DNA of 64,000 nucleotides, taken from the NCBI GenBank assembly GCA_009780855.1, contig WQZG01000004.1, forward strand, positions 20,689-84,688, written 5' to 3'. Of this stretch, positions 1 through 64,000 are shown in pieces. Below the pieces are notes generated by a model. It did no database searches and was not told the DNA's origin. It worked only from the letters and a program-made list of their open reading frames with translations. This DNA comes from Treponema sp. GTDB taxonomy: Bacteria; Spirochaetota; Spirochaetia; Treponematales; Breznakiellaceae. How positions within the stretch are numbered: the stretch's first letter is position 1; the number at the start of each line of letters is the position of its first letter. Both the position numbers and the translations under genes were made by a program.

Positions 1-1
1 A

Positions 2-67
2 GCTATGGTAGATAAAGACGCTGAAATCGCACAATTAAAAGAACAAATTGCAAAAGAAAAAAAATAA
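2..67 (+). CDS. C-terminal fragment of a CDS entering from the left (ends ...AMVDKDAEIAQLKEQIAKEKK*), coiled-coil-like tail
   Basis: Open frame from the window edge to TAA at 65-67, overlapping the ATG at 67 (TAATG). Confidence 0.4.
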   Translation, partial: AMVDKDAEIAQLKEQIAKEKK

Positions 68-855
68 TGGAAAATTTACCTGATAGTGGCTATACCTGCG
101 AAACTGTCCTTTATAAAAAAATAAACAGAATTGAACTGTTCATGGACGTTTATCAACCGGACAACAAAAAGACAGATGCCTCGATGGTTCTGTTCTTTGG
201 CGGCGGCTGGAATAATGGTGACAGAAAAGCTTTGTCTCATTTTGCCAGGGTATTTTCGGCAAAGGGCATGACTGTGTTCTGCCCTGATTACCGGATACGC
301 AGCCTGCACAAGAGCACGCCCTTTGACAGCATAAAAGACGCGTGCAGCGCTATGCGGTTTGTCAAAAGCAATGCGGAACGGTTTGGTATCAATCCGCAAA
401 ATGCAGGGGCAGGCGGCGGGAGCGCAGGAGGCCATGTTGCGCTCTGTACATTTTTTGTTCCGCTGGATGAGAATGGTGAAAATTCCACAGTTACGCCGGA
501 GCCGGCGTTTTTTACATTGTTCAACCCGGCCCTTGATACAACAGCGTTAAATTCACCGGCCAGTTACGCGCTCTTTGAAGGAAGAAACGCCGAGGCTTCA
601 CCTTTTCACCATTTAAAACCCGGGGCGCCGCCGGAAATTATTTTCCACGGCTCTGACGATAAATTGGTCCCTCTTGATTGCATTGAACGCTTTAGGGATA
701 AATCAACAGAGATGGGCAATTACTGCGAGCTGGTAGTTTATCCGGGACAGGGACATGGTTTTTTCCATTACGCAAAGAACCCCCGGATATTTTTTGATAT
801 TGCTGGAAATATGGAAAAATTTTTAATATCGAAAAATTTTTTAAATTCAGAATAA
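67..855 (+). CDS. alpha/beta hydrolase (esterase/lipase-like)
   Basis: FFGGGWNNGD oxyanion-type motif, GGGSAGGHVAL nucleophile elbow, late GSDDKLVP and GQGHGF. Confidence 0.85.
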   Translation: MENLPDSGYTCETVLYKKINRIELFMDVYQPDNKKTDASMVLFFGGGWNNGDRKALSHFARVFSAKGMTVFCPDYRIRSLHKSTPFDSIKDACSAMRFVKSNAERFGINPQNAGAGGGSAGGHVALCTFFVPLDENGENSTVTPEPAFFTLFNPALDTTALNSPASYALFEGRNAEASPFHHLKPGAPPEIIFHGSDDKLVPLDCIERFRDKSTEMGNYCELVVYPGQGHGFFHYAKNPRIFFDIAGNMEKFLISKNFLNSE

Positions 856-880
856 TTTTCGAAAAGGGAAAAATTCTGTA

Positions 881-1459
881 ATGAACAATAAAATCATCGT
901 CATCACCGGCTATTTGGCCAGCGGCAAGTCAACCTTCGCGCTGCGGCTTTCCAAAGAATTAAATATTCCGTACCTGGTCAAAGATACTTTTAAAACAGCG
1001 CTTTGCGCCGGCGCAGAGATTACAAACAGGGCCGAGAGCAGCAGGTTCTCCGCAATTACTTTTGACGCGATGATGTATGTGACAGAGAGGCTTCTTGAGA
1101 CAGGATGTCCGCTCATTATCGAGGGAAACTTTGTACCGGCCGGTGTTAAAAAAATTGATGAGGCCGGAACCATCAGGCGGTTAACTGAACGCTACGCCTG
1201 TCAATCGTTAACTTTTATGTTTACCGGCGGCGCCGCAGTTTTATATAAGCGGTTTATCGACAGGGAAAAAACACCGGAGCGGGGGCAGGCAAATACAATG
1301 TTCAGCGAAATTTCGCTGCCGGATTTTGAAAAAATGTGCCGTAACCTGGACGGCTTTGATATTGGCGGAAAAACTGTCCGCCTTGATACTACGGATTTTA
1401 ATACAGCGGGATTTGAGGGCCATATTGAAACGGCCAGGGATTTTTTGGCCGGTGTGTGA
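881..1459 (+). CDS. P-loop AAA/kinase-like ATP-binding protein
   Basis: N-terminal Walker A GYLASGKSTFALRL. Confidence 0.7.
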   Translation: MNNKIIVITGYLASGKSTFALRLSKELNIPYLVKDTFKTALCAGAEITNRAESSRFSAITFDAMMYVTERLLETGCPLIIEGNFVPAGVKKIDEAGTIRRLTERYACQSLTFMFTGGAAVLYKRFIDREKTPERGQANTMFSEISLPDFEKMCRNLDGFDIGGKTVRLDTTDFNTAGFEGHIETARDFLAGV

Positions 1460-1501
1460 AGCTGCGGCGGCATGTAAAATTCAGCATGTTAAAATTCAGC
1501 A

Positions 1502-1530
1502 TTGACACTTTTTTAAAATTATGCCATATT
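1502..1530 (+). promoter_or_regulatory. Putative sigma70-type promoter of rplM-rpsI (TTGACA-17-CATATT)
   Basis: TTGACA at 1502-1507, 17-bp spacer, CATATT at 1525-1530, upstream of rplM. Confidence 0.55.
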
Positions 1531-1598
1531 GACAATTCGCCGGCCTTTCTTGAGATCCGGCTTTTTGGAAGAGTTTAAGAGACTTAAAAGGTTGATTT

Positions 1599-2027
1599 AT
1601 GAAGACTTTATTTGTTAAACCCGCGGATATTGAGCGGAAATGGTTCATTATTGATGTGGACGGCGTTCCTCTGGGAAGAGCCGCGGCCAGGATTGCTTCC
1701 ATTGTCAGGGGCAAGGAGAAGGCTGTATTTTCGCCTCATTGGGAAACCGGTGACTTTGTTGTGGTTATCAACGCGGAAAAAATCGCGGTAACCGGCGCCA
1801 AGGCTACAAAAAAGCTATACCATCACCATTCGGGATTTGTCGGCGGTTTAAAAACCGTTAATTTCGAGAAAATGATGGAAAAACATCCATGCTCGCCGCT
1901 GGAACTGGCAGTAAAAGGCATGCTTCCCAAGGGCCCCCTTGGCAGAAAGCTGCTCAATAATGTAAAGGTTTACCCGTCGGCCGAACATCCGCACGCGGCC
2001 CAGAATCCCCAGGTTATTCAGTTGTAA
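1599..2027 (+). CDS. rplM: 50S ribosomal protein L13
   Basis: WFIIDVDGVPLGRAAARIASIVRGK; KGMLPKGPLGRKLLNNVKVYPSAEHPHAAQNP. Confidence 0.97.
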   Translation: MKTLFVKPADIERKWFIIDVDGVPLGRAAARIASIVRGKEKAVFSPHWETGDFVVVINAEKIAVTGAKATKKLYHHHSGFVGGLKTVNFEKMMEKHPCSPLELAVKGMLPKGPLGRKLLNNVKVYPSAEHPHAAQNPQVIQL

Positions 2028-2036
2028 GAGGTCATA

Positions 2037-2429
2037 ATGATAAAGAATCTTGGTATCGGCACAGGCAGACGCAAAACATCGGTTGCCCGGGTTTATGTAC
2101 GGGACGGAAGCGGCAAAATTTCCATTAACGGTAAAGAAATCAACCAGTATTTTCCGCAGATCGAACACTCGCTCATGGTAAGGCAGCCCCTTATGGTCAC
2201 CGCGGCGGAAAACAAGTTCGATGTTTATATCAATGTTTACGGCGGCGGTATCCACGGACAGGCCGGCGCCTGCCGCCATGGTCTGGCCCGGGCGCTTTGC
2301 CAGGTGGATCAGGCCAATTATACCAGTTTGCGCAGCAACGGTTATCTTACACGCGATCCGCGCATGGTAGAACGCAAAAAATACGGCCAGGCCGGCGCCC
2401 GCAGAAGGTTCCAGTTCTCCAAACGGTAA
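2037..2429 (+). CDS. rpsI: 30S ribosomal protein S9
   Basis: GTGRRKTSVARVYVRDGSGKISING; C-terminal GQAGARRRFQFSKR. Confidence 0.97.
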   Translation: MIKNLGIGTGRRKTSVARVYVRDGSGKISINGKEINQYFPQIEHSLMVRQPLMVTAAENKFDVYINVYGGGIHGQAGACRHGLARALCQVDQANYTSLRSNGYLTRDPRMVERKKYGQAGARRRFQFSKR

Positions 2430-2461
2430 TCTTTTTACCTGTAATTGGCTGTATACTGTAA

Positions 2462-3142
2462 TTGACTGTCGCATCCCTTAAAGCAGGGGTTGATAATAAT
2501 TCGAATCTTCTTAAAATCGGATTTTCTGACGGCTCTTTTCTTGTAATCAAGGATTTTTATTTATACTTATACCTTAATCCCCGTGAATTTCCAAAGGCCG
2601 GGGAGTTATTTCCGGCCTGGGAAAAATATTCTTCCCTGGAAATCGGCCTCGAAATTACAGCCGGCGACGAGGAAGCTATCCGTTTCGCGGCTTCCTGTTA
2701 CAGGGCCGAGCGCGCCGGCAAAAGGCTCATAGCCAGGGCCGAGCAGACCCAGACCGGCCTTAGACGGAAACTGGCGGCAAAAGGTTTTGAACAATCCAGC
2801 GTATCGGCGGCGATCGAATGGTTTGTTCAGACTGATATGGTAAATGATGAACGCTATGCCGAGCGCTGGCTGGAGTCAAGACTTGCCAGAAACAGCGGAA
2901 AAATCAGGGGGCCAAGGATGCTTTTGGCGGCGCTGGGCAATAAAGGCCTGGACAAAAATGCCATGAGGCGGGCATTTGGCCGCGTTCTGAATGAAGAAAC
3001 AGAATTCAGTTTGCTGGAACGTTTTGTCCTTAAAAACCGTATTAAAAATTCAGTCAAAAACTGGTCCTTTAAAGGTTTTTTAAGGAGCGAAGGGTTTTCT
3101 GCAGCGGTTATTAACCGTTTTTTGGAAGAATATTCAGATTAA
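2462..3142 (+). CDS. recX: RecX family regulatory protein
   Basis: RecX-type helical repeats (LRRKLAAKGFEQSSVSAAIEWFVQTDMVNDERYAERWLESR); TTG start assumed. Confidence 0.8.
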   Translation: MTVASLKAGVDNNSNLLKIGFSDGSFLVIKDFYLYLYLNPREFPKAGELFPAWEKYSSLEIGLEITAGDEEAIRFAASCYRAERAGKRLIARAEQTQTGLRRKLAAKGFEQSSVSAAIEWFVQTDMVNDERYAERWLESRLARNSGKIRGPRMLLAALGNKGLDKNAMRRAFGRVLNEETEFSLLERFVLKNRIKNSVKNWSFKGFLRSEGFSAAVINRFLEEYSD

Positions 3143-3234
3143 ATACAACTGTCAGCTTCATATTTACTTTACTTCCCCAAAAACTTGTGAGATAATCATT
3201 TAAGTAAAAATAATACATTAAGGAGCAGCCATTA

Positions 3235-4692
3235 ATGGCGGTTAGTACATTCAAACGGGGATTGAAACTCGATCTCCGCAAAAATGCGACAGAAGGCAAA
3301 GCTACAGAAATTTTTAATAATTTAAAACAGGCAGTAATTCCGGTTAATCAGCATTTCGGCGCGCCAAACAAACCAATCGTGAGCGAAGGCGACCATGTAA
3401 AACAGGGGCAAAAAATAGCGGACAGTCTGGCGCCCGGGCCAATGACTGTTCCTGTACACGCTTCCATAAGCGGGACAGTAAAAAAAATCGAGCCCAGACT
3501 TTTACAAAATAATATCGAAGGCCTGTGTATAATTATTGAAAATAGCGGGACCGGGGAGACCGGCGGGAACGATGAAACCGATTTTTTGCCTCCGCTGGAT
3601 CCGTTTTCCTGTACAAAAGAAGAATCCCTGTCGCGTATACGTGAGGCCGGAATTATCGGCATGGGCGGAGCGGGGTTTCCGGCCCATGTAAAATTCAATC
3701 CGCCTGCAAATAAAAAAATAGACATTATAATCGCCAACGGCGCCGAATGCGAACCTTTTCTTACAACAGACGAAACCATCATGGCAGAAAAACCGGAAGA
3801 TCTGGTAAGGGGCCTGTCCATTGTGATGAATATTACGGGCGTAAAAAAAGCAATGATAGGCCTGGAAGACAACAAGGAAAAGCTGATCCCGGTTCTGCAG
3901 AAAGAAATCGGCAAGGTCTCCGGACAGATCGAAATATCAATCGGGCTCTGTAAATCCGCATATCCCCAGGGCGGGGAAAAAATGCTCATTAAGGCCCTTA
4001 CCGGCAGGGAAGTTCCGTCGGGAGGACTGCCCATGGATGCAGGCTGCATTGTTTCAAATGTCCGCACCCTGGCCGCCGTCGCGCAGGCATTTGCCGGCCG
4101 GCCCGTGATTGAAAGGGACCTTACAGTGGCAGGCGGCGCCTGCGGCAAACCAAAAAACATCCGTGTACCAATCGGAACCGTATTAACCGATTTGCCCCAG
4201 GAATTCCTGGACATCAAATATTCTGAAATCAGAAAAATCATCTTTGGCGGCCCCATGATGGGTTTCGCGCTGCCTGCGGTTTCGGTGCCGATACAAAAAA
4301 ACACTTCAGGAATTTTGCTTTTAACAAACAGGGAAATTTTTTCTTATGAGGAAGGCCCCTGCATCCGCTGCGCCAGGTGCATTCGCAATTGCCCGTGCAG
4401 CCTGAGCCCTGTGGTTATGAACAACGCCCTTGATTCCGGAGAATTTGATGAAGCGGTTACGGCGGGACTCCTGGACTGTATCGAATGCGGAACCTGTTCA
4501 TACGTCTGCCCGGCCCGCATCAAACTTACCCAGCGGTTCCGCACGGGGAAACAGCGCTTCAAACTAAAGCAGCAAAATACGGCAAGCGCTTCGGCAGAAG
4601 CAAATTCGGAGGCCGCCAGGGCCGATGCCCAACAGAATAAACGCATCTCTGAATTTTTTAAGGATAAACAAGACGCGGCGCCGGAAAAATAA
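3235..4692 (+). CDS. rnfC: Electron transport complex subunit RnfC
   Basis: GIIGMGGAGFPAHVK, NGAECEPFLTTDE, two 4Fe-4S motifs (CIRCARCIRNCP, CIECGTCSYVCP); first gene of the rnf operon. Confidence 0.95.
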   Translation: MAVSTFKRGLKLDLRKNATEGKATEIFNNLKQAVIPVNQHFGAPNKPIVSEGDHVKQGQKIADSLAPGPMTVPVHASISGTVKKIEPRLLQNNIEGLCIIIENSGTGETGGNDETDFLPPLDPFSCTKEESLSRIREAGIIGMGGAGFPAHVKFNPPANKKIDIIIANGAECEPFLTTDETIMAEKPEDLVRGLSIVMNITGVKKAMIGLEDNKEKLIPVLQKEIGKVSGQIEISIGLCKSAYPQGGEKMLIKALTGREVPSGGLPMDAGCIVSNVRTLAAVAQAFAGRPVIERDLTVAGGACGKPKNIRVPIGTVLTDLPQEFLDIKYSEIRKIIFGGPMMGFALPAVSVPIQKNTSGILLLTNREIFSYEEGPCIRCARCIRNCPCSLSPVVMNNALDSGEFDEAVTAGLLDCIECGTCSYVCPARIKLTQRFRTGKQRFKLKQQNTASASAEANSEAARADAQQNKRISEFFKDKQDAAPEK

Positions 4693-4703
4693 AAGGAACT
4701 ATT

Positions 4704-5708
4704 ATGTCGGATGCAAAAAAAGCCATGCCCCTTTTAGGTTCATCTCCCCACATCAGTTCGGTTTACGATACCAGAAAGATCATGGCCGTTATGATAATCG
4801 CGCTGGTCCCGGCGGCTGTTGCCGGAGTCATCCACTTTGGAATTCAGGTCCTGTTTACAATTCTGGTATCTGTCGCCGCGGCGGAACTTGCGGAATTCCT
4901 TTTTAGAAAAATTACAAAACAGGTTCCCAGAAACAGCGATCTTTCCGCGGCCATAACGGGGCTTCTGCTTGCGTTAATCGTACCGCCGCTTACTCCTTAC
5001 TGGATGACAGCTCTGGGAGCCATCTTTGCGATTGTAGTCGCCAAGGAATTTTTTGGCGGCCTGGGAGCGAATGTCTTTAACCCGGCCCTTGTAGGGAGGG
5101 CCTTTTTGCTGATGAGTTTCCCGGCCGTAATGACAACCTGGCATGTACCGGCAGGCGCAGCAAACTTTACAGTCAGCACCGCGGATGTTCTGACCAGCGC
5201 GACGCCAATGAGCATGCTGCAGACAGGCGGTGTTCTAAGTTCGCTGGGCGGTAATTATTTCGAAATCGTAAGGGCATTTCTTTTGGGAAATCACGGCGGC
5301 AGTATAGGTGAAACATCAATAGTGGCGATTCTTGCGGGTTTTATTTTTCTGTTGATTACAAGGGTCATTGACTGGCGCACACCGGTCTTTATGCTGGCCT
5401 CTGTCTCAATCCTTTCATTTTTTTTGGGCCGGGACCCGCTGATAGCCATTCTTGGCGGCGGGGTATTTTTTGGCGCAGTATTTATGGCAACCGATTACGC
5501 GACAACCCCGCTCAATTCAAAAGGGAAAATAATTTTTGGAGTAGGGGCCGGGGTCATAATAGTCTTTATACGCCAATGGGGTTCGTATCCGGAGGGAGTC
5601 GCCTATTCAATTCTGATTATGAACGCGCTGACGCCTTACCTTAACAGGCTGCTGCCCAAAAAGTTTGGGTATGTAAAACCGGCAGGTGCAAAGGGGGACG
5701 GCAAATGA
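4704..5708 (+). CDS. rnfD: Electron transport complex subunit RnfD
   Basis: Polytopic; FNPALVGRAFLLMSFP and DYATTPLNSKGKIIFG motifs; position in rnf operon. Confidence 0.95.
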   Translation: MSDAKKAMPLLGSSPHISSVYDTRKIMAVMIIALVPAAVAGVIHFGIQVLFTILVSVAAAELAEFLFRKITKQVPRNSDLSAAITGLLLALIVPPLTPYWMTALGAIFAIVVAKEFFGGLGANVFNPALVGRAFLLMSFPAVMTTWHVPAGAANFTVSTADVLTSATPMSMLQTGGVLSSLGGNYFEIVRAFLLGNHGGSIGETSIVAILAGFIFLLITRVIDWRTPVFMLASVSILSFFLGRDPLIAILGGGVFFGAVFMATDYATTPLNSKGKIIFGVGAGVIIVFIRQWGSYPEGVAYSILIMNALTPYLNRLLPKKFGYVKPAGAKGDGK

Positions 5709-6337
5709 GCGGTAAGAAAAATTTTTCGGCCATGCTTAAGCTGGGCCTGATTCTGGCCGCCTATTCAGCAGCAGCCTGTGTCGGCCTGGCCTTTGTATAT
5801 TCGGCGACCAGTGAAATTATTTCCAGGCGCCAGGCCGCGGATCTGGATAGTTCACTGCGTGAGCTGTTTCCGGAGGCAGAGAATTTTGTTCCGATAACCG
5901 ATATAAAAATCGCCGATCCGATGGTAACAATTACAGGCGACCCGGCCAACCCGGAGAACACCGGCGCATTTGCCGTATTAAAAAACAATAACACAATCGG
6001 CGTCGCGTTAAAGGTTTCCAGGGCAAGTTACGGAGGCCCCATTATCATTCTTGTAGGAACCGGAACTGACGGCAGGATTAGGGGGGTAAAAATTCTGGAA
6101 CATTCCGATACTCCCGGTCTTGGAGCAAACGCCGCGTCCAAAACCTATTTTGTCGACAGAGCAAACGGTATCCGTTATTATGAGCAGTTTAAGGGTAAAG
6201 CCGTAGGAGATTCCTTTGTGCCGAGACAGGATGTGGCCGGAATTACAGCAGCCACGATTACAAGCGCCGCGGTGAGTTTATCGGTAAAGGCCGCAGGCAC
6301 CGCGTCAATGGACTGGATAAGGAGCGGGGAAAAATGA
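5705..6337 (+). CDS. rnfG: Electron transport complex subunit RnfG (FMN-binding)
   Basis: FMN-binding region HSDTPGLGANAA...DSFVPRQDVAGITAATITSAAVS. Confidence 0.93.
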   Translation: MSGKKNFSAMLKLGLILAAYSAAACVGLAFVYSATSEIISRRQAADLDSSLRELFPEAENFVPITDIKIADPMVTITGDPANPENTGAFAVLKNNNTIGVALKVSRASYGGPIIILVGTGTDGRIRGVKILEHSDTPGLGANAASKTYFVDRANGIRYYEQFKGKAVGDSFVPRQDVAGITAATITSAAVSLSVKAAGTASMDWIRSGEK

Positions 6338-6972
6338 AAAAGTTTGCCCGTCTGTTTACCAACGGTATCTTTAGGGAAAACCCCCTGCTCGTACTTATGA
6401 TTGGCCTTTGTTCGTCCCTGGCTGTTACTACAGAAATTGCCAACGGGATTGGCATGGGTCTTTCGATGACCTTTGTGCTTTTAATGTCGGAGGTTGTCAT
6501 AAGCGCTTTTCGTAAACTGATTCCGGATTCAATCCGGATACCAATTTTTATAATTGTTATCGCGGCATTTACAACCGTAATTGATTATGTTTTAAAAGCG
6601 TGGTTTCCGGATTTGTCAAAAGCAATGGGAGTTTTTATCCCGCTAATCGTAGTTAACTGCATTATCATGGGCAGGGTTGAAGGCTTCGCGTACAAGTCGC
6701 CGATAAGCGAAGTAATTCCTGACGCTTTGGGCATGGGCCTTGGCTATACCTGGGTGCTGACAGGAATTTCCCTTATACGGGAACTTTTGGGCTCCGGCAC
6801 GCTTCTGGGGTTCCGGGCGCTGCCGCAGTCATACACACCGATTATATTTTTTATACTGCCGCCGGGAGGGTTTATAATTTTTGCACTGTTTATAAGCCTT
6901 AACATTTTTATCAAATCCAAACTAAAACCTGTCCATGATGAAACCGCGCCGGAAAACGGAGGCGGCCAATGA
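6334..6972 (+). CDS. rnfE: Electron transport complex subunit RnfE
   Basis: FTNGIFRENPLLVLMIGLCSSLAVT; position in operon. Confidence 0.94.
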   Translation: MKKFARLFTNGIFRENPLLVLMIGLCSSLAVTTEIANGIGMGLSMTFVLLMSEVVISAFRKLIPDSIRIPIFIIVIAAFTTVIDYVLKAWFPDLSKAMGVFIPLIVVNCIIMGRVEGFAYKSPISEVIPDALGMGLGYTWVLTGISLIRELLGSGTLLGFRALPQSYTPIIFFILPPGGFIIFALFISLNIFIKSKLKPVHDETAPENGGGQ

Positions 6973-7544
6973 ACCTCTTTAATATTTTTATCTCCGCGTT
7001 CCTTATTAATAACGTGGTTATCATGAGGTTTATAGCGCTTTGCCCGTTTATCGGCATGAGCACCGACGAAGACAAATCTGTGGGTATGGGTCTGGCGGTT
7101 ACTTTTGTGACGGTTCTGGCGACCTGCGTTACATGGCCGATTTACCATTTTATTCTGGAGCCGCTGGGTTTGGTTTTTCTTGAACTTCTGGTTTTTATTC
7201 TGGTCATAGCGGCCCTTGTTCAGCTTGTTGAATATTATTTAAAAAAATCAGTCCCCGGCCTTTACAGTTCAATGGGAATTTACCTTGCCTTAATAACAAC
7301 AAATTGCGCCATCCTTGCGGTAACACTGGACAACATTACAGAAAATTATAACTTTATCGAATCAATTGTGTATGCCTTTGGAGTTGCGCTGGGTTTCCTT
7401 CTATCGATGTTATTGCTGGCAGGTATCCGGCGCAGGATAAGGACGAGTCCGATTCCGGCTTTTTTAAAGGGGACACCCATTTTGTTTGTCTGCGCGGGAT
7501 TGTTATCCATCGCGTTTATGGGCTTCTCGGGCCTGGTAAAGTAG
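6969..7544 (+). CDS. rnfA: Electron transport complex subunit RnfA
   Basis: FISAFLINNVVIMRFIALCPFIGMS; NCAILAVTL. Confidence 0.95.
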   Translation: MNLFNIFISAFLINNVVIMRFIALCPFIGMSTDEDKSVGMGLAVTFVTVLATCVTWPIYHFILEPLGLVFLELLVFILVIAALVQLVEYYLKKSVPGLYSSMGIYLALITTNCAILAVTLDNITENYNFIESIVYAFGVALGFLLSMLLLAGIRRRIRTSPIPAFLKGTPILFVCAGLLSIAFMGFSGLVK

Positions 7545-7554
7545 GGGTTAGAAC

Positions 7555-8370
7555 ATGATGATAGTATTGCTTACGGCAGTTTTCGCCCTTGTTCTGGCTT
7601 TTATCCTGGGCCTGGCCCTTGGATTTTTTAAACAATTTTTTGAAGTTGCCGAAGATCCGCTGGTCAGCGAAATCCGGGCGGTTCTGCCGGGAGCCAACTG
7701 CGGCGCCTGCGGTTTCCCCGGCTGTGACGGATATGCCTCCGCCATTGCCGCGAAAAAAACCGGAATCTCCGGCTGTCCGGTCGGAGGCAGCAAAACCGCG
7801 CAAAAACTATCCGCCCTGGTCGGAGGAGAAGCAGATGTAAAACCCAAAGCAGCGGTAATTGCCTGCCGGGGAACAACAGAAGCCGCCGCCAAACGAGGCG
7901 AATATATCGGCGTTAAAACCTGCAGGGCCGCAAAAATAGCGACAGGCAGCATCAAAGCGTGTACCTGGGGCTGCCAGGGTTTCGGCGACTGTGTGACTGT
8001 CTGCCAATTCGGCGCCTTGTCCATGGGCAGCAGCGGCCTGCCGGTGGTTGATTATAAAAAATGCACAGGCTGCAGGGCCTGCGCGATAGAATGCCCCCAG
8101 CATATTATAAGGATAATACCGGCGGAACAGAGCGGGGCAATTCCCTTATGTTCAAATCTGAATGTGCAGAAAAACCAGGTTTTAAAAAATTGTAAAAACG
8201 GCTGTATCAAATGCGAGTTATGCATAAAAAATTGCCCGCAGCAATGCATGAAAATGGCCAACGGAATACCGTCTGTAGATTATTCCCGGTGTACTGACTG
8301 CGGGATCTGTGTTGAAAAATGCCCCACCAAAGTCATGAAGCTGATTCAGCGGGATGTTTACCAAAAATGA
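7555..8370 (+). CDS. rnfB: Electron transport complex subunit RnfB (ferredoxin-type)
   Basis: LPGANCGACGFPGCDGYA plus several CxxCxxC...CP ferredoxin motifs. Confidence 0.95.
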   Translation: MMIVLLTAVFALVLAFILGLALGFFKQFFEVAEDPLVSEIRAVLPGANCGACGFPGCDGYASAIAAKKTGISGCPVGGSKTAQKLSALVGGEADVKPKAAVIACRGTTEAAAKRGEYIGVKTCRAAKIATGSIKACTWGCQGFGDCVTVCQFGALSMGSSGLPVVDYKKCTGCRACAIECPQHIIRIIPAEQSGAIPLCSNLNVQKNQVLKNCKNGCIKCELCIKNCPQQCMKMANGIPSVDYSRCTDCGICVEKCPTKVMKLIQRDVYQK

Positions 8371-8404
8371 ATTTAATGATAGATTAGCCGGTAGCGTTAA
8401 TCAT

Positions 8405-8487
<83 letters not shown>

Positions 8488-8506
8488 AAAAAAATTAAGT
8501 TTCATT

Positions 8507-9352
8507 ATGAAAATGAAGATTCCTTGTGCGTTGGTATTATTGATATTCGCAAATTTGACAGCTATATCCGCGCAGAATACATTCAGCAATATTCCGGTTG
8601 AAGTTACCGGGCTGCCCTACAGCTTCGATGATATTAACGGCAGCCATAAAATTGATTATTTGATTGAGTCAGCTTATAAAATAGTTTCAACAGCGCAGCA
8701 GTCAGGTTTTGTTAATTTCAGAATTAATAAATTCGTTTACGATTTTAAGGGCGACGGCAGTCTTGTTTTAAGTACTTATTACAGCTACGACAGAACACCG
8801 GCCGGGGGCAATTCGTACTATCCGGCCAACCCAAACGCCGTTTATAACTGGACACTGCAGCCTTCTTACCATCAGCATCTGGGGGTAAATTGCTCATTGG
8901 ACAGATATGATGATATAGCGATCTCCCAGGCAAAATTAAACGAAATGAGGAAAGATCCTTCCCTTGGGAAAGTATACGATATTTTGCTCTCGGTCGCCCA
9001 GGATATGGATTATGATTATAACAAGGTCGGAATTCCTGTTAAATTTGTAACGCCCGCCCCCCTGACCGGAGTTTGTGATGATTATGCCGGCTTACTGATT
9101 AAGAGGCTCACTGATGCGCGCATAAGCGGAGTCAGCAATATTACCAAAGTCTCCGGTCTAAATCATTCCTGGGTTACACTGCGGTACAACGGCAGGCTTC
9201 TGTATCTGGACGCGACATGGTTTGACGAAAATGTTATTGATGAAACCGGAACAGTTGTGCATACACCGTATAAAGATCCGCGCAACATGACGTTCGACAA
9301 TGATATTTTTACCAATCACGGTAAACATCATTTACCCAATAACATCCCGTAA
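8507..9352 (+). CDS. Secreted transglutaminase-like domain protein
   Basis: N-terminal signal sequence; Cys-His-Asp order in VCDDYAGLLIKRL, LNHSWVTLRY, LYLDATWFD. Confidence 0.7.
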   Translation: MKMKIPCALVLLIFANLTAISAQNTFSNIPVEVTGLPYSFDDINGSHKIDYLIESAYKIVSTAQQSGFVNFRINKFVYDFKGDGSLVLSTYYSYDRTPAGGNSYYPANPNAVYNWTLQPSYHQHLGVNCSLDRYDDIAISQAKLNEMRKDPSLGKVYDILLSVAQDMDYDYNKVGIPVKFVTPAPLTGVCDDYAGLLIKRLTDARISGVSNITKVSGLNHSWVTLRYNGRLLYLDATWFDENVIDETGTVVHTPYKDPRNMTFDNDIFTNHGKHHLPNNIP

Positions 9353-9997
9353 TTTCGCGATGGCGCCCGGAATGGAAAAAGACGGGCTAAAAACACTTGA
9401 GGAGCCTGCGACAAAAATATTGGCTCCGGCTTCGCGCATGCGTTTGGCGTTGGCAAAACTTACGTTGCCGTCTACTTCGATTTCGATGCCGGCATGGCCG
9501 GACATATCCAGCCAGCGCCGCAGATTCGCTATTTTGGGAATGCTTGATTCAATAAGGGCCTGACCTGCGTAACCGGGATTAACGCACATTACCAGTACGG
9601 CGTCTATATAATCAAGAAGGTGTTCGATGCATCGGTAATGGGTGCCGGGATTTACCGCGGCCATTGGCTTGGCGCCTGCTTCCCGGATCTTCGACAGAGC
9701 GCGGTGAATATGCGGAGTGCTTTCTGTATGGACAGAAAAATATTCCCCGGGCCGCGGATCAAACCAGCTTATCTTGTCCTCCGGCCTTTCGATCATAAGG
9801 TGAATGTCCAGCGGAATATCGGACAGGCGGCGCAGCTGTTTAACGTAATCGGTTCCAAGCGTGTAATTGGGAACAAAAACACCGTCCATCACATCAATAT
9901 GCAGATACTCAATGCCGGCGGATTTAAATGAGTCCAGAACTTCGCGCAGCTTTTCGATGTCCGCGCACATCATTGACGGTGAGATTTTTGCAGTCAC
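9332..9997 (-). CDS. Ribulose-phosphate 3-epimerase family protein (Rpe/AlsE-like)
   Basis: KISPSMMCADI, LHIDVMDGVFVPNYTLG, DIHLMIERPED, VNPG, EVDGNVS. Confidence 0.85.
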   Translation of the reverse strand: MTAKISPSMMCADIEKLREVLDSFKSAGIEYLHIDVMDGVFVPNYTLGTDYVKQLRRLSDIPLDIHLMIERPEDKISWFDPRPGEYFSVHTESTPHIHRALSKIREAGAKPMAAVNPGTHYRCIEHLLDYIDAVLVMCVNPGYAGQALIESSIPKIANLRRWLDMSGHAGIEIEVDGNVSFANAKRMREAGANIFVAGSSSVFSPSFSIPGAIAKLRDVIG

Positions 9998-11031
9998 GGA
10001 TTAACCACCACACGCAAACCGGCGTGTCCTTCCGCGGCGGCAAAGGCATCGGTGATCCTGTCCAGGGAAAAATTGTGGGTAATAAAACGCTTCACATCAA
10101 TACGGCCGTCAGCGATCATGCCCAGCGCCCGGCCGTGGTGGGACGGCATGGAACCGTGAGCGCCTGTTATCATTAGTTCCTTGTAGTGAATAATGTTTGT
10201 ATCCAGGGTTACCATGGTCCCGGCGGGGAGTCCGCCGAAGAAGTTGATCCTGGCGCGGTTTTTTGCCATAAGCAGGGACTGCGCCTGTGAATCACCGGAC
10301 GGGTTTGAAGTAAGTATTACATCGGCGCCAAGGCCGCCGGTCTGTGCCAGCACGGCTTTAACGGCATCAGTTTCTTTTGAGTTGATATAAACATCGGCAA
10401 TGCCGAGCTTTTTGGCAAGTTCAAGCCTGGGGTTTGAACGGTTAATCAGTATTACTTTGGAAGCGCCCATTGCCTTGGCCACAACACAGATCATCATGCC
10501 GATGGGGCCGGCGCCTATAAGGACAACTGCATCACCCAGGTTGACCGGTGTAAGCTCAAGGGCGTTTAGTACGCAGGCCAGCGGCTCTGCCAGCGCACCT
10601 TCGTTAAATGAAACATTGTCCGGCAGAATATGCACAGGCCCGTAGTTAACCGTTGTCTGGTTTAGCGGCACGTATTCCGCAAACCCGCCGGGAAACTGGT
10701 AGCCCATTGCGTAGTTGATCTGGCAGTTGTTGCCGATGCCTGCTTCGCAAAAAGCGCAATGTCCACAGGGAACATCGGCGCCGATGGCAACGCGGTCGCC
10801 GGGTTTAAATTTTGTAACACCGGCTCCGACCGCCGCGACCTCGCCGGAGATCTCGTGCCCGATCACCTGGGGCGGCTTAACACGGCTGTTGCCATGATGG
10901 AAAATGCGTATGTCCGAACCGCATACGGCGCAGGAACGCACACGCACCAGCATTCCGCCCGGTTCGGCTGTTGGAGTCGGTACTTCGCGCACCGTCATTT
11001 TATCTATGTCTTCGTAAATGGCCGCTTTCAT
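9994..11031 (-). CDS. Zinc-dependent medium-chain alcohol/sugar dehydrogenase
   Basis: CAVCGSDIRIFHHG, GHEISGEV, CGHCAFCEAGIGNNC zinc motifs, GAGPIGMM Rossmann motif. Confidence 0.85.
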   Translation of the reverse strand: MKAAIYEDIDKMTVREVPTPTAEPGGMLVRVRSCAVCGSDIRIFHHGNSRVKPPQVIGHEISGEVAAVGAGVTKFKPGDRVAIGADVPCGHCAFCEAGIGNNCQINYAMGYQFPGGFAEYVPLNQTTVNYGPVHILPDNVSFNEGALAEPLACVLNALELTPVNLGDAVVLIGAGPIGMMICVVAKAMGASKVILINRSNPRLELAKKLGIADVYINSKETDAVKAVLAQTGGLGADVILTSNPSGDSQAQSLLMAKNRARINFFGGLPAGTMVTLDTNIIHYKELMITGAHGSMPSHHGRALGMIADGRIDVKRFITHNFSLDRITDAFAAAEGHAGLRVVVNP

Positions 11032-11057
11032 CGTAAACTCTCCTTTTAAAACGCTTC

Positions 11058-11951
11058 TTAATCTTTGACATACTTGCGCCAGTATTCAACCGACGCTTTA
11101 TGGTCTTCTACAACCCTGCCGTCGGTATCCCAATGTTCCCGGTGCGACAGCTCAAAGTGCAGCAGCGCCTCCTTGCAGCCGGACTGTTCAAGACAGGCAA
11201 GCACTTTCTCGGCTGTTATATATCCCTGGCTGTTGTTCTCCGGAGTAAAAGGCCAGTGCATACTTTTGCCCAGCATGGTCTGCTGAAGGTGAATTACCGG
11301 GCTTACACTGCCCAGCGCCAGCAGCCAGGGGTAGGGGTCGCGCTCGTTCGGGTGCGGCGCGTGGCCTATGTCCAGACAGACTTTCATCGGGACGCCGCAG
11401 TGCGCGTTCACCATATCAAGGATCGCTTTGGTCTCTGCGACTGTATTTGCGAACTCGCGCGGTACGCTCATCGGCTCAAAAATTACGCTCTCGTAACCGA
11501 GTTCCTTTGCGTAAAACGTCAGCTCCTGCCACCCTTTAACCGCGGCTTCTGTAACACGTTTGCGTTTTTCAGGATCGTTAATCGTGTCAAAGGTGAGTAT
11601 ACCAAAGTGGCTGCCGCCGGTTTGTGCGCCTAGTTTGGCGCCGATTTCAAAAAGCCGTTTAAACCAGTCCAGCCAAATGCGGCGGGCCTGTTCATCCGGG
11701 TGGCAAAGATGATTGACCCGGGTATACGCGCTGGTAAATATCGAATCAACATTAAAGCTGTAACGCTTTGCCGATTCTTTTATACGTTTAATCTGCGAAT
11801 CAATATAGCTGTCGGGAAGAAACGGATTTAAAAGATCGGCTACAAACTGCACGCTGTGCAGGCCAAGGTCTCCGACAATTTTTCCCCAGGCCTCGGGTTC
11901 GGTATAACGGTTAATCGCGAATCCGCAATTTGTACCCAGTTTAAGTTTCAT
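11058..11951 (-). CDS. Sugar phosphate isomerase/epimerase (xylose-isomerase-like TIM barrel)
   Basis: Composition and motifs of AP-endonuclease-2/xylose-isomerase-like proteins (VIFEPMSVPRE, CLDIGHAPHP); sugar operon context. Confidence 0.75.
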   Translation of the reverse strand: MKLKLGTNCGFAINRYTEPEAWGKIVGDLGLHSVQFVADLLNPFLPDSYIDSQIKRIKESAKRYSFNVDSIFTSAYTRVNHLCHPDEQARRIWLDWFKRLFEIGAKLGAQTGGSHFGILTFDTINDPEKRKRVTEAAVKGWQELTFYAKELGYESVIFEPMSVPREFANTVAETKAILDMVNAHCGVPMKVCLDIGHAPHPNERDPYPWLLALGSVSPVIHLQQTMLGKSMHWPFTPENNSQGYITAEKVLACLEQSGCKEALLHFELSHREHWDTDGRVVEDHKASVEYWRKYVKD

Positions 11952-12949
11952 AATTTTAATACCTCCAGCATGGCCGCGATATTTTCGCAGGGTACATCGG
12001 CGGGAACCTGGTGTGTGGGAGCGCAGACGTATCCCCCATCCCTGCCCAGAACGGCAATTGTATTACGGACGGTCCGTTTTATTTTTTCCGGTGTCATCGA
12101 GGGCAAATCGCGCTGAGTGCTGATCGCCCCCCAAAAACAAAGGCGGCTTCCAAATTCATTTTTTATTTTTTTTAGGTCATAAATTTCCGGCTGGACGGTC
12201 TGGTATACATCAAGCCCAATATCCATTAGGCCGGGTAAAAACACGCTGATATTACCGCAGGAATGGAGGCAGACATATTTTCCGGCGGCCTTTACCGGCT
12301 CAAACATTTTTTTGAGGCAGGGTTTTATATATTTATTAAAATGTTCGGGTGAAAACAGCGGGCCGGTTTGTGTACCGTAATCATCGCCGAAGTAAAAACC
12401 GTCGATGTTTTGTTTTAAAGCCTCATTGATTATTTCCAGATTATGGGCGGTAATTTTTTCCAGCAATTCCGCTACAAAATTTTCTTCAAGACAGAAATCA
12501 CTGAGCAAATTTTCCATGCCCCGCAGGCTCCAGGCCCTTTCAAACAAACAGAGTCCCAGTTTACCGAGCTTTATCGTATCGCGGCCGTTGGCGAGCATTT
12601 TGCCCGTCGATTCCCTGACTGTCTGCAGCGGAGGTTTGGGAAAACTATAGCCTTCGAAATTTGGTTTTTTTAATATGAATGAATCTACAACGCCGATGTC
12701 TTTATCTTTCCCTGAGCGGTTCCAGATTACCCCGAATTCATCCTTAAAAAAGCCCGGCTTGATTTGGGCGCCGCCATTGTAGCTGCATTTTTCAAAATGA
12801 TTGCCAAAATAGCTTACATAATCGCGCCGATCAATGCCGCTGTAAGCGGCGAATAAATCCATGGCCGCTGTTGTCAGTTCGATATTCCAGGGCACGGTAT
12901 CGGGCTGTTTGTGGGCAAAGGCAGCAATAACCCTATCCCTTTTGGTCAT
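11948..12949 (-). CDS. Uroporphyrinogen decarboxylase-like / methyltransferase-like protein
   Basis: FYFGDDYGTQTGPLFSPEHFNKYIKPCLKKMF, CLHSCGNISVFLPGLMDIGLDVYQTVQPE; URO-D superfamily pattern with HxCGN. Confidence 0.8.
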   Translation of the reverse strand: MTKRDRVIAAFAHKQPDTVPWNIELTTAAMDLFAAYSGIDRRDYVSYFGNHFEKCSYNGGAQIKPGFFKDEFGVIWNRSGKDKDIGVVDSFILKKPNFEGYSFPKPPLQTVRESTGKMLANGRDTIKLGKLGLCLFERAWSLRGMENLLSDFCLEENFVAELLEKITAHNLEIINEALKQNIDGFYFGDDYGTQTGPLFSPEHFNKYIKPCLKKMFEPVKAAGKYVCLHSCGNISVFLPGLMDIGLDVYQTVQPEIYDLKKIKNEFGSRLCFWGAISTQRDLPSMTPEKIKRTVRNTIAVLGRDGGYVCAPTHQVPADVPCENIAAMLEVLKL

Positions 12950-13980
12950 ATAGTAAACATTACCCGGCAGGAAAATTGCGTCTTGTCGCGCAGCAGATCA
13001 AAAGCCGCCCCGCAGTCAGCAAGGCTGAACCGGTGGGTGACCAGTTGTTTGACATTGACACGGCCGGATGCCATGGCAGCCAGAGCGGTCCGCCAGTCAT
13101 TCTGTTTTTGCGTGTAACTGGAATTCCAGGTGCCAAAGACGGTAAGCTGTTTGCGCAATATATCCCAGTACGGGGCCTGCTTAAGATTCATGTCGCCTGA
13201 AGGGTTGCCCATAAGCACAACGCGGCCAAGAGGTTTTGCCGCCAGAAAGCAGCCTTCCGCGGCAGCGGCGGCTCCCGCGCCCTCGATTGCCAGATCAACT
13301 CCTTTGCCGCCGGTAATTGTTTTTACATTATCAAGCCAGTCTTTTGAGCCGCTGTTGAGGGCGTATTCGTAACCAAGCTGTTTGGCAAATGCAAGTTTTT
13401 TTTCGTCGATATCAAGCAAAATAATATTTTGGGCGCCGCCGGCTTTGGCAAAAGCCGCCAGCATAAGCCCGATTGCTCCCGCACCGAAGATCGCGACGCT
13501 GTCGCCGATTGACACACCGGCCCGGCCCAGAGCGTGCAGCGATACGGAAGCTGGCTCGGCCATGGCCATTTCTTCGTAACCCAGGTTCCCGGCCATTACC
13601 AGATTCCAGACCGGAACCGCTATGTACTGGGCAAAACCGCCGTCGCAGCGGGAACCAAAGTAATTGTAATTGCGGCAGGAAGCGTATTCGCCGGTTTCGC
13701 ACATGTCGCATTTTTTACAGGGCAAAAGCGGGAACACGGCCGCGGCTTTTCCGATCAGCGCCCTGTCAGCGCCCGGCCCGGTTTCAACAATCTCGCCGGC
13801 AAACTCATGGCCGGGTATGGTCGGGAAACTGTAAGTTCCCTTTATGAATACCCTGGGAATATCTGAGCCGCAGATACCGGACGCTTTTATCTTAAGTAAA
13901 ACTTCTCCTGCTTTGGGAACAGGATCGGGAACATCTTCATAAACCAACTGCCCGATTTTATGCAGAACGCAAGCTTTCAT
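12946..13980 (-). CDS. Zinc-dependent medium-chain alcohol/polyol dehydrogenase
   Basis: ASGICGSDIPRVF, GHEFAGEIVETG, CKKCDMCETGEYASC, GAGAIGLM. Confidence 0.85.
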   Translation of the reverse strand: MKACVLHKIGQLVYEDVPDPVPKAGEVLLKIKASGICGSDIPRVFIKGTYSFPTIPGHEFAGEIVETGPGADRALIGKAAAVFPLLPCKKCDMCETGEYASCRNYNYFGSRCDGGFAQYIAVPVWNLVMAGNLGYEEMAMAEPASVSLHALGRAGVSIGDSVAIFGAGAIGLMLAAFAKAGGAQNIILLDIDEKKLAFAKQLGYEYALNSGSKDWLDNVKTITGGKGVDLAIEGAGAAAAAEGCFLAAKPLGRVVLMGNPSGDMNLKQAPYWDILRKQLTVFGTWNSSYTQKQNDWRTALAAMASGRVNVKQLVTHRFSLADCGAAFDLLRDKTQFSCRVMFTI

Positions 13981-15083
13981 TTACATACTCCGTTGTATAC
14001 CCCGTATGAGTGCGCTGTTTCGTACATCGCCAGAATATTTTCCACAGGTGTATTGTCCTGGATTTGATGAGTCGGAGCCAGAACATAACCGCCGCCTGGC
14101 ATCATAATATCCAGTGTTTCCCTGACAACCGCGCGCGTGTCTTCGGCAGTACCGTAGGCAAGCGGCCCGGCGGTTGAGATGCAGCCGCTGAACGCCAGCC
14201 TGCCGCCGAATTGTTTCTTGAGAACAGAAGGCGCCATACCCACAGCCTCGGGCTGCAGAGTATCGACAGCGCTTACTCCCATTTCGATAAAGTCCTCGTA
14301 TACCCAGCTTGAACAGCCGCAGGTATGCACCATTAACGGTTTATTAAAACTCTTTGCAAAATCAGCATACCGCTGGTGCCTGGGCCGCAGGACCCTTCGG
14401 TACATATCCAGGCTGATCATGGGAGAACGCTGGGTGCCCAGATCCTCGCCGATGAGGACCAGAGATACAATATTGCCGATGCGTGAAATAAGCCGTTCAA
14501 GGATGCCGATCTCCATGCTGTTGCGGCGGTCGATATAGGCAAGGGTTGCCTCGTCTTCGGCCAGAAGATTTACCAGTGTGTCTTCCATACCCATGACCCG
14601 GCCTGTAGCGTTTATTATGTCGGCGAACCCGGCGGTTCCGATTTGAATCGCGAGGTTTTCTTTGGCAAACGCTTTGGCTTGTTGGACAGCCAAATCGTAA
14701 TCAAAATTATCGGGATTGGGTACCGGAAACGCCGCAATTTGTTCCGCAGACATACCCGTCATGGGGAAGTCGCAGAAGTCCCAGTAACCGCCGTGTTCGT
14801 TGGGAACCCACCGCGTAACATAACCGTAAACCTGGTTTACTTTTCTGTCCGGTATCTGTTTAAACAGATCCGGTCCCCTGTAGGCGGGCTGAACCGCGCG
14901 GATATCAACACCCAGAGCGCGCAGCACCCCTTCATATTCGTTTTCATCAAAACCCAGATGTTTTGCCAGTCTCCCGTGCACCGCCGGATTTGTCGCGTAA
15001 TTTACCGGCACGCGATCCGGCGTATCCAGGCGTAAAGTATTTTCGACACGTTCTCTTGAAGTCATTGCTTTCTTCATAAGCAA
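13977..15083 (-). CDS. Uroporphyrinogen decarboxylase-like / methyltransferase-like protein
   Basis: LIGEDLGTQRSPMISLDMYRRVLRPRHQRY, MVHTCGCSSWVYEDFIEMGVSAVDTLQPEAVGM. Confidence 0.8.
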   Translation of the reverse strand: MLMKKAMTSRERVENTLRLDTPDRVPVNYATNPAVHGRLAKHLGFDENEYEGVLRALGVDIRAVQPAYRGPDLFKQIPDRKVNQVYGYVTRWVPNEHGGYWDFCDFPMTGMSAEQIAAFPVPNPDNFDYDLAVQQAKAFAKENLAIQIGTAGFADIINATGRVMGMEDTLVNLLAEDEATLAYIDRRNSMEIGILERLISRIGNIVSLVLIGEDLGTQRSPMISLDMYRRVLRPRHQRYADFAKSFNKPLMVHTCGCSSWVYEDFIEMGVSAVDTLQPEAVGMAPSVLKKQFGGRLAFSGCISTAGPLAYGTAEDTRAVVRETLDIMMPGGGYVLAPTHQIQDNTPVENILAMYETAHSYGVYNGVCK

Positions 15084-15086
15084 TGC

Positions 15087-16889
15087 CTAATGCTGTCTTA
15101 TCCTGTACAGGACACTGACATTCCGCTCATTTATCTCGCGCAGAATTTCCGGTTCAACCTTGAAATTCCTGTCCATATCCATGATGCCGTTTACTTCCTG
15201 CTGAACATCGGTTACCTGGGTATAACAATAACCGCAAATGGCATCGATTTTTTTTATGGCCGTTGTAATGGAGTCAAAGCGTTTGATGTAGTCCTCTTTG
15301 GAAGCTACTTTATTGCCGTAACCCCAGCCTTCGCCGCGGTTTGTAAAGGCAATTCCTCCGAACTCGCTTAGAAGAATCGGCTGGCCTGCGTACATATAAC
15401 CGTCGGCAAAAGCGGAACGGTGCAGGTTGTAATAAATTTCATTGTCCAGAATTTCCTGCAGATAGTCTCCGTAGCGCTCCTCAAATTCTTCGCCGTCTTC
15501 AACATAATCATGCAGCGTTATGATGTCGGAGACTGTATGCTCCCACCCGTCATTGCAGACTACGGGCCGGTATTTGTCGTAGGATTTGGTAAGATTGTAA
15601 ATGGCCTCGGTAAATTGCTGCTGGGTTTTGTCAGTTTTGATTTTGGGAACGCCCCAGGATTCATTGAAGGGTGTCCAGGTAATTATCGAAGGGTGGTTAT
15701 AGTTCTGCCTGACAATGTCCATCCATTCGCGGGTAAACATGGTTACAGCGTCATCGTTGTATTCAAAGGTCGCGGCCATTTCACTCCAGACGAGAAGGCC
15801 CTTGACATCGGCCCAATACAAAAATTTTTCGTCTTCGATTTTTTGGTGTTTGCGTACGCCGTTGTAGCCGGCAGCCATCACCTTGTCGATGTCATCGATT
15901 AAGGCTTGTTCGTCCGGCGGGGTCAGGTGGCTGTTCTTCCAGTAGCCCTGGTCAAGAATTAGGCGCTGGTAAAGGGGCGCGCCGTTAAGAAGAATATTCT
16001 GCCCGTCAATGCGGATTTCCCTGAGGCCAAAGTATGAAAGCGCCTTATCAACTGTTTTTCCTTTCTTAATCAGTGAAAATGAAACATCGTATAAATTGGG
16101 ATTTGCCGGCGACCATGCGCAGACTTTCCAGACATGATCAGGTGAATTTAGGTCAGCGGTAAAAGAAAGCCGTTTCTGGTTTGCCGGGATCGTAATTTTG
16201 GCGACAGGTCTGTCATTGAATGTAATTTCTGTTACCAGTTCCAGTTCCGCATTAATACTGGCGGTTTCGACTTCCGCCTCGATTTCAAGTATACCCTTGC
16301 TGAATACCGGGGTCATTTTGACGGATTTAACGTATTCGGGATTAACGTATTCCAGCCACACGGTTTTCCAGATGCCCGTAGTCTGTACATACCAGCAGCC
16401 GAAGTTTTCGTTCCGCCAGCGCTGCTTACCGCGCGGCTGGCTCATGTCAAAGGAATCCTGGGCGCGTACGGTCAAAGTATTGGATCCGGTTTTTACAAGC
16501 GGGGTAATGTCAAACGAAAAACGCGAATAACCGCCGTCGTGGCTGCCCGCGTAAACACCGTTGACCCAAACCTTGGTATTGTAATCAGACCCTTCAAAAT
16601 GCAGGAATACCTTTTTCCCCTGCTTTTTGGCAGCGTCAATTTCCAGAGACCTCCTGTACCAGACCACATCATGGCGGACCGGATCGCCGATTCCGCTGGC
16701 CGGACTTTCATACGCAAAAGGAACGGTTATCTCACTTTTGGACGGGAAAGCGCCGAACCACTTTTTTGCGATTCCTTCGTCATTATCATCAAATGAAAAA
16801 TCCCATTTTCCGTTTAAATTTTCCCACGACATGGGACCTTCGCCCCGCACAAACTGCGGCCGCGGGTAATTTGGCTGGTAGCATTTCAT
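15087..16889 (-). CDS. Glycoside hydrolase family 2 protein (beta-galactosidase/glucuronidase-like)
   Basis: N-terminal jelly-roll sequence (KVWVNGVYAGSHDGGYSRFSFDITPLVK), TWTPFNESWG acid/base motif, LLSEFGG nucleophile motif. Confidence 0.9.
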   Translation of the reverse strand: MKCYQPNYPRPQFVRGEGPMSWENLNGKWDFSFDDNDEGIAKKWFGAFPSKSEITVPFAYESPASGIGDPVRHDVVWYRRSLEIDAAKKQGKKVFLHFEGSDYNTKVWVNGVYAGSHDGGYSRFSFDITPLVKTGSNTLTVRAQDSFDMSQPRGKQRWRNENFGCWYVQTTGIWKTVWLEYVNPEYVKSVKMTPVFSKGILEIEAEVETASINAELELVTEITFNDRPVAKITIPANQKRLSFTADLNSPDHVWKVCAWSPANPNLYDVSFSLIKKGKTVDKALSYFGLREIRIDGQNILLNGAPLYQRLILDQGYWKNSHLTPPDEQALIDDIDKVMAAGYNGVRKHQKIEDEKFLYWADVKGLLVWSEMAATFEYNDDAVTMFTREWMDIVRQNYNHPSIITWTPFNESWGVPKIKTDKTQQQFTEAIYNLTKSYDKYRPVVCNDGWEHTVSDIITLHDYVEDGEEFEERYGDYLQEILDNEIYYNLHRSAFADGYMYAGQPILLSEFGGIAFTNRGEGWGYGNKVASKEDYIKRFDSITTAIKKIDAICGYCYTQVTDVQQEVNGIMDMDRNFKVEPEILREINERNVSVLYRIRQH

Positions 16890-16917
16890 GGCTGCCTCTT
16901 TATTTAGAATTAATTAT

Positions 16918-16937
16918 CCGGAAACGTCAGTTTCCGG
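16918..16937. promoter_or_regulatory. Perfect inverted repeat CCGGAAAC-GTCA-GTTTCCGG, candidate operator upstream of the GH2/UroD operon
   Basis: 8-bp perfect arms, 29 bp upstream of the GH2 start codon and just downstream of a promoter-like TTGTAC-17-TAAAAT (minus strand, 16982..16954). Confidence 0.5.
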
Positions 16938-16953
16938 GTTACCGAACAATTCC

Positions 16954-16982
16954 ATTTTATCATTAAAAACTACAGCGTACAA
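16954..16982 (-). promoter_or_regulatory. Putative promoter of the seven-gene operon (TTGTAC-17-TAAAAT)
   Basis: Minus-strand hexamers at 16982-16977 and 16959-16954 with a 17-bp spacer. Confidence 0.45.
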
Positions 16983-17002
16983 TTACGCCGCGGAAATTTG
17001 CA

Positions 17003-18778
17003 CTACCCAGCTATTTCCATCATGCCGAATTGCGCTGCGTGCAGTTCCGCGTAAAGGCCGCCGCGGGCCATCAGTTCGCTGTGGCTGCCCTGCTGTACTA
17101 TGCCGCGACCGTCTATAACCACTATCTGGTCCGCGTTTCTTATGGTTGACAGGCGGTGGGCTATTACCATGGTGGTGCGGCCCCGTGAGAGTTCCTCAAG
17201 CGCGCGCTGAATCTTGAATTCGGTGGCGGAATCCAGGGCGCTGGTGGCTTCGTCAAGAATCAGGATGGGCGGGTTTTTGAGAAAAATTCTGGCTATGGAA
17301 ATACGCTGCTTTTGGCCGCCGGAAAGTTTTATGCCGCGTTCCCCGACAACAGTATCGTAACCCTGCGGCATTTCCATTATATCTTCATGGATCTCCGCCG
17401 CCATGGCCGCCGCTATTATTTCTTCTTCACTTGCGGCGACCCGGCCGTAAGCGATATTCTCCCGGATGGTTCCCGCAAACAGAAAGACTTCCTGCTGTAC
17501 TATACCGATATTTTTCCGCAGAGAATCCAGGGTAATGTCTTTGATGTCAACTCCGTCAATTGTAATGCTTCCCCTGTGGATGTCGTAGAACCTTGGCAGC
17601 AGGTGGCAGAGCGTTGTTTTGCCGCCGCCGGACGGACCAACCAGGGCCAGGGTGCCTCCCGCCGGGATCGAAAGACTTACACCGCTTAAGACATAGTGAT
17701 CTTTTGCTTCCTCGTCTTCGGTATAGGCGAACGTGACGTTTTTATACTCGACATCACCCCGTATTTTATCAAGGGATCGGGCGCTGGGACTGTCGGCTAT
17801 TTCCGGTTTTATGCGCAGGATTTCAACAAACCGGTTAAATCCGGCTATTCCTGTGCTGAATTGTTCGACAAAGTTCTGCATTCTCCGTATTGGCTGTAAA
17901 AAGGCGGCGACAAAGAGGTTGCAGGCGATAAGATCGGGCAGAGTCATTTTGCTGCCCATTATCAGAAATCCTCCAAGGGCAATAACGAGTACCACCAAAA
18001 AATTCGTCATGAATTCAATTTGGCTCTGGAAATATGCCATTGTTTTATAATAGGCTTTTCTGGCGTTCTTGTAGTTCTCATTGCCCACGCCGAATTTTTT
18101 GATTTCGTGAGGTTCGTTGGTAAAGGCCTTTGCGGTCCGCACACCGGAAACACTGGACTCAAGGTTCGCGATTATTTCGGCAGTTCTTTCCTTGACCCTT
18201 CTGGATGCATTCTGAAGCGACTTCCTGGAAAAAATTGCAACCGCGATCATTATGGGGACAAGGATCATAAGCACAATAGCCATTTCCCACCGGATTGTGG
18301 ATATAAGGAAAAACGAGCCGCCCAGGGTCAGCAGGGAGATAAAGAGATCCTCCGGACCATGGTGGGTAAGTTCGGTTACTTCAAAAAGATCGGTAGTTGC
18401 ACGGCTCATGATTTGTCCGGTGCGGTTATTGTCATAATAAGAAAACGGGAGTTTTTGCAGATGGTTAAAAAGGTCGCTGCGCATGTCGGCTTCGATATAG
18501 GTGCCCATTGCGTGGCCCCAGTAAGTTACAAAAAATGAAAATCCCATTCTAAAAACATAAAGCAGCACCATACAGCCGGCCATGATAAAGAAAAATTTAT
18601 AAAGCTGGCCCGGGAGAAGTTTTTCCATTGTATACTTGGTCATCATGGGAAAAACCAAATCGGTTCCGGAAATCATGGCCGCGCAGAACATGTCGGCCAG
18701 AAAAAGTTTCATATGGGGCCGGTAAAAATGGGCAAAAATCCTGAGCAGGGGTTTGCGGTAATCGTAATTAGATGGCAT
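17003..18778 (-). CDS. ABC transporter, fused permease/ATP-binding (multidrug/lipid exporter type)
   Basis: TM region plus Walker A GPSGGGKTT, signature KLSGGQKQRISIARIFL, Walker B ILILDEATSALD. Confidence 0.92.
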   Translation of the reverse strand: MPSNYDYRKPLLRIFAHFYRPHMKLFLADMFCAAMISGTDLVFPMMTKYTMEKLLPGQLYKFFFIMAGCMVLLYVFRMGFSFFVTYWGHAMGTYIEADMRSDLFNHLQKLPFSYYDNNRTGQIMSRATTDLFEVTELTHHGPEDLFISLLTLGGSFFLISTIRWEMAIVLMILVPIMIAVAIFSRKSLQNASRRVKERTAEIIANLESSVSGVRTAKAFTNEPHEIKKFGVGNENYKNARKAYYKTMAYFQSQIEFMTNFLVVLVIALGGFLIMGSKMTLPDLIACNLFVAAFLQPIRRMQNFVEQFSTGIAGFNRFVEILRIKPEIADSPSARSLDKIRGDVEYKNVTFAYTEDEEAKDHYVLSGVSLSIPAGGTLALVGPSGGGKTTLCHLLPRFYDIHRGSITIDGVDIKDITLDSLRKNIGIVQQEVFLFAGTIRENIAYGRVAASEEEIIAAAMAAEIHEDIMEMPQGYDTVVGERGIKLSGGQKQRISIARIFLKNPPILILDEATSALDSATEFKIQRALEELSRGRTTMVIAHRLSTIRNADQIVVIDGRGIVQQGSHSELMARGGLYAELHAAQFGMMEIAG

Positions 18779-18815
18779 AATTAATTATAGTTAAATTCCA
18801 TAAAGAGGTGAAGCT

Positions 18816-19292
18816 GTGAAAACACTGATAGCGTATTATTCCGGCGCAGGCAGCACGGCGCGTGTAGCCGGTCTTTTAAAAACCGCGCTTAACGCGGACA
18901 TTTATGAAATAAAAACCCTGGATCCAAAGAAACGCCGGGGCCCGGCAAATTTCTTCTGGGCAATTTCGATATCAATGAAAAAAAAGAAACCGGCGCTTGT
19001 ACCTTTTACATTGGACATAAAAAAATACGATTTGATAATTCTTGGAACTCCTGTCTGGGCCGGAGGTCCGTCTGTCATACTAACCGCTTTTTTGGATCAG
19101 GTAAAAATTACCGGTAAAAAAATCGCCCTGTACTGCTGCCATGCCGGCGGCCCCGGAGAGACCATTAACAGGCTCAAAGCACAACTTGCAGGTAATACGA
19201 TTATTGGTGAAATTGATTTTACCAAAGCGGGAAAAGCCAATCCCGATGAGTTAAAGAAAAAGGCTGAAGATTGGGTCAAAACGCTCCATTAA
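18816..19292 (+). CDS. Flavodoxin family protein
   Basis: AYYSGAGSTARVA phosphate loop; LIILGTPVWAGGPS. Confidence 0.8.
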   Translation: MKTLIAYYSGAGSTARVAGLLKTALNADIYEIKTLDPKKRRGPANFFWAISISMKKKKPALVPFTLDIKKYDLIILGTPVWAGGPSVILTAFLDQVKITGKKIALYCCHAGGPGETINRLKAQLAGNTIIGEIDFTKAGKANPDELKKKAEDWVKTLH

Positions 19293-19300
19293 TAAACTTT

Positions 19301-20155
19301 TTATAAAACATATTTTTCCAGCATCCGCGCGGCCCCGCCTTCTCCGCAAGCCGCTGTAACCGCATCGGCTGCGGCCTTTAGCAGGGAACTGGCATTTCCC
19401 ATGGCAACGCCAAGGCCGGCATAACGGATCATGTCCAAATCGTTTGCGCTGTCGCCAAGGGCAATACTGTTTTTTCTTTTAATACCGGCTGCCTTAAGAA
19501 TTATCTTTATCCCTTTTGCTTTACTCTCTCCCTTAATGATGGCCTCGGCATAATCACTAAAGGCGTTAACCTTAAAAAAGTTCCAGAGTATTTCAAATTC
19601 CGCCTTGGTTACCGAACCGTTTACAGTAAGTTTTGTAATATAGTCATCTGCGAATATATTGTTAATGCCGTCCATGTCTTTAATAATTATCGGAGTACGT
19701 ATACTGAAGGAACGCGGCGAAGGACAGATGAGGTAACATTCTTTTTCGCCTTCCAGTACCAATTGTCTGTTGTTCTCCAGATACCAGGAACAAATTTTTT
19801 TTAGCGGTTTTTGCGGCACCCATTTATGGTAAATCGTCCTGTACCCGGTATTGCCGCCTCCGGGCTCCTCCGGGGACCTTAGCAAAACATGGGCGCCGCC
19901 GCCTGCCGCAATTCCCTTCCACACAGGTAAATCAAGAATGCAGGCCGGAATATTGGCAAATGACCTGCCGGTATTGATAAAAAGCAGATGTCCCAAACTG
20001 ACAGCTTTTTGCATGGCCGCCACGTCTTCGCTGTAAGGCCCTCCCCGGCGGTCAATCAGGGTTCCGTCAATATCAAAAAAAATAGCTTTAAGCGATGCGG
20101 ATGCTTTTGGAGCTTTGAACGGAGTTATGGACGAAACATTGGCTAAAAACTTCAT
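19301..20155 (-). CDS. HAD superfamily hydrolase (Cof-like)
   Basis: FFDIDGTLIDRRG, INTGRSFANI, ALGDSANDLDMIRYAGLGVAMGNA. Confidence 0.88.
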   Translation of the reverse strand: MKFLANVSSITPFKAPKASASLKAIFFDIDGTLIDRRGGPYSEDVAAMQKAVSLGHLLFINTGRSFANIPACILDLPVWKGIAAGGGAHVLLRSPEEPGGGNTGYRTIYHKWVPQKPLKKICSWYLENNRQLVLEGEKECYLICPSPRSFSIRTPIIIKDMDGINNIFADDYITKLTVNGSVTKAEFEILWNFFKVNAFSDYAEAIIKGESKAKGIKIILKAAGIKRKNSIALGDSANDLDMIRYAGLGVAMGNASSLLKAAADAVTAACGEGGAARMLEKYVL

Positions 20156-21249
20156 TTTAATGGTTCAGGGTCAGCGCAAATGGTTCCGCCGCCTATAACA
20201 ATATCGCCGTCATACAAAACCGCGGCCTGGCCCGCAGTTACCGCCCTCTGGCCTTCGTCAAAATCCACCCGGATTTTATCGGGGCCGATTTGCTGGGCAA
20301 CCGCAGGTTTTTCCTTCTGCAGATACCTGGTCCTTACCGTACAGCGGACAGGTTTTTCCAGCGAACTGCAGGCAATCAGATTTATGTTATCGGCGTAAAG
20401 GGTTTTGGAAAGGAGCATAGATTCATCCCCAAGCGTAACGGTATTGGCGGCCATGTCTTTTGCGGTAACATAAACCGGTACATTGGCGGCTACTCCAAGA
20501 CCGCGGCGCTGACCCAGGGTATAACGGACTATGCCTTTGTGCCTTCCGATAACCTTACCCTGCGGATCAATAATATCGCCGCCCGGATAATGTCTGCCGG
20601 TATATGTTTCCATAAAAGTCCCGTAATCACCGCCGGGAACAAAACAAATATCCTGGCTGTCCGGTTTTGCGGCGTTGATAAATCCGTGAGCCGCCGCGAT
20701 CTCTCTGACTTTATCTTTGGTCAATGAACCCAGGGGAAAAATTGTATGCTCAAGCTGATCCTGGGTAAGACAGTAAAGAACATAGCTTTGGTCTTTTTTT
20801 TGGTCAGCGGATTTTTTAAGCAAAAAACGGCCGGACGGATCGCGTTCAATACGGGCGTAATGGCCTGTTGCAAGAAATTCACATTCAAGCTGCCGGGCGC
20901 GCAGCAGCAAAAGGCTGAATTTGATATAACGGTTGCAGTCGATACAGGGATTTGGCGTACCGCCCGACTCATAGGTATCAACAAACCGCTTTATAACCTC
21001 ATTGTCAAAAGCTTCGGTAAAATTAAGTGTATAATGCGGAATACCGAGTTTAGCGGCAGCCTGCCAGGCGTCTTTGACATCGGCCAGGGAACAGCAGCCC
21101 CTTACAGCCGCCGCCCTGACGGCTCCGGTTTGTTCTGTTTCATACAGTTTTAAGGTTACGCCGATGCAGTCAAAGCCCTGTTCTTTAATCAGAGCAGCAG
21201 CGACCGAACTGTCCACTCCCCCCGACATAGCGACAACAGCTTTATTCAT
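20152..21249 (-). CDS. mnmA: tRNA-specific 2-thiouridylase MnmA
   Basis: VAMSGGVDSSVAAALI, GGTPNPCIDCNRYIKF, ATGHYARI, SQDICFVP, GQRRGLGV. Confidence 0.95.
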   Translation of the reverse strand: MNKAVVAMSGGVDSSVAAALIKEQGFDCIGVTLKLYETEQTGAVRAAAVRGCCSLADVKDAWQAAAKLGIPHYTLNFTEAFDNEVIKRFVDTYESGGTPNPCIDCNRYIKFSLLLLRARQLECEFLATGHYARIERDPSGRFLLKKSADQKKDQSYVLYCLTQDQLEHTIFPLGSLTKDKVREIAAAHGFINAAKPDSQDICFVPGGDYGTFMETYTGRHYPGGDIIDPQGKVIGRHKGIVRYTLGQRRGLGVAANVPVYVTAKDMAANTVTLGDESMLLSKTLYADNINLIACSSLEKPVRCTVRTRYLQKEKPAVAQQIGPDKIRVDFDEGQRAVTAGQAAVLYDGDIVIGGGTICADPEPLK

Positions 21250-21269
21250 AAAAATTTCTCATGGAAGAA

Positions 21270-21402
21270 TCTCTCACAGAGCTCACAAAGATCACAGAGA
21301 AACACAGAGTAATAAAGAAAAAATAAAAAGAATTAATTATTATCTTTCTTACTCCGTGTCCTTCGTGAGCTCGCGAACCGAAGGTTCGATGCCTTTGTGA
21401 GA
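21270..21402. repeat. Intergenic 'cacagag'-type inverted-repeat element
   Basis: CTCTCACAGAGCTCACAAAGATCACAGAGAAACACAGAGTAA ... TTACTCCGTGTCCTTCGTGAGCTC...GCCTTTGTGAGAT; arms are roughly complementary. Confidence 0.5.
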
Positions 21403-21414
21403 TAAAAATTCGGA

Positions 21415-22008
21415 TCAAATTTTTTCCATGGCGGTTTTTATTTCTGCTTCGCAGGAACGCATGGCCATTATTGTCTGGCCGATTAATTTATCCAGGTCCC
21501 AGCCGAGTTCGGCCGCGCCTTTTTCTATTACTTCGCGGTTGCAGCCGGCCGCGAAATTCAGTGTTTTAAATTTCTTCATTACAGATTTTACTTCCATATC
21601 CATTACGCTTTTGGACGGACGGATTATCGCTGCCGCCCAGACAAGGCCGGTTAATTCGTCCGCGGCGTAAAGTAGTTTTTCCATTTCGTGTTCGGGCTTA
21701 TCGGTTACGGCTGTGAGCCCGTAGCCGTGGCAGCAGACCGCGTGTATAAAAGCCTTATCCGCGCCGGCAGCGGCCAGCAGTTCCGCTGCCTTGACGCAAT
21801 GCTCGGCAGGGAATTTCTCAAAGTCGATGTCGTGGAGGAGGCCGACGTTGCCCCAGAACTCCGCGTCTTCTGCATAACCTAACTCATTGGCATACCATTT
21901 CATTACGCCTTCAACCGTAAGGGCGTGCTGAATGTGGAAAGGATCGCTGTTGTACTGCCGCAAAAGTTTCCAGGCTTCTTCCCTGGTAAAACATGATTTT
22001 ATTGCCAT
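21415..22008 (-). CDS. HD domain (HDIG-like) hydrolase
   Basis: DPFHIQHALTVEGVMKWYA and GLLHDIDFEKFPAEH. Confidence 0.75.
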   Translation of the reverse strand: MAIKSCFTREEAWKLLRQYNSDPFHIQHALTVEGVMKWYANELGYAEDAEFWGNVGLLHDIDFEKFPAEHCVKAAELLAAAGADKAFIHAVCCHGYGLTAVTDKPEHEMEKLLYAADELTGLVWAAAIIRPSKSVMDMEVKSVMKKFKTLNFAAGCNREVIEKGAAELGWDLDKLIGQTIMAMRSCEAEIKTAMEKI

Positions 22009-22018
22009 TCAGGATACC

Positions 22019-23311
22019 TCAGTTTTTTAGGGCAGAATCCAGGTCTTCAAGAATATCATCTATGTGCTCGATGCCTATCGAAAGCCTTAATGTATTGGGT
22101 TTGATTCCGCCGGCTTCAAGTTCCTCCGGGCTCATCTGCGAATGGGTTGTTGAAGCCGGATGAATTACCAGGGATTTAACGTCAGCGACATTTGCCAAAT
22201 GAGAGAAGAGACGGAGACTTTCGGTAACTTTTTTTGCCTTTTCAATACCGCCCTTTACTTCAATGGTAAAGATCGAACCTGCGCCATGCGGAAAATATTT
22301 CTTGTATAACTGATGATCCCTGTGTTCGGGGAGGGATGGATGATTAACTTTTTCCACCCCGTGATGCGATTTAAGGAATTGGACAACCTTGAGCGCGTTG
22401 GAAACATGGCGCTCCACCCGCAGCGAAAGGGTTTCCAGCCCCTGGATAAAGAGATATGCATTAAAGGGCGAAAGCGCGGGGCCGGTATCCCGCAGCAGGC
22501 CGCGCGCCTTTTCGATGTAGGCCAGGGGACCGGCTACTTTTAAATAGCTGGTTCCGTGCAGGGACGGGTTTTCGGCGCTGATACCGGGAAACTTGCCGCC
22601 GGCAGACCAGTCGAATTTACCGCCGTCAACAATGACTCCGCCGATGGAGCCGCCATGGCCGCCTATAAATTTTGTGGCCGAGTGAATGACTATATCAACA
22701 CCGTGCTCAATTGGCCGCAGGCAATAAGGGGTCGCGAAGGTACTGTCAATCAATACCGGAACGCCGGCGTCATGCGCGATTTTAACTACTGCGTCAATAT
22801 CAATTATAGTGGAATTCGGATTACCAAGCGCTTCGATAAAAACAGCTTTGGTATTGGGCCGCAAAGCATCGGCGAAATTTTGCGGCCTGCTGCCGTCAAT
22901 AAAACTGGTTTCCACTCCCCTATCTTTTAAGGTATGGGCAAATAAATTATAGGTGCCGCCGTAAATCTGGTTATCCGAGACTATATGATCGCCGCAGCGT
23001 ATTATGTTCTGAATCGCGATTGCCGTAGCGGCTTGCCCGGAAGCAAGGGCAAGGGCGCCCATCCCGCCTTCCAGGGAGGAAATGCGTTTCTCAAAAACAT
23101 CGCAGGTAGGGTTATTGATCCTGGTGTAGGTAAAACCAGGTTCGCTGAGCGAGAATCTCGCGGCAGCCACCTCCGAACTGGGGAACACAAAAGAGGTTGT
23201 CTGGTAAATTGGTACGGACCGGGCGCCGGTGGCCGGATCCGGATTTTCCTGACCGACATGGATCTGCCGGGTTTCAAACTTCCATTTTTTCGAATTAACA
23301 ACAACTGCCAT
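22019..23311 (-). CDS. O-acetylhomoserine (thiol)-lyase / Cys-Met metabolism PLP enzyme
   Basis: RQIHVGQENPDPATGARSVPIYQTTSF; SATKFIGGHGGSIGG PLP lysine; HPASTTHSQMSPEE. Confidence 0.9.
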   Translation of the reverse strand: MAVVVNSKKWKFETRQIHVGQENPDPATGARSVPIYQTTSFVFPSSEVAAARFSLSEPGFTYTRINNPTCDVFEKRISSLEGGMGALALASGQAATAIAIQNIIRCGDHIVSDNQIYGGTYNLFAHTLKDRGVETSFIDGSRPQNFADALRPNTKAVFIEALGNPNSTIIDIDAVVKIAHDAGVPVLIDSTFATPYCLRPIEHGVDIVIHSATKFIGGHGGSIGGVIVDGGKFDWSAGGKFPGISAENPSLHGTSYLKVAGPLAYIEKARGLLRDTGPALSPFNAYLFIQGLETLSLRVERHVSNALKVVQFLKSHHGVEKVNHPSLPEHRDHQLYKKYFPHGAGSIFTIEVKGGIEKAKKVTESLRLFSHLANVADVKSLVIHPASTTHSQMSPEELEAGGIKPNTLRLSIGIEHIDDILEDLDSALKN

Positions 23312-23400
23312 TTAATAATTCTCCGTTAAAAAATAATAAACTTGATAAAAATAATAATACTTTATTTTTACAGTATGAAATAGTATGGTATGATTAATTT

Positions 23401-24567
23401 ATGGAACCGTTATTGTGGCAAATATATAATATCTTCCGCTTTGGGTTTTTTATTATATTTACAGGACTGCATGCGTTTCTTATGCTGGGCCTTTTCCTGG
23501 AATGGCGTCGGGATAAAAAGGCATGCAATGGCGGCCAGACAGGGGAGCCGCTGGTTTCTGTTATTATTCCCATTCATAACGAAATGCAGCGCATGGACGG
23601 ATTGCTTGAGAGTCTGGGGCAGCAGGAATATAAAAATACCGAAATAATTTTTATCAATGACAGATCAACTGACGGCAGCGCGGCAGCGCTGGATAAATTC
23701 ATCATGGAAAACAATACCGCAGACGGAAAATCCGGCAGGAAGATGACAATGCATCTGCTGACACTTACGGAGAACCCCGGACCAAACCGCAAACAATACG
23801 CTCTTGCCAGAGGCATCGAAATGTCGGCTGGGGAATTTGTCCTGTTTACGGACGCGGACTGCGTTGTGCCGCCGCGCTGGATTTCGTCCATGGTAAAACG
23901 TATGTCAGATCCAGAGACCGGCGCGGTTCTTGGGCCGGTGCTTAAGATTAGCGGCGGCAAGGGATTTTTCCATCTATACCAGTGTTTTGAACACGCTGTG
24001 CGTTATATGTATCTTGCGGCTTCCACAGGAATAGGGGCCGCCGGCGGAGGATTCGGCAACAACCTGATCATCAGCCGCACGAGTCTGGATGCAATCGGAG
24101 GATACGGCAGCGTACCGCCGTCCCAGACAGAAGACGCGGCATTAATATCAAAAATACGCTCCGGTTCGCGTTATAAAATACGCTGTGGCATCAAACCGGA
24201 CATTCATGTCATGACCCGGGGCGAAAAAGACTGGAAGACTCTTATCATCCAGACACTGCGCTGGAACAACGGAGGGTTGTTCAGCCCGGATCTTAACACA
24301 CGCTTAAACTTTGGTTTTTTAATGATCACCATTTCCATGGGAATAATCGCAATTCCAATACTGCCGTTTGTTCCGTCGCTGTGGCCCCTGTCAGCGGCTG
24401 TTTTGATTTCCATGACAGCCAACACAATCGCGACTCTTGGCCTTTTTGGCGTATCCCTTCCAAAAAAGGGAGCGGCCTATATTTTACAATGCGTGTTTAC
24501 GCCAATGTTCATGACTTTTCTTACAATACTTGGCCTGTGCGGAGTCAAACCCAAATGGAGGGAATAA
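23401..24567 (+). CDS. Glycosyltransferase family 2 membrane protein
   Basis: VSVIIPIHNEMQRMDGLLESL, FTDADCVVPPRWI, C-terminal TM segments. Confidence 0.85.
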   Translation: MEPLLWQIYNIFRFGFFIIFTGLHAFLMLGLFLEWRRDKKACNGGQTGEPLVSVIIPIHNEMQRMDGLLESLGQQEYKNTEIIFINDRSTDGSAAALDKFIMENNTADGKSGRKMTMHLLTLTENPGPNRKQYALARGIEMSAGEFVLFTDADCVVPPRWISSMVKRMSDPETGAVLGPVLKISGGKGFFHLYQCFEHAVRYMYLAASTGIGAAGGGFGNNLIISRTSLDAIGGYGSVPPSQTEDAALISKIRSGSRYKIRCGIKPDIHVMTRGEKDWKTLIIQTLRWNNGGLFSPDLNTRLNFGFLMITISMGIIAIPILPFVPSLWPLSAAVLISMTANTIATLGLFGVSLPKKGAAYILQCVFTPMFMTFLTILGLCGVKPKWRE

Positions 24568-24608
24568 AGGGTATCAATACCGCAGGGCAAGCCCTGCACC
24601 CGGCGCTT

Positions 24609-25703
24609 TCAGTTTACCGCGGCCATCCAGCCTTTGCTGTCCGGGAGTTTCCCGTACTGAATCCCCTTGAGTATGTCCCGGATTTCTGCGGTAAGGTCAC
24701 CGGTTTTACCATGGTTAAATTCAGATTTTTTTCCCTTGTGGGTAATGCTGGTAATGGGTGTTGCGCCGGCTGCCGTGCCGCTGACAAAACATTCTTTTGA
24801 TTGGGACTGGGCTTCTTCTATGGAAATTTTGCGTTCGCTGACATTGATTTTTTTATCACGGGCCAGCTCAATTATGCTGGAACGAGTAATACCGGGCAGT
24901 ATTGTATCTCCCAGAGCGGGGGTCACCAATTCACCGGATTTTAAATAAAAGAATATATTGCACGAAGATCCTTCTTCGACAAAATTATGATGTTCAGCAT
25001 CCAGGAAAATGCATTCCATAAACCCGGCTTTTAGGGCTTCGTGTTTGGCCATCGCGGCAATGGTATAATTGGAAGCCGCTTTTATCCAGCCCGTGCCATG
25101 CGGAGTCGCGCGGACGCGATCCGTTGTAACCGCGTCAGAACTTCCTCCGGAAAAATATGAACTGACAGTTGTACCTACGATAATCACCCAGGGTTCCCTG
25201 GAAATATTAACGCCAATCCCGCCTTCCGCATTTGTAAAGGGCCGGATATAAACGGAATCAGCGTTCATGTACGAATCTTTTTCCCATTCATTCTGATACT
25301 TGGGGCAGAAACCAAGGCCTTCGTTGCGTTTGATAATTTCTATGCAGGCTTTGACAAATTTATCCTCGGGAAAAGGCGGCATATAGAGGCCTTCCATCGA
25401 ACGGTAAAACCGGGCGGCGTTCCTGTCCGGCCTAAAGATCGCATAGCCTCCGTCCTTTTGGGGAAAAGCTTTGAGTCCTTCAAAGCATCCCAGTCCGTAC
25501 TGGGTCGTATAATTTACCAGCGGCATGTCCGGATAAAAATTTCTTGAATCAACAAGGGCGTTCCTGTCAGCCTCGCTCATTTTTGCTTCTTCCTGCGGCT
25601 TTCTGTGGGTCTTTACAATATATTCCTCATTCCAGCCGGTCTTCTCAAATTTAGCCCTGTACGCGACAGGATAACTGCTCAGTGCAAATGCCATATCCAA
25701 CAT
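24609..25703 (-). CDS. ilvE: Branched-chain amino acid aminotransferase
   Basis: TTQYGLGCFEGLKAF, KAASNYTIAAMAKHEALKAGF, EEGSSCNIFF, SGTAAGATPI. Confidence 0.9.
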   Translation of the reverse strand: MLDMAFALSSYPVAYRAKFEKTGWNEEYIVKTHRKPQEEAKMSEADRNALVDSRNFYPDMPLVNYTTQYGLGCFEGLKAFPQKDGGYAIFRPDRNAARFYRSMEGLYMPPFPEDKFVKACIEIIKRNEGLGFCPKYQNEWEKDSYMNADSVYIRPFTNAEGGIGVNISREPWVIIVGTTVSSYFSGGSSDAVTTDRVRATPHGTGWIKAASNYTIAAMAKHEALKAGFMECIFLDAEHHNFVEEGSSCNIFFYLKSGELVTPALGDTILPGITRSSIIELARDKKINVSERKISIEEAQSQSKECFVSGTAAGATPITSITHKGKKSEFNHGKTGDLTAEIRDILKGIQYGKLPDSKGWMAAVN

Positions 25704-25795
25704 TCTCCTATTTAAAAACTACTGATAATACTAGTAACGATAATGTTTTATTGCAAGGGCTTTTTCGCGGATTAAGTGTGTTATATAATGAATAT

Positions 25796-26689
25796 ATGCC
25801 AAAAAGTCATCCTGTCCTTATAACCGTAAAACGCCTTGTCCTGGTATTGGCAGGCGCGGTTTTAATGGCCCTCAATATCAATACCTTTGTCAGCCAGGGC
25901 AACCTTATTCCGGGAGGCTTTACGGGGCTGGCCCTTCTTATCCAGAAGATATGCCTGCAATACGGTTCGTTACATGTTCCCTTCAGCATTCTGCTCTTTA
26001 TTCTGAATTCCGTTCCAGCTGTAATTTGTTTTAAATTTGTAGGTAAAAAATTTACGGCCTACTCCTGCCTTATGATTCTGGTCTGCGGCCTTCTTACCGA
26101 CTGGATGCCCCAGGCAAAGATCACCGTACTCATTATTAACGCCATCAGATTACAGGATACTTTGCTCTCGGCTGTCTTCGGCGGAATCTTAAACGCGGTC
26201 GCGACTGCGCTGTGTCTTTACGCGGACGCCAGCGGCGGAGGCACAGATTTTATAGCGATAATAATTTCGGAGAAATACCGGATGGATTCCTGGAACCAGA
26301 TTTTCGCGGGCAACTGCATAATTCTGGCTGTTGCTGCTTTTTTATTTTCCCTGGACAGGGCGCTGTATTCGATAATTTTTCAGTATGTCACAACCGTATC
26401 CATATCTGTTTTATATAAAGGTTACCAGCAAAAAACCCTGTTTGTAATTACCGACAAACCCGATGAAATTTCGGCGTTAATCTACAGGATGACAAACCAC
26501 GGAGCCACAACTTTTGAAGGCCTGGGAAAATATGAAAACGCGAAAAGGGTGATGCTTTACTCAGTTGTGGCCGCCAACGAGGTTGATCATCTTATCAAGG
26601 GCATAAAAGAAATCGACTACGCGGCATTTATCAACATAATAAAAACTGAACAGCTTAACGGGCGTTTTTACATCAGGCCAAAAGACTGA
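25796..26689 (+). CDS. YitT family membrane protein
   Basis: Multi-TM domain plus C-terminal DUF2179-like ALIYRMTNHGATTFEGLGKY; internal ATG chosen within ORF 25682..26689. Confidence 0.8.
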   Translation: MPKSHPVLITVKRLVLVLAGAVLMALNINTFVSQGNLIPGGFTGLALLIQKICLQYGSLHVPFSILLFILNSVPAVICFKFVGKKFTAYSCLMILVCGLLTDWMPQAKITVLIINAIRLQDTLLSAVFGGILNAVATALCLYADASGGGTDFIAIIISEKYRMDSWNQIFAGNCIILAVAAFLFSLDRALYSIIFQYVTTVSISVLYKGYQQKTLFVITDKPDEISALIYRMTNHGATTFEGLGKYENAKRVMLYSVVAANEVDHLIKGIKEIDYAAFINIIKTEQLNGRFYIRPKD

Positions 26690-29021
26690 GCCCGTTATTC
26701 CGCAGTAATCCCCAGGTTTTTTTGGCGCTATCACAGCCAAGTATTTTTTCCAGCCCGCGGTAAAATTCTGCCGCTGCAATCGGACTGTCCGCAGCGGCAA
26801 GCAGGTTTGAAAAATCCGCGGCCTCTTTGTTATTTTTAACCGCGAACCTGCATTCTTTTAACCGCCATCTCCACTGTAAAATTTTTCCGTCTGCCGAATT
26901 GGGCGCGGAGCCCAAAAAAATTACCCTGGCGCCGTCGGCACTGACGCCGCCGGTTTTGGCACTGTTGGTTTTGGACTCTCCTGTTATGGTATCCGGGACG
27001 TGGTTCCTCTCCATGTTCCTGTCCCTGCCGTATTGGTCAAGAATTGACAGAACATAGTCCGGACCGACTGACGGAGGCTTTATTTTAAACGGAAAAGCTT
27101 CCTGCATCAAATGACTGTCCTGCGGCTGCAGCCCGTATCCGTCCATCCATGAGGCAAGCAGGCGTTCCAGGGGCAGGGAATACTTTTCAAATTTTTGTTC
27201 TCCCTTAAACGAAAGATCGTTTAGGCAAAAAGAATTGACGGGCGCGGCATTAACGGACAGACCCGGATGCAGGCCGTTTTGTTTTTCGGCATACAAACGC
27301 GAATGGCAGGTAAGGGTAAACTTGTGCCAAAAAGCGGAGTCCAGCAGGCCGTGGAAAAAAAACTGGCGGATAATTTCTGCTGAATCAATAATGTCTTCTT
27401 CGCTTTGATCCCAGTACCCAAAGATTAAATAAGCATGAACCAGAATACCGGCTTCCTTGAGCGCGGCGCAGAAATAAACCAGATCCCTGACAGTGACGCC
27501 CTTGTTGATGCTGCGCAATCCGGCATCGGTAACAGTTTCAAAACCCGCGGATACACCGACAAGACCGCCTGCCGCAAGTACGGCCGCGGCGTCAAAACTG
27601 AATGTTTTTTCCGGACGCACGTTCCCCCAAAAAACAAGGGGAAGACCGGCAGAGCGGTTATGCAGCGCGAATTTTATTAGGGAAGCCGGAGGAGCCGACT
27701 CGTCCACAAAATGTACGCCGCGGCAGCCGGTTTTATTTGCCTGACAGACAAGATGATCGAACAGGGCTTTTGGATCAACGGGGATAAAGTTTTTAATGTA
27801 ATCAAGACTTATGTCGCAGAAACCGCAGGAATGCCAGTAACAGCCGTGGGCGAGATAAGCTTTGAGCCAATGCCCGTCTGACCAGAGCCTGTGCATGGGA
27901 TTGGCGTCATCTACCGGGTAAAGGTATCTGGAAAAATCCAGACCGGTATAATCAGGGAAAATTGTTTTTACAGCTTCGTCATTTATGGATTTTGCCGCTT
28001 CGATGTCAATTTCGCGGTTTTCAAGAACCGAAACCAAATCGGCATAACCGCGGTCAAGCGAAAGGCGATCAAAATATTTAAAAAAACCGAATTTGTCAGC
28101 CTTGCTGTCAGCCTCGCCGCCAATAAACCGCAATTCCGTATTTACAAAACCGCCGCCAGCGGCTGTAATTACTTTTTTACCGAAACGTTTTTTGGCGGAA
28201 TCCGCGCAGACAAGGGCCGGGACAAAACAGCCCGGAAACGGAATTGTTATTCCAAGCAGAAGTTCCGCTCCGGATGGCAGCCGCTCCCATTCTTCTTCCA
28301 AAAAAGGACGGTAAAAATTTTCCATGACGTAGCTTTTTGTGTCATTTTCCAGTTTGTTAAAATCATTAAAATCCTGCGCGCCGGCGCCGGGATTATACCG
28401 TATCAGGCTGAACCCGCTGTCAAGCGCTGCCGTGATAAGATCCGCCAGGTCAGAGAGCATGTATGTGGCAAGAAGTCCGGCATGTTCAGGCAGGATCTGG
28501 CCGTTCATCCTGGCAATAAAAGCATCGGCTCGGGGGCCGCCGGGCAGGCTGCCGTTGGCAAGGGTCAAAAAATGCCCCCATTCCCTGTCATGTCCCTGCA
28601 GGAATAAAACAAGCCTGTCTATGCATGCAAGCCATAATTTTTCTTCTGATAAAAAACGGTTGATGATCGCCAGAAGGTTTTTGGGAAATGCCGCGCCGGA
28701 ACCAATGCCGGAACTAAGGCCGGAGCCGGAACCAATCCCGGACGCCGGTGTTCCAGTCCCGGTTATCTTTTTAATATCAGCGAAAATCCGTTCAAGGCCG
28801 GTCCGCGAAAATATACGTAAAAAAAGGCCGATCGAATGATCGCGCACAATTACTTTGTACCCGCGTTTTTCAAGAAATGCCCGCAGATAATAAACAGACG
28901 GATAAGGCCCGCTGAGCTGGACAAAAGGCGGCTGGACAAGGCAGACAGTCCGTTTACCCGGCAGAGCGGCCTTTACTTCTGCGGTCTCCGCTTCTGCAGC
29001 CTTCGTGCCGGCGGTCTTCAT
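26673..29021 (-). CDS. Radical SAM protein, B12-binding-domain type
   Basis: N-terminal VCLVQPPFVQLSGPYPSVYYLRAFLEKRGY; cluster motif HGCYWHSCGFCD; GLVGVSAGFETVTDAGLRSINKGVT. Confidence 0.8.
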   Translation of the reverse strand: MKTAGTKAAEAETAEVKAALPGKRTVCLVQPPFVQLSGPYPSVYYLRAFLEKRGYKVIVRDHSIGLFLRIFSRTGLERIFADIKKITGTGTPASGIGSGSGLSSGIGSGAAFPKNLLAIINRFLSEEKLWLACIDRLVLFLQGHDREWGHFLTLANGSLPGGPRADAFIARMNGQILPEHAGLLATYMLSDLADLITAALDSGFSLIRYNPGAGAQDFNDFNKLENDTKSYVMENFYRPFLEEEWERLPSGAELLLGITIPFPGCFVPALVCADSAKKRFGKKVITAAGGGFVNTELRFIGGEADSKADKFGFFKYFDRLSLDRGYADLVSVLENREIDIEAAKSINDEAVKTIFPDYTGLDFSRYLYPVDDANPMHRLWSDGHWLKAYLAHGCYWHSCGFCDISLDYIKNFIPVDPKALFDHLVCQANKTGCRGVHFVDESAPPASLIKFALHNRSAGLPLVFWGNVRPEKTFSFDAAAVLAAGGLVGVSAGFETVTDAGLRSINKGVTVRDLVYFCAALKEAGILVHAYLIFGYWDQSEEDIIDSAEIIRQFFFHGLLDSAFWHKFTLTCHSRLYAEKQNGLHPGLSVNAAPVNSFCLNDLSFKGEQKFEKYSLPLERLLASWMDGYGLQPQDSHLMQEAFPFKIKPPSVGPDYVLSILDQYGRDRNMERNHVPDTITGESKTNSAKTGGVSADGARVIFLGSAPNSADGKILQWRWRLKECRFAVKNNKEAADFSNLLAAADSPIAAAEFYRGLEKILGCDSAKKTWGLLRNNGLSLLA

Positions 29022-29293
29022 TTTAACCCTTCCTTTTTATCAAAAAGAAAGCAGTGTTTACCGGTCGATAAAAATATCTCCATGGACGGCAGATTTTTAC
29101 ACTTGACGCCAAAGACAGTACATGAATGCGGAAAGGCAGGATCCCAGCTTATTTTAAAATGCCTGCATTGAAAACAGTTTGGGGCCTTAAGCGGCAGCTC
29201 ACGCTGCTGTGGCAGCCCGGAATCACGGTTATTTTTATCAGCCATATTTTCATTTGACAGATTAGCGCCCTTTGGATTATTCTTCAATAACAA
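29018..29293 (-). CDS. Small conserved Cys-rich protein (CFQCRHFKISWDPAFPHSC...C)
   Basis: Overlaps the radical SAM gene by 4 nt; patterned cysteines; exact start uncertain. Confidence 0.6.
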   Translation of the reverse strand: MLLKNNPKGANLSNENMADKNNRDSGLPQQRELPLKAPNCFQCRHFKISWDPAFPHSCTVFGVKCKNLPSMEIFLSTGKHCFLFDKKEGLK

Positions 29294-31041
29294 TGAAAAA
29301 ACTTACGGGCGTTCCGGCTTCCGCGGGCAAAGCAATTGGGAAGGCTTATGTTTACGAGAGCGAGATTCTCCCGGAAATCAAGCGCTATACCATACTAAAA
29401 GATCAGCTTGAAGCCGAACTTAAACGCCTGGAAGCCGCTTATGACAAGGCGGAAAAAGAACTGCAGTCCATTCACAAAAAAGCTTTGGGCGAGGCTGCCG
29501 GACAGGCCGATATATTTGCGGCGCACATAATGATGATCCAGGATCCGGAAATCATGGATCAGGTTAAGACAGAAATAAAGCAAACACTGGAAAACGCCGA
29601 ATTTGTTGTCCGCAAAATTTACGGTAAACTGGCGCAGACAATGGAGGCGTCCGGGGACCCGATGTTCAGCGAGAGGGTAGCCGACATTAACGAAATCTCC
29701 GGGCATTTGCTAAGACAGCTTCTCCATGTACAGAAAAAAACTTTAAAAATACCTGATACTGATGTAATCGCGGCTGCCGATGACCTCTCGCCTTCCGAGA
29801 TTTTGGCCATGAATAAAAACCATGTCAAAGGCCTTGTTTTAAGAACGGGCGGCCGTACTTCACATATTGCGATCCTGGCAAGAACATTCAATATCCCGGC
29901 TGTAATGGGACTGGCTTCTTCCTTTGACGAAATTATGGACGGCAGCGAGCTCGCGATTGACGGAGACAGCGGCGCTGTATATATAGATCCCGGAAAGGAT
30001 GAACTGGAAAAATTCCGCAATTCCGTCTTTCATAATTCAAGCGCAGAAATTTCCGTAAAATCCGCCGGCCTCCCTGCGGAAACCAAAGACGGCCGCGGTG
30101 TTCTGCTCAAAGCCAACATAGAATTCCCGGAGGAAGCCGGGGCCGCATGCGGTTACGGAGCAATGGGCATCGGACTCTACCGTTCGGAATTCCTTTTCCT
30201 TGGTTCCGGCAAAGCCGCTGACGAAGAACAGCAGTATGCGGCTTACAGCAGCGTTTTAAAAACCATGGGTAAATTGCCGGTAACCATACGCACAGTGGAT
30301 ATCGGGGGAGATAAATTGCTGCCGGAGTTTGACAGCGGGGACGAAAAAAATCCCCTGCTGGGCTGGCGCGCAATCCGTTTTTCGCTTTCCAGGCCGCAGA
30401 TATTCAAAATCCAGCTAAGGGCTTTGCTGCGCGCCGGCGTAAACGGCAATGCCAGAATAATGTTTCCGCTGATTACAGGCATCGAAGAACTTGAAAAAGC
30501 CCTGGCCCTGCTGGAAGAAGCAAAGTCAGAATGTAAAAAACTCCGGCAGCCGATTGCGGAAAAAATTGAAACAGGAATAATGATTGAAGTGCCTTCGGCC
30601 GCGATTACCGCGGATCTGCTTGCGGAAAAATCGGATTTTTTTTCAATAGGTACCAATGATTTGATCCAATACACACTGGCCGTTGATCGCGGAAACGAAA
30701 AAGTAGATTACCTGGCCCAGCCCCTCCACCCGGCAATACTGCGATCAATTAAAATGACAATTGAAGCCGCCGGCAAAAAGGGCATTAAAACATCAATGTG
30801 CGGCGAAATGGCCGGCGACCCAAAACTGACGGCCGTGTTAATAGGTCTGGGGCTCGATGAATTAAGCATGACAGCTCCATCCATTCCGCTTGTAAAAAAA
30901 ATCATGAGGGAGCTTACCTCCGCCGAATGCGAAGATCTGGCAGGAGAATTGCTGGCCGGTAAAAGCGCAGCCGCAAACAGCGCACTGCTGCAGACCTGGA
31001 CCAACAAACGGCTTAAATCTGTTCCGGAGCTGGCTCAATGA
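29293..31041 (+). CDS. ptsI: PTS phosphoenolpyruvate-protein phosphotransferase (enzyme I)
   Basis: TGGRTSHIAILAR active-site His, GLYRSEFLFLG, FSIGTNDLIQYTLAVDRGNE, SMCGEMAGD; ATG at 29293 preferred over the 29272 TTG. Confidence 0.95.
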   Translation: MKKLTGVPASAGKAIGKAYVYESEILPEIKRYTILKDQLEAELKRLEAAYDKAEKELQSIHKKALGEAAGQADIFAAHIMMIQDPEIMDQVKTEIKQTLENAEFVVRKIYGKLAQTMEASGDPMFSERVADINEISGHLLRQLLHVQKKTLKIPDTDVIAAADDLSPSEILAMNKNHVKGLVLRTGGRTSHIAILARTFNIPAVMGLASSFDEIMDGSELAIDGDSGAVYIDPGKDELEKFRNSVFHNSSAEISVKSAGLPAETKDGRGVLLKANIEFPEEAGAACGYGAMGIGLYRSEFLFLGSGKAADEEQQYAAYSSVLKTMGKLPVTIRTVDIGGDKLLPEFDSGDEKNPLLGWRAIRFSLSRPQIFKIQLRALLRAGVNGNARIMFPLITGIEELEKALALLEEAKSECKKLRQPIAEKIETGIMIEVPSAAITADLLAEKSDFFSIGTNDLIQYTLAVDRGNEKVDYLAQPLHPAILRSIKMTIEAAGKKGIKTSMCGEMAGDPKLTAVLIGLGLDELSMTAPSIPLVKKIMRELTSAECEDLAGELLAGKSAAANSALLQTWTNKRLKSVPELAQ

Positions 31042-32456
31042 TACCAATGGTTGTATTGGCCGGAAGGCCCAATGTCGGCAAATCAACTTTATTTAACAGG
31101 CTCCTGCATAAACGAAGGGCAATTACCGATCCGACGCCGGGCGTAACCCGCGATCCGATCAGCGCGGAAACACTGATCCGGGATGTAAAAATAAAACTTG
31201 TTGATACCGGCGGTTTTAAACTTGACAGGGACAGCAGCCCGGAAGGCTCCCTTGAGGCCGCAGTCGTAGAGCGGACCCTGGAGACAATAAAACAGGCCGA
31301 CCTGATCATCCTAATCCTGGAAGCCGGCGAAGTAACAGCGGAGGACGAAGAATTTATCGGCCTGCTGCGTCCGTATCAAAAAAAACTTTTGCCCGTTGTA
31401 AACAAATGCGAAGGCGGCCGCAGAGAAGCCGACGCGTGGAACCTCCTGTCATTAGGTTTTGAAAAAATCCTGATGATTTCCGCAGAGCACGGCGACAATA
31501 TAGGAGACCTGGAAGACACTATAGCAAGCCGTCTGGCAAAATATAAAATTTCCGGTTCCGCAAATAATCCGGATTCACAATCCGGTATTCCCAATTTTAT
31601 CCGTATAGCGCTGCTTGGCAAACCAAACACGGGCAAATCCACCCTTTCCAACAGGCTCACAGCCTCAGCCGCTTCGATTGTTACCGATATTCCCGGTACG
31701 ACCCGCGATGTCGTGGAAGGAACTTTTTCCTGGAAAAACAGGAACTTTTTGGTACTTGATACGGCAGGAATCCGGCGCAAAACCAAAGTTACAGAAAATA
31801 TCGAATACTACTCGGTTAACCGCGCCATTAAAACAATTGATGAAGCGGAAATTGTCTTTTTGATAATTGACGCGCAGGAAGGCCTTACAGATCAGGACAA
31901 AAAGATCGCCGCGCTCGCGCACGAAAAGGGCCGCGGGATAATTCTTATTCTCAATAAATGGGACGCGATGCCCCAGATTAAAAACGCCTTTGCAGCCGCG
32001 GAGGACAGGGTGCGATTTCTTTTCCCCAAAATGGAATACGCCCCGGTGATAGGCATCAGCGCCAGGGACGGAACAAATACCGACAAACTGCTGGACATTG
32101 CAATCCGCATGTACGGCCAGCTTAACCGCCGCATAGAAACCGCAGAACTCAACCGGGCAGTGGAAAGATGGATGGCCGAATACCCGCCGCCGGTCGGCAG
32201 GCAGACACATTTTAAGATTCGGTACGCGGTTCAATTATCAGCCAATCCGGTAAAGTTCGTGTTTTTTGTCTCCCGCAAACAGGCTGTTACCGAACCGTAT
32301 ACAGCTTATCTGCGCAACAGGGTACGGAAAGATCTTGGATTTTCTTTAATACCGGTTGAGATAGAAATAAGGGCGTCGTCCGACAAAGCCGATCCCAACA
32401 GGGCCAATTACAATAAAACCAATTCCGGCAGGGCCTCAAGATTCAGGCGGAATTAA
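31038..32456 (+). CDS. der: Ribosome-assembly GTPase Der (EngA)
   Basis: Two tandem GTPase domains: GRPNVGKSTLFNRLL and GKPNTGKSTLSNRL, DTGG/DTAGIRRK, NKWD. Confidence 0.96.
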   Translation: MIPMVVLAGRPNVGKSTLFNRLLHKRRAITDPTPGVTRDPISAETLIRDVKIKLVDTGGFKLDRDSSPEGSLEAAVVERTLETIKQADLIILILEAGEVTAEDEEFIGLLRPYQKKLLPVVNKCEGGRREADAWNLLSLGFEKILMISAEHGDNIGDLEDTIASRLAKYKISGSANNPDSQSGIPNFIRIALLGKPNTGKSTLSNRLTASAASIVTDIPGTTRDVVEGTFSWKNRNFLVLDTAGIRRKTKVTENIEYYSVNRAIKTIDEAEIVFLIIDAQEGLTDQDKKIAALAHEKGRGIILILNKWDAMPQIKNAFAAAEDRVRFLFPKMEYAPVIGISARDGTNTDKLLDIAIRMYGQLNRRIETAELNRAVERWMAEYPPPVGRQTHFKIRYAVQLSANPVKFVFFVSRKQAVTEPYTAYLRNRVRKDLGFSLIPVEIEIRASSDKADPNRANYNKTNSGRASRFRRN

Positions 32457-32458
32457 GA

Positions 32459-32794
32459 ATGGCCGTTTATACCATGACGGGAGTCAGCGAACTGCTTAAT
32501 GTTAAGCCCCATGTGATCCGTTATTGGGAACAGGAGATTCCCCTTATACGGAGCGGAAGGGACACCTACGGCCGCAGGATTTATTCCGGCAGGGATCTGC
32601 AGATTTTGCTAAGGCTGCGGCACCTGCTTTATAACCGCAGGTTTACCCTGGAAGGCGCAAAAGAAGAACTGTACCGGGAAATGACAGGAAGCGATCAGGA
32701 TTTACACAGCCGGATTTCCCAGCTGCGTTCCGAGCTTCTCCATATTTATTTCTTACTGAAAGAAAAGAATGATGAATCTGTTCCAGCCTCTTGA
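32459..32794 (+). CDS. MerR-family transcriptional regulator
   Basis: TGVSELLNVKPHVIRYWEQEIPLIRSGRDTYGRRIYSGRDLQILLRLRHLL. Confidence 0.88.
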   Translation: MAVYTMTGVSELLNVKPHVIRYWEQEIPLIRSGRDTYGRRIYSGRDLQILLRLRHLLYNRRFTLEGAKEELYREMTGSDQDLHSRISQLRSELLHIYFLLKEKNDESVPAS

Positions 32795-34067
32795 ACCTAA
32801 AACCAGCGCGCTTCTTGACGGACTCCTTAATACTGTTGAAAAAACATTCCCGCTGCCCCGCCGTTTTGCCGGCGGCCTCCCAATGGATATAAGGGATCTG
32901 TCATCGCTGTTCACATCAAACCGCAGCGAACGCGGACATTCATACCTTGGTAAACCAAATCTGCTTTCAGCATACCTCAGATACTTCCTGCCGTGGAATG
33001 TGTTCAGACTCTGCAGACTCCTGGAGTCCATTCCCCTGGAATTAAAAGACGGAGACCTGGTTTTTGACATCGGTTCTGGTCCGCTCACATTGACAATCGC
33101 GCTCTGGATTTGCCGGCCGGATCTCCGCGATATGTCCCTGCGTTTTGTGTGTCTTGACCGGACTCCGGCTGTTCTTGAGGCGGGGAAAAAACTATTCGCG
33201 GCCCTTGCCGGAAAAAATAAATGGGAAATAGCAGCCATAAAAGGTGAACTGATAAAAAATAATTTTAAAATAAAGACCAACGGCAAAGCCGTTTTTATTC
33301 ATCCTTCAAAAATATTAAGAGGCAAAAGCGCGGCCCTTGTTACGGCCATTAATGTATTCAACGAAATTTATTGGGACTTTTCCCCGGCAGATTCTGAAGG
33401 GCAAAAAACCATAACCGTACAGGCAGCCTCGGTTCTTGCCTCCTGCGCTGGAACCAATGACAGCCGCGTACTGGTTGTGGAACCCGGTATTCCGCGCTCC
33501 GGCGAATTTATTACCGGCCTGCGATCCACTCTTGCCCGGGATGGATTTAAAATTTATGCTCCGTGTTTACACATGGAAGCCTGTCCTTTCCCGGGCGGTA
33601 TGTTAAAGGGGAAAAAGGCCAAATGGTGCCACTTCCCGTTTGATACAGATGACGCCCCGCAAAAGCTGCAAAAGCTGTCGGACTCCGCCGGTATACCAAA
33701 GGAGAGGGCAGTCCTAAGTTTTTTATATGCCGGGAAAATTGAGGAAACCGAAAAAACCGGTAAAAATCCGGCGGCCAAAAAAATGCCCGGAGATTCAGGC
33801 CGGCAAACCGGCGCGTTAACAGACGCCAAACTGCCGGTCAGAATTTTATCAGATCCCTTCCCGGCAGGCAGACTTGAAGGCCCACGTACATTGTACGCGG
33901 GGCGAACATTATACGCGAGGTATGCGTGTTCGGTAAAAGGAGCGGTCATGGTAACAGCCCCGGCCGATAAAATAAATTTTATGTACCCCGGCGATATTAT
34001 TAAAGTAAGATTAACCGGTAGAATAGATGAAAAAAGCGGCGCGCTAAACGGAGAACCGGAATTATGA
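32769..34067 (+). CDS. Rsm22-like (small-subunit) rRNA methyltransferase family protein
   Basis: SAM site VFDIGSGPLTLTIAL; Cys-rich CLHMEACPFP...KAKWCHFPFDT resembling the Rsm22 CxH..C..P...CHF region. Confidence 0.65.
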   Translation: MMNLFQPLEPKTSALLDGLLNTVEKTFPLPRRFAGGLPMDIRDLSSLFTSNRSERGHSYLGKPNLLSAYLRYFLPWNVFRLCRLLESIPLELKDGDLVFDIGSGPLTLTIALWICRPDLRDMSLRFVCLDRTPAVLEAGKKLFAALAGKNKWEIAAIKGELIKNNFKIKTNGKAVFIHPSKILRGKSAALVTAINVFNEIYWDFSPADSEGQKTITVQAASVLASCAGTNDSRVLVVEPGIPRSGEFITGLRSTLARDGFKIYAPCLHMEACPFPGGMLKGKKAKWCHFPFDTDDAPQKLQKLSDSAGIPKERAVLSFLYAGKIEETEKTGKNPAAKKMPGDSGRQTGALTDAKLPVRILSDPFPAGRLEGPRTLYAGRTLYARYACSVKGAVMVTAPADKINFMYPGDIIKVRLTGRIDEKSGALNGEPEL

Positions 34068-34990
34068 AACATACCGGCAGATTTTTTTTATTCGATTTTT
34101 TTTTAATAATAATGCTTTTAACAATATTGTTTTCCTGTTCAAAGAAAACAGCCAAACCTGCTGCGGATATCGAGGCAGCCGCTGGTTTTAAAATGGTATC
34201 TGATATTCAAACAACCGCGGGCAAAAAAACGGAAACCGTGAGAGAAAATTTTATTGACGATTACTGGAGCCCGACTATCGAAATGGCCGGACTGCCGGAT
34301 TCGTTGAGGGATAAAATATTGGCGTATCTTGTGCAGGGGCCGGATTTTGCGATGGAACTTGTAACGCTTTTGGATTTGGATCCCGGCCTTACTCTCTTGG
34401 TGGACAAACAGCACAGTCTGGAAAGAGATTACGTTCCCGCAGATTTGGTCGAATTAAAAGCCGGCCAATACAGGGTAAGCAGAGCAGGCCTGATGCTCCG
34501 CCAACCGGCGGCGGAATCCCTGGCTGCAATGGCCGCGGCTGCGCGGCTGGACGGAGTTGTACTTGAAGCCGCCTCAACTTATCGTTCCTACGATTACCAG
34601 GAAGAAGTTTATAACCGCAACATCCGCGAGCTGGGGCAGCAGCAGGCGGACAGGGAATCAGCAAAACCGGGGAAAAGCCAGCATCAGCTTGGCCTGGCTG
34701 TTGATTTTTACCCGATTGACGACGCTTTTGCGCAGACCCCGGCTTCGGCATGGCTGCAAAAAAACGCTGCCCAATTCGGATGGTCTTTATCGTTTCCGCA
34801 GAACCTTGAAGAGGTAACCGGTTACCGCTGGGAAAGCTGGCACTACCGTTACCTGGGCCCCGAACTGGCGGATTTTGTTAATAAATATTTTGACGGCATC
34901 CAGCAATACGCCATGCAATTTATAAACGCGTGGAAATTACAGTCAGGCGGCACTGTCAATCAGGCAGCTCTGAACATCAGACAGCCCTGA
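34064..34990 (+). CDS. D-alanyl-D-alanine carboxypeptidase (VanY/M15B-like), predicted lipoprotein
   Basis: Lipobox-like LTILFSCSKK; SKPGKSQHQLGLAVDFYPID; ESWHYRYLG. Confidence 0.85.
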   Translation: MKHTGRFFLFDFFLIIMLLTILFSCSKKTAKPAADIEAAAGFKMVSDIQTTAGKKTETVRENFIDDYWSPTIEMAGLPDSLRDKILAYLVQGPDFAMELVTLLDLDPGLTLLVDKQHSLERDYVPADLVELKAGQYRVSRAGLMLRQPAAESLAAMAAAARLDGVVLEAASTYRSYDYQEEVYNRNIRELGQQQADRESAKPGKSQHQLGLAVDFYPIDDAFAQTPASAWLQKNAAQFGWSLSFPQNLEEVTGYRWESWHYRYLGPELADFVNKYFDGIQQYAMQFINAWKLQSGGTVNQAALNIRQP

Positions 34991-35993
34991 ACCGCGCGGA
35001 ATAATCCCTTAGCCGTTTTAATACTTCAATGGCTTCTTCTTTTGAATCGGCCTTGCCAAGCAGAACGGCCCTGGATCGAAAATCATGATACCCGTTCATG
35101 TCCGGTCCCCGCAGCCATAACGGCGGGCCGTCCCTAAAAAATACCGACGCTTCCCTGGCGGCATTCTCAATGTTATGATGCGGGCTGAAATTAAAAAGTG
35201 TTAATCCGGGAATGGATTTTAATAAACCCCATTGATGTTTGGCGTCGGCGCAGCAGTGGATCCCGATTTTTCCGCCGTATTGTGCGGAAAGCCTGCAAAG
35301 CAAAGGCCAGGCGAATTCTTTGAATTGCCCGGCGCTAATGGAACCGATTTCATCTTCGGAAAGCGTAATTCCATAGGGCATATAATAGGCAGGATAGTGC
35401 GCTATAAATTCTTTTCCAAAAGTTTTAAACCATAAATCAAGAAACTGGGTAAGAAGCAGGTAAACCATTTCCATTAGATCTTTGACCGCCTGCGGCTCAT
35501 CGATCATGGCCGAATAAAAATCGGTTTTATCCCAGATTATCGCGGCAATATCCAGCGGGCTCTGAATATCCGGAAGCTGGATCATTGCCAGGGGCGCAGC
35601 TTTCTTTAATTTTAAACCGAACTCCAGAATCTTCATTAGGGATGAACTCTCCAGTTCCGGTTGTTTTATTTTTAACAAATCATTGGCGCAAAATACACAC
35701 GGACGGGCATAGGGATTGGTATCCCCGGGATATAAAACAGGGCAGCCAAAGGCTTCAGCAAAAATATGGGTTCCGGTATTAAGACTGACATGGGGAATCA
35801 AATCGTCATCAAGCCAGTCCAGACTGTCCAGCATTAAGCGGCAGCGGCGTATGTTCCAGTCAAAAAATTCGTTCATATCAGGTGATTTTAGGAACGGCGC
35901 TGTTCCATAATCCTTCTGTTCAATAACCACAGCGGTCCGTTCTTTGCCTTGATACAAATCCAGCCATTTTTGCTTTTTTTTACCAATATCCAT
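34977..35993 (-). CDS. Uroporphyrinogen decarboxylase-like protein (third copy in window)
   Basis: URO-D-like pattern with GIHCCADAKHQWGLLKSIPGLTLFNFSP. Confidence 0.6.
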   Translation of the reverse strand: MDIGKKKQKWLDLYQGKERTAVVIEQKDYGTAPFLKSPDMNEFFDWNIRRCRLMLDSLDWLDDDLIPHVSLNTGTHIFAEAFGCPVLYPGDTNPYARPCVFCANDLLKIKQPELESSSLMKILEFGLKLKKAAPLAMIQLPDIQSPLDIAAIIWDKTDFYSAMIDEPQAVKDLMEMVYLLLTQFLDLWFKTFGKEFIAHYPAYYMPYGITLSEDEIGSISAGQFKEFAWPLLCRLSAQYGGKIGIHCCADAKHQWGLLKSIPGLTLFNFSPHHNIENAAREASVFFRDGPPLWLRGPDMNGYHDFRSRAVLLGKADSKEEAIEVLKRLRDYSARFRAV

Positions 35994-36010
35994 AAAATCT
36001 CCCTGGTTTT

Positions 36011-36051
36011 ATAATTAATGTTTGTCTACATTATGGACAGACACTAATTAT
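36011..36051. promoter_or_regulatory. Imperfect inverted repeat (core TGTCTA-N5-TGGACA, 36023-36039), candidate operator
   Basis: Left arm ATAATTAATGTTTGTCTA against the reverse complement of the right arm, ATAATTAGTGTCTGTCCA. Confidence 0.5.
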
Positions 36052-36075
36052 ACAAAAATTTTAATAAAAAATCAA
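36047..36075 (-). promoter_or_regulatory. Promoter-like TTGATT-17-TATAAT for the UroD-like gene
   Basis: Minus-strand -35 at 36075-36070 and -10 at 36052-36047 with a 17-bp spacer. Confidence 0.55.
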
Positions 36076-36083
36076 TTTTGTAC

Positions 36084-36112
36084 TTGATCATACGCTGTAT
36101 ATGGTGTATGCT
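36084..36112 (+). promoter_or_regulatory. Promoter-like TTGATC-17-TATGCT for nrdJ
   Basis: -35 at 36084-36089 and -10 at 36107-36112; implies the 36152 ATG is the real start. Confidence 0.4.
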
Positions 36113-36151
36113 GAAAAAAAACACGCTATATATAAAGGATTTGGGAAAATA

Positions 36152-39100
36152 ATGAAAATCGACCGCCTGTTTACCGGGCCCAAAACGGGACCCTACAAGG
36201 ATATAGTCTGGGAAAAAAGAAAGAGCGAAATCCGCAACCCTGACGGCAGAACCATTTTCTCGGAAGAAACTGTAATTGTTCCGTCCTCCTGGAGCCAGAT
36301 TGCCGCAGACATTATAGCACAAAAATACTTCAGAAAAGCCGGAGTACCGTCTGAAAAAATCTACGAATGGAAAAAATGGGCCTGTGCAGATGGTTCATCT
36401 GATCCGTCGGCTCCTGCTGATCTAAGAGATCCGCAGGATCTCACGGACCCGGGAAATGTCCTGCCTGCCGACGGCGCCGAGCACGATGCCCGCCAGGTAT
36501 TCCATCGTCTGGCCTATACCTGGATGGAATGGGGCAAAAAGAACAATTATTTTGATTCACCGGAAGACGAAAAAGCTTTTTATGACGAGACCTGTTACAT
36601 GCTGGCCCGCCAGATGGCCGCGCCCAACAGTCCGCAGTGGTTTAACACCGGACTGTATTCAGTATACGGAATAGACGGTCCGGCCCAGGGCCATTTTTAT
36701 TTCGATCCGGCACAAGGCAAAGTGGTAAAATCCGACAGCGCCTACAAGAGGCCTCAGCCGCATGCGTGTCTCCCGGCGCACTCTCTTATCAGTACGCCAA
36801 AAGGACTAATTTCCATAAGCGAACTGGTTAAGAAGAATGCATCCGGAACAGAAGTATTTGATAAAGACGGTATTACAAAAATAATAGCGGTCAAAGAAAA
36901 CGGCATAAAGCCTGTAATCAGGGTAGTACTTAAAAATGGCAACAGCCTGGAAGCTACTCCGGATCATCTTGTTCTGGCATTTGACGGCGAAGAAGAATTT
37001 TCAAAAGAACCAAAATGGATTGAAGCAGGTAAATTGCATAACGGAATGAAACTTATGCAGATAACCGGTACCGCAGTTAATCCCGCGTTAAATTGCACAG
37101 AATTGGAAGTAAGTGAGGCAATTCTTGCAGGCTGGCTGAGCGGAGACGGATTTGCCGGACAATACAACGGAACCAATACTTCCTGGACTATTGAATTTAT
37201 GACAGCAGGCGATGATGAATATAATTATCTGATGCCGCATATTCAGAATGTATTCCGGGATATTCATTATCATGTGTCATCAGTTGAAACCAAAAACGAA
37301 ACGCTTAATCTGCGGCGGATAAGACTGTACGGAAAAAAACTCCAGCCTTTTATAGAAAAATATGAGGCTGATAAACGCGGCCTTGATATTAAGATTCCCG
37401 ATATAATATTACAGGGCGGCAAAGAAATTGCGGCTGCGTATCTGCGCTCCCTTTTCCAGGCTGACGCAACTGTCCGCAGCCACAAGGGAAATAATGATTC
37501 ATATGATGTTGTTTTAGGCAGCATATCAATTGATCTTATCCACAATGCGCAGCAGCTTCTTGCAAATCTTGGTATATACAGCCGTATTTCGTTATGCGCG
37601 GATTCGCGGGAAGACCGTCATGTTTATTATCAGCTGATAATTGCATATAAGAGTGAAAGAAAAAAATTCCAGGGCATGATTGGTTTTATATCGGAAGAGA
37701 AACAAATAAAACTTTCAGACTCGCTGCAAACAGATATACGCGGGAAAATAATTCCGGCTGTTCGTTATGAACAGGTTGTCAGACTTGAATATCTTGGTGA
37801 AATGCCGGTTTATGATATCCAGACTCAAAGCGGAAATTTCCTGGCAGGCAATATCGTAGTTCACAATTGCTTTATCCTCTCGCTCAAGGACGATCTGGTA
37901 AATGAAGGCGGGATAATGGATCTGGTCACGCGCGAGGCAAGGCTGTTTAAATACGGCTCCGGCACAGGATCAAATTTTTCCGCGATAAGGGGCCTTAACG
38001 AAAAACTCTCCGGCGGCGGGGTTTCATCGGGGCTGCTGTCCTTCCTAAAAATCGGCGACAGGTCTGCGTCGGCAATCAAGAGCGGGGGTACTACGCGGCG
38101 CGCGGCAAAGATGCTGACTCTGGACGCGGATCATCCGGATGTGGAAAAATATATTGCCTGGAAACAGGAAGAAGAACACAAGGTAGCTTCGATGGTCACC
38201 GGTTCCAGGACAATAAAAAAACATATCGAGGGAATCAAAAAAGCGCTTGCGGCATTTAGGGGGCCGGAGGCGGATAAATTTAACGCAAATAAAAATTACG
38301 ATCTTGCCTCTGCCCTGCGCAGCGCGCTTACGGATAATATTCCTTCATCGTATATTTACCAGATATTGAGAAGACTGGAACAGGGCGACACAAAAATCAA
38401 TCCGGCAGTTTTTTCAACAGCCTGGGATGATGAGGCATACAATACGGTTTCCGGCCAGTCTTCGAACAACAGCCTCCGCCTTACCGATGAATTTATGAAA
38501 GCGGTTCTGGAGGACAAGGAATGGAACCTTACCACCCGCATAACCGGAGAGACCGTAAAAACACTAAAGGCCAGAGAAATATGGGACAAGACAGCGCAGT
38601 CGGCCTGGGCCTGCGCGGATCCCGGCCTGCAGTTCCACACCACTATCAACGACTGGCATACCTGTCCGGCCGGAGGCGAGATACGGGCTTCCAATCCGTG
38701 TTCGGAGTATATGTTCCTCGACGATACGGCCTGCAATCTGGCTTCGATTAACCTGTCGCTTTTTTACAGCAGCGAAACTAAAAAATTTGACGTGCAGGCG
38801 TATCTCCACGCGATAAGAATATGGACAACCATTCTTGAAATATCGGTGGTCATGGCCCAGTTCCCGTCATCAAAAATCGCAGAGCTGTCCTACGAATACC
38901 GCACACTTGGTCTCGGTTACGCAAACCTGGGCAGCCTGCTGATGATCATGGGCCTGCCCTATGATTCGCCTGAAGGCCGCGCGATCGCGGCTTCGCTTAC
39001 CGCCATGCTTACAGGAGAAGCGTATACCCAGTCGGCGCGCATGGCTGCCGGGCTCGGCACATTCGCGCGCTTTGATGAGAACAGGGAAGCAATGCTGCGT

Positions 39101-40768
39101 GTAATACGGAACCACCGCAGGGCATGCTTCAATAGTCCGGTAAAAGAATACGAAAAACTCCATACAATTCCGCAGGGCATTGACCAGGAAAAATGTCCGG
39201 CATATCTGCTTGACGCGGCAAAACAAACCTGGGATACCGCCCTCCGGCTTGGCGAAGAACACGGGTACCGCAACGCGCAGGTTACTGCCATAGCGCCTAC
39301 CGGAACCATAGGCCTCCTTATGGACTGCGATACTACAGGAGTCGAACCGGACTTCGCACTGGTAAAATTCAAGAAGCTCGCCGGAGGCGGTTATTTTAAA
39401 ATCATAAACCAGTCGGTGCCGCCGGCTCTTAAGGCCCTGGGTTATAAAGATTCAGAAATTGAAAGAATTGTCTGCTACGCGACCGGACATAAAACTTTCG
39501 CGACTTCCCCGGTAATCAACAGCGAGAGCCTGGCCTCAAAAGGTTTTAGCCCGGAAAATATTAACGCGGCGGAAGCCGCTGTCGCCTCGGCAATGAATCT
39601 GGAAAGCGTTTTTAATCCGTGGATTTTGGGGAAAGAATTTTTTGAAAAGAAACTTAAAATTCCTGAGGCAACCTACTCAACACCCGGGTTCAGCCTTTTA
39701 AGGGCTCTGGACTTTAGCGCGGAAGAAATTGAAAAGGCGGAAACCTATACCTGCGGAACCATGGGTCTTGAGGGAGCTCCGGTTTTAAAGAAGGAACACC
39801 ACGCTGTTTTTGACACTGCGACGCCTTCGGGAAAAAACGGGAAGCGCTCGATTCCATGGACAGCTCATGTAGACATGATGGCCGCTGTACAGCCTTTTGT
39901 TACCGGGGCAATTTCAAAAACCATAAATATGCCCAATTCGGCAAATTACGAAGATGTAAAGGGCGCCTACATTATGGCCTGGAAAAAAGCGCTCAAGGCA
40001 GTAGCGCTGTACAGGGATGGTTCCAAACTCTCGCAGCCGCTGTCTTCCTTTGCTCCGGGCACAGACCCGCTCGCGGATACAATCCTGGGAGTGGAACATG
40101 ATTTAAATTACGGTTACACCCCGGGAGTCAGTCCGGACAGGAGAAAGAGCCGGGTAAGGGGCGAGCGTAAGTCCCTGCCAAACAGGCGCATCGGTTATAC
40201 GCAGAAAGTTAAAATCGGCGGACATTCGATTTTTACACGGACCGGCGAATACGAAGACGGCAAGCTTGGGGAAATTTTTGTTGATATGCAGAAGGAAGGC
40301 TCTGCCTTCCGCACCTTACTCAACAGTTTTGCCATAGCCGTTTCCCTGGGGCTCCAGTACGGAGTGCCGCTGGAAAAATACGTTGAACAGTTTACGTTTA
40401 TCCGGTTTGAACCTAACGGCATGGTGCAGGGGCATGAATATGTAAAAATGGCTACCAGCGTCATTGACTATATATTCCGCGACCTGGCGATCAGCTACCT
40501 CAAGCGCAGCGACCTGGCCCAGGTAAAGCCGGAGGACCTTCTGGCTACCGGAACAAAAAGCAACGGGACAAGCTCCACCCATACGCCTTCTGAACCTGTC
40601 ATGGAAAATTTTATGCAAAAATACGGCCTGGCAAACGCCCAGATACTGGAAGCCAGGATCAAAGGTTACGAAGGCGAGGCCTGCCCCAATTGCGGTTCCT
40701 TTACCCTTATTCGCAACGGAACCTGCATGAAGTGCGATACCTGCGGCGGAACGACAGGCTGCAGCTAA
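36152..40768 (+). CDS. nrdJ: Adenosylcobalamin-dependent (class II) ribonucleoside-diphosphate reductase, intein-containing
   Basis: [65 protein letters not shown]-terminal CPNCG...[14 protein letters not shown]. Track ORF starts at 36101; 36152 ATG preferred. Confidence 0.94.
36767..37867 (+). mobile_element. Intein (367 aa) with LAGLIDADG-type homing endonuclease domain in nrdJ
   Basis: Starts at Cys1 ([20 protein letters not shown]), block [13 protein letters not shown], dodecapeptides [10 protein letters not shown] and [10 protein letters not shown], ends [20 protein letters not shown] followed by extein Cys. Confidence 0.95.
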
Positions 40769-40808
40769 AAATACCGGCAGGTAATGCATTGATTTAAACG
40801 GAGAAATA

Positions 40809-41888
40809 TTGACCTACTATGCTACATTCATTCCGGGTCTGCAGGAATTTATCGCGGTTGCAATACGCGAGCGGCTGCCTGATGTTTCAATATTAAAGTT
40901 ACTGGACGGTGCTGTAATTTTTAAGACAGGTGTTACTTATGACAGTCTGAATTTTTTTTGCTTTAACAATATTTTCGCATTGATCGATATAGATGAAATT
41001 CGTGATAAAAAAGCTAAATGCGATATAGACGAAATTCACAAATATAATGGCCAGGCGAAGATTGAATTACACATTAAAAAAATTATAAATGCTTTAGACA
41101 ACCGGAGCCTGGAAGCAATGCAGGTTATATCAGAAAACAACAATAAAATCCAAAGCTTCCGCCTGGTGTGCTCCGCCGAAAATAAACCGGTTTCGATCAG
41201 CGAAAAATCCCGGCTTGGTATGGAAAAGTTTATAGAAAGAATTTCATCATTGAAGCCGGACCGCAGCAACCCGGACACAGAGTTTTGGTTTTTATACCGC
41301 AGCGAAGGTTTTTGCGTATTCATGAAGCGCCTGACCAATAACCGCGCCGGTGAAAAATCTCTGCACCCAGGAGAGTTAAGTCCGCAGCTGGCCTGGTCCC
41401 TTTGCCGAATTGCGGAACTCAAGCACGGACAAACCGCCTCCGATCCCTTTTGCGGTTACGGTTCTATTCCGCTGGCCGCGTGCAGGCATTTCCCGGTAAA
41501 AAAATTTTACGCAAGCGACCTTGATCCCGCCTGTGTAAAAATTGCCAAATCAAAACCAGGCCTTAAAAATGAACGATGCGAAATTGTTAAAGCCGATTTC
41601 CGCTCTGTCCCGGAATTAATCGGCCAGGGCAGTATTGACGTTATTGTAACCGATCCGCCCTGGGGCCTGTATAAAGAAACCGATGTCCCGCTGCAGCGGC
41701 TCTACGATGAAATTATCGGTTGTTTTGCGCGTTTATTAAAAGCTGGCGGTACAGCGGTAATTCTTAGCGCGGCGGAGAAGGAAGTGGAAGCCGCAGTCGG
41801 AAAAGTCGGGATGCTTACGATTAACGGTAAAATACCGGTACTGGTCTCGGGGAAGAAAGCGATTATTTTTAAGCTGGGGAAGGTTTAA
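40809..41888 (+). CDS. SAM-dependent RNA methyltransferase-like protein (TrmN/Trm14-type)
   Basis: ASDPFCGYGSIPLAA, ASDLDPACVKIAKS, VIVTDPPWGLY. Confidence 0.75.
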   Translation: MTYYATFIPGLQEFIAVAIRERLPDVSILKLLDGAVIFKTGVTYDSLNFFCFNNIFALIDIDEIRDKKAKCDIDEIHKYNGQAKIELHIKKIINALDNRSLEAMQVISENNNKIQSFRLVCSAENKPVSISEKSRLGMEKFIERISSLKPDRSNPDTEFWFLYRSEGFCVFMKRLTNNRAGEKSLHPGELSPQLAWSLCRIAELKHGQTASDPFCGYGSIPLAACRHFPVKKFYASDLDPACVKIAKSKPGLKNERCEIVKADFRSVPELIGQGSIDVIVTDPPWGLYKETDVPLQRLYDEIIGCFARLLKAGGTAVILSAAEKEVEAAVGKVGMLTINGKIPVLVSGKKAIIFKLGKV

Positions 41889-41927
41889 TTACGAAAGCTG
41901 GCAATGTTAGATATTTAAAAAAAATGC

Positions 41928-41956
41928 TTGCAAAAAATACAGTTATGGTTTATATT
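41928..41956 (+). promoter_or_regulatory. Promoter-like TTGCAA-17-TATATT upstream of the abi leader RNA
   Basis: -35 at 41928-41933 and -10 at 41951-41956 with a 17-bp spacer. Confidence 0.6.
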
Positions 41957-41963
41957 AAAAATG

Positions 41964-42030
41964 ATAGGACCCCCCCGCACCTCTCCAAATCTGTTTTACA
42001 GGTTTGTGAAGTGTAACAGTGGGGGGACAT
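41964..42030 (+). ncRNA. Candidate structured abi-associated RNA / leader upstream of the Abi_2 gene
   Basis: C-run 41970-41976 complementary to G-run 42021-42026; inner hairpin AAATCTGT (41987-41994)/ACAGGTTT (41998-42005); promoter immediately upstream; ends 4 bp before the abi ATG. Confidence 0.65.
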
Positions 42031-42034
42031 TTTT

Positions 42035-42907
42035 ATGGCTACAATAAAACCACCTACAACTTATAAACAACAAATTGAGAAACTTCGATTAAGGGGTTGT
42101 ATAATTGCAGATGAAAGCCAGGCCATTGAAATACTTTCAAAAGTAAATTATTACCGCCTAACAGCTTACTTTTTACCATTTAAACAACCAGACGAAACTT
42201 ACAGAGCCGGAACTGACTTTAATACTGTATATCAAATATATGAATTTGACCGAAAAATTCGCAATTTAATGTTTTTGGCCATTGAAGAAATTGAGATCAA
42301 TCTTAGATCATCACTTGCCTATTATCATGCTCAAAAATACGGTGCTTTAGGATATTTAGATAATAAAAACTACTACCCGAAACATGATCATACAAAATTT
42401 TTGTCCAGAATAGATGATGAAAAAAAGAAAAGAATAAAAGAACCTTTTGTTCAGCATCATTTAAAAAAATATGGTGGTATTTTCCCGATTTGGGTAATAA
42501 TCGAATTATTCACATTTACAACGTTATCACATTTTTATGCAGATTTGCCGATAGATGATCAAAAATATATTGCAAGAAAATTTTATAAAACCCATAATAA
42601 GACACTTAGGAGTTGGTTAAGATGTTCTACAGATTTACGAAATTTTTGTGCTCATTTTGGCAGATTATATTATAGAATTTTCACCTCAATACCTGATGGT
42701 ATACCGGAACTTGATAAAAGTAACGAGCGAAGTCTTTTTGCTGTAATAATGGTACTGCGAAATCTTTTCACTGATCCCGATAAATGGAATAATGAAATAT
42801 ATAAAAAAATTTGCTCATTAATAAATGAATATTCTAAAATAATTAATTTTTATCACATTGGTTTCCCACAAGATTGGGAGAAAAAATTAATGAAGTATAT
42901 TGTTTAA
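42035..42907 (+). CDS. AbiF/AbiD-like abortive infection protein (Abi_2 superfamily, HEPN-type)
   Basis: YKQQIEKLRLRGCIIADESQAIEILSKVNYYRLTAYFLPF; EFDRKIRNLMFLAIEEIEINLRSSLAYYHA; Rx4H motif RNFCAHFGRLYYRIF (Arg codon 42638, His codon 42653). Confidence 0.92.
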   Translation: MATIKPPTTYKQQIEKLRLRGCIIADESQAIEILSKVNYYRLTAYFLPFKQPDETYRAGTDFNTVYQIYEFDRKIRNLMFLAIEEIEINLRSSLAYYHAQKYGALGYLDNKNYYPKHDHTKFLSRIDDEKKKRIKEPFVQHHLKKYGGIFPIWVIIELFTFTTLSHFYADLPIDDQKYIARKFYKTHNKTLRSWLRCSTDLRNFCAHFGRLYYRIFTSIPDGIPELDKSNERSLFAVIMVLRNLFTDPDKWNNEIYKKICSLINEYSKIINFYHIGFPQDWEKKLMKYIV

Positions 42908-42985
42908 ATTAATATTTCCATAATTGTTTATTTGATTTTCCAGTATCAGCATTACTTCCGATAAAGTTAGAAATTTGATCATTTT

Positions 42986-43213
42986 TTATTTACCGAGTTT
43001 TTCCAAAACCTTGCCGTATTTTAAATTGATTTTTTCAAGTGAACTTAATATATCATTATGCTGATTTTGTCTGTTTTGGGGAGATAATATAATATTTCTC
43101 CCGTCAGTGCTTAATTCAAAAGTAGTTTCACTTGATATATTTAACATTTCCAATATAGATTTATCCAATATTAAAGCAGCACTATTTCCATGCTGGATCA
43201 GTTTTTTAATCAT
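42986..43213 (-). CDS. AbrB/MazE-like DNA-binding (antitoxin-type) protein
   Basis: IKKLIQHGNSAALILDKSILEMLNISSETTFELSTDGRNIIL swapped-hairpin AbrB pattern. Confidence 0.75.
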   Translation of the reverse strand: MIKKLIQHGNSAALILDKSILEMLNISSETTFELSTDGRNIILSPQNRQNQHNDILSSLEKINLKYGKVLEKLGK

Positions 43214-43665
43214 AAATTATCCTCCCTCCTATACTCCACCCACCGCACCCGGCCCGACCTGATAACTTCGCGCAGGCGTTTTTCCTGATCGTTTAACGCT
43301 GGGTTTTTGCCGCTTTTTACTTCGAGAAAAATTACTTCGTTAATTTCTTTTTCGTTCATTCCGTTAAAGACTATAAAATCAACGGGCTTGCCGATAAAAC
43401 GGCAGTCGCCGGGATCAAAGGGAAACCCGGGCAAAAGCGGGGCAAGCTGTTCGGAGACCAGCCCGCCAAGAACAGCGCGCGACTGTTTGAGCCTGGATTT
43501 GACAATGCCTTCAACTTTGCCGCCTTCCCATTCAGCGCGCTCCTGTCTTCTGCCATGTCTGCCGCCGATTTTAAGGCCGATAAAGAGAAATAGTATAGCG
43601 CAGATTATTAATAATACGGCAAAAACAATGTAAGCCGGATTACCTGGAACAAACAGATTATCCAA
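43210..43665 (-). CDS. Membrane-anchored Holliday-junction-resolvase-like / PD-(D/E)XK endonuclease-related protein
   Basis: N-terminal TM; RFIGKPVDFIVFNGM...NEVIFLEVKSGKNPALNDQEKRLREVI (D...E-x-K core). Confidence 0.75.
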   Translation of the reverse strand: MDNLFVPGNPAYIVFAVLLIICAILFLFIGLKIGGRHGRRQERAEWEGGKVEGIVKSRLKQSRAVLGGLVSEQLAPLLPGFPFDPGDCRFIGKPVDFIVFNGMNEKEINEVIFLEVKSGKNPALNDQEKRLREVIRSGRVRWVEYRREDNL

Positions 43666-43683
43666 AGCTGCTATAAATTAATA

Positions 43684-44502
43684 CTAGGGATTTTTTCCAA
43701 AGGCGATATCTGCCCTTGATGTTACCCACTTGATTATCGCTTCCGCGCGGTTGGTAAACGAAGAACCTATTCTGTCGTTCATTCCGGGAACGGATGAAGC
43801 TTTGGCCATGGAGACAGCGTAAATCAGGATTTGATCGCCTGCGTCCAGCATGGCCAAAACTGAATGCAGATTATTCTTTTTTACTGCTGTAAATATCCCG
43901 GCCTTCATATCTGTCAGGTTCTCCTGTATAAAAACCAGGGCGCCGGGATAAGAACGGTAAGTATATTGATAAATATTGTCGCCGAATGTGAGGTCTTTCT
44001 GCCTGGCGTACAGGGTCAGTTCTATGCGGGGCATTGCGAATACCGGATCCGGCAGCAGGTTTTTGGCGGCCGGATCATCAATTACCGATGAAGTTTCGTA
44101 AAAAGTTCTCATGGCGCTGCGGCTTGCGGAGTAATACTGAATACCGGCCAATGTGCTAAGTGATACGGATTGATTGTAAAGGGCCGCCAATTCTGCGCTT
44201 GTCCAGTCGCTCCCGTCTGTGTGCGCCGGTTTTTGATAGAGAAAAAGTTCTTCGGCAATAACACTGGGATTTAAATCAGTCCGAATGGTATCTATCATGC
44301 GCTTTAAAGTAACGTTATTGGGGACAAGCAGCAAATCATTGTTTTTGAATTGCACTTGGGCCGGGTGTTCGCCGGCTTTTAATTGATCAATCTGGCTGCT
44401 GTTAAGCAAATCCTGCAGATTGGCGGCAAAAAGCATTGGTAAACCGCAGAACATTAACAAAAATGTAAACAAAACTTTAATTACCGTACTTTTTTTCATC
44501 AT
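43684..44502 (-). CDS. Secreted protein of unknown function
   Basis: N-terminal signal peptide (IKVLFTFLLMFCGLPMLFAA); no recognised catalytic motif. Confidence 0.6.
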   Translation of the reverse strand: MMKKSTVIKVLFTFLLMFCGLPMLFAANLQDLLNSSQIDQLKAGEHPAQVQFKNNDLLLVPNNVTLKRMIDTIRTDLNPSVIAEELFLYQKPAHTDGSDWTSAELAALYNQSVSLSTLAGIQYYSASRSAMRTFYETSSVIDDPAAKNLLPDPVFAMPRIELTLYARQKDLTFGDNIYQYTYRSYPGALVFIQENLTDMKAGIFTAVKKNNLHSVLAMLDAGDQILIYAVSMAKASSVPGMNDRIGSSFTNRAEAIIKWVTSRADIAFGKNP

Positions 44503-44564
44503 TTTCCGCTCCTTGCTTGCGGGTCCCCGCCGCCGGTTATCTGCCGCTAACTATCTGCTGCTGG

Positions 44565-45296
44565 TTACCGGCCGCCGGTTCCCCTGTAATATACACGCAC
44601 CTGCTTATATAAACCTTCTCCTTCGCTTTTGGTTTCAACATCGGCGATATCATTTAAGGTTGTGTGTATAAGGCGGCGGTCAAACGGATTCATGGGTTCA
44701 AGCAGAATGGAACTGCGGTTTTCGCGCACCCTGTCGGCTACTGTGTAAGCGAGCCGCACAAGCGATTCCTCACGGCGGATACGGTAATTTTCACTGTCCA
44801 GTATTATCCTGATATCATCATGGCCGAGTCTGCCTGCGTATATATTGGCCAGCAGCTGCAATGCGTCCAGATTTTTTCCCTTTTTACCGATTAAAATGGA
44901 TGAACTGTCAGAGTCAATTTTAAGACCCAGTTTGCGGTCTTCCCTGAACAATACAGAAACCTTGGCGGTATAACCCATCCGCTGTATCAGGCCTTCGATA
45001 AAACCGATCATTTTTTCTTCAAACTCGTTTTTAGGTTCCGGATCTCCAAAAACAGCCTGGCTGAACTGGCCTCCCTGGGGAGCGGCAACAGCGTTTTCAT
45101 CAGCAGCAGCGGCGTTTTCGGTATTACCGGGTTCCTGATTTGTGTGCACCTGGATTTTTACATAACCTTTTTTGAAAAGACCGGAACGCTGGGTTTCCAG
45201 AATTTCCACATCAAAATCATCCTTTTGAAGCCCCAATTCTTCCGCGGCCCTGTCAATGGCTTCTTTTTCGGTACGGCCTTCAAATTCATAAACCAT
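44565..45296 (-). CDS. jag: Jag/KhpB-type RNA-binding protein (Jag-N, KH, R3H)
   Basis: EFEGRTEKEAIDRAAEELGLQKDDFDVEILE; SSILIGKKGKNLDALQLLANI; DRRLIHTTLNDIADVETKSEGEG; next to yidC. Confidence 0.9.
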   Translation of the reverse strand: MVYEFEGRTEKEAIDRAAEELGLQKDDFDVEILETQRSGLFKKGYVKIQVHTNQEPGNTENAAAADENAVAAPQGGQFSQAVFGDPEPKNEFEEKMIGFIEGLIQRMGYTAKVSVLFREDRKLGLKIDSDSSSILIGKKGKNLDALQLLANIYAGRLGHDDIRIILDSENYRIRREESLVRLAYTVADRVRENRSSILLEPMNPFDRRLIHTTLNDIADVETKSEGEGLYKQVRVYYRGTGGR

Positions 45297-45352
45297 AAGA
45301 TTCTCCTATTTATATGCAGCCAATGGCCTTTAACCTTTGGCTGACTGTAATG

Positions 45353-47233
45353 CTACTTCTTCTTTCTTTTTTTGGGCGGTAAAACCGGAGTTCGTGCGCC
45401 GGAATTACGCGTAGGCGCGATAACCGGTTCCGGTTCCTTTAAAGCGGCTTTTTTCTGCGCAATGTATTTATTGATAATCATCTGCTGGGCCATGGTTAAG
45501 ACGTTGGACATAATCCAGTACAGAAGCAGCCCGGAAGGAACATCGTACAGGATAAAAAAGAAAATCAACGGCATCGCGTAAAGCATAAGCTTCATTTGCG
45601 AATTGCCTTTTTGATCCGGAGTCTGGGTTACTTTGCCGTAAAGCAGCTGGGAAGCCACATAAAGGAAAGGCAGCAGCCGTATGTCGCTCCATCCGACAAT
45701 CGGTATCTGGTAAGGGGCAAAATTAAAAACCGATTCAGGAAGCGCAAGATCGGGTATCCAGCCCGGTATGAACATGGCGCCCCGCAGATCAAAATGGTTG
45801 TTGAACAGATTGTACATGGCAAAAAAGATCGGCAGCTGGATTAGCATGGGGAGGCAGCCGGAAAGCGGATTGTACCCTTCCTTTTTATAGAAATCCGCCA
45901 TTTCCATATTCATCTTCTGTTTGTTATCTTTGTATTTATCCTGAATCTCCTTGATCTTGGGCGACAGCGCCTGCATGCGCATGGTTGATTCAGAGCTCTT
46001 CCTGGTCAGCGGGAAAAGTAAAAGCTTAACAAGAATGGTCAGAAGTATGATGGCGACTCCGTAATTTGGAACGACTTTGTACAGAGCCATAAGAATAAAT
46101 TTAAGAAGGTTTTCCAGGGGCGGTATGGAAAAGAAAGCCTGGGTTTTGGCAGCGCCGGAAAGCTGGTAACCGCTTAACGGCGGCGTAAAATTGTTCTTGC
46201 CATTATAATAGGTATCCAGGATCTCCGGTTTTTTGGGGCCCAGATAAAAATAATATTGATCTTCGATACGGGAACTGTTAACTGACGGCCTTGATATCAG
46301 CAGACGCGACGCGCTTGGAATTCCTTCTTCCCGCTGGTCAGAGAAAAACACGTCAAACTGATTCATATTTGGAATGGCAATCAGGGTAAAATACTTGCCG
46401 ATAATGGCCGCCCAGGAAGGAACGTCCTTTATCTGGGTATTTACTTTTTCCTGTTTAACCTTGTTCTTTGTAAAAGTAAGGTACTGGCGGTATTCCGCGC
46501 GCTGATCCAGTTTTACAAAATTGGGTCCAATCTGCGGGCCATAGATAAGCGTGTAACCGTTTCCGTTAAAATCAAAACTGCCGACAGAGTGACCGCCGTC
46601 AAGGGTAACGGTAAGCTGGAAAAGGTATTCATTGGGTTTGAAGTCATAGCGCTTGATCAGGGTAAAAATACCAGCGGAATCTCCGGAACCTATTGAAAAA
46701 TTCCTGGCGAATTCAACAGAATAATCGGAAACCTGTCTGACCTCAAAATTGGCTGTAACAGGCTGCACCCGTCCGGCAAGAATATCTTCCCTGCTCCCAA
46801 AACCAATGCTGAAGGCATGCGGCGGCGCATTGCCGGCAAGAATCATATCAACTGGCTGGCCCTTGTCCAAATGTTCCTTGAGTTCATAGGAGATTATGTC
46901 TCCGCCGGCGCTAGACAATGTTACGTGTATCAGGTTTGTATCGACAACAACAGTCGTTGTTTTACCGGTATCGTTTATTGGATTAACACCTGTATCCTGA
47001 ACCAGAACGGGAGGAGGAGCGGCCGGCTGCTGCTGGACAACGGGGGCGGTTTCCTGCACGGTTGCAGTCTGCGGCGCGGAACCCTCGGCCGGCTGAACCG
47101 GCGCGGTAACCACCGTACCCTGCTGATCCAGAGTTTCCATTTCTTTTGAAGCGGTGTACATTGCCTGGACTAAATAAAAACCTATTATAACTACAACCGA
47201 AAGAACAACAGCAAGAATGGTTCGTTTTTCCAT
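45353..47233 (-). CDS. yidC: Membrane protein insertase YidC
   Basis: MEKRTILAVVLSVVVIIGFYL; NYGVAIILLTILVKLLLFPLTRKS; GCLPMLIQLPIFFAMYNLF. Confidence 0.96.
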   Translation of the reverse strand: MEKRTILAVVLSVVVIIGFYLVQAMYTASKEMETLDQQGTVVTAPVQPAEGSAPQTATVQETAPVVQQQPAAPPPVLVQDTGVNPINDTGKTTTVVVDTNLIHVTLSSAGGDIISYELKEHLDKGQPVDMILAGNAPPHAFSIGFGSREDILAGRVQPVTANFEVRQVSDYSVEFARNFSIGSGDSAGIFTLIKRYDFKPNEYLFQLTVTLDGGHSVGSFDFNGNGYTLIYGPQIGPNFVKLDQRAEYRQYLTFTKNKVKQEKVNTQIKDVPSWAAIIGKYFTLIAIPNMNQFDVFFSDQREEGIPSASRLLISRPSVNSSRIEDQYYFYLGPKKPEILDTYYNGKNNFTPPLSGYQLSGAAKTQAFFSIPPLENLLKFILMALYKVVPNYGVAIILLTILVKLLLFPLTRKSSESTMRMQALSPKIKEIQDKYKDNKQKMNMEMADFYKKEGYNPLSGCLPMLIQLPIFFAMYNLFNNHFDLRGAMFIPGWIPDLALPESVFNFAPYQIPIVGWSDIRLLPFLYVASQLLYGKVTQTPDQKGNSQMKLMLYAMPLIFFFILYDVPSGLLLYWIMSNVLTMAQQMIINKYIAQKKAALKEPEPVIAPTRNSGARTPVLPPKKRKKK

Positions 47234-47494
47234 TTATATTCCTTTGCGTTTATTAATAGAAAACAGACAGAAGCTGTCAGGCACAGGATCGTAACCGCCA
47301 TGATGAAAAGGATGGCAGCGCAGCAGGCGTTTTACAGCCAAAAAAACGCCTTTAAAAAAACCGAATTTTTCGACAGCTTCGCAGGCATAGGCCGAACAGG
47401 TAGGCACATAACGGCAGCATGCCGGGAAATAGGGAGAAATTGCATTTTGATAAAAACGAATCAAGAGGACGGCTATCCTCTGTAAAATTGACAT
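47234..47494 (-). CDS. yidD: Membrane protein insertion efficiency factor YidD
   Basis: YQNAISPYFPACCRYVPTCSAYACEAVEKFGFFKG...RCHPFHHGGYDPVP. Confidence 0.94.
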   Translation of the reverse strand: MSILQRIAVLLIRFYQNAISPYFPACCRYVPTCSAYACEAVEKFGFFKGVFLAVKRLLRCHPFHHGGYDPVPDSFCLFSINKRKGI

Positions 47495-47871
47495 TATTTT
47501 ATATCCTGCCGTAAAAGACCAGCCCGGCCGACTAAATCTCTGAGCTGAGTCAGGCGGAAGCTGAAATTATCATTCCCGGGGTAAACAAGTAGTACCAGAT
47601 CATTGCCCGGCTTGATTCTGTGTCTAAGATGCCGGTAAGCCTCACGGCCCAGGCGCCTGGCCCGGTTCCGTTCAACAGCATTCCCGAATTTCCGGGAAAA
47701 AGTAAAAGCTATCCGGTTACGCTCCAGACCGTTAGTAAAGTAGAAAAGTTTGGCGCCTGTACAGGAAACCGCCCTTCTCCGCTTAAAAACCCCGGTAATT
47801 TCATCCCTTCCCTTTAATTTTTCCTGTCTGGGGAAGGCAAACTTATGTAAAACCGGCGGTTTACCCGTCAA
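47494..47871 (-). CDS. rnpA: Ribonuclease P protein component
   Basis: RKFGNAVERNRARRLGREAYR; position between rpmH and yidD. Confidence 0.92.
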   Translation of the reverse strand: MTGKPPVLHKFAFPRQEKLKGRDEITGVFKRRRAVSCTGAKLFYFTNGLERNRIAFTFSRKFGNAVERNRARRLGREAYRHLRHRIKPGNDLVLLVYPGNDNFSFRLTQLRDLVGRAGLLRQDIK

Positions 47872-47896
47872 TATTACCGCTTCCCTTTGGGCCGCA

Positions 47897-48052
47897 CTAA
47901 TACGGCTTCTTCTCGTCAGAAGCTGTCAATTTAATCCGGCCCTTTGCCCGGCGCCTTTTAAGTACCAGCTGTCCTCCGCGTGTTTTCATGCGCGCCCGGA
48001 AGCCAAATTTCCGGTTACGCTTAACTTTGCTGGGTTGATAAGTCCGTTTCAT
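47897..48052 (-). CDS. rpmH: 50S ribosomal protein L34 (51 aa, below the ORF track cutoff)
   Basis: Reverse-complement translation [51 protein letters not shown]. Confidence 0.97.
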
Positions 48053-48203
48053 AGGATCCTCTCCTCTATATAAAAGTACATAAACGCAAATTAATAGAGG
48101 GATAGTATAGAAAATTCTGACAAAATATTCAAGCTGGTCAGCGCCGGTTCACCGTGCGCCGGTCAATGCCGCAGTGCCGGCGCCGCCGATTTTCCGCCGC
48201 CTT

Positions 48204-49907
48204 TTATTCCAGCCCAAAAGGAAGAATCGGCATAGCCCTGCCGTTATTGGATATGCGGTATTGCAAATCTTCCAGAATTTTTCCGGACGCGTTTCCCGGA
48301 ACAATTGTCTTAAGGGCGGCCGGGAAAAAAGCTGTTTGACCGGACGGCAGCGTTAGTCCGGCGGAAACAAACAATCTGGAAGCCAGACCTTCCAAAAATT
48401 TGGGGCGCGGGTATTCCCGGATGTGGATTTTTTTTGTTTCTGGAATTTCGGCAAGTTTCCTGGCCGTGTCCAGAGCTTCAAGGTAACCTCCCAGGCTGTC
48501 TGTCAGCCCAAGACGCTGCGATGCCAGGCCGGAATATACCCTTCCCTGGGCCAGCTTTTCCATTTCATCATTTTTAATTTTTCGGCTTTCTGCGGCCTTC
48601 TTTACAAATTCCGCATAAAGATCGAGCAGGCAGCGCCTGAACTGGTCTTCTTCATCATCCGATAAATCCCTGTGGGGAATAAATATACCGGTCATCAGAT
48701 CCGCGTGTTCTCCCCGTATAAGGCTCCCGCTACCAAGTCCCAGTTTTCCGTTAAGCCCCCTGTCATAAAACCAGCCGCCAATTACGCCGATGGAACCTGT
48801 CAATGTATACGGCGTTACTGTTACATGGCTGCCGTACATGCCGGCCCAGTAACCTCCGGAAGCAGCGGTCTGCCCCATGCTTACCACGACCGGAATTTCT
48901 TTTTTTGTGTCCCTGATTGCGGCGGCGATAAAATCTGCGGCAACGGCGCTTCCGCCGGGGGAATCAATCCTGACAACAATGGCTTTGACCCTGGGTTTTT
49001 TACCAAGTTCCCTGATTATTCTTGCAATATTCCTGCAGCCCATACCGCGTTCCAGATCGGTATTGCCTTTGGCGTGTACTACTGCGATTTCGGTTTTGGT
49101 AAACCTCCCGGCCCGCGCGGGCGCGTAACGGGCAGCTTTCTGACCCTGATTTAATAAACTGAATCCCGGATTCCCGGCAGATATAAAAAAAACTTCGCCT
49201 TCCCCTGATTCCCCGAATTCCGCGCGGGTGATTGTCTCGCGCACTTTTTCTTCCCTGCCGGATTCGTCAACCAGGCCGCGGCTTTTGGCCTCTGATGGGG
49301 AAAGGACGATCCCGTCTTTTAAGATTGAATTAAATTTATCTTCATCAAGGGATCTGGATTTAATTATGGCTTTTTTTGTTAAATCAAATATTTCATCCAG
49401 ATACGCGCCGTATTGCTCATTGTCAGCATCAGAAATCGAAGTTCTGCTGAAGGTCTCATTTGCCGATTTATATTTTAAATAGCGCAGCTCGCGGAACCCG
49501 ACTCCCAGTTTTTCAAGGCTTTCTTTTGCAAAAAGCCTGCCCCAGGAATAACCGATGATGTTCAGCATTCCGCCCTGTTCCATAATAATTTTGTCTGCGG
49601 CACATACCAGGCAGTAAAGATCCAAATCGGCGTTGTCAAAATACGCTATGATTTTTTTTCCGTTTGATTTGCAGGCTTCCAGGGCAGTCCGCAGTTCCCA
49701 CAAATATTCACGGCTTGCTGCAAACCCGGAAGTATTGACGAATATTCCCTTAAGCTTTTTATCGCAGCCGGCCCGTCTGATTATCCGTAAAACTTCAAGT
49801 TCAGTATCCGGTTTAAAACGCTGCGGTGTAAACCTGTCAGCGCTGCCGCCGGAATTTCCAAGGTTAAGTTCAAGATACCGGACAACGCCGGCAGATTTTT
49901 TTTTCAT
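48204..49907 (-). CDS. sppA: Signal peptide peptidase SppA (protease IV type)
   Basis: VVRIDSPGGSAVAADFIAAAI, MGQTAASGGYWAGMYGSHV, TGSIGVIGGWF. Confidence 0.92.
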   Translation of the reverse strand: MKKKSAGVVRYLELNLGNSGGSADRFTPQRFKPDTELEVLRIIRRAGCDKKLKGIFVNTSGFAASREYLWELRTALEACKSNGKKIIAYFDNADLDLYCLVCAADKIIMEQGGMLNIIGYSWGRLFAKESLEKLGVGFRELRYLKYKSANETFSRTSISDADNEQYGAYLDEIFDLTKKAIIKSRSLDEDKFNSILKDGIVLSPSEAKSRGLVDESGREEKVRETITRAEFGESGEGEVFFISAGNPGFSLLNQGQKAARYAPARAGRFTKTEIAVVHAKGNTDLERGMGCRNIARIIRELGKKPRVKAIVVRIDSPGGSAVAADFIAAAIRDTKKEIPVVVSMGQTAASGGYWAGMYGSHVTVTPYTLTGSIGVIGGWFYDRGLNGKLGLGSGSLIRGEHADLMTGIFIPHRDLSDDEEDQFRRCLLDLYAEFVKKAAESRKIKNDEMEKLAQGRVYSGLASQRLGLTDSLGGYLEALDTARKLAEIPETKKIHIREYPRPKFLEGLASRLFVSAGLTLPSGQTAFFPAALKTIVPGNASGKILEDLQYRISNNGRAMPILPFGLE

Positions 49908-49964
49908 AATATACCTCTTAATTTTAATGCCAATTTATTGGAAAAGGCAGCATTTGGAAAAACC

Positions 49965-51347
49965 CTAATCAAGGGCCCGGTAAAAACCGCATTTCAAATA
50001 CAGTGATTCATCATACCCGACAAGAACAGGATGATCCGGCGCCTGGAACCTAAAGTCAAGCTGAGCAAGGCGCCTGCCGGCATCCGCGGCCGCTTCTGTG
50101 ATCATGCGTTTGAAACGGGTTTCGTCCATTGCCTGGCTGCACGAGCAGGTAACAAGAATCCCGCCCGGATTAAGCAAAGATATTGCGCGCAGATTAATTT
50201 CTTTGTATCCGCGGACAGCATCGTCAAGGGACGATTTGCTTTTGGCAAAAGCCGGCGGATCCAGAATGATCATGTCAAAGTGTTCCTTCCTGCGATCAGC
50301 AAGCGGCAGGTATTCAAAAACATCGGCTTTTACTGTTTTAATAACCTGGCTTACCCCGTTAAGCTCCGCGTTTTTTTCCAGGGTTTCCAGGGCGGAAGCA
50401 GACACATCCACACAGGTAACGGCCCGCGCTCCGGCCCGCGCCGCGTGAAGGGCGAAGCCGCCTGTATAACAGCACGCGTCAAGAACAGTATAATCGCGGC
50501 CTCCGGCATCACCCAAATAAACAGAAGCCAGGCGGCGGTTCTCCTTTTGATCAAGGAAATGACCGGTTTTTTGGCCTTCTTCCAGATTGAGAATAAAAGG
50601 CAGATTATTTTCAAAAATAACAATGCCGCCCCGCGGTAAAGTTCCCCTCGCAATTCCTTCCCTAAGCGGCAATCCTTCAAGTTCGCGGACTTTTGAGCCT
50701 GATTTTTCAATTATACCCGCGGGTTTTCCCAAAGCTTCCATGCCTGGATCCAGCGGAGCTGCAAGCGTTTCTTCAAGCGCGTCAAGGATCATTTCCCTGC
50801 GTTCATCCGCGGCCCAGCAAAGGAACTGCACCGCAATCCACGATGCAGGCGGCCCCAGGGCCTGTTCGGTCTCATTAAATGCGAAGGGACGATTTTTGAT
50901 TACGGCTTCAACCTTTTCAAGAGGCCAGCCGGCATAACGGTCAATGATCAGCGCCGGTAAAAAATCCGCCTCCGCGAAAACAAGCCTGGCGGATTCCGAG
51001 GTTAAGTCATATTTATTTTGGTTTCCCTGTCCGGCCGGCATGCGCCGCAATATTGCCGCACGGATTCTGTGTTTAAAGAAACCTTTGTCAACACCTTCTT
51101 TTGAAGGGCTGTAAATCCTGGCGGTAATTTTGGAATTGGGATTTACAAACGCGCGGCCCAGGTATTTTTTGTCCGAGCTCTCAACATCGGCAATTTCCCC
51201 GGGTACAAGAACGGCAGGTTTGACGCCGGCGGATTTTAATCCGACACCCTGGCTGTCAAGAACTGCGGCGATCTCGTTATCAAAAACCCAGGGATGACCC
51301 AGTAAAATCCTGCGTTCTTCGCCGGGCTTTAAAATTATGCGTTTCAT
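49965..51347 (-). CDS. rlmI: RlmI-like 23S rRNA (cytosine) methyltransferase, class I SAM
   Basis: LKPGEERRILLGHPWVFDNEI (PUA); VLDACCYTGGFALHAARAGA; DMIILDPPAFAKSK; LVTCSCSQ. Confidence 0.88.
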   Translation of the reverse strand: MKRIILKPGEERRILLGHPWVFDNEIAAVLDSQGVGLKSAGVKPAVLVPGEIADVESSDKKYLGRAFVNPNSKITARIYSPSKEGVDKGFFKHRIRAAILRRMPAGQGNQNKYDLTSESARLVFAEADFLPALIIDRYAGWPLEKVEAVIKNRPFAFNETEQALGPPASWIAVQFLCWAADERREMILDALEETLAAPLDPGMEALGKPAGIIEKSGSKVRELEGLPLREGIARGTLPRGGIVIFENNLPFILNLEEGQKTGHFLDQKENRRLASVYLGDAGGRDYTVLDACCYTGGFALHAARAGARAVTCVDVSASALETLEKNAELNGVSQVIKTVKADVFEYLPLADRRKEHFDMIILDPPAFAKSKSSLDDAVRGYKEINLRAISLLNPGGILVTCSCSQAMDETRFKRMITEAAADAGRRLAQLDFRFQAPDHPVLVGYDESLYLKCGFYRALD

Positions 51348-51350
51348 TTA

Positions 51351-52031
51351 TTAATCAAATGTCCGCTCGTACAGTTCCTTGTTAAAATCCGCGCGCCGGC
51401 CGACGCAGTTTTTGCGGCCGCACAGCGAGCAGTTTGTAAATTCGGTATCAGACTGATAGAGCAGGCCCGACGATGATTTGATCGGCAGCATCAGGAAGGA
51501 GTCTGTAAGGGTAACGCCGATTTCCTGCTTAACGTTTCCAATCATGGCGAACAGCCCTGCCTGCTGCGCGATCGGCCAGTTTTCCTTATTGCCGGAGCCT
51601 GGGTTGACCGCGGAAATCGTTTCAAACCCATAACCTTTTTTTAGGTAGTCCCTTAAAAATTTATTGGCATCCTGCAGGAAAAGCTGTTTGATCATGTCCA
51701 GCCACAATGAAACGATGTAGTCTTTTTCGCCGGCCGACCAGTCATCCACTTCCGTGCCGCAGGTACTTACGTAGGCAAAAACCCTGTGTACTTTTTTAAG
51801 GTTTGCAGCCAGCACATCGCTTTCAAAATCAACTCCATCTATGCGGACAGCTTTGCCGTTAATATTTTCTACATAACATTCACGGTACAGAGCCTTGGGT
51901 CTGGCTATATTTTTTGCGGTCTTAAAAAGGCCGCTCACCATGGCGACATCGTCTTCATCGTTTATTCTGAGTTTTTCAAGCGCCTGTTCCCAGGTTGTTG
52001 TTACAGGTATATTATCAAGTTTACGTATCAT
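51351..52031 (-). CDS. B12-dependent methionine synthase activation-domain-like protein
   Basis: YVSTCGTEVDDW...NPGSGNKENWPIAQQAGLFAMIG...FTNCSLCGRKNCVGRRADFN. Confidence 0.75.
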   Translation of the reverse strand: MIRKLDNIPVTTTWEQALEKLRINDEDDVAMVSGLFKTAKNIARPKALYRECYVENINGKAVRIDGVDFESDVLAANLKKVHRVFAYVSTCGTEVDDWSAGEKDYIVSLWLDMIKQLFLQDANKFLRDYLKKGYGFETISAVNPGSGNKENWPIAQQAGLFAMIGNVKQEIGVTLTDSFLMLPIKSSSGLLYQSDTEFTNCSLCGRKNCVGRRADFNKELYERTFD

Positions 52032-52046
52032 TCTTTTGGTTCCCGT

Positions 52047-52757
52047 TTAATGTTTCCAGTTCATTTCCACCCTGATCTCGTCAGTATCCTGTTCCATCAG
52101 GGCAAATGCCTTTTCAACGAATTCGTCAGCCTTCATCATATTGGGCGAAGTGACCATATTGCGCTTGCGGCGGCTTTCAAGATTAAGTTCCGACTCCACC
52201 ATCGGCGGGATAAGCTCAATCACCCTGATTCCAAGCGGGGCAAGCTGAATGCGCTGCGTGACAGAAAACACGTGCAGTCCGGCTTTGACCGCGCAATAAA
52301 CCGGCGCCCTTGACGCGTGTTCGGGCATAAAGGCCAGCCCGGACGAAACATTGACAATGGCGGCGTTTTCTTTTTTGGCAAGCAGGGGTGTGAACAGCGC
52401 AGAAAGATATACCGGCGCCGTTAGGTTGACGGCAATTTCATCTTCTCCGCTGCGCAAATCAACGATGCCGTTTGTCAGGTCAATGTCCCGCTGAATCCCC
52501 GCGTTATTAAACAGCATGTTAATGTCCACAAAATTTTTCTTTATATACTCAAACAGATCCTGGCGGCTCCCTTGATCCGCGACATCGCATTTTAAAGTAT
52601 GAAGTCCGGGTATGGCTTTGGCGGCCTGTTCCAGCCTTTCCTGCCGGCGGCCGCAAATGATGATTTTATTTCCAAGCCGGCCAAAATATTTTGCCATGGC
52701 GAATCCGATTCCTGTGGCTCCGCCGGTAATCAAAATTGTATTGTTGTTCATTTTCAT
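52047..52757 (-). CDS. Short-chain dehydrogenase/reductase (DltE-like)
   Basis: ITGGATGIGFAMAKYF, NNAGIQ, YCAVKAGLHVFS. Confidence 0.88.
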   Translation of the reverse strand: MKMNNNTILITGGATGIGFAMAKYFGRLGNKIIICGRRQERLEQAAKAIPGLHTLKCDVADQGSRQDLFEYIKKNFVDINMLFNNAGIQRDIDLTNGIVDLRSGEDEIAVNLTAPVYLSALFTPLLAKKENAAIVNVSSGLAFMPEHASRAPVYCAVKAGLHVFSVTQRIQLAPLGIRVIELIPPMVESELNLESRRKRNMVTSPNMMKADEFVEKAFALMEQDTDEIRVEMNWKH

Positions 52758-52782
52758 AATATGGATATACTACTATATAAAT

Positions 52783-53352
52783 ATGAAAACAAACACACCC
52801 GAAATGCAGTTTTCAACCCGCGCCGAATTCCGCAAATGGCTGGTAAAAAACGCCGGGACAAGCGGCGGCGTCTGGCTTGTATTCGGTAAAACCAAAGAAG
52901 TAATTACTCTGACGGCGAATGAAGCTCTGGAAGAAGCGCTTTGCTTCGGATGGATTGACGGGCAGATGCAGAGCATCGATAAAACAAAATATATCAAGTA
53001 CTTCGCCAAACGGCGCGAAAAAAGCGTCTGGTCAGAAAAGAACAAAAAGACAGCGGAAACGCTGATTAAGGCCGGCCTGATGACGGAGGCCGGGCAAAAT
53101 GCAGTTGATGACGCAAAGAAAAACGGTTCCTGGGACGCTCCCAAACGCGTGCCCATTACAGAAGAACAAATTAAAGCCTTTGCAAAGAAACTGACCGGTT
53201 TTTCACCGGCCTGCGGGAACTTTGCCACAATGTCCAAATCCGTGCAGACTACATATACGGGCAGATATCTTTCGTTCAAAACCGAAGAAGCCAGGCAGCG
53301 TGATTTTGAAAAAATCATTGACAGGCTGAACAAAAATTTAAAGCCAATGTAG
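52783..53352 (+). CDS. YdeI/OmpD-associated family protein
   Basis: FRKWLVKNAGTSGGVWLVFGK...EEALCFGWIDGQMQSIDKTKYIKYFAKRREKSVWSEKNK; ATG at 52783 preferred over track start 52612. Confidence 0.85.
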   Translation: MKTNTPEMQFSTRAEFRKWLVKNAGTSGGVWLVFGKTKEVITLTANEALEEALCFGWIDGQMQSIDKTKYIKYFAKRREKSVWSEKNKKTAETLIKAGLMTEAGQNAVDDAKKNGSWDAPKRVPITEEQIKAFAKKLTGFSPACGNFATMSKSVQTTYTGRYLSFKTEEARQRDFEKIIDRLNKNLKPM

Positions 53353-53427
53353 CCGCTGCCCAAAAAAAATAATCCTGAAAAAAAAATATTGTAGACAGGA
53401 AAAAATTGAGGTATAATTACATAACCC

Positions 53428-53985
53428 ATGGATAAAAACACTTTTGTATATCCATCGCTGGCGGGAAGGTTTCTGATGCTTTCCAGATGCAGAATGTTTC
53501 CCGATCCGCGCAGTATTCTTTCGCCGTATGTAACGGCCGGCATGACAGTAATTGATGCGGGCTGCGGACCTGGTTATTTTACAATTCCGTTATCCCAAAT
53601 TACAGGTAAAAACGGTACTGTAATCGCAGTTGATTTACAGGAAAAAATGCTTGCAGGATTAAAAAAATACGCGCTTAAGGCAGGTACAGATAACATCATA
53701 ACGCAGCAATGCTCACGGAATTCCCTTCAGGTTGAAAAATGGAACGGAACCGCGGATTTTGCTCTGGTTTTTTGGATGATGCATGAAGTGCCGGATCCGC
53801 AGCGTTTGATAAAGGAGCTTTATATGGTGTTGTCTCCGAAAGGAAAAATGCTTTTGGCGGAGCCTGCTATGCATGTAAGCGCTGCCGCATTTGAGAACAG
53901 TCTTAAAATCATATCGGAATCCGGTTTTGTAAAAACGGAATCACCCATAATCGCAAAGAGCCGCACCGCTCTGTTTACAAAATGA
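53428..53985 (+). CDS. Class I SAM-dependent methyltransferase
   Basis: VIDAGCGPGYFTIPLSQITGKNGTVIAVDLQEKML. Confidence 0.85.
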   Translation: MDKNTFVYPSLAGRFLMLSRCRMFPDPRSILSPYVTAGMTVIDAGCGPGYFTIPLSQITGKNGTVIAVDLQEKMLAGLKKYALKAGTDNIITQQCSRNSLQVEKWNGTADFALVFWMMHEVPDPQRLIKELYMVLSPKGKMLLAEPAMHVSAAAFENSLKIISESGFVKTESPIIAKSRTALFTK

Positions 53986-54635
53986 ATATACTGGCAATAT
54001 GCGGAGCCGCGAATAAAAACCGCAATACGGCGGCAATGTTAAAAAGCGCGTATGACGGAGCGATGAGCACCGCAGGCAAATCAGGAAGCGCAAAGGGTGA
54101 GATCATATATTTGTATGATCTCAATTACCGCGGATGTATCGGCTGCCATTCGTGCAAATTGCTGGACAAGTCCAAATTGGGTAAATGCGCCGAACAGGAC
54201 GATTTATCGTCTGTACTTTTAAAAGCCATTGACGCCGATGTAGTACTTATCGGTTCACCGATATACTTTGGAAATGTAACAGGAGAAATCCGATCCTTTT
54301 TGGAACGGTATCTGTTCCCCGGCATTACCTATAACAGGGACCACAAACCGGTTTATGCCAAACGCGCCAAAGTAGGGTGGATTTTTACAATGAATGCGCC
54401 CGGAACCGCCTATACCGAATACGCAGAAAAACTTGCCGGATTGTCATCGCGCATAATCGGGGAGTCGGAGTTCGTAATGGCCTGCCAAACCCAGCAGATG
54501 GACGATTACTCAAAATACGCGGCTGACATGTTCGATGTTGAAATGGTAAAAAAACGGCATATTGAACAGTTCCCAAAGGATTGTGAAGCCGCTTTTGAAA
54601 TGGGAAAAAGACTTGCCAAAAAAGCATTGCCGTAA
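53982..54635 (+). CDS. NADPH-dependent FMN reductase / iron-sulfur flavoprotein family
   Basis: AICGAANKNRNTAAMLKSAYDGA; GCIGCHSCKLLDKSKLGKCAEQDD; VLIGSPIYFGNVTGEIRSFLER. Confidence 0.85.
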   Translation: MNILAICGAANKNRNTAAMLKSAYDGAMSTAGKSGSAKGEIIYLYDLNYRGCIGCHSCKLLDKSKLGKCAEQDDLSSVLLKAIDADVVLIGSPIYFGNVTGEIRSFLERYLFPGITYNRDHKPVYAKRAKVGWIFTMNAPGTAYTEYAEKLAGLSSRIIGESEFVMACQTQQMDDYSKYAADMFDVEMVKKRHIEQFPKDCEAAFEMGKRLAKKALP

Positions 54636-54665
54636 TGTGCATGACTGTAGATCAGGGGGATAAAA

Positions 54666-55310
54666 ATGAAAGTAACGGACGGAATATTAAAGCTTGATTG
54701 TACCAAAGGCGGTTATGTTTACGCAATTATCTGCGGCGACGGAGTAACGCTTATCGATACCGGAATGCCGGGAAAGGGTGCGGCGATCCTGGCAGAACTT
54801 GCCGCCGCCGGAATCAAGCCGGACGATGTAAAAAAAATTCTCCTCACCCACCACGACGTGGACCATATCGGCAGCGCCGCTTTTCTCCAGGAAAAAACCG
54901 GCTGCAAAATCTACATCAGCGAACTTGACTATCCATATGTTATGGAAGGAAGGAAACGCGATGGACTTAAGGCGGTTTTCAGCGCCCTGATGAAACCCGT
55001 AAAACCAAAAGAAGTAATCAAAATAACAGGCGATAAAATTGATGAAATTTCTGTGCTGCCCACACCGGGCCATACCATGGGACATACCGCCTTTCGTTTT
55101 AAAAACGCAATATTCTGCGGCGACCTTATAAGAAGCTCTTCCGGGAAATTCAGAACATCGCCTGCCATTATGAACAAAGACAAAGCCGTCCAGCAAAATT
55201 CCATAAAAACCCTGCCTGTTGAGGGAGTCAAATGGTTCTGCATGGCTCACGGCGAACCGCTGGAAGCGGACGGCTGGGCAGCGTTTGTCAAAACCATGGG
55301 CACGGTTTAG
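54666..55310 (+). CDS. MBL-fold metallo-hydrolase
   Basis: ILLTHHDVDHIGSAAFL; LPTPGHTMGHTAF; FCGDLI. Confidence 0.88.
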   Translation: MKVTDGILKLDCTKGGYVYAIICGDGVTLIDTGMPGKGAAILAELAAAGIKPDDVKKILLTHHDVDHIGSAAFLQEKTGCKIYISELDYPYVMEGRKRDGLKAVFSALMKPVKPKEVIKITGDKIDEISVLPTPGHTMGHTAFRFKNAIFCGDLIRSSSGKFRTSPAIMNKDKAVQQNSIKTLPVEGVKWFCMAHGEPLEADGWAAFVKTMGTV

Positions 55311-55316
55311 GTTTGG

Positions 55317-55368
55317 GATACGGCAGATGTCAATCTTTTTGATGACTGCCGTATCATGGTTTTTAGTA
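55317..55368 (+). terminator. Putative intrinsic terminator
   Basis: GATACGGCAG...CTGCCGTATC hairpin followed by a T-rich stretch (GGTTTTTAG). Confidence 0.6.
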
Positions 55369-55383
55369 TTCCTTAATTAATAT

Positions 55384-57402
55384 ATGAAACTATTCGAATT
55401 CCTGCTGCTGCTTTTATTCGCAATATTCATATCAAATATAATCAACCGTTTTTTCCCGTGGGTATCTGTTACCATTTTACAAATAATACTCGGAGCGCTT
55501 ATCGCGTTATTGCCGCTGCGCTTTCACCTGACCCTTGATCCAGAACTCTTCTTTGTACTTTTTATCGCCCCGCTTATCTTTGACAACAGCGTCCATATAG
55601 ACAAGGACGCTTTCTGGAAACTAAAACTCCCTATTATCTCGCTGGCTTTTGGACTGCTTTTTGTCAGCACGATTATCGGCGGCTTTCTTGTGAACGTTTT
55701 TATTCCTGCAATTCCCGCTGCGGCAGGCTGTGCGCTCATCGCCTCCCTGGGTCCAACCGACGATGTAGCGGTTTTCTCACTTGCCAAACGAACAAAACTT
55801 CCAAACAAATTGATGAACATACTCCTGGGCGAGTCAGCCATCAATGACGCGGCAGGTATAGTAGGCTTCCAATTCTCCATCGGCGTCATAATGACAGGCG
55901 TATTTTCCCCTGTCTACGCGGTAATGGATTTGGTCTGGGTCTCAATCGGCGGAATAGCGGTAGGCCTTATATTAACCGCGTTTAAATATCTCCTTATGCG
56001 CTGGATACGATCGCTGGGACTGGAAAATGTTACACTGCACATATTGATGGAAATTCTTACGCCGTTTCTGGTTTTTCTTGCGGCGGATGCTCTGGGCCTT
56101 TCGGGTGTATTGGCCGCGTTTGCCGCCGGTGTTGTGCACTCCTTTGCCAGGGACCAGCTTACTCCCGATAATATCAAACTCAGAAGCGCGTCCGAGAGCG
56201 TGTGGGACATGCTTAGCTTTACGCTGAACGGGCTGGTGTTCCTGCTGATGGGCACTCAGCTTCCTGCCATTATAGAAATGATCGGAAACGGAGATATTTC
56301 CGTATCGGTTCCGCAGATTGTTTTTTATGTTGCCTTCATTATGCTGTTCCTTCTTGTTATGCGTTTTATCTGGTCGCTTTTTATACATAAAAAAACCTAT
56401 ACAGAAGCAAATATGAAAATCGGGAAAATTAAGGCCGGTATCATAGTCAGTCTTTCGGGAGCGCGCGGCGCCGTTACACTGGCCAGTATTTTATCCATTC
56501 CGCTGCTGCTCGGCAACGGAACCATTTTTCCCCAGCGTGATTTACTGGTTTTGATTTCAGCCAGTGTCATCTTGATTTCGCTTATACTGTCGGATTTTGT
56601 GCTTCCGCTTTTGTTGGGTCAGGGAAAATCAATGAGCAGCGCCGGTAAATTGATGGAAGAAAACAAGGCGTATATCGAAGTGCTGCAGACAGTGGCTGCC
56701 GCCCTGCAGGCGCAGGTGACTCCGGAAAACATTCACGCTGTTCAGATTGTCAGGCGGGATTACTTAAGGCGTATATATAATTTAAAACACAGACGCCATC
56801 CAGCCAATGATGAGCTCAAGGAAGAACACGAAATGAAACTTAAGACATTTGCCTGGGAAAAAGAAAATACCATGGCGCTGCTTGAACAGGGTGAAATTAC
56901 CAAACAAATGGCGCATAGCTACCTAAATCAGATGAAGAACAATACCACACGCGAGAACTGGATGAGGATGGGAATAATTAACACATCAATCGCCTTCTTT
57001 GGTGGTTTGAGACGATTTATCCGTTCGAATATCAATCCGGATAGATCACAGCGAATCCGGGAAATGTACCATAAACTTAAAATCAGCAATGACCGTTATG
57101 TACTGGAAAAACTAAAAATTCTGAACTCCGCCGGCGATAATCCGGAAGTTAAAAAAGCGATATCAAATTACGAAGTATCGCTTAGCTTCGACGAAACCCT
57201 TAATAACAGCACAGGCGCACCCATCGCAGCCAGCGGATTTAACGGCTCAAATGAAGGTATGAACGACATAATGGCGCAGGCCTTCCAGATGGAACGCGAC
57301 GGCATTTACAACATGTTTGAGCAGGGCCGCATCTCGCGCGAATCCGCCCGGGAAATGCGCAACAACATCGCGGTGCTGGAAATGGAATTGACAAAAGAAT
57401 AA
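55384..57402 (+). CDS. Na+/H+ antiporter (CPA1/NhaP type)
   Basis: Multi-TM; SLGPTDDVAVFSLAKRTKLPNKLMNILLGESAINDAAGIVGF; ARGAVTLASILSIPL. Confidence 0.9.
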   Translation: MKLFEFLLLLLFAIFISNIINRFFPWVSVTILQIILGALIALLPLRFHLTLDPELFFVLFIAPLIFDNSVHIDKDAFWKLKLPIISLAFGLLFVSTIIGGFLVNVFIPAIPAAAGCALIASLGPTDDVAVFSLAKRTKLPNKLMNILLGESAINDAAGIVGFQFSIGVIMTGVFSPVYAVMDLVWVSIGGIAVGLILTAFKYLLMRWIRSLGLENVTLHILMEILTPFLVFLAADALGLSGVLAAFAAGVVHSFARDQLTPDNIKLRSASESVWDMLSFTLNGLVFLLMGTQLPAIIEMIGNGDISVSVPQIVFYVAFIMLFLLVMRFIWSLFIHKKTYTEANMKIGKIKAGIIVSLSGARGAVTLASILSIPLLLGNGTIFPQRDLLVLISASVILISLILSDFVLPLLLGQGKSMSSAGKLMEENKAYIEVLQTVAAALQAQVTPENIHAVQIVRRDYLRRIYNLKHRRHPANDELKEEHEMKLKTFAWEKENTMALLEQGEITKQMAHSYLNQMKNNTTRENWMRMGIINTSIAFFGGLRRFIRSNINPDRSQRIREMYHKLKISNDRYVLEKLKILNSAGDNPEVKKAISNYEVSLSFDETLNNSTGAPIAASGFNGSNEGMNDIMAQAFQMERDGIYNMFEQGRISRESAREMRNNIAVLEMELTKE

Positions 57403-57423
57403 AGGGTATTAATACCCTTTTTT
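57401..57423. terminator. 20-bp perfect palindrome AAAGGGTATTAATACCCTTT plus T-run, likely terminator
   Basis: Begins on the nhaP-like stop codon; followed by TTT. Confidence 0.5.
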
Positions 57424-57499
57424 GACTTCGCTCATTCGGTCATGTCTGAACAAGTTCAGCCGCGACACTCATTTCGCTCGTCAATAAAGCACTGCCTAA

Positions 57500-58687
57500 T
57501 CAAAATTCAAATGAATGAACTTCCTCAGCAGACAGGAGCCTTGTTTTATCCAGTTCTTCTCCCAATCCGGGACTCTCGTTAAGCGAAATGAAGCCTTCCG
57601 AATCAATGGGCCTGGATTTAAAGAAGGCGTTTTTTTGGTCCATAAAATTAAGGAGGTATTCGCAGTAAGGGCAGGTATCCGGAGGCATCGCGGCTACCAC
57701 ATGCAGGGCCGGCATAAGAGAATGGCCGTGCGGTATAAAGGTGACGCCGTACATTTCGCAAAGGTCGGCGATACGCAGGGCCTCGCTTATTCCTCCGCAC
57801 CATACCGGATCTGACTGCATGACACTGAAGATGTTTTCTTTAAGGTAACCGTTGACTTCCATGCGGGTGTACAGATGCTCCCCCGCTGAAAGGGGGATAT
57901 TAGTACAAGAACGGAGCTGACGATAAGCGTCCGCCATGTGCGGGCGGAGTACCTCCTCAATCCAAACAGGGCGAACCTTTTCCAGTTCATGGAAGATCTT
58001 TTGGGCATAATTTACGGTCCAGCCCATCCAGCAGTCAAACATGAGCTCGTAATTTTCTCCAAGAGTATCTCTTAGAGTAAAGGCTAAATCGAGATTCTTG
58101 CGTATACCGGCCGTTCCGTCGGACGGACCGTAACGGAAGAACCATTTTTGGGCTGTAATTCCCATGGCCTTTATTTCCAGGGCTTTTTTCTTTGCTGCCT
58201 CAGGCTCAACGGAAAAACTCAGGGTACTGATATAAGGTTTTATTTTTGAGCGTCCGCCTCCCAAAAGTTTATAAACCGGCTGGCCAAGGATCTTTCCCTT
58301 GAGATCCCAAAGCGCTATATCAAGGGCAGAAATGGCCATCATCATGATACTGCTGCGGCTGTGGCGATCAAAACGGCTCATTATGTCCCACAGCATCCTG
58401 TTTTCCATTGGGTCTCTGCCTATAATAAGGTCGGACAGACCATCCATTATGGTAAGCAGTTCCGGCCGGCTTTCAATGATACCGTACTCCCCGCTGATGC
58501 CTTCGTCAGTAGTGATCTCAACAAAGAACCCAGATTTTTTCCCTGTCTCACCTTTGGCTGCGCCTCTGCGTTCCTGTACAGAAAACTCCTCGTATGCATC
58601 CAGCGGCCCGACAGATCTGGTTTCGGATTTGTATTTGGGTTCAAACGCGCATGTCCGTCTTATAATTTTTACACTGTTTATTTCCAT
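57500..58687 (-). CDS. Enolase-superfamily mandelate racemase/muconate lactonizing enzyme
   Basis: ALDIALWDLKGKILGQPVYKLLGGGRSKIKPY; ELMFDCWMGW; WIEEVLRP; AGEHLYTR. Confidence 0.88.
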   Translation of the reverse strand: MEINSVKIIRRTCAFEPKYKSETRSVGPLDAYEEFSVQERRGAAKGETGKKSGFFVEITTDEGISGEYGIIESRPELLTIMDGLSDLIIGRDPMENRMLWDIMSRFDRHSRSSIMMMAISALDIALWDLKGKILGQPVYKLLGGGRSKIKPYISTLSFSVEPEAAKKKALEIKAMGITAQKWFFRYGPSDGTAGIRKNLDLAFTLRDTLGENYELMFDCWMGWTVNYAQKIFHELEKVRPVWIEEVLRPHMADAYRQLRSCTNIPLSAGEHLYTRMEVNGYLKENIFSVMQSDPVWCGGISEALRIADLCEMYGVTFIPHGHSLMPALHVVAAMPPDTCPYCEYLLNFMDQKNAFFKSRPIDSEGFISLNESPGLGEELDKTRLLSAEEVHSFEF

Positions 58688-58772
58688 GACTATACTTCCT
58701 TTAACTGATTATAACATATTAACGGGAAACCGGAAACTATTATAGTTATATAATACTCTCTTAATTATGAAA

Positions 58773-59489
58773 TTAAATTTCTTCATTTGGGTGGTTTCTA
58801 TATTCTTCATGAGTTTTATATTTAGAATTTTCTCTATTTAGAACTGTTGTTACTTCTAAAGGCCAACCCAAATCAAAATACTTAAAATTACCAATTCTTA
58901 AATATTCACCTTTACGGCCTGCCCAATTCTCCAATGTTCCTTTCCAAATTTCTACACTGCAATATTGACGCAACAATTCACAAAAGAAATCAAAAGATAT
59001 TATTGAATCGTTCCAATTATGCCGAACTACATATTGATGTGGCAATGTTGAATATTCTCCATCGGATTTTACAGTAATCCATTTTTGTATTTTAATTGAT
59101 TCTTCCAATATATTTTTTATCTTTTGAGGCATTTTTAATTCGTCTCTTAAATCTAAATTTTCATATCTTTCTTTTTTTAATTTATCATAATATATTTTGT
59201 TCATTTTATATAAATTCTCGCGATTTAAACTTACATATTTATCACTTTTTTTATTAGTTAACTTATAGCTTTCCTCTGCTTCTGAAAGTGACAAATCAAT
59301 CATTGCTGTATTTACTTCATTTTCTGGAATATCATATTTTTCTGCAAATTGTTTATAAATTTTTGCAGCTACATAGAATTTGTCCATCCCTGTATTTAGA
59401 AGTTCCAATGCCCTTGGAAAAACTTCGGGATAAATTGCTTCATATGCTAAACCCATATAATCTCCAATAATCCGAACCTCAATATTCAT
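58773..59489 (-). CDS. Hypothetical protein (integron-like cassette gene)
   Basis: 238-aa ORF in AT-rich DNA, 89 nt from the inner end of attC-like repeat A. Confidence 0.55.
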   Translation of the reverse strand: MNIEVRIIGDYMGLAYEAIYPEVFPRALELLNTGMDKFYVAAKIYKQFAEKYDIPENEVNTAMIDLSLSEAEESYKLTNKKSDKYVSLNRENLYKMNKIYYDKLKKERYENLDLRDELKMPQKIKNILEESIKIQKWITVKSDGEYSTLPHQYVVRHNWNDSIISFDFFCELLRQYCSVEIWKGTLENWAGRKGEYLRIGNFKYFDLGWPLEVTTVLNRENSKYKTHEEYRNHPNEEI

Positions 59490-59521
59490 TTTTAAACATT
59501 ACTTTTCACTTATATTATGGA

Positions 59522-59550
59522 ATTATACTTGTTATTCCATTATTTGTCTA
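59522..59550 (-). promoter_or_regulatory. Cassette promoter TAGACA-17-TATAAT
   Basis: Minus-strand -35 at 59550-59545 and -10 at 59527-59522 with a 17-bp spacer. Confidence 0.5.
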
Positions 59551-59577
59551 TATTTTCACTATTTTCAAAAAAATGGT

Positions 59578-59734
59578 ATATAACATTCAAGATTGATTAC
59601 TTTCCAGCCTGGATAAAAGCTTTAGAAGAAAGAACAAGACTGGTAAAATGTGATGAAATGCGACTTGGGAACTAAGTGACCTAGCTGAACGGAACCCGAG
59701 GGCGCGAACAGTGTCAGAGCATTAATCGTTTATT
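59578..59734 (-). repeat. attC-like repeat A
   Basis: Minus strand AATAAAC...GTTATAT ends; contains ACTGGTAAAATGTGATGAAA and GGAACCCGAGGGCGCGAACAG shared with repeats B and C. Confidence 0.65.
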
Positions 59735-59751
59735 ATACGACGATTTATTTT

Positions 59752-60339
59752 TTAAATATTCTTAATATCTTCAATATTTATATTGCTTAAATATTTTTTA
59801 TATTTTTTATCAGCATTTACTTGTAACCATTTATAAGTTTTTATTAACATTTCTTTTGTATTTACTTCATTGGTGTATAATTTTTTATACATTCGTAATA
59901 CTTCATTTGAACAATCATCACCTCGAATATAATGTTTAAAATTTGCGACAAAGACTTTAATAATATGTGTATATTTATTAATATTCATAAAATTTTCTTT
60001 TCGTAATGTCATCATATGTGGATTTGCTATACATTTTATATCTAATATTAAAAAAGGATTATCTTCAGAAATTGGCATTGATACAATATATTGCTCTGGC
60101 ATCAAACTGGGTGCATAATCATAAAATAATATTGGAAATTTATTATTTATAATTTCTGGAATCAATGTAATAAAAATACTGTTATCATTTCCAGAAACAT
60201 CTACTTCTAAATCGATATCAGAATATTTATTTGTTTTACCTTTAGTAATACTTCCGAAAATTCTACAAAATTTAACTTTATTAACTGTTTCTATATATTC
60301 TTTAATTTCTACTGTGATTGCTATTAAAGTTTTTTCCAT
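59752..60339 (-). CDS. Nucleotidyltransferase-domain protein (cassette gene)
   Basis: FCRIFGSITKGKTNKYSDIDLEVDV (GSx3Gx5SDIDLEV); ATG at 60339 chosen over the track start 60432, which lies inside repeat B. Confidence 0.75.
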   Translation of the reverse strand: MEKTLIAITVEIKEYIETVNKVKFCRIFGSITKGKTNKYSDIDLEVDVSGNDNSIFITLIPEIINNKFPILFYDYAPSLMPEQYIVSMPISEDNPFLILDIKCIANPHMMTLRKENFMNINKYTHIIKVFVANFKHYIRGDDCSNEVLRMYKKLYTNEVNTKEMLIKTYKWLQVNADKKYKKYLSNINIEDIKNI

Positions 60340-60423
60340 AAATCCTTCTAAATACTTGAAAATTAATATTATATAATAATAAAATTTAGTCAATATTTTA
60401 TTATTAACACTTAGCAAAATGAC

Positions 60424-60600
60424 ATATAACATTTAAGCTAAACGAAGGTTTGATAGTTCGAATACAAAAATGCGCTGCGTTTGCAGGGCTGGCAAACTTT
60501 GATGTAGTAAAATACCGTAGAGGGTATTCAAGCGCCAAACCCAAACCAGAACGGTGTTTTGTGGAACCCGAGGTTACCAACAGCACCCGAAGCGTTTATT
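60424..60600 (-). repeat. attC-like repeat B
   Basis: Minus strand AATAAAC...GTTATAT ends; contains GGCTGGCAAACTTTGATGTAGTAAAA and GGAACCCGAGG...CAACAGCACC. Confidence 0.65.
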
Positions 60601-60667
60601 GTGTGTTTTGTGCTTGTTTACATTTATATATTCTCTATAATTCATTTATGTTTTTTACACCTAATTC

Positions 60668-61726
60668 TTAATTCTTATTTTCTTCAATCCTATTCATCCA
60701 ATATGTTGATATAATTTCACTATATTTTTTTGACTTTTTATTTTCTCCAACATTCATATGTCCTCCTCCAATAACATAACAATCAGGCTTTTCAAGGATC
60801 ATATGTTTTGGAAAAATATAATGGTCCTCTGATGTTTTAAAGTTATCCATATACATCATTGCTAATTTAAACCATTCAGATTTTTGTGCGGTTTTAAAAT
60901 GTGATAAAATAAAACATAAAAATAGCAGTCCTCCCAAATCACTATTTTCAAAAGTTAATTGTTTAAAGTTTAAAAGATTTATTTTAAAAATGATTGCTTT
61001 AACATTATAAGAGCCACCTGGAACATAAAAATATCCATATCTACAATTAATTAAGTTCAAATATCTATCATCAAATATCCAATTTACAATTTTTTCTACT
61101 TTGCTTCTGCTTTTTTCGTCAAGTTTTTTATATATACCAGCAAAAAGAATAAAGTCATGTATTGTTGGAAGTGCGATGTTTCCATCAGAATATAGTTTTG
61201 GATCTATTATGTATTCCTGCCATTCCTTTTTTATACCTTTATACTCAGAAGCATTTACATAAATATTATACCTTTCTTGTTTAACAAAACTATACAATAT
61301 ATCTATTCTTTTATCTACAATATATCTGATGGACGCTTCATCGGCAAAGCCAAGCATAGGCAAAAAACAAGACAATACTGTTTCATAATCACGATATGAA
61401 TATATTTTCCCAAAGGATAAACTTTCTTCTTGTCGCTTTTTAATATGTTTATTTAAGAAATTAATTATGAATTTTATATACTCTGAAAACAATGGCATTT
61501 CTTTTGATAATCCTAAGATAGAGCATTTTCCCAATATATTTTCCATGCGGTAATCATGGCTGCCGTGTATATTTCCAATTTCATTATATTCCGATCTTTG
61601 TTTTATATTTGTAATCCAATACTGAACTTCATTATTTTCTAATAGATTTTCCCAATATTTTTTATCTTTTGTTAATATATATTTTATTGGAAAATCTGCA
61701 TTATCTAACAACCAATTTTTGTTCAT
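60668..61726 (-). CDS. Hypothetical protein, possibly alpha-helical repeat (cassette gene)
   Basis: 352-aa ORF between attC-like repeats B and C; no recognised motif. Confidence 0.55.
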   Translation of the reverse strand: MNKNWLLDNADFPIKYILTKDKKYWENLLENNEVQYWITNIKQRSEYNEIGNIHGSHDYRMENILGKCSILGLSKEMPLFSEYIKFIINFLNKHIKKRQEESLSFGKIYSYRDYETVLSCFLPMLGFADEASIRYIVDKRIDILYSFVKQERYNIYVNASEYKGIKKEWQEYIIDPKLYSDGNIALPTIHDFILFAGIYKKLDEKSRSKVEKIVNWIFDDRYLNLINCRYGYFYVPGGSYNVKAIIFKINLLNFKQLTFENSDLGGLLFLCFILSHFKTAQKSEWFKLAMMYMDNFKTSEDHYIFPKHMILEKPDCYVIGGGHMNVGENKKSKKYSEIISTYWMNRIEENKN

Positions 61727-61760
61727 TTATTATTCCCAATTATTACTAGCTTTAAAATAA

Positions 61761-61789
61761 ATTATACATAAATATTTTATATTTTTCAA
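61761..61789 (-). promoter_or_regulatory. Cassette promoter TTGAAA-17-TATAAT
   Basis: Minus-strand -35 at 61789-61784 and -10 at 61766-61761 with a 17-bp spacer. Confidence 0.55.
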
Positions 61790-61820
61790 TGGCTTTTCTA
61801 ACATTTTTGCCAAAACTTAC

Positions 61821-61990
61821 ACCTAACGACATTAAAGGTAAATGACGGTTTGACAGCCCGAATAAGCGCTTGCGCAGCAAGACCAGGGCTGGCAAAATGT
61901 GGTGGAGTAAAACCATGCAGAGGGTGTAGCCCGAACACGATTTTACGAAACCCGAGGGCGCGAATAGCACCTCAGCGCTATTCGTGTGGT
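61821..61990 (-). repeat. attC-like repeat C
   Basis: Minus strand ends in GTTAGGT, an exact GTTRRRY; contains GGCTGGCAAAATGTGGTGGAGTAAA and GAAACCCGAGGGCGCGAATAGCACC. Confidence 0.7.
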
Positions 61991-62874
61991 ATGGCGCTGG
62001 TTTGTCTCTCTTTTAATATTTTATAGAATATATTTTTACCTTCATTTTTTGCTATTCCTGACACTTGACCATCACCAAGTTCTATAATACTAAATTTTCC
62101 ATTAACATCTTTTGCAATATCCATTGTAAAAAAATTACTTTCTACTGTTTTTGCAATATTTTCAAAAAAGTTTATATTTGGTTTCATTTTATTATATTCC
62201 CCTTCTTCCCAATAATCAAAAATATTTAATAGTTTATTTTTGTAAAAAAAGAGTCTATATTCTTCAGATAATGGCATAGAACTTTTTGAATGCTTTATTA
62301 ATTTATTCAATTCAAGATATTCCCTTATTACGATACCTTCATTAAAACAATTATCCTTTAATTCTATTAGATTTTTTATTGTTTTATATAATTTATTTTT
62401 ATCATTAGAATTTGCTACAAAACAAGCAGTATCCCAATAATGTTTTTCAGATTTTACATAATCCTTTATAATTACTGCATTCCCATTGAATGTTTTAGCC
62501 ATATCAATTAATACATTTATATCATTTTCGTTATTAATTTTTTTATATATTGTCTTTGGTGTATAATTTTCGATATATTTTAAACTATCAGGTAAATAAT
62601 GGCAATTTTGATATTCTGTAGGATTATTTATTAATTTATAATTTTTTGAATATAATTCATTATACAATTCAATATATTCAAATGGATTTAACATCCACCC
62701 TCTATAAATTAATTCTTCAATTTCATTATTTTTATATTTTGTTTTTAAATTTTTATCATTGAAATCATATAATAAAACTTCAAAACCACTATCTTTTGCA
62801 ATATTATATTCATCTAAAAAAGCTTCATCCACAGTATTTGGTTTTAATAAATTTTCACAAAATAATAATTTCAT
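61978..62874 (-). CDS. ATP-grasp-like protein (cassette gene)
   Basis: GNAVIIKDYVKSEKHYWDTACFV, EGIVIREYLEL, EYRLFFYKNKLLNIFDYWEEGEY, FFTMDIAKDVNGKFSIIELGDGQVSGI. Confidence 0.65.
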   Translation of the reverse strand: MKLLFCENLLKPNTVDEAFLDEYNIAKDSGFEVLLYDFNDKNLKTKYKNNEIEELIYRGWMLNPFEYIELYNELYSKNYKLINNPTEYQNCHYLPDSLKYIENYTPKTIYKKINNENDINVLIDMAKTFNGNAVIIKDYVKSEKHYWDTACFVANSNDKNKLYKTIKNLIELKDNCFNEGIVIREYLELNKLIKHSKSSMPLSEEYRLFFYKNKLLNIFDYWEEGEYNKMKPNINFFENIAKTVESNFFTMDIAKDVNGKFSIIELGDGQVSGIAKNEGKNIFYKILKERQTSAIPHE

Positions 62875-62891
62875 TTATACACCCAATTTAA

Positions 62892-62920
62892 TTTATAAAA
62901 TATTCTCTTTATTCTGTCAA
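62892..62920 (-). promoter_or_regulatory. Promoter TTGACA-17-TATAAA for the ATP-grasp gene
   Basis: Minus-strand -35 at 62920-62915 and -10 at 62897-62892 with a 17-bp spacer. Confidence 0.6.
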
Positions 62921-63125
62921 CGTTGCTCAACTTCGGTAATAATTGATGATACAATATAATTGGTGAATTATTAATGGAGTAAGCAATGATATTATTACTT
63001 ATCAACGGCCCAAAAACAGCGGAAGTCAAATAGTATTATAATATTTTATGAAATGAACACCAATTATGGAGTAAAGAGTTATAAACTTTAAAAACGTTAA
63101 ACTTTATTCATCATAAAATATCCTG

Positions 63126-63872
63126 TTACTGTTTTACATACAATTCCATTATATCATCGGGTATATATACTGCATATGTGCATTTCAGGTCACCTTTTAA
63201 TGCCGATGTCAGAACTTCTCCGTCAAGTTCCCTGTCAAAAACGGCTTCCCAAAAATTTTTGATATGTCCAAGGCTGCAGTTGCACAATGTTGATGAAACA
63301 ACCTTTTCTGTTAATATTGATTCCTTTGCGAAGGGACAATGGCATGCATAATAACGTTTCATTTTGGGATCATCTGTGTTTAAATATTTGTGCATTTGCG
63401 CAGGGAAAGCTGTAAAATGAAGTTTATTACCTGCCCTGATTCCAATCAGTGTGGATGGACTGGATTTTAAATATTCAAGTACCTGCCCGGTAATAATATC
63501 ACCATAAAAATCCTTGTTTTCATTATGCAGTTTTTCAAATTTTAAAATTTCTTCATCAAGACTTTGCTTCATAAATTCGTCAAGATTACCGATTTTAAGG
63601 AATTTTTCTCTTGCCCATGCACTTTGGGAAGGCTTTAAACCATGGCGTACTCTGGATAATATTTTTTTTGCAGTATCTTTATCAACAATATTATCGAATC
63701 TCTCCATAAATTTTATCATATTGACGCATTTGCATTTTGATTCAGCAGTAATATTCGGAATAATATTGTCCAAAGTAAGTTCATCCCAAATCTTTTCGCC
63801 AAGCTCTTTAATAATTTCATCTTTAAATGTATCAAAATCAAATTTTTTATAAACAATGCTGGTATCTGACAT
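63126..63872 (-). CDS. Conserved Cys-rich protein of unknown function
   Basis: 248-aa ORF; patterned cysteines KCKCVN, YACHCPFAKES, STLCNCSLGHIKNFWEAVF. Confidence 0.6.
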   Translation of the reverse strand: MSDTSIVYKKFDFDTFKDEIIKELGEKIWDELTLDNIIPNITAESKCKCVNMIKFMERFDNIVDKDTAKKILSRVRHGLKPSQSAWAREKFLKIGNLDEFMKQSLDEEILKFEKLHNENKDFYGDIITGQVLEYLKSSPSTLIGIRAGNKLHFTAFPAQMHKYLNTDDPKMKRYYACHCPFAKESILTEKVVSSTLCNCSLGHIKNFWEAVFDRELDGEVLTSALKGDLKCTYAVYIPDDIMELYVKQ

Positions 63873-63908
63873 AAATACTCCTATAAAAAGTCAACCAACG
63901 AATACCCT

Positions 63909-64000
63909 TTAGCCGACTTTTTTTATCATTTTCCTGGCAACGCCAGTTTTTTTCTTACTCTTCCCCAGTATCTTTTTTGATACAGGTTGATTTTGTTTCT
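63909..64000 (-). CDS. C-terminal fragment of a Lys-rich CDS running off the right edge
   Basis: Minus-strand open frame ...KQNQPVSKKILGKSKKKTGVARKMIKKVG* with TAA at 63911-63909. Confidence 0.3.
   Translation of the reverse strand, partial: KQNQPVSKKILGKSKKKTGVARKMIKKVG

Follow-up and report, generated by a model that had tools for sequence, protein, structure and literature searches.

A short, probably decayed cassette array in a Treponema genome points to a spirochaete chromosomal integron family linked to a recombinase without the I2 domain

The 64,000-nucleotide stretch of Treponema sp. DNA analysed here (hereafter the window) carries what is best explained, with a probability that we put at roughly 0.7, as a short and decayed cassette array, whose repeats would be old attC sites of a lineage-specific chromosomal integron family that comes with a tyrosine recombinase lacking the I2 domain. 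In its present state, the array looks like a fossil, i.e., a CALIN-like remnant with degenerate attC copies. That the repeats belong to an attC-type cassette array, CALIN-like on its own contig, was the core of the original prediction, and this is borne out by their homology to sites of relatives that pass all the structural tests run.

The array has a GC content of 26.5%, versus 46.1% for the window, and the predicted arrangement of four co-oriented, AT-rich minus-strand ORFs separated by three repeats was recovered in place, together with the blocks that the repeats share. Read along the minus strand, on which all the features lie, the array opens with a gene for a 298-aa R2K-clade ATP-grasp protein (61978-62874; 21.7% GC; Pfam matches R2K_3, E = 1.3e-23, and R2K_2, E = 1.2e-19). 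The repeat that follows, site C (61821-61994, inner arm at 61849-61897), had been described as lying just past a stop codon and instead overlaps the 3' end of this ORF. Next come a gene for a 352-aa protein of no known family (60668-61726), site B (60424-60611), a gene for a small nucleotidyltransferase of 195 aa read from the ATG at 60339 (59752-60339), which has a Pol-beta/NTP_transf_2 fold and matches Lnu and MntA weakly, site A (59578-59743), and a fourth gene encoding 238 aa, again of no known family (58773-59489). The 352-aa protein has no homolog among 199 relatives, and none of the window cassette proteins has one in the relatives' loci collected. The fourth gene, the last of the array, is followed by no recognisable attC after its stop codon and could be a truncated cassette or the border of the array. 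The three degenerate sites span 2.4 kb, with about 2 kb of contig left beyond site C; the window contains no integrase, as had been noted from the start, and the sole match of an Rfam scan over it is a tRNA gene at 8405-8487.

The R' ends of the three sites were correctly called as GTTATAT in A (59578-59584) and B (60424-60430) and GTTAGGT in C (61821-61827), and so were the nearly constant distances from these ends to the next start codon (89, 85, and 95 nt, respectively). The other end had been misread: alignment with intact relatives puts AATAAAC, proposed as the R'' of A and B, in or beside the L'' arm, and gives as outer R'' candidates GTATAAT for A (59732-59738), ACAAAAC for B (60605-60611), and CCATACC for C (61988-61994). 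GTT is thereby present in the R' of all three copies and AAC in the R'' of B only, site C being among those that have lost it. Each of the three leaders contains a sigma70-like promoter, namely TTGAAA-17-TATAAT ahead of the 352-aa gene (61761-61789, score 11/12), a weaker one ahead of the nucleotidyltransferase gene (60368-60393, 9/12), and TAGACA-17-TATAAT ahead of the fourth gene (59522-59550, 11/12).

Sequence homology places the same attC family in 169 of 200 Breznakiellaceae (termite-gut treponeme) genomes, often as several copies per contig at gene-sized spacing, and a pattern from the conserved arm matches mainly records of termite-gut treponeme MAGs and other spirochaete genomes, Breznakiella homolactica included. 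The sites measure about 150-230 bp (148-228 nt, median 179, for 251 distinct full-length sites). In aligned copies, R'' GCATAAC is followed by AGG, a single variable base, and L'' CTGTTTACG, then by a variable middle and, on the far side, by L' CGTAAACAG, CCGGAAC, and R' GTTATGC, an order of elements that, as judged from the alignment, is that of attC. AAC and GTT are both present in 238 of the 251 sites; the R box pairs in the fold of 209 of these 238, and exactly one base is left unpaired on the L'' side of the bottom strand in 185 of the 209. Compared with shuffles, the bottom strands of 25 relatives' sites have a mean z of -5.4; the lack of a bottom-strand hairpin, named in advance as a refuting outcome, does not apply to the family.

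The units between the sites also behave as cassettes. Among the 231 cassettes with an ORF of 60 aa or more, the longest ORF is co-oriented with the attC in 222, and the median leader of these 222 is 89 nt long. A promoter score of at least 10 is reached by 50% of leaders versus 4% of control stretches (p = 3e-31); family cassettes, those of the window and of relatives alike, bring a sigma70-like promoter of their own, located between R' and the gene. One cassette, 92% identical, is common to two single-cell genomes (PG1894_85 and MS502-68) and another is duplicated in Treponema primitia; in such shared or duplicated cassettes, identity stops at the attC sites or shortly beyond them. Family sites are additionally found on termite-gut bins labelled Bacteroidales, Prevotellaceae, Dysgonamonadaceae, Synergistaceae, Helicobacteraceae, and Clostridiales (contigs L110, L117, L126, L132, L154, L167, L178, L179, L180, L202, L205, L208, L209, L211, L212, L213, and L215), either because spirochaete contigs were misbinned or because cassettes have moved between phyla.

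A long array was found in the genome that we take to be that of B. homolactica RmG30 (G033, NZ_CP067089.2), where 42 co-oriented attC sites at a median spacing of 917 bp occupy positions 3,521,951-3,560,487, beginning 1.9 kb past a recombinase gene (3,518,834-3,520,063) that has an attI-like site near 3,520,224; their mean identity is 0.77 within the array versus 0.60 to the sites of T. primitia. Two further genomes, presumably those of T. primitia ZAS-2 (G061) and Treponema azotonutricium ZAS-9 (G029), hold at least 10 attC sites and a broken recombinase near two attC, respectively. Two attC-like sites of T. azotonutricium (L061:9808-9972 and L062:7786-7951) have different interiors and near-identical flanks on both sides. 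None of the B. homolactica, T. primitia (both complete), and T. azotonutricium genomes encodes an IntI above cut-off. Conversely, three Breznakiellaceae with a canonical IntI, G022, G158, and G028, the last of which we take to be T. caldarium, have neither the attC family nor the I2-less enzyme. At the genome level, co-occurrence of attC and recombinase is not informative in the 200-genome family set, given the fragmented assemblies and the near-universal presence of attC in the family.

The enzyme linked to these arrays is a tyrosine recombinase of about 400 aa that has a short N-terminal extension and lacks the additional (I2) domain of IntI. In an alignment, the additional-domain stretch ALxxKYPxAxxxWxWQ is missing from 20 of 20 linked recombinases and present in 32 of 32 canonical IntI, among them the f3 (Treponemataceae-type) group, while the catalytic residues of tyrosine recombinases are conserved. 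Around 56 such recombinase genes, 56 attC were counted, 44 of them downstream and co-oriented with the gene, 6 downstream in the opposite orientation, and 6 upstream, even though the upstream sequence scanned amounted to 2.2 times the downstream; a profile-free finder gave 31, 0, and 1, respectively. An attI-like core, [AC]GTTA(T/A/G)RYG, that resembles the R' end of attC follows the gene on its 3' side in 17 of 25 loci (consensus in intact systems, [AC]GTTATGCGMMATT). Contigs often stop soon after the recombinase gene, as would be expected if repeat arrays break assemblies. Two loci, L356 and L365, have the classical divergent layout of recombinase and array; at these, several GTTAGAC/GTTAAGC cores lie between the two, like a multi-core attI (L356:1000-2145 and L365:7209-8300).

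In a phylogenetic tree, the I2-less linked set and the canonical IntI each form a supported clade (98/93 and 97/99), and when other I2-less recombinases of Spirochaetia are included, the attC-linked enzymes group with those and not with IntI. Both trees have long branches, and the I2-less clade may either have lost I2 or never have had it; row L389 of the second tree is misframed and is to be disregarded. The best PDB sequence match of the linked recombinase is VchIntIA (2a3v, E = 2e-55), and a fold search with an AlphaFold model built from 4 sequences, of low confidence (mean pLDDT 69, pTM 0.46), matched XerA and IntI about equally.

Similar layouts recur in other spirochaete families. In G056 (L391), an I2-less recombinase gene has four attC-like sites, oriented as it is, and an attI-like partial repeat after it, and downstream sites of the same orientation number three in G308 (L395), two in G328 (L392), and one in G385 (L390); all these attC-like sequences are unrelated to the Breznakiellaceae family. 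Those of L391 (7111-12530) are about 165 nt long and sit inside a repeat of about 300 bp that also contains terminator-like hairpins to either side. No attC lies near many further I2-less recombinases of Spirochaetia, most of them shorter proteins.

The window's own genome encodes no integron integrase above the TIGR02249 cut-off. Its best match to this profile is an intact 435-aa tyrosine recombinase ORF on contig C51, which retains the R, K, HxxR, H, and Y motifs, shares the conserved catalytic residues of the alignment above, and is nearest to the branch of L356 and L365. A canonical IntI was ruled out for this ORF, the additional domain being absent. Downstream of it lies argG and not attC, and the sequence upstream of it runs out after 378 bp, which leaves its link to the window array putative; contigs C4, C51, and C100 share no usable overlap through which common end sequence would join them.

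How the window copies relate to the family follows from searches built on other genomes only. A profile of their copies finds A, B, and C with E = 2e-10, 4e-7, and 9e-22, and a covariance model recovers all three in the own genome (4.8e-4, 8.7e-9, and 2e-14). Over that whole genome the model reports 4 copies, the fourth at C100:204-293; this copy, at the start of contig C100 (L028:1-350), has its 5' half in common with site C and ends in GTTATGC. In structure, the window copies differ from the intact sites. The bottom-strand hairpins anticipated for them did not materialise, since they fold no better than shuffles on either strand (z of 0.35 and 0.06 for A, -0.6 and 0.38 for B, and -0.9 to -1.6 for C; bottom strand, 0.06, 0.38, and -0.90), and their R boxes pair at 5, 5, and 4 of 7 positions. 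A profile-free, ab initio attC finder (R box at least 6/8, L box 8/8, attC polarity) detects intact sites in relatives and returned 0 matches in the 64-kb window. The missing fold, the loss of AAC from two of three R'', and the empty ab initio search make the array look fossil, and the term "mobile" that had been applied to it is not supported; the copies are probably dead, i.e., no longer recombination substrates.

Two other accounts of the window sites have to be set against this one. They could be a derived, AT-rich attC subtype that is not decayed and is still used by the C51 recombinase, as the GTT kept in every R', the retained leader promoters and leaders of about 89 nt, and the intact C51 ORF with all its motifs would suggest; AAC is however lost from two of the three R'', R-box pairing is incomplete, and no fold rises above shuffles, which leaves this subtype an unlikely explanation. 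It is far less probable still that the repeats are a dispersed hairpin element, REP or MITE-like, that came to lie between genes by chance and has nothing to do with attC. Unfolded window copies and the presence of related sites at many places in relatives are what such an element would give, but a dispersed family is not what was found: the own genome has 4 copies, 3 of them in the window array, and in relatives the sites are spaced cassette by cassette, alternate with single co-oriented ORFs, and possess R and L boxes and an extrahelical base, with identity between shared units stopping at the sites.

Another possibility concerns the enzyme and not the sites. The array could be an ordinary CALIN, served by a canonical IntI in trans or by one since lost, in which case the I2-less enzyme would be a Xer- or phage-type bystander. 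Canonical IntI do exist elsewhere in the family and order, and the I2-less enzymes also score near XerA/XerC/XerD (204-215 bits for NF040815, with a cut-off of 220). This scenario, which we regard as improbable although less so than the AT-rich subtype, nevertheless has to accommodate a linkage at over 20 loci in which order and orientation are constant, attI-like cores directly 3' of the I2-less gene, complete B. homolactica and T. primitia genomes without IntI above cut-off, genomes with a canonical IntI and without the family attC, and a similar layout, with attC of unrelated sequence, in further families of spirochaetes.

The preferred reading, a decayed array of an integron family with its own I2-less recombinase, can be put as a mechanism. 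In intact systems, the I2-less tyrosine recombinase gene stands beside an attI-like core, and the enzyme would most likely recombine the folded bottom strand of an attC with attI or with another attC, the folded substrate being made up of an R box, an unpaired spacer, an L box, one extrahelical base, and a three-armed terminal structure. A cassette unit would consist of a leader promoter, one gene, and an attC, and such units would be inserted, excised, and exchanged. In the window's own genome, the enzyme may survive as the C51 ORF, the three window sites having presumably drifted until they could no longer fold. From linkage, layout, and site structure, we infer that the I2-less recombinase catalyses cassette recombination at the family attC, and it would do so on single strands.

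Beyond the window, it is probable that Spirochaetia hold a second integron lineage, in which folded attC with extrahelical bases are recombined by an enzyme that never had or has lost I2. With similar confidence, we expect this lineage to extend outside the Breznakiellaceae, with unrelated attC sequences, and its arrays to be called CALINs by integrase searches that rely on I2, which suggests that some CALINs may have an overlooked integrase. The additional domain is used to define IntI (PMC2426708, PMC9668308, PMC9229058) and, according to PMC7790495, is necessary and absent from other proteins, its necessity for activity being credited there to Messier and Roy (2001); since it is reported as necessary, an I2-less enzyme acting on attC contradicts current knowledge. 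The I2 helix is moreover the presumed innovation that enabled single-stranded cassette capture, and a lack of intermediates has been noted (PMC7790495). Natural attC arrays with an I2-less neighbour make the claim of necessity directly testable. No paper mentioning both integron and Breznakiella was found in the open-licence literature, an absence of report that is no proof.

Among known systems, the parallel first drawn was with the sedentary chromosomal integron of Treponema denticola, which was reported together with those of T. succinifaciens and T. brennaborense and has attC of 63-132 bp (Wu et al., 2013, PMC3607928). The two have in common chromosomal cassette arrays in a spirochaete, the attC architecture, and, at most loci here, an integrase that points toward the array and shares the orientation of the cassettes, a layout called atypical in that study. 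The parallel fails in detail, the T. denticola IntI having the additional domain, whereas the linked recombinase here is without it and the attC are about 150-230 bp long. For T. azotonutricium and T. primitia, both from termites, the same study reported not a trace of an integron; arrays or remnants are seen here in both, and that statement is to be revised, attC arrays being common in the lineage. Compared with IntI at large (TIGR02249; VchIntIA, PDB 2a3v), the linked recombinase has the same SAM-like core-binding domain and R-K-HxxR-H-Y residues and matches TIGR02249 partially, but it lacks I2, forms a separate clade, and scores 186-210 against a cut-off of 265 bits. XerA-like recombinases (NF040815, PDB 5hxy/4a8e) are the nearest named family besides IntI and have no I2 either; the linked enzyme falls below their cut-off, has an extra N-terminal part, and adjoins attC arrays instead of being solitary. 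As for CALINs, the window array resembles one as seen on its own contig and differs in having degenerate sites, a contig end about 2 kb away, and a genome that includes a candidate recombinase.
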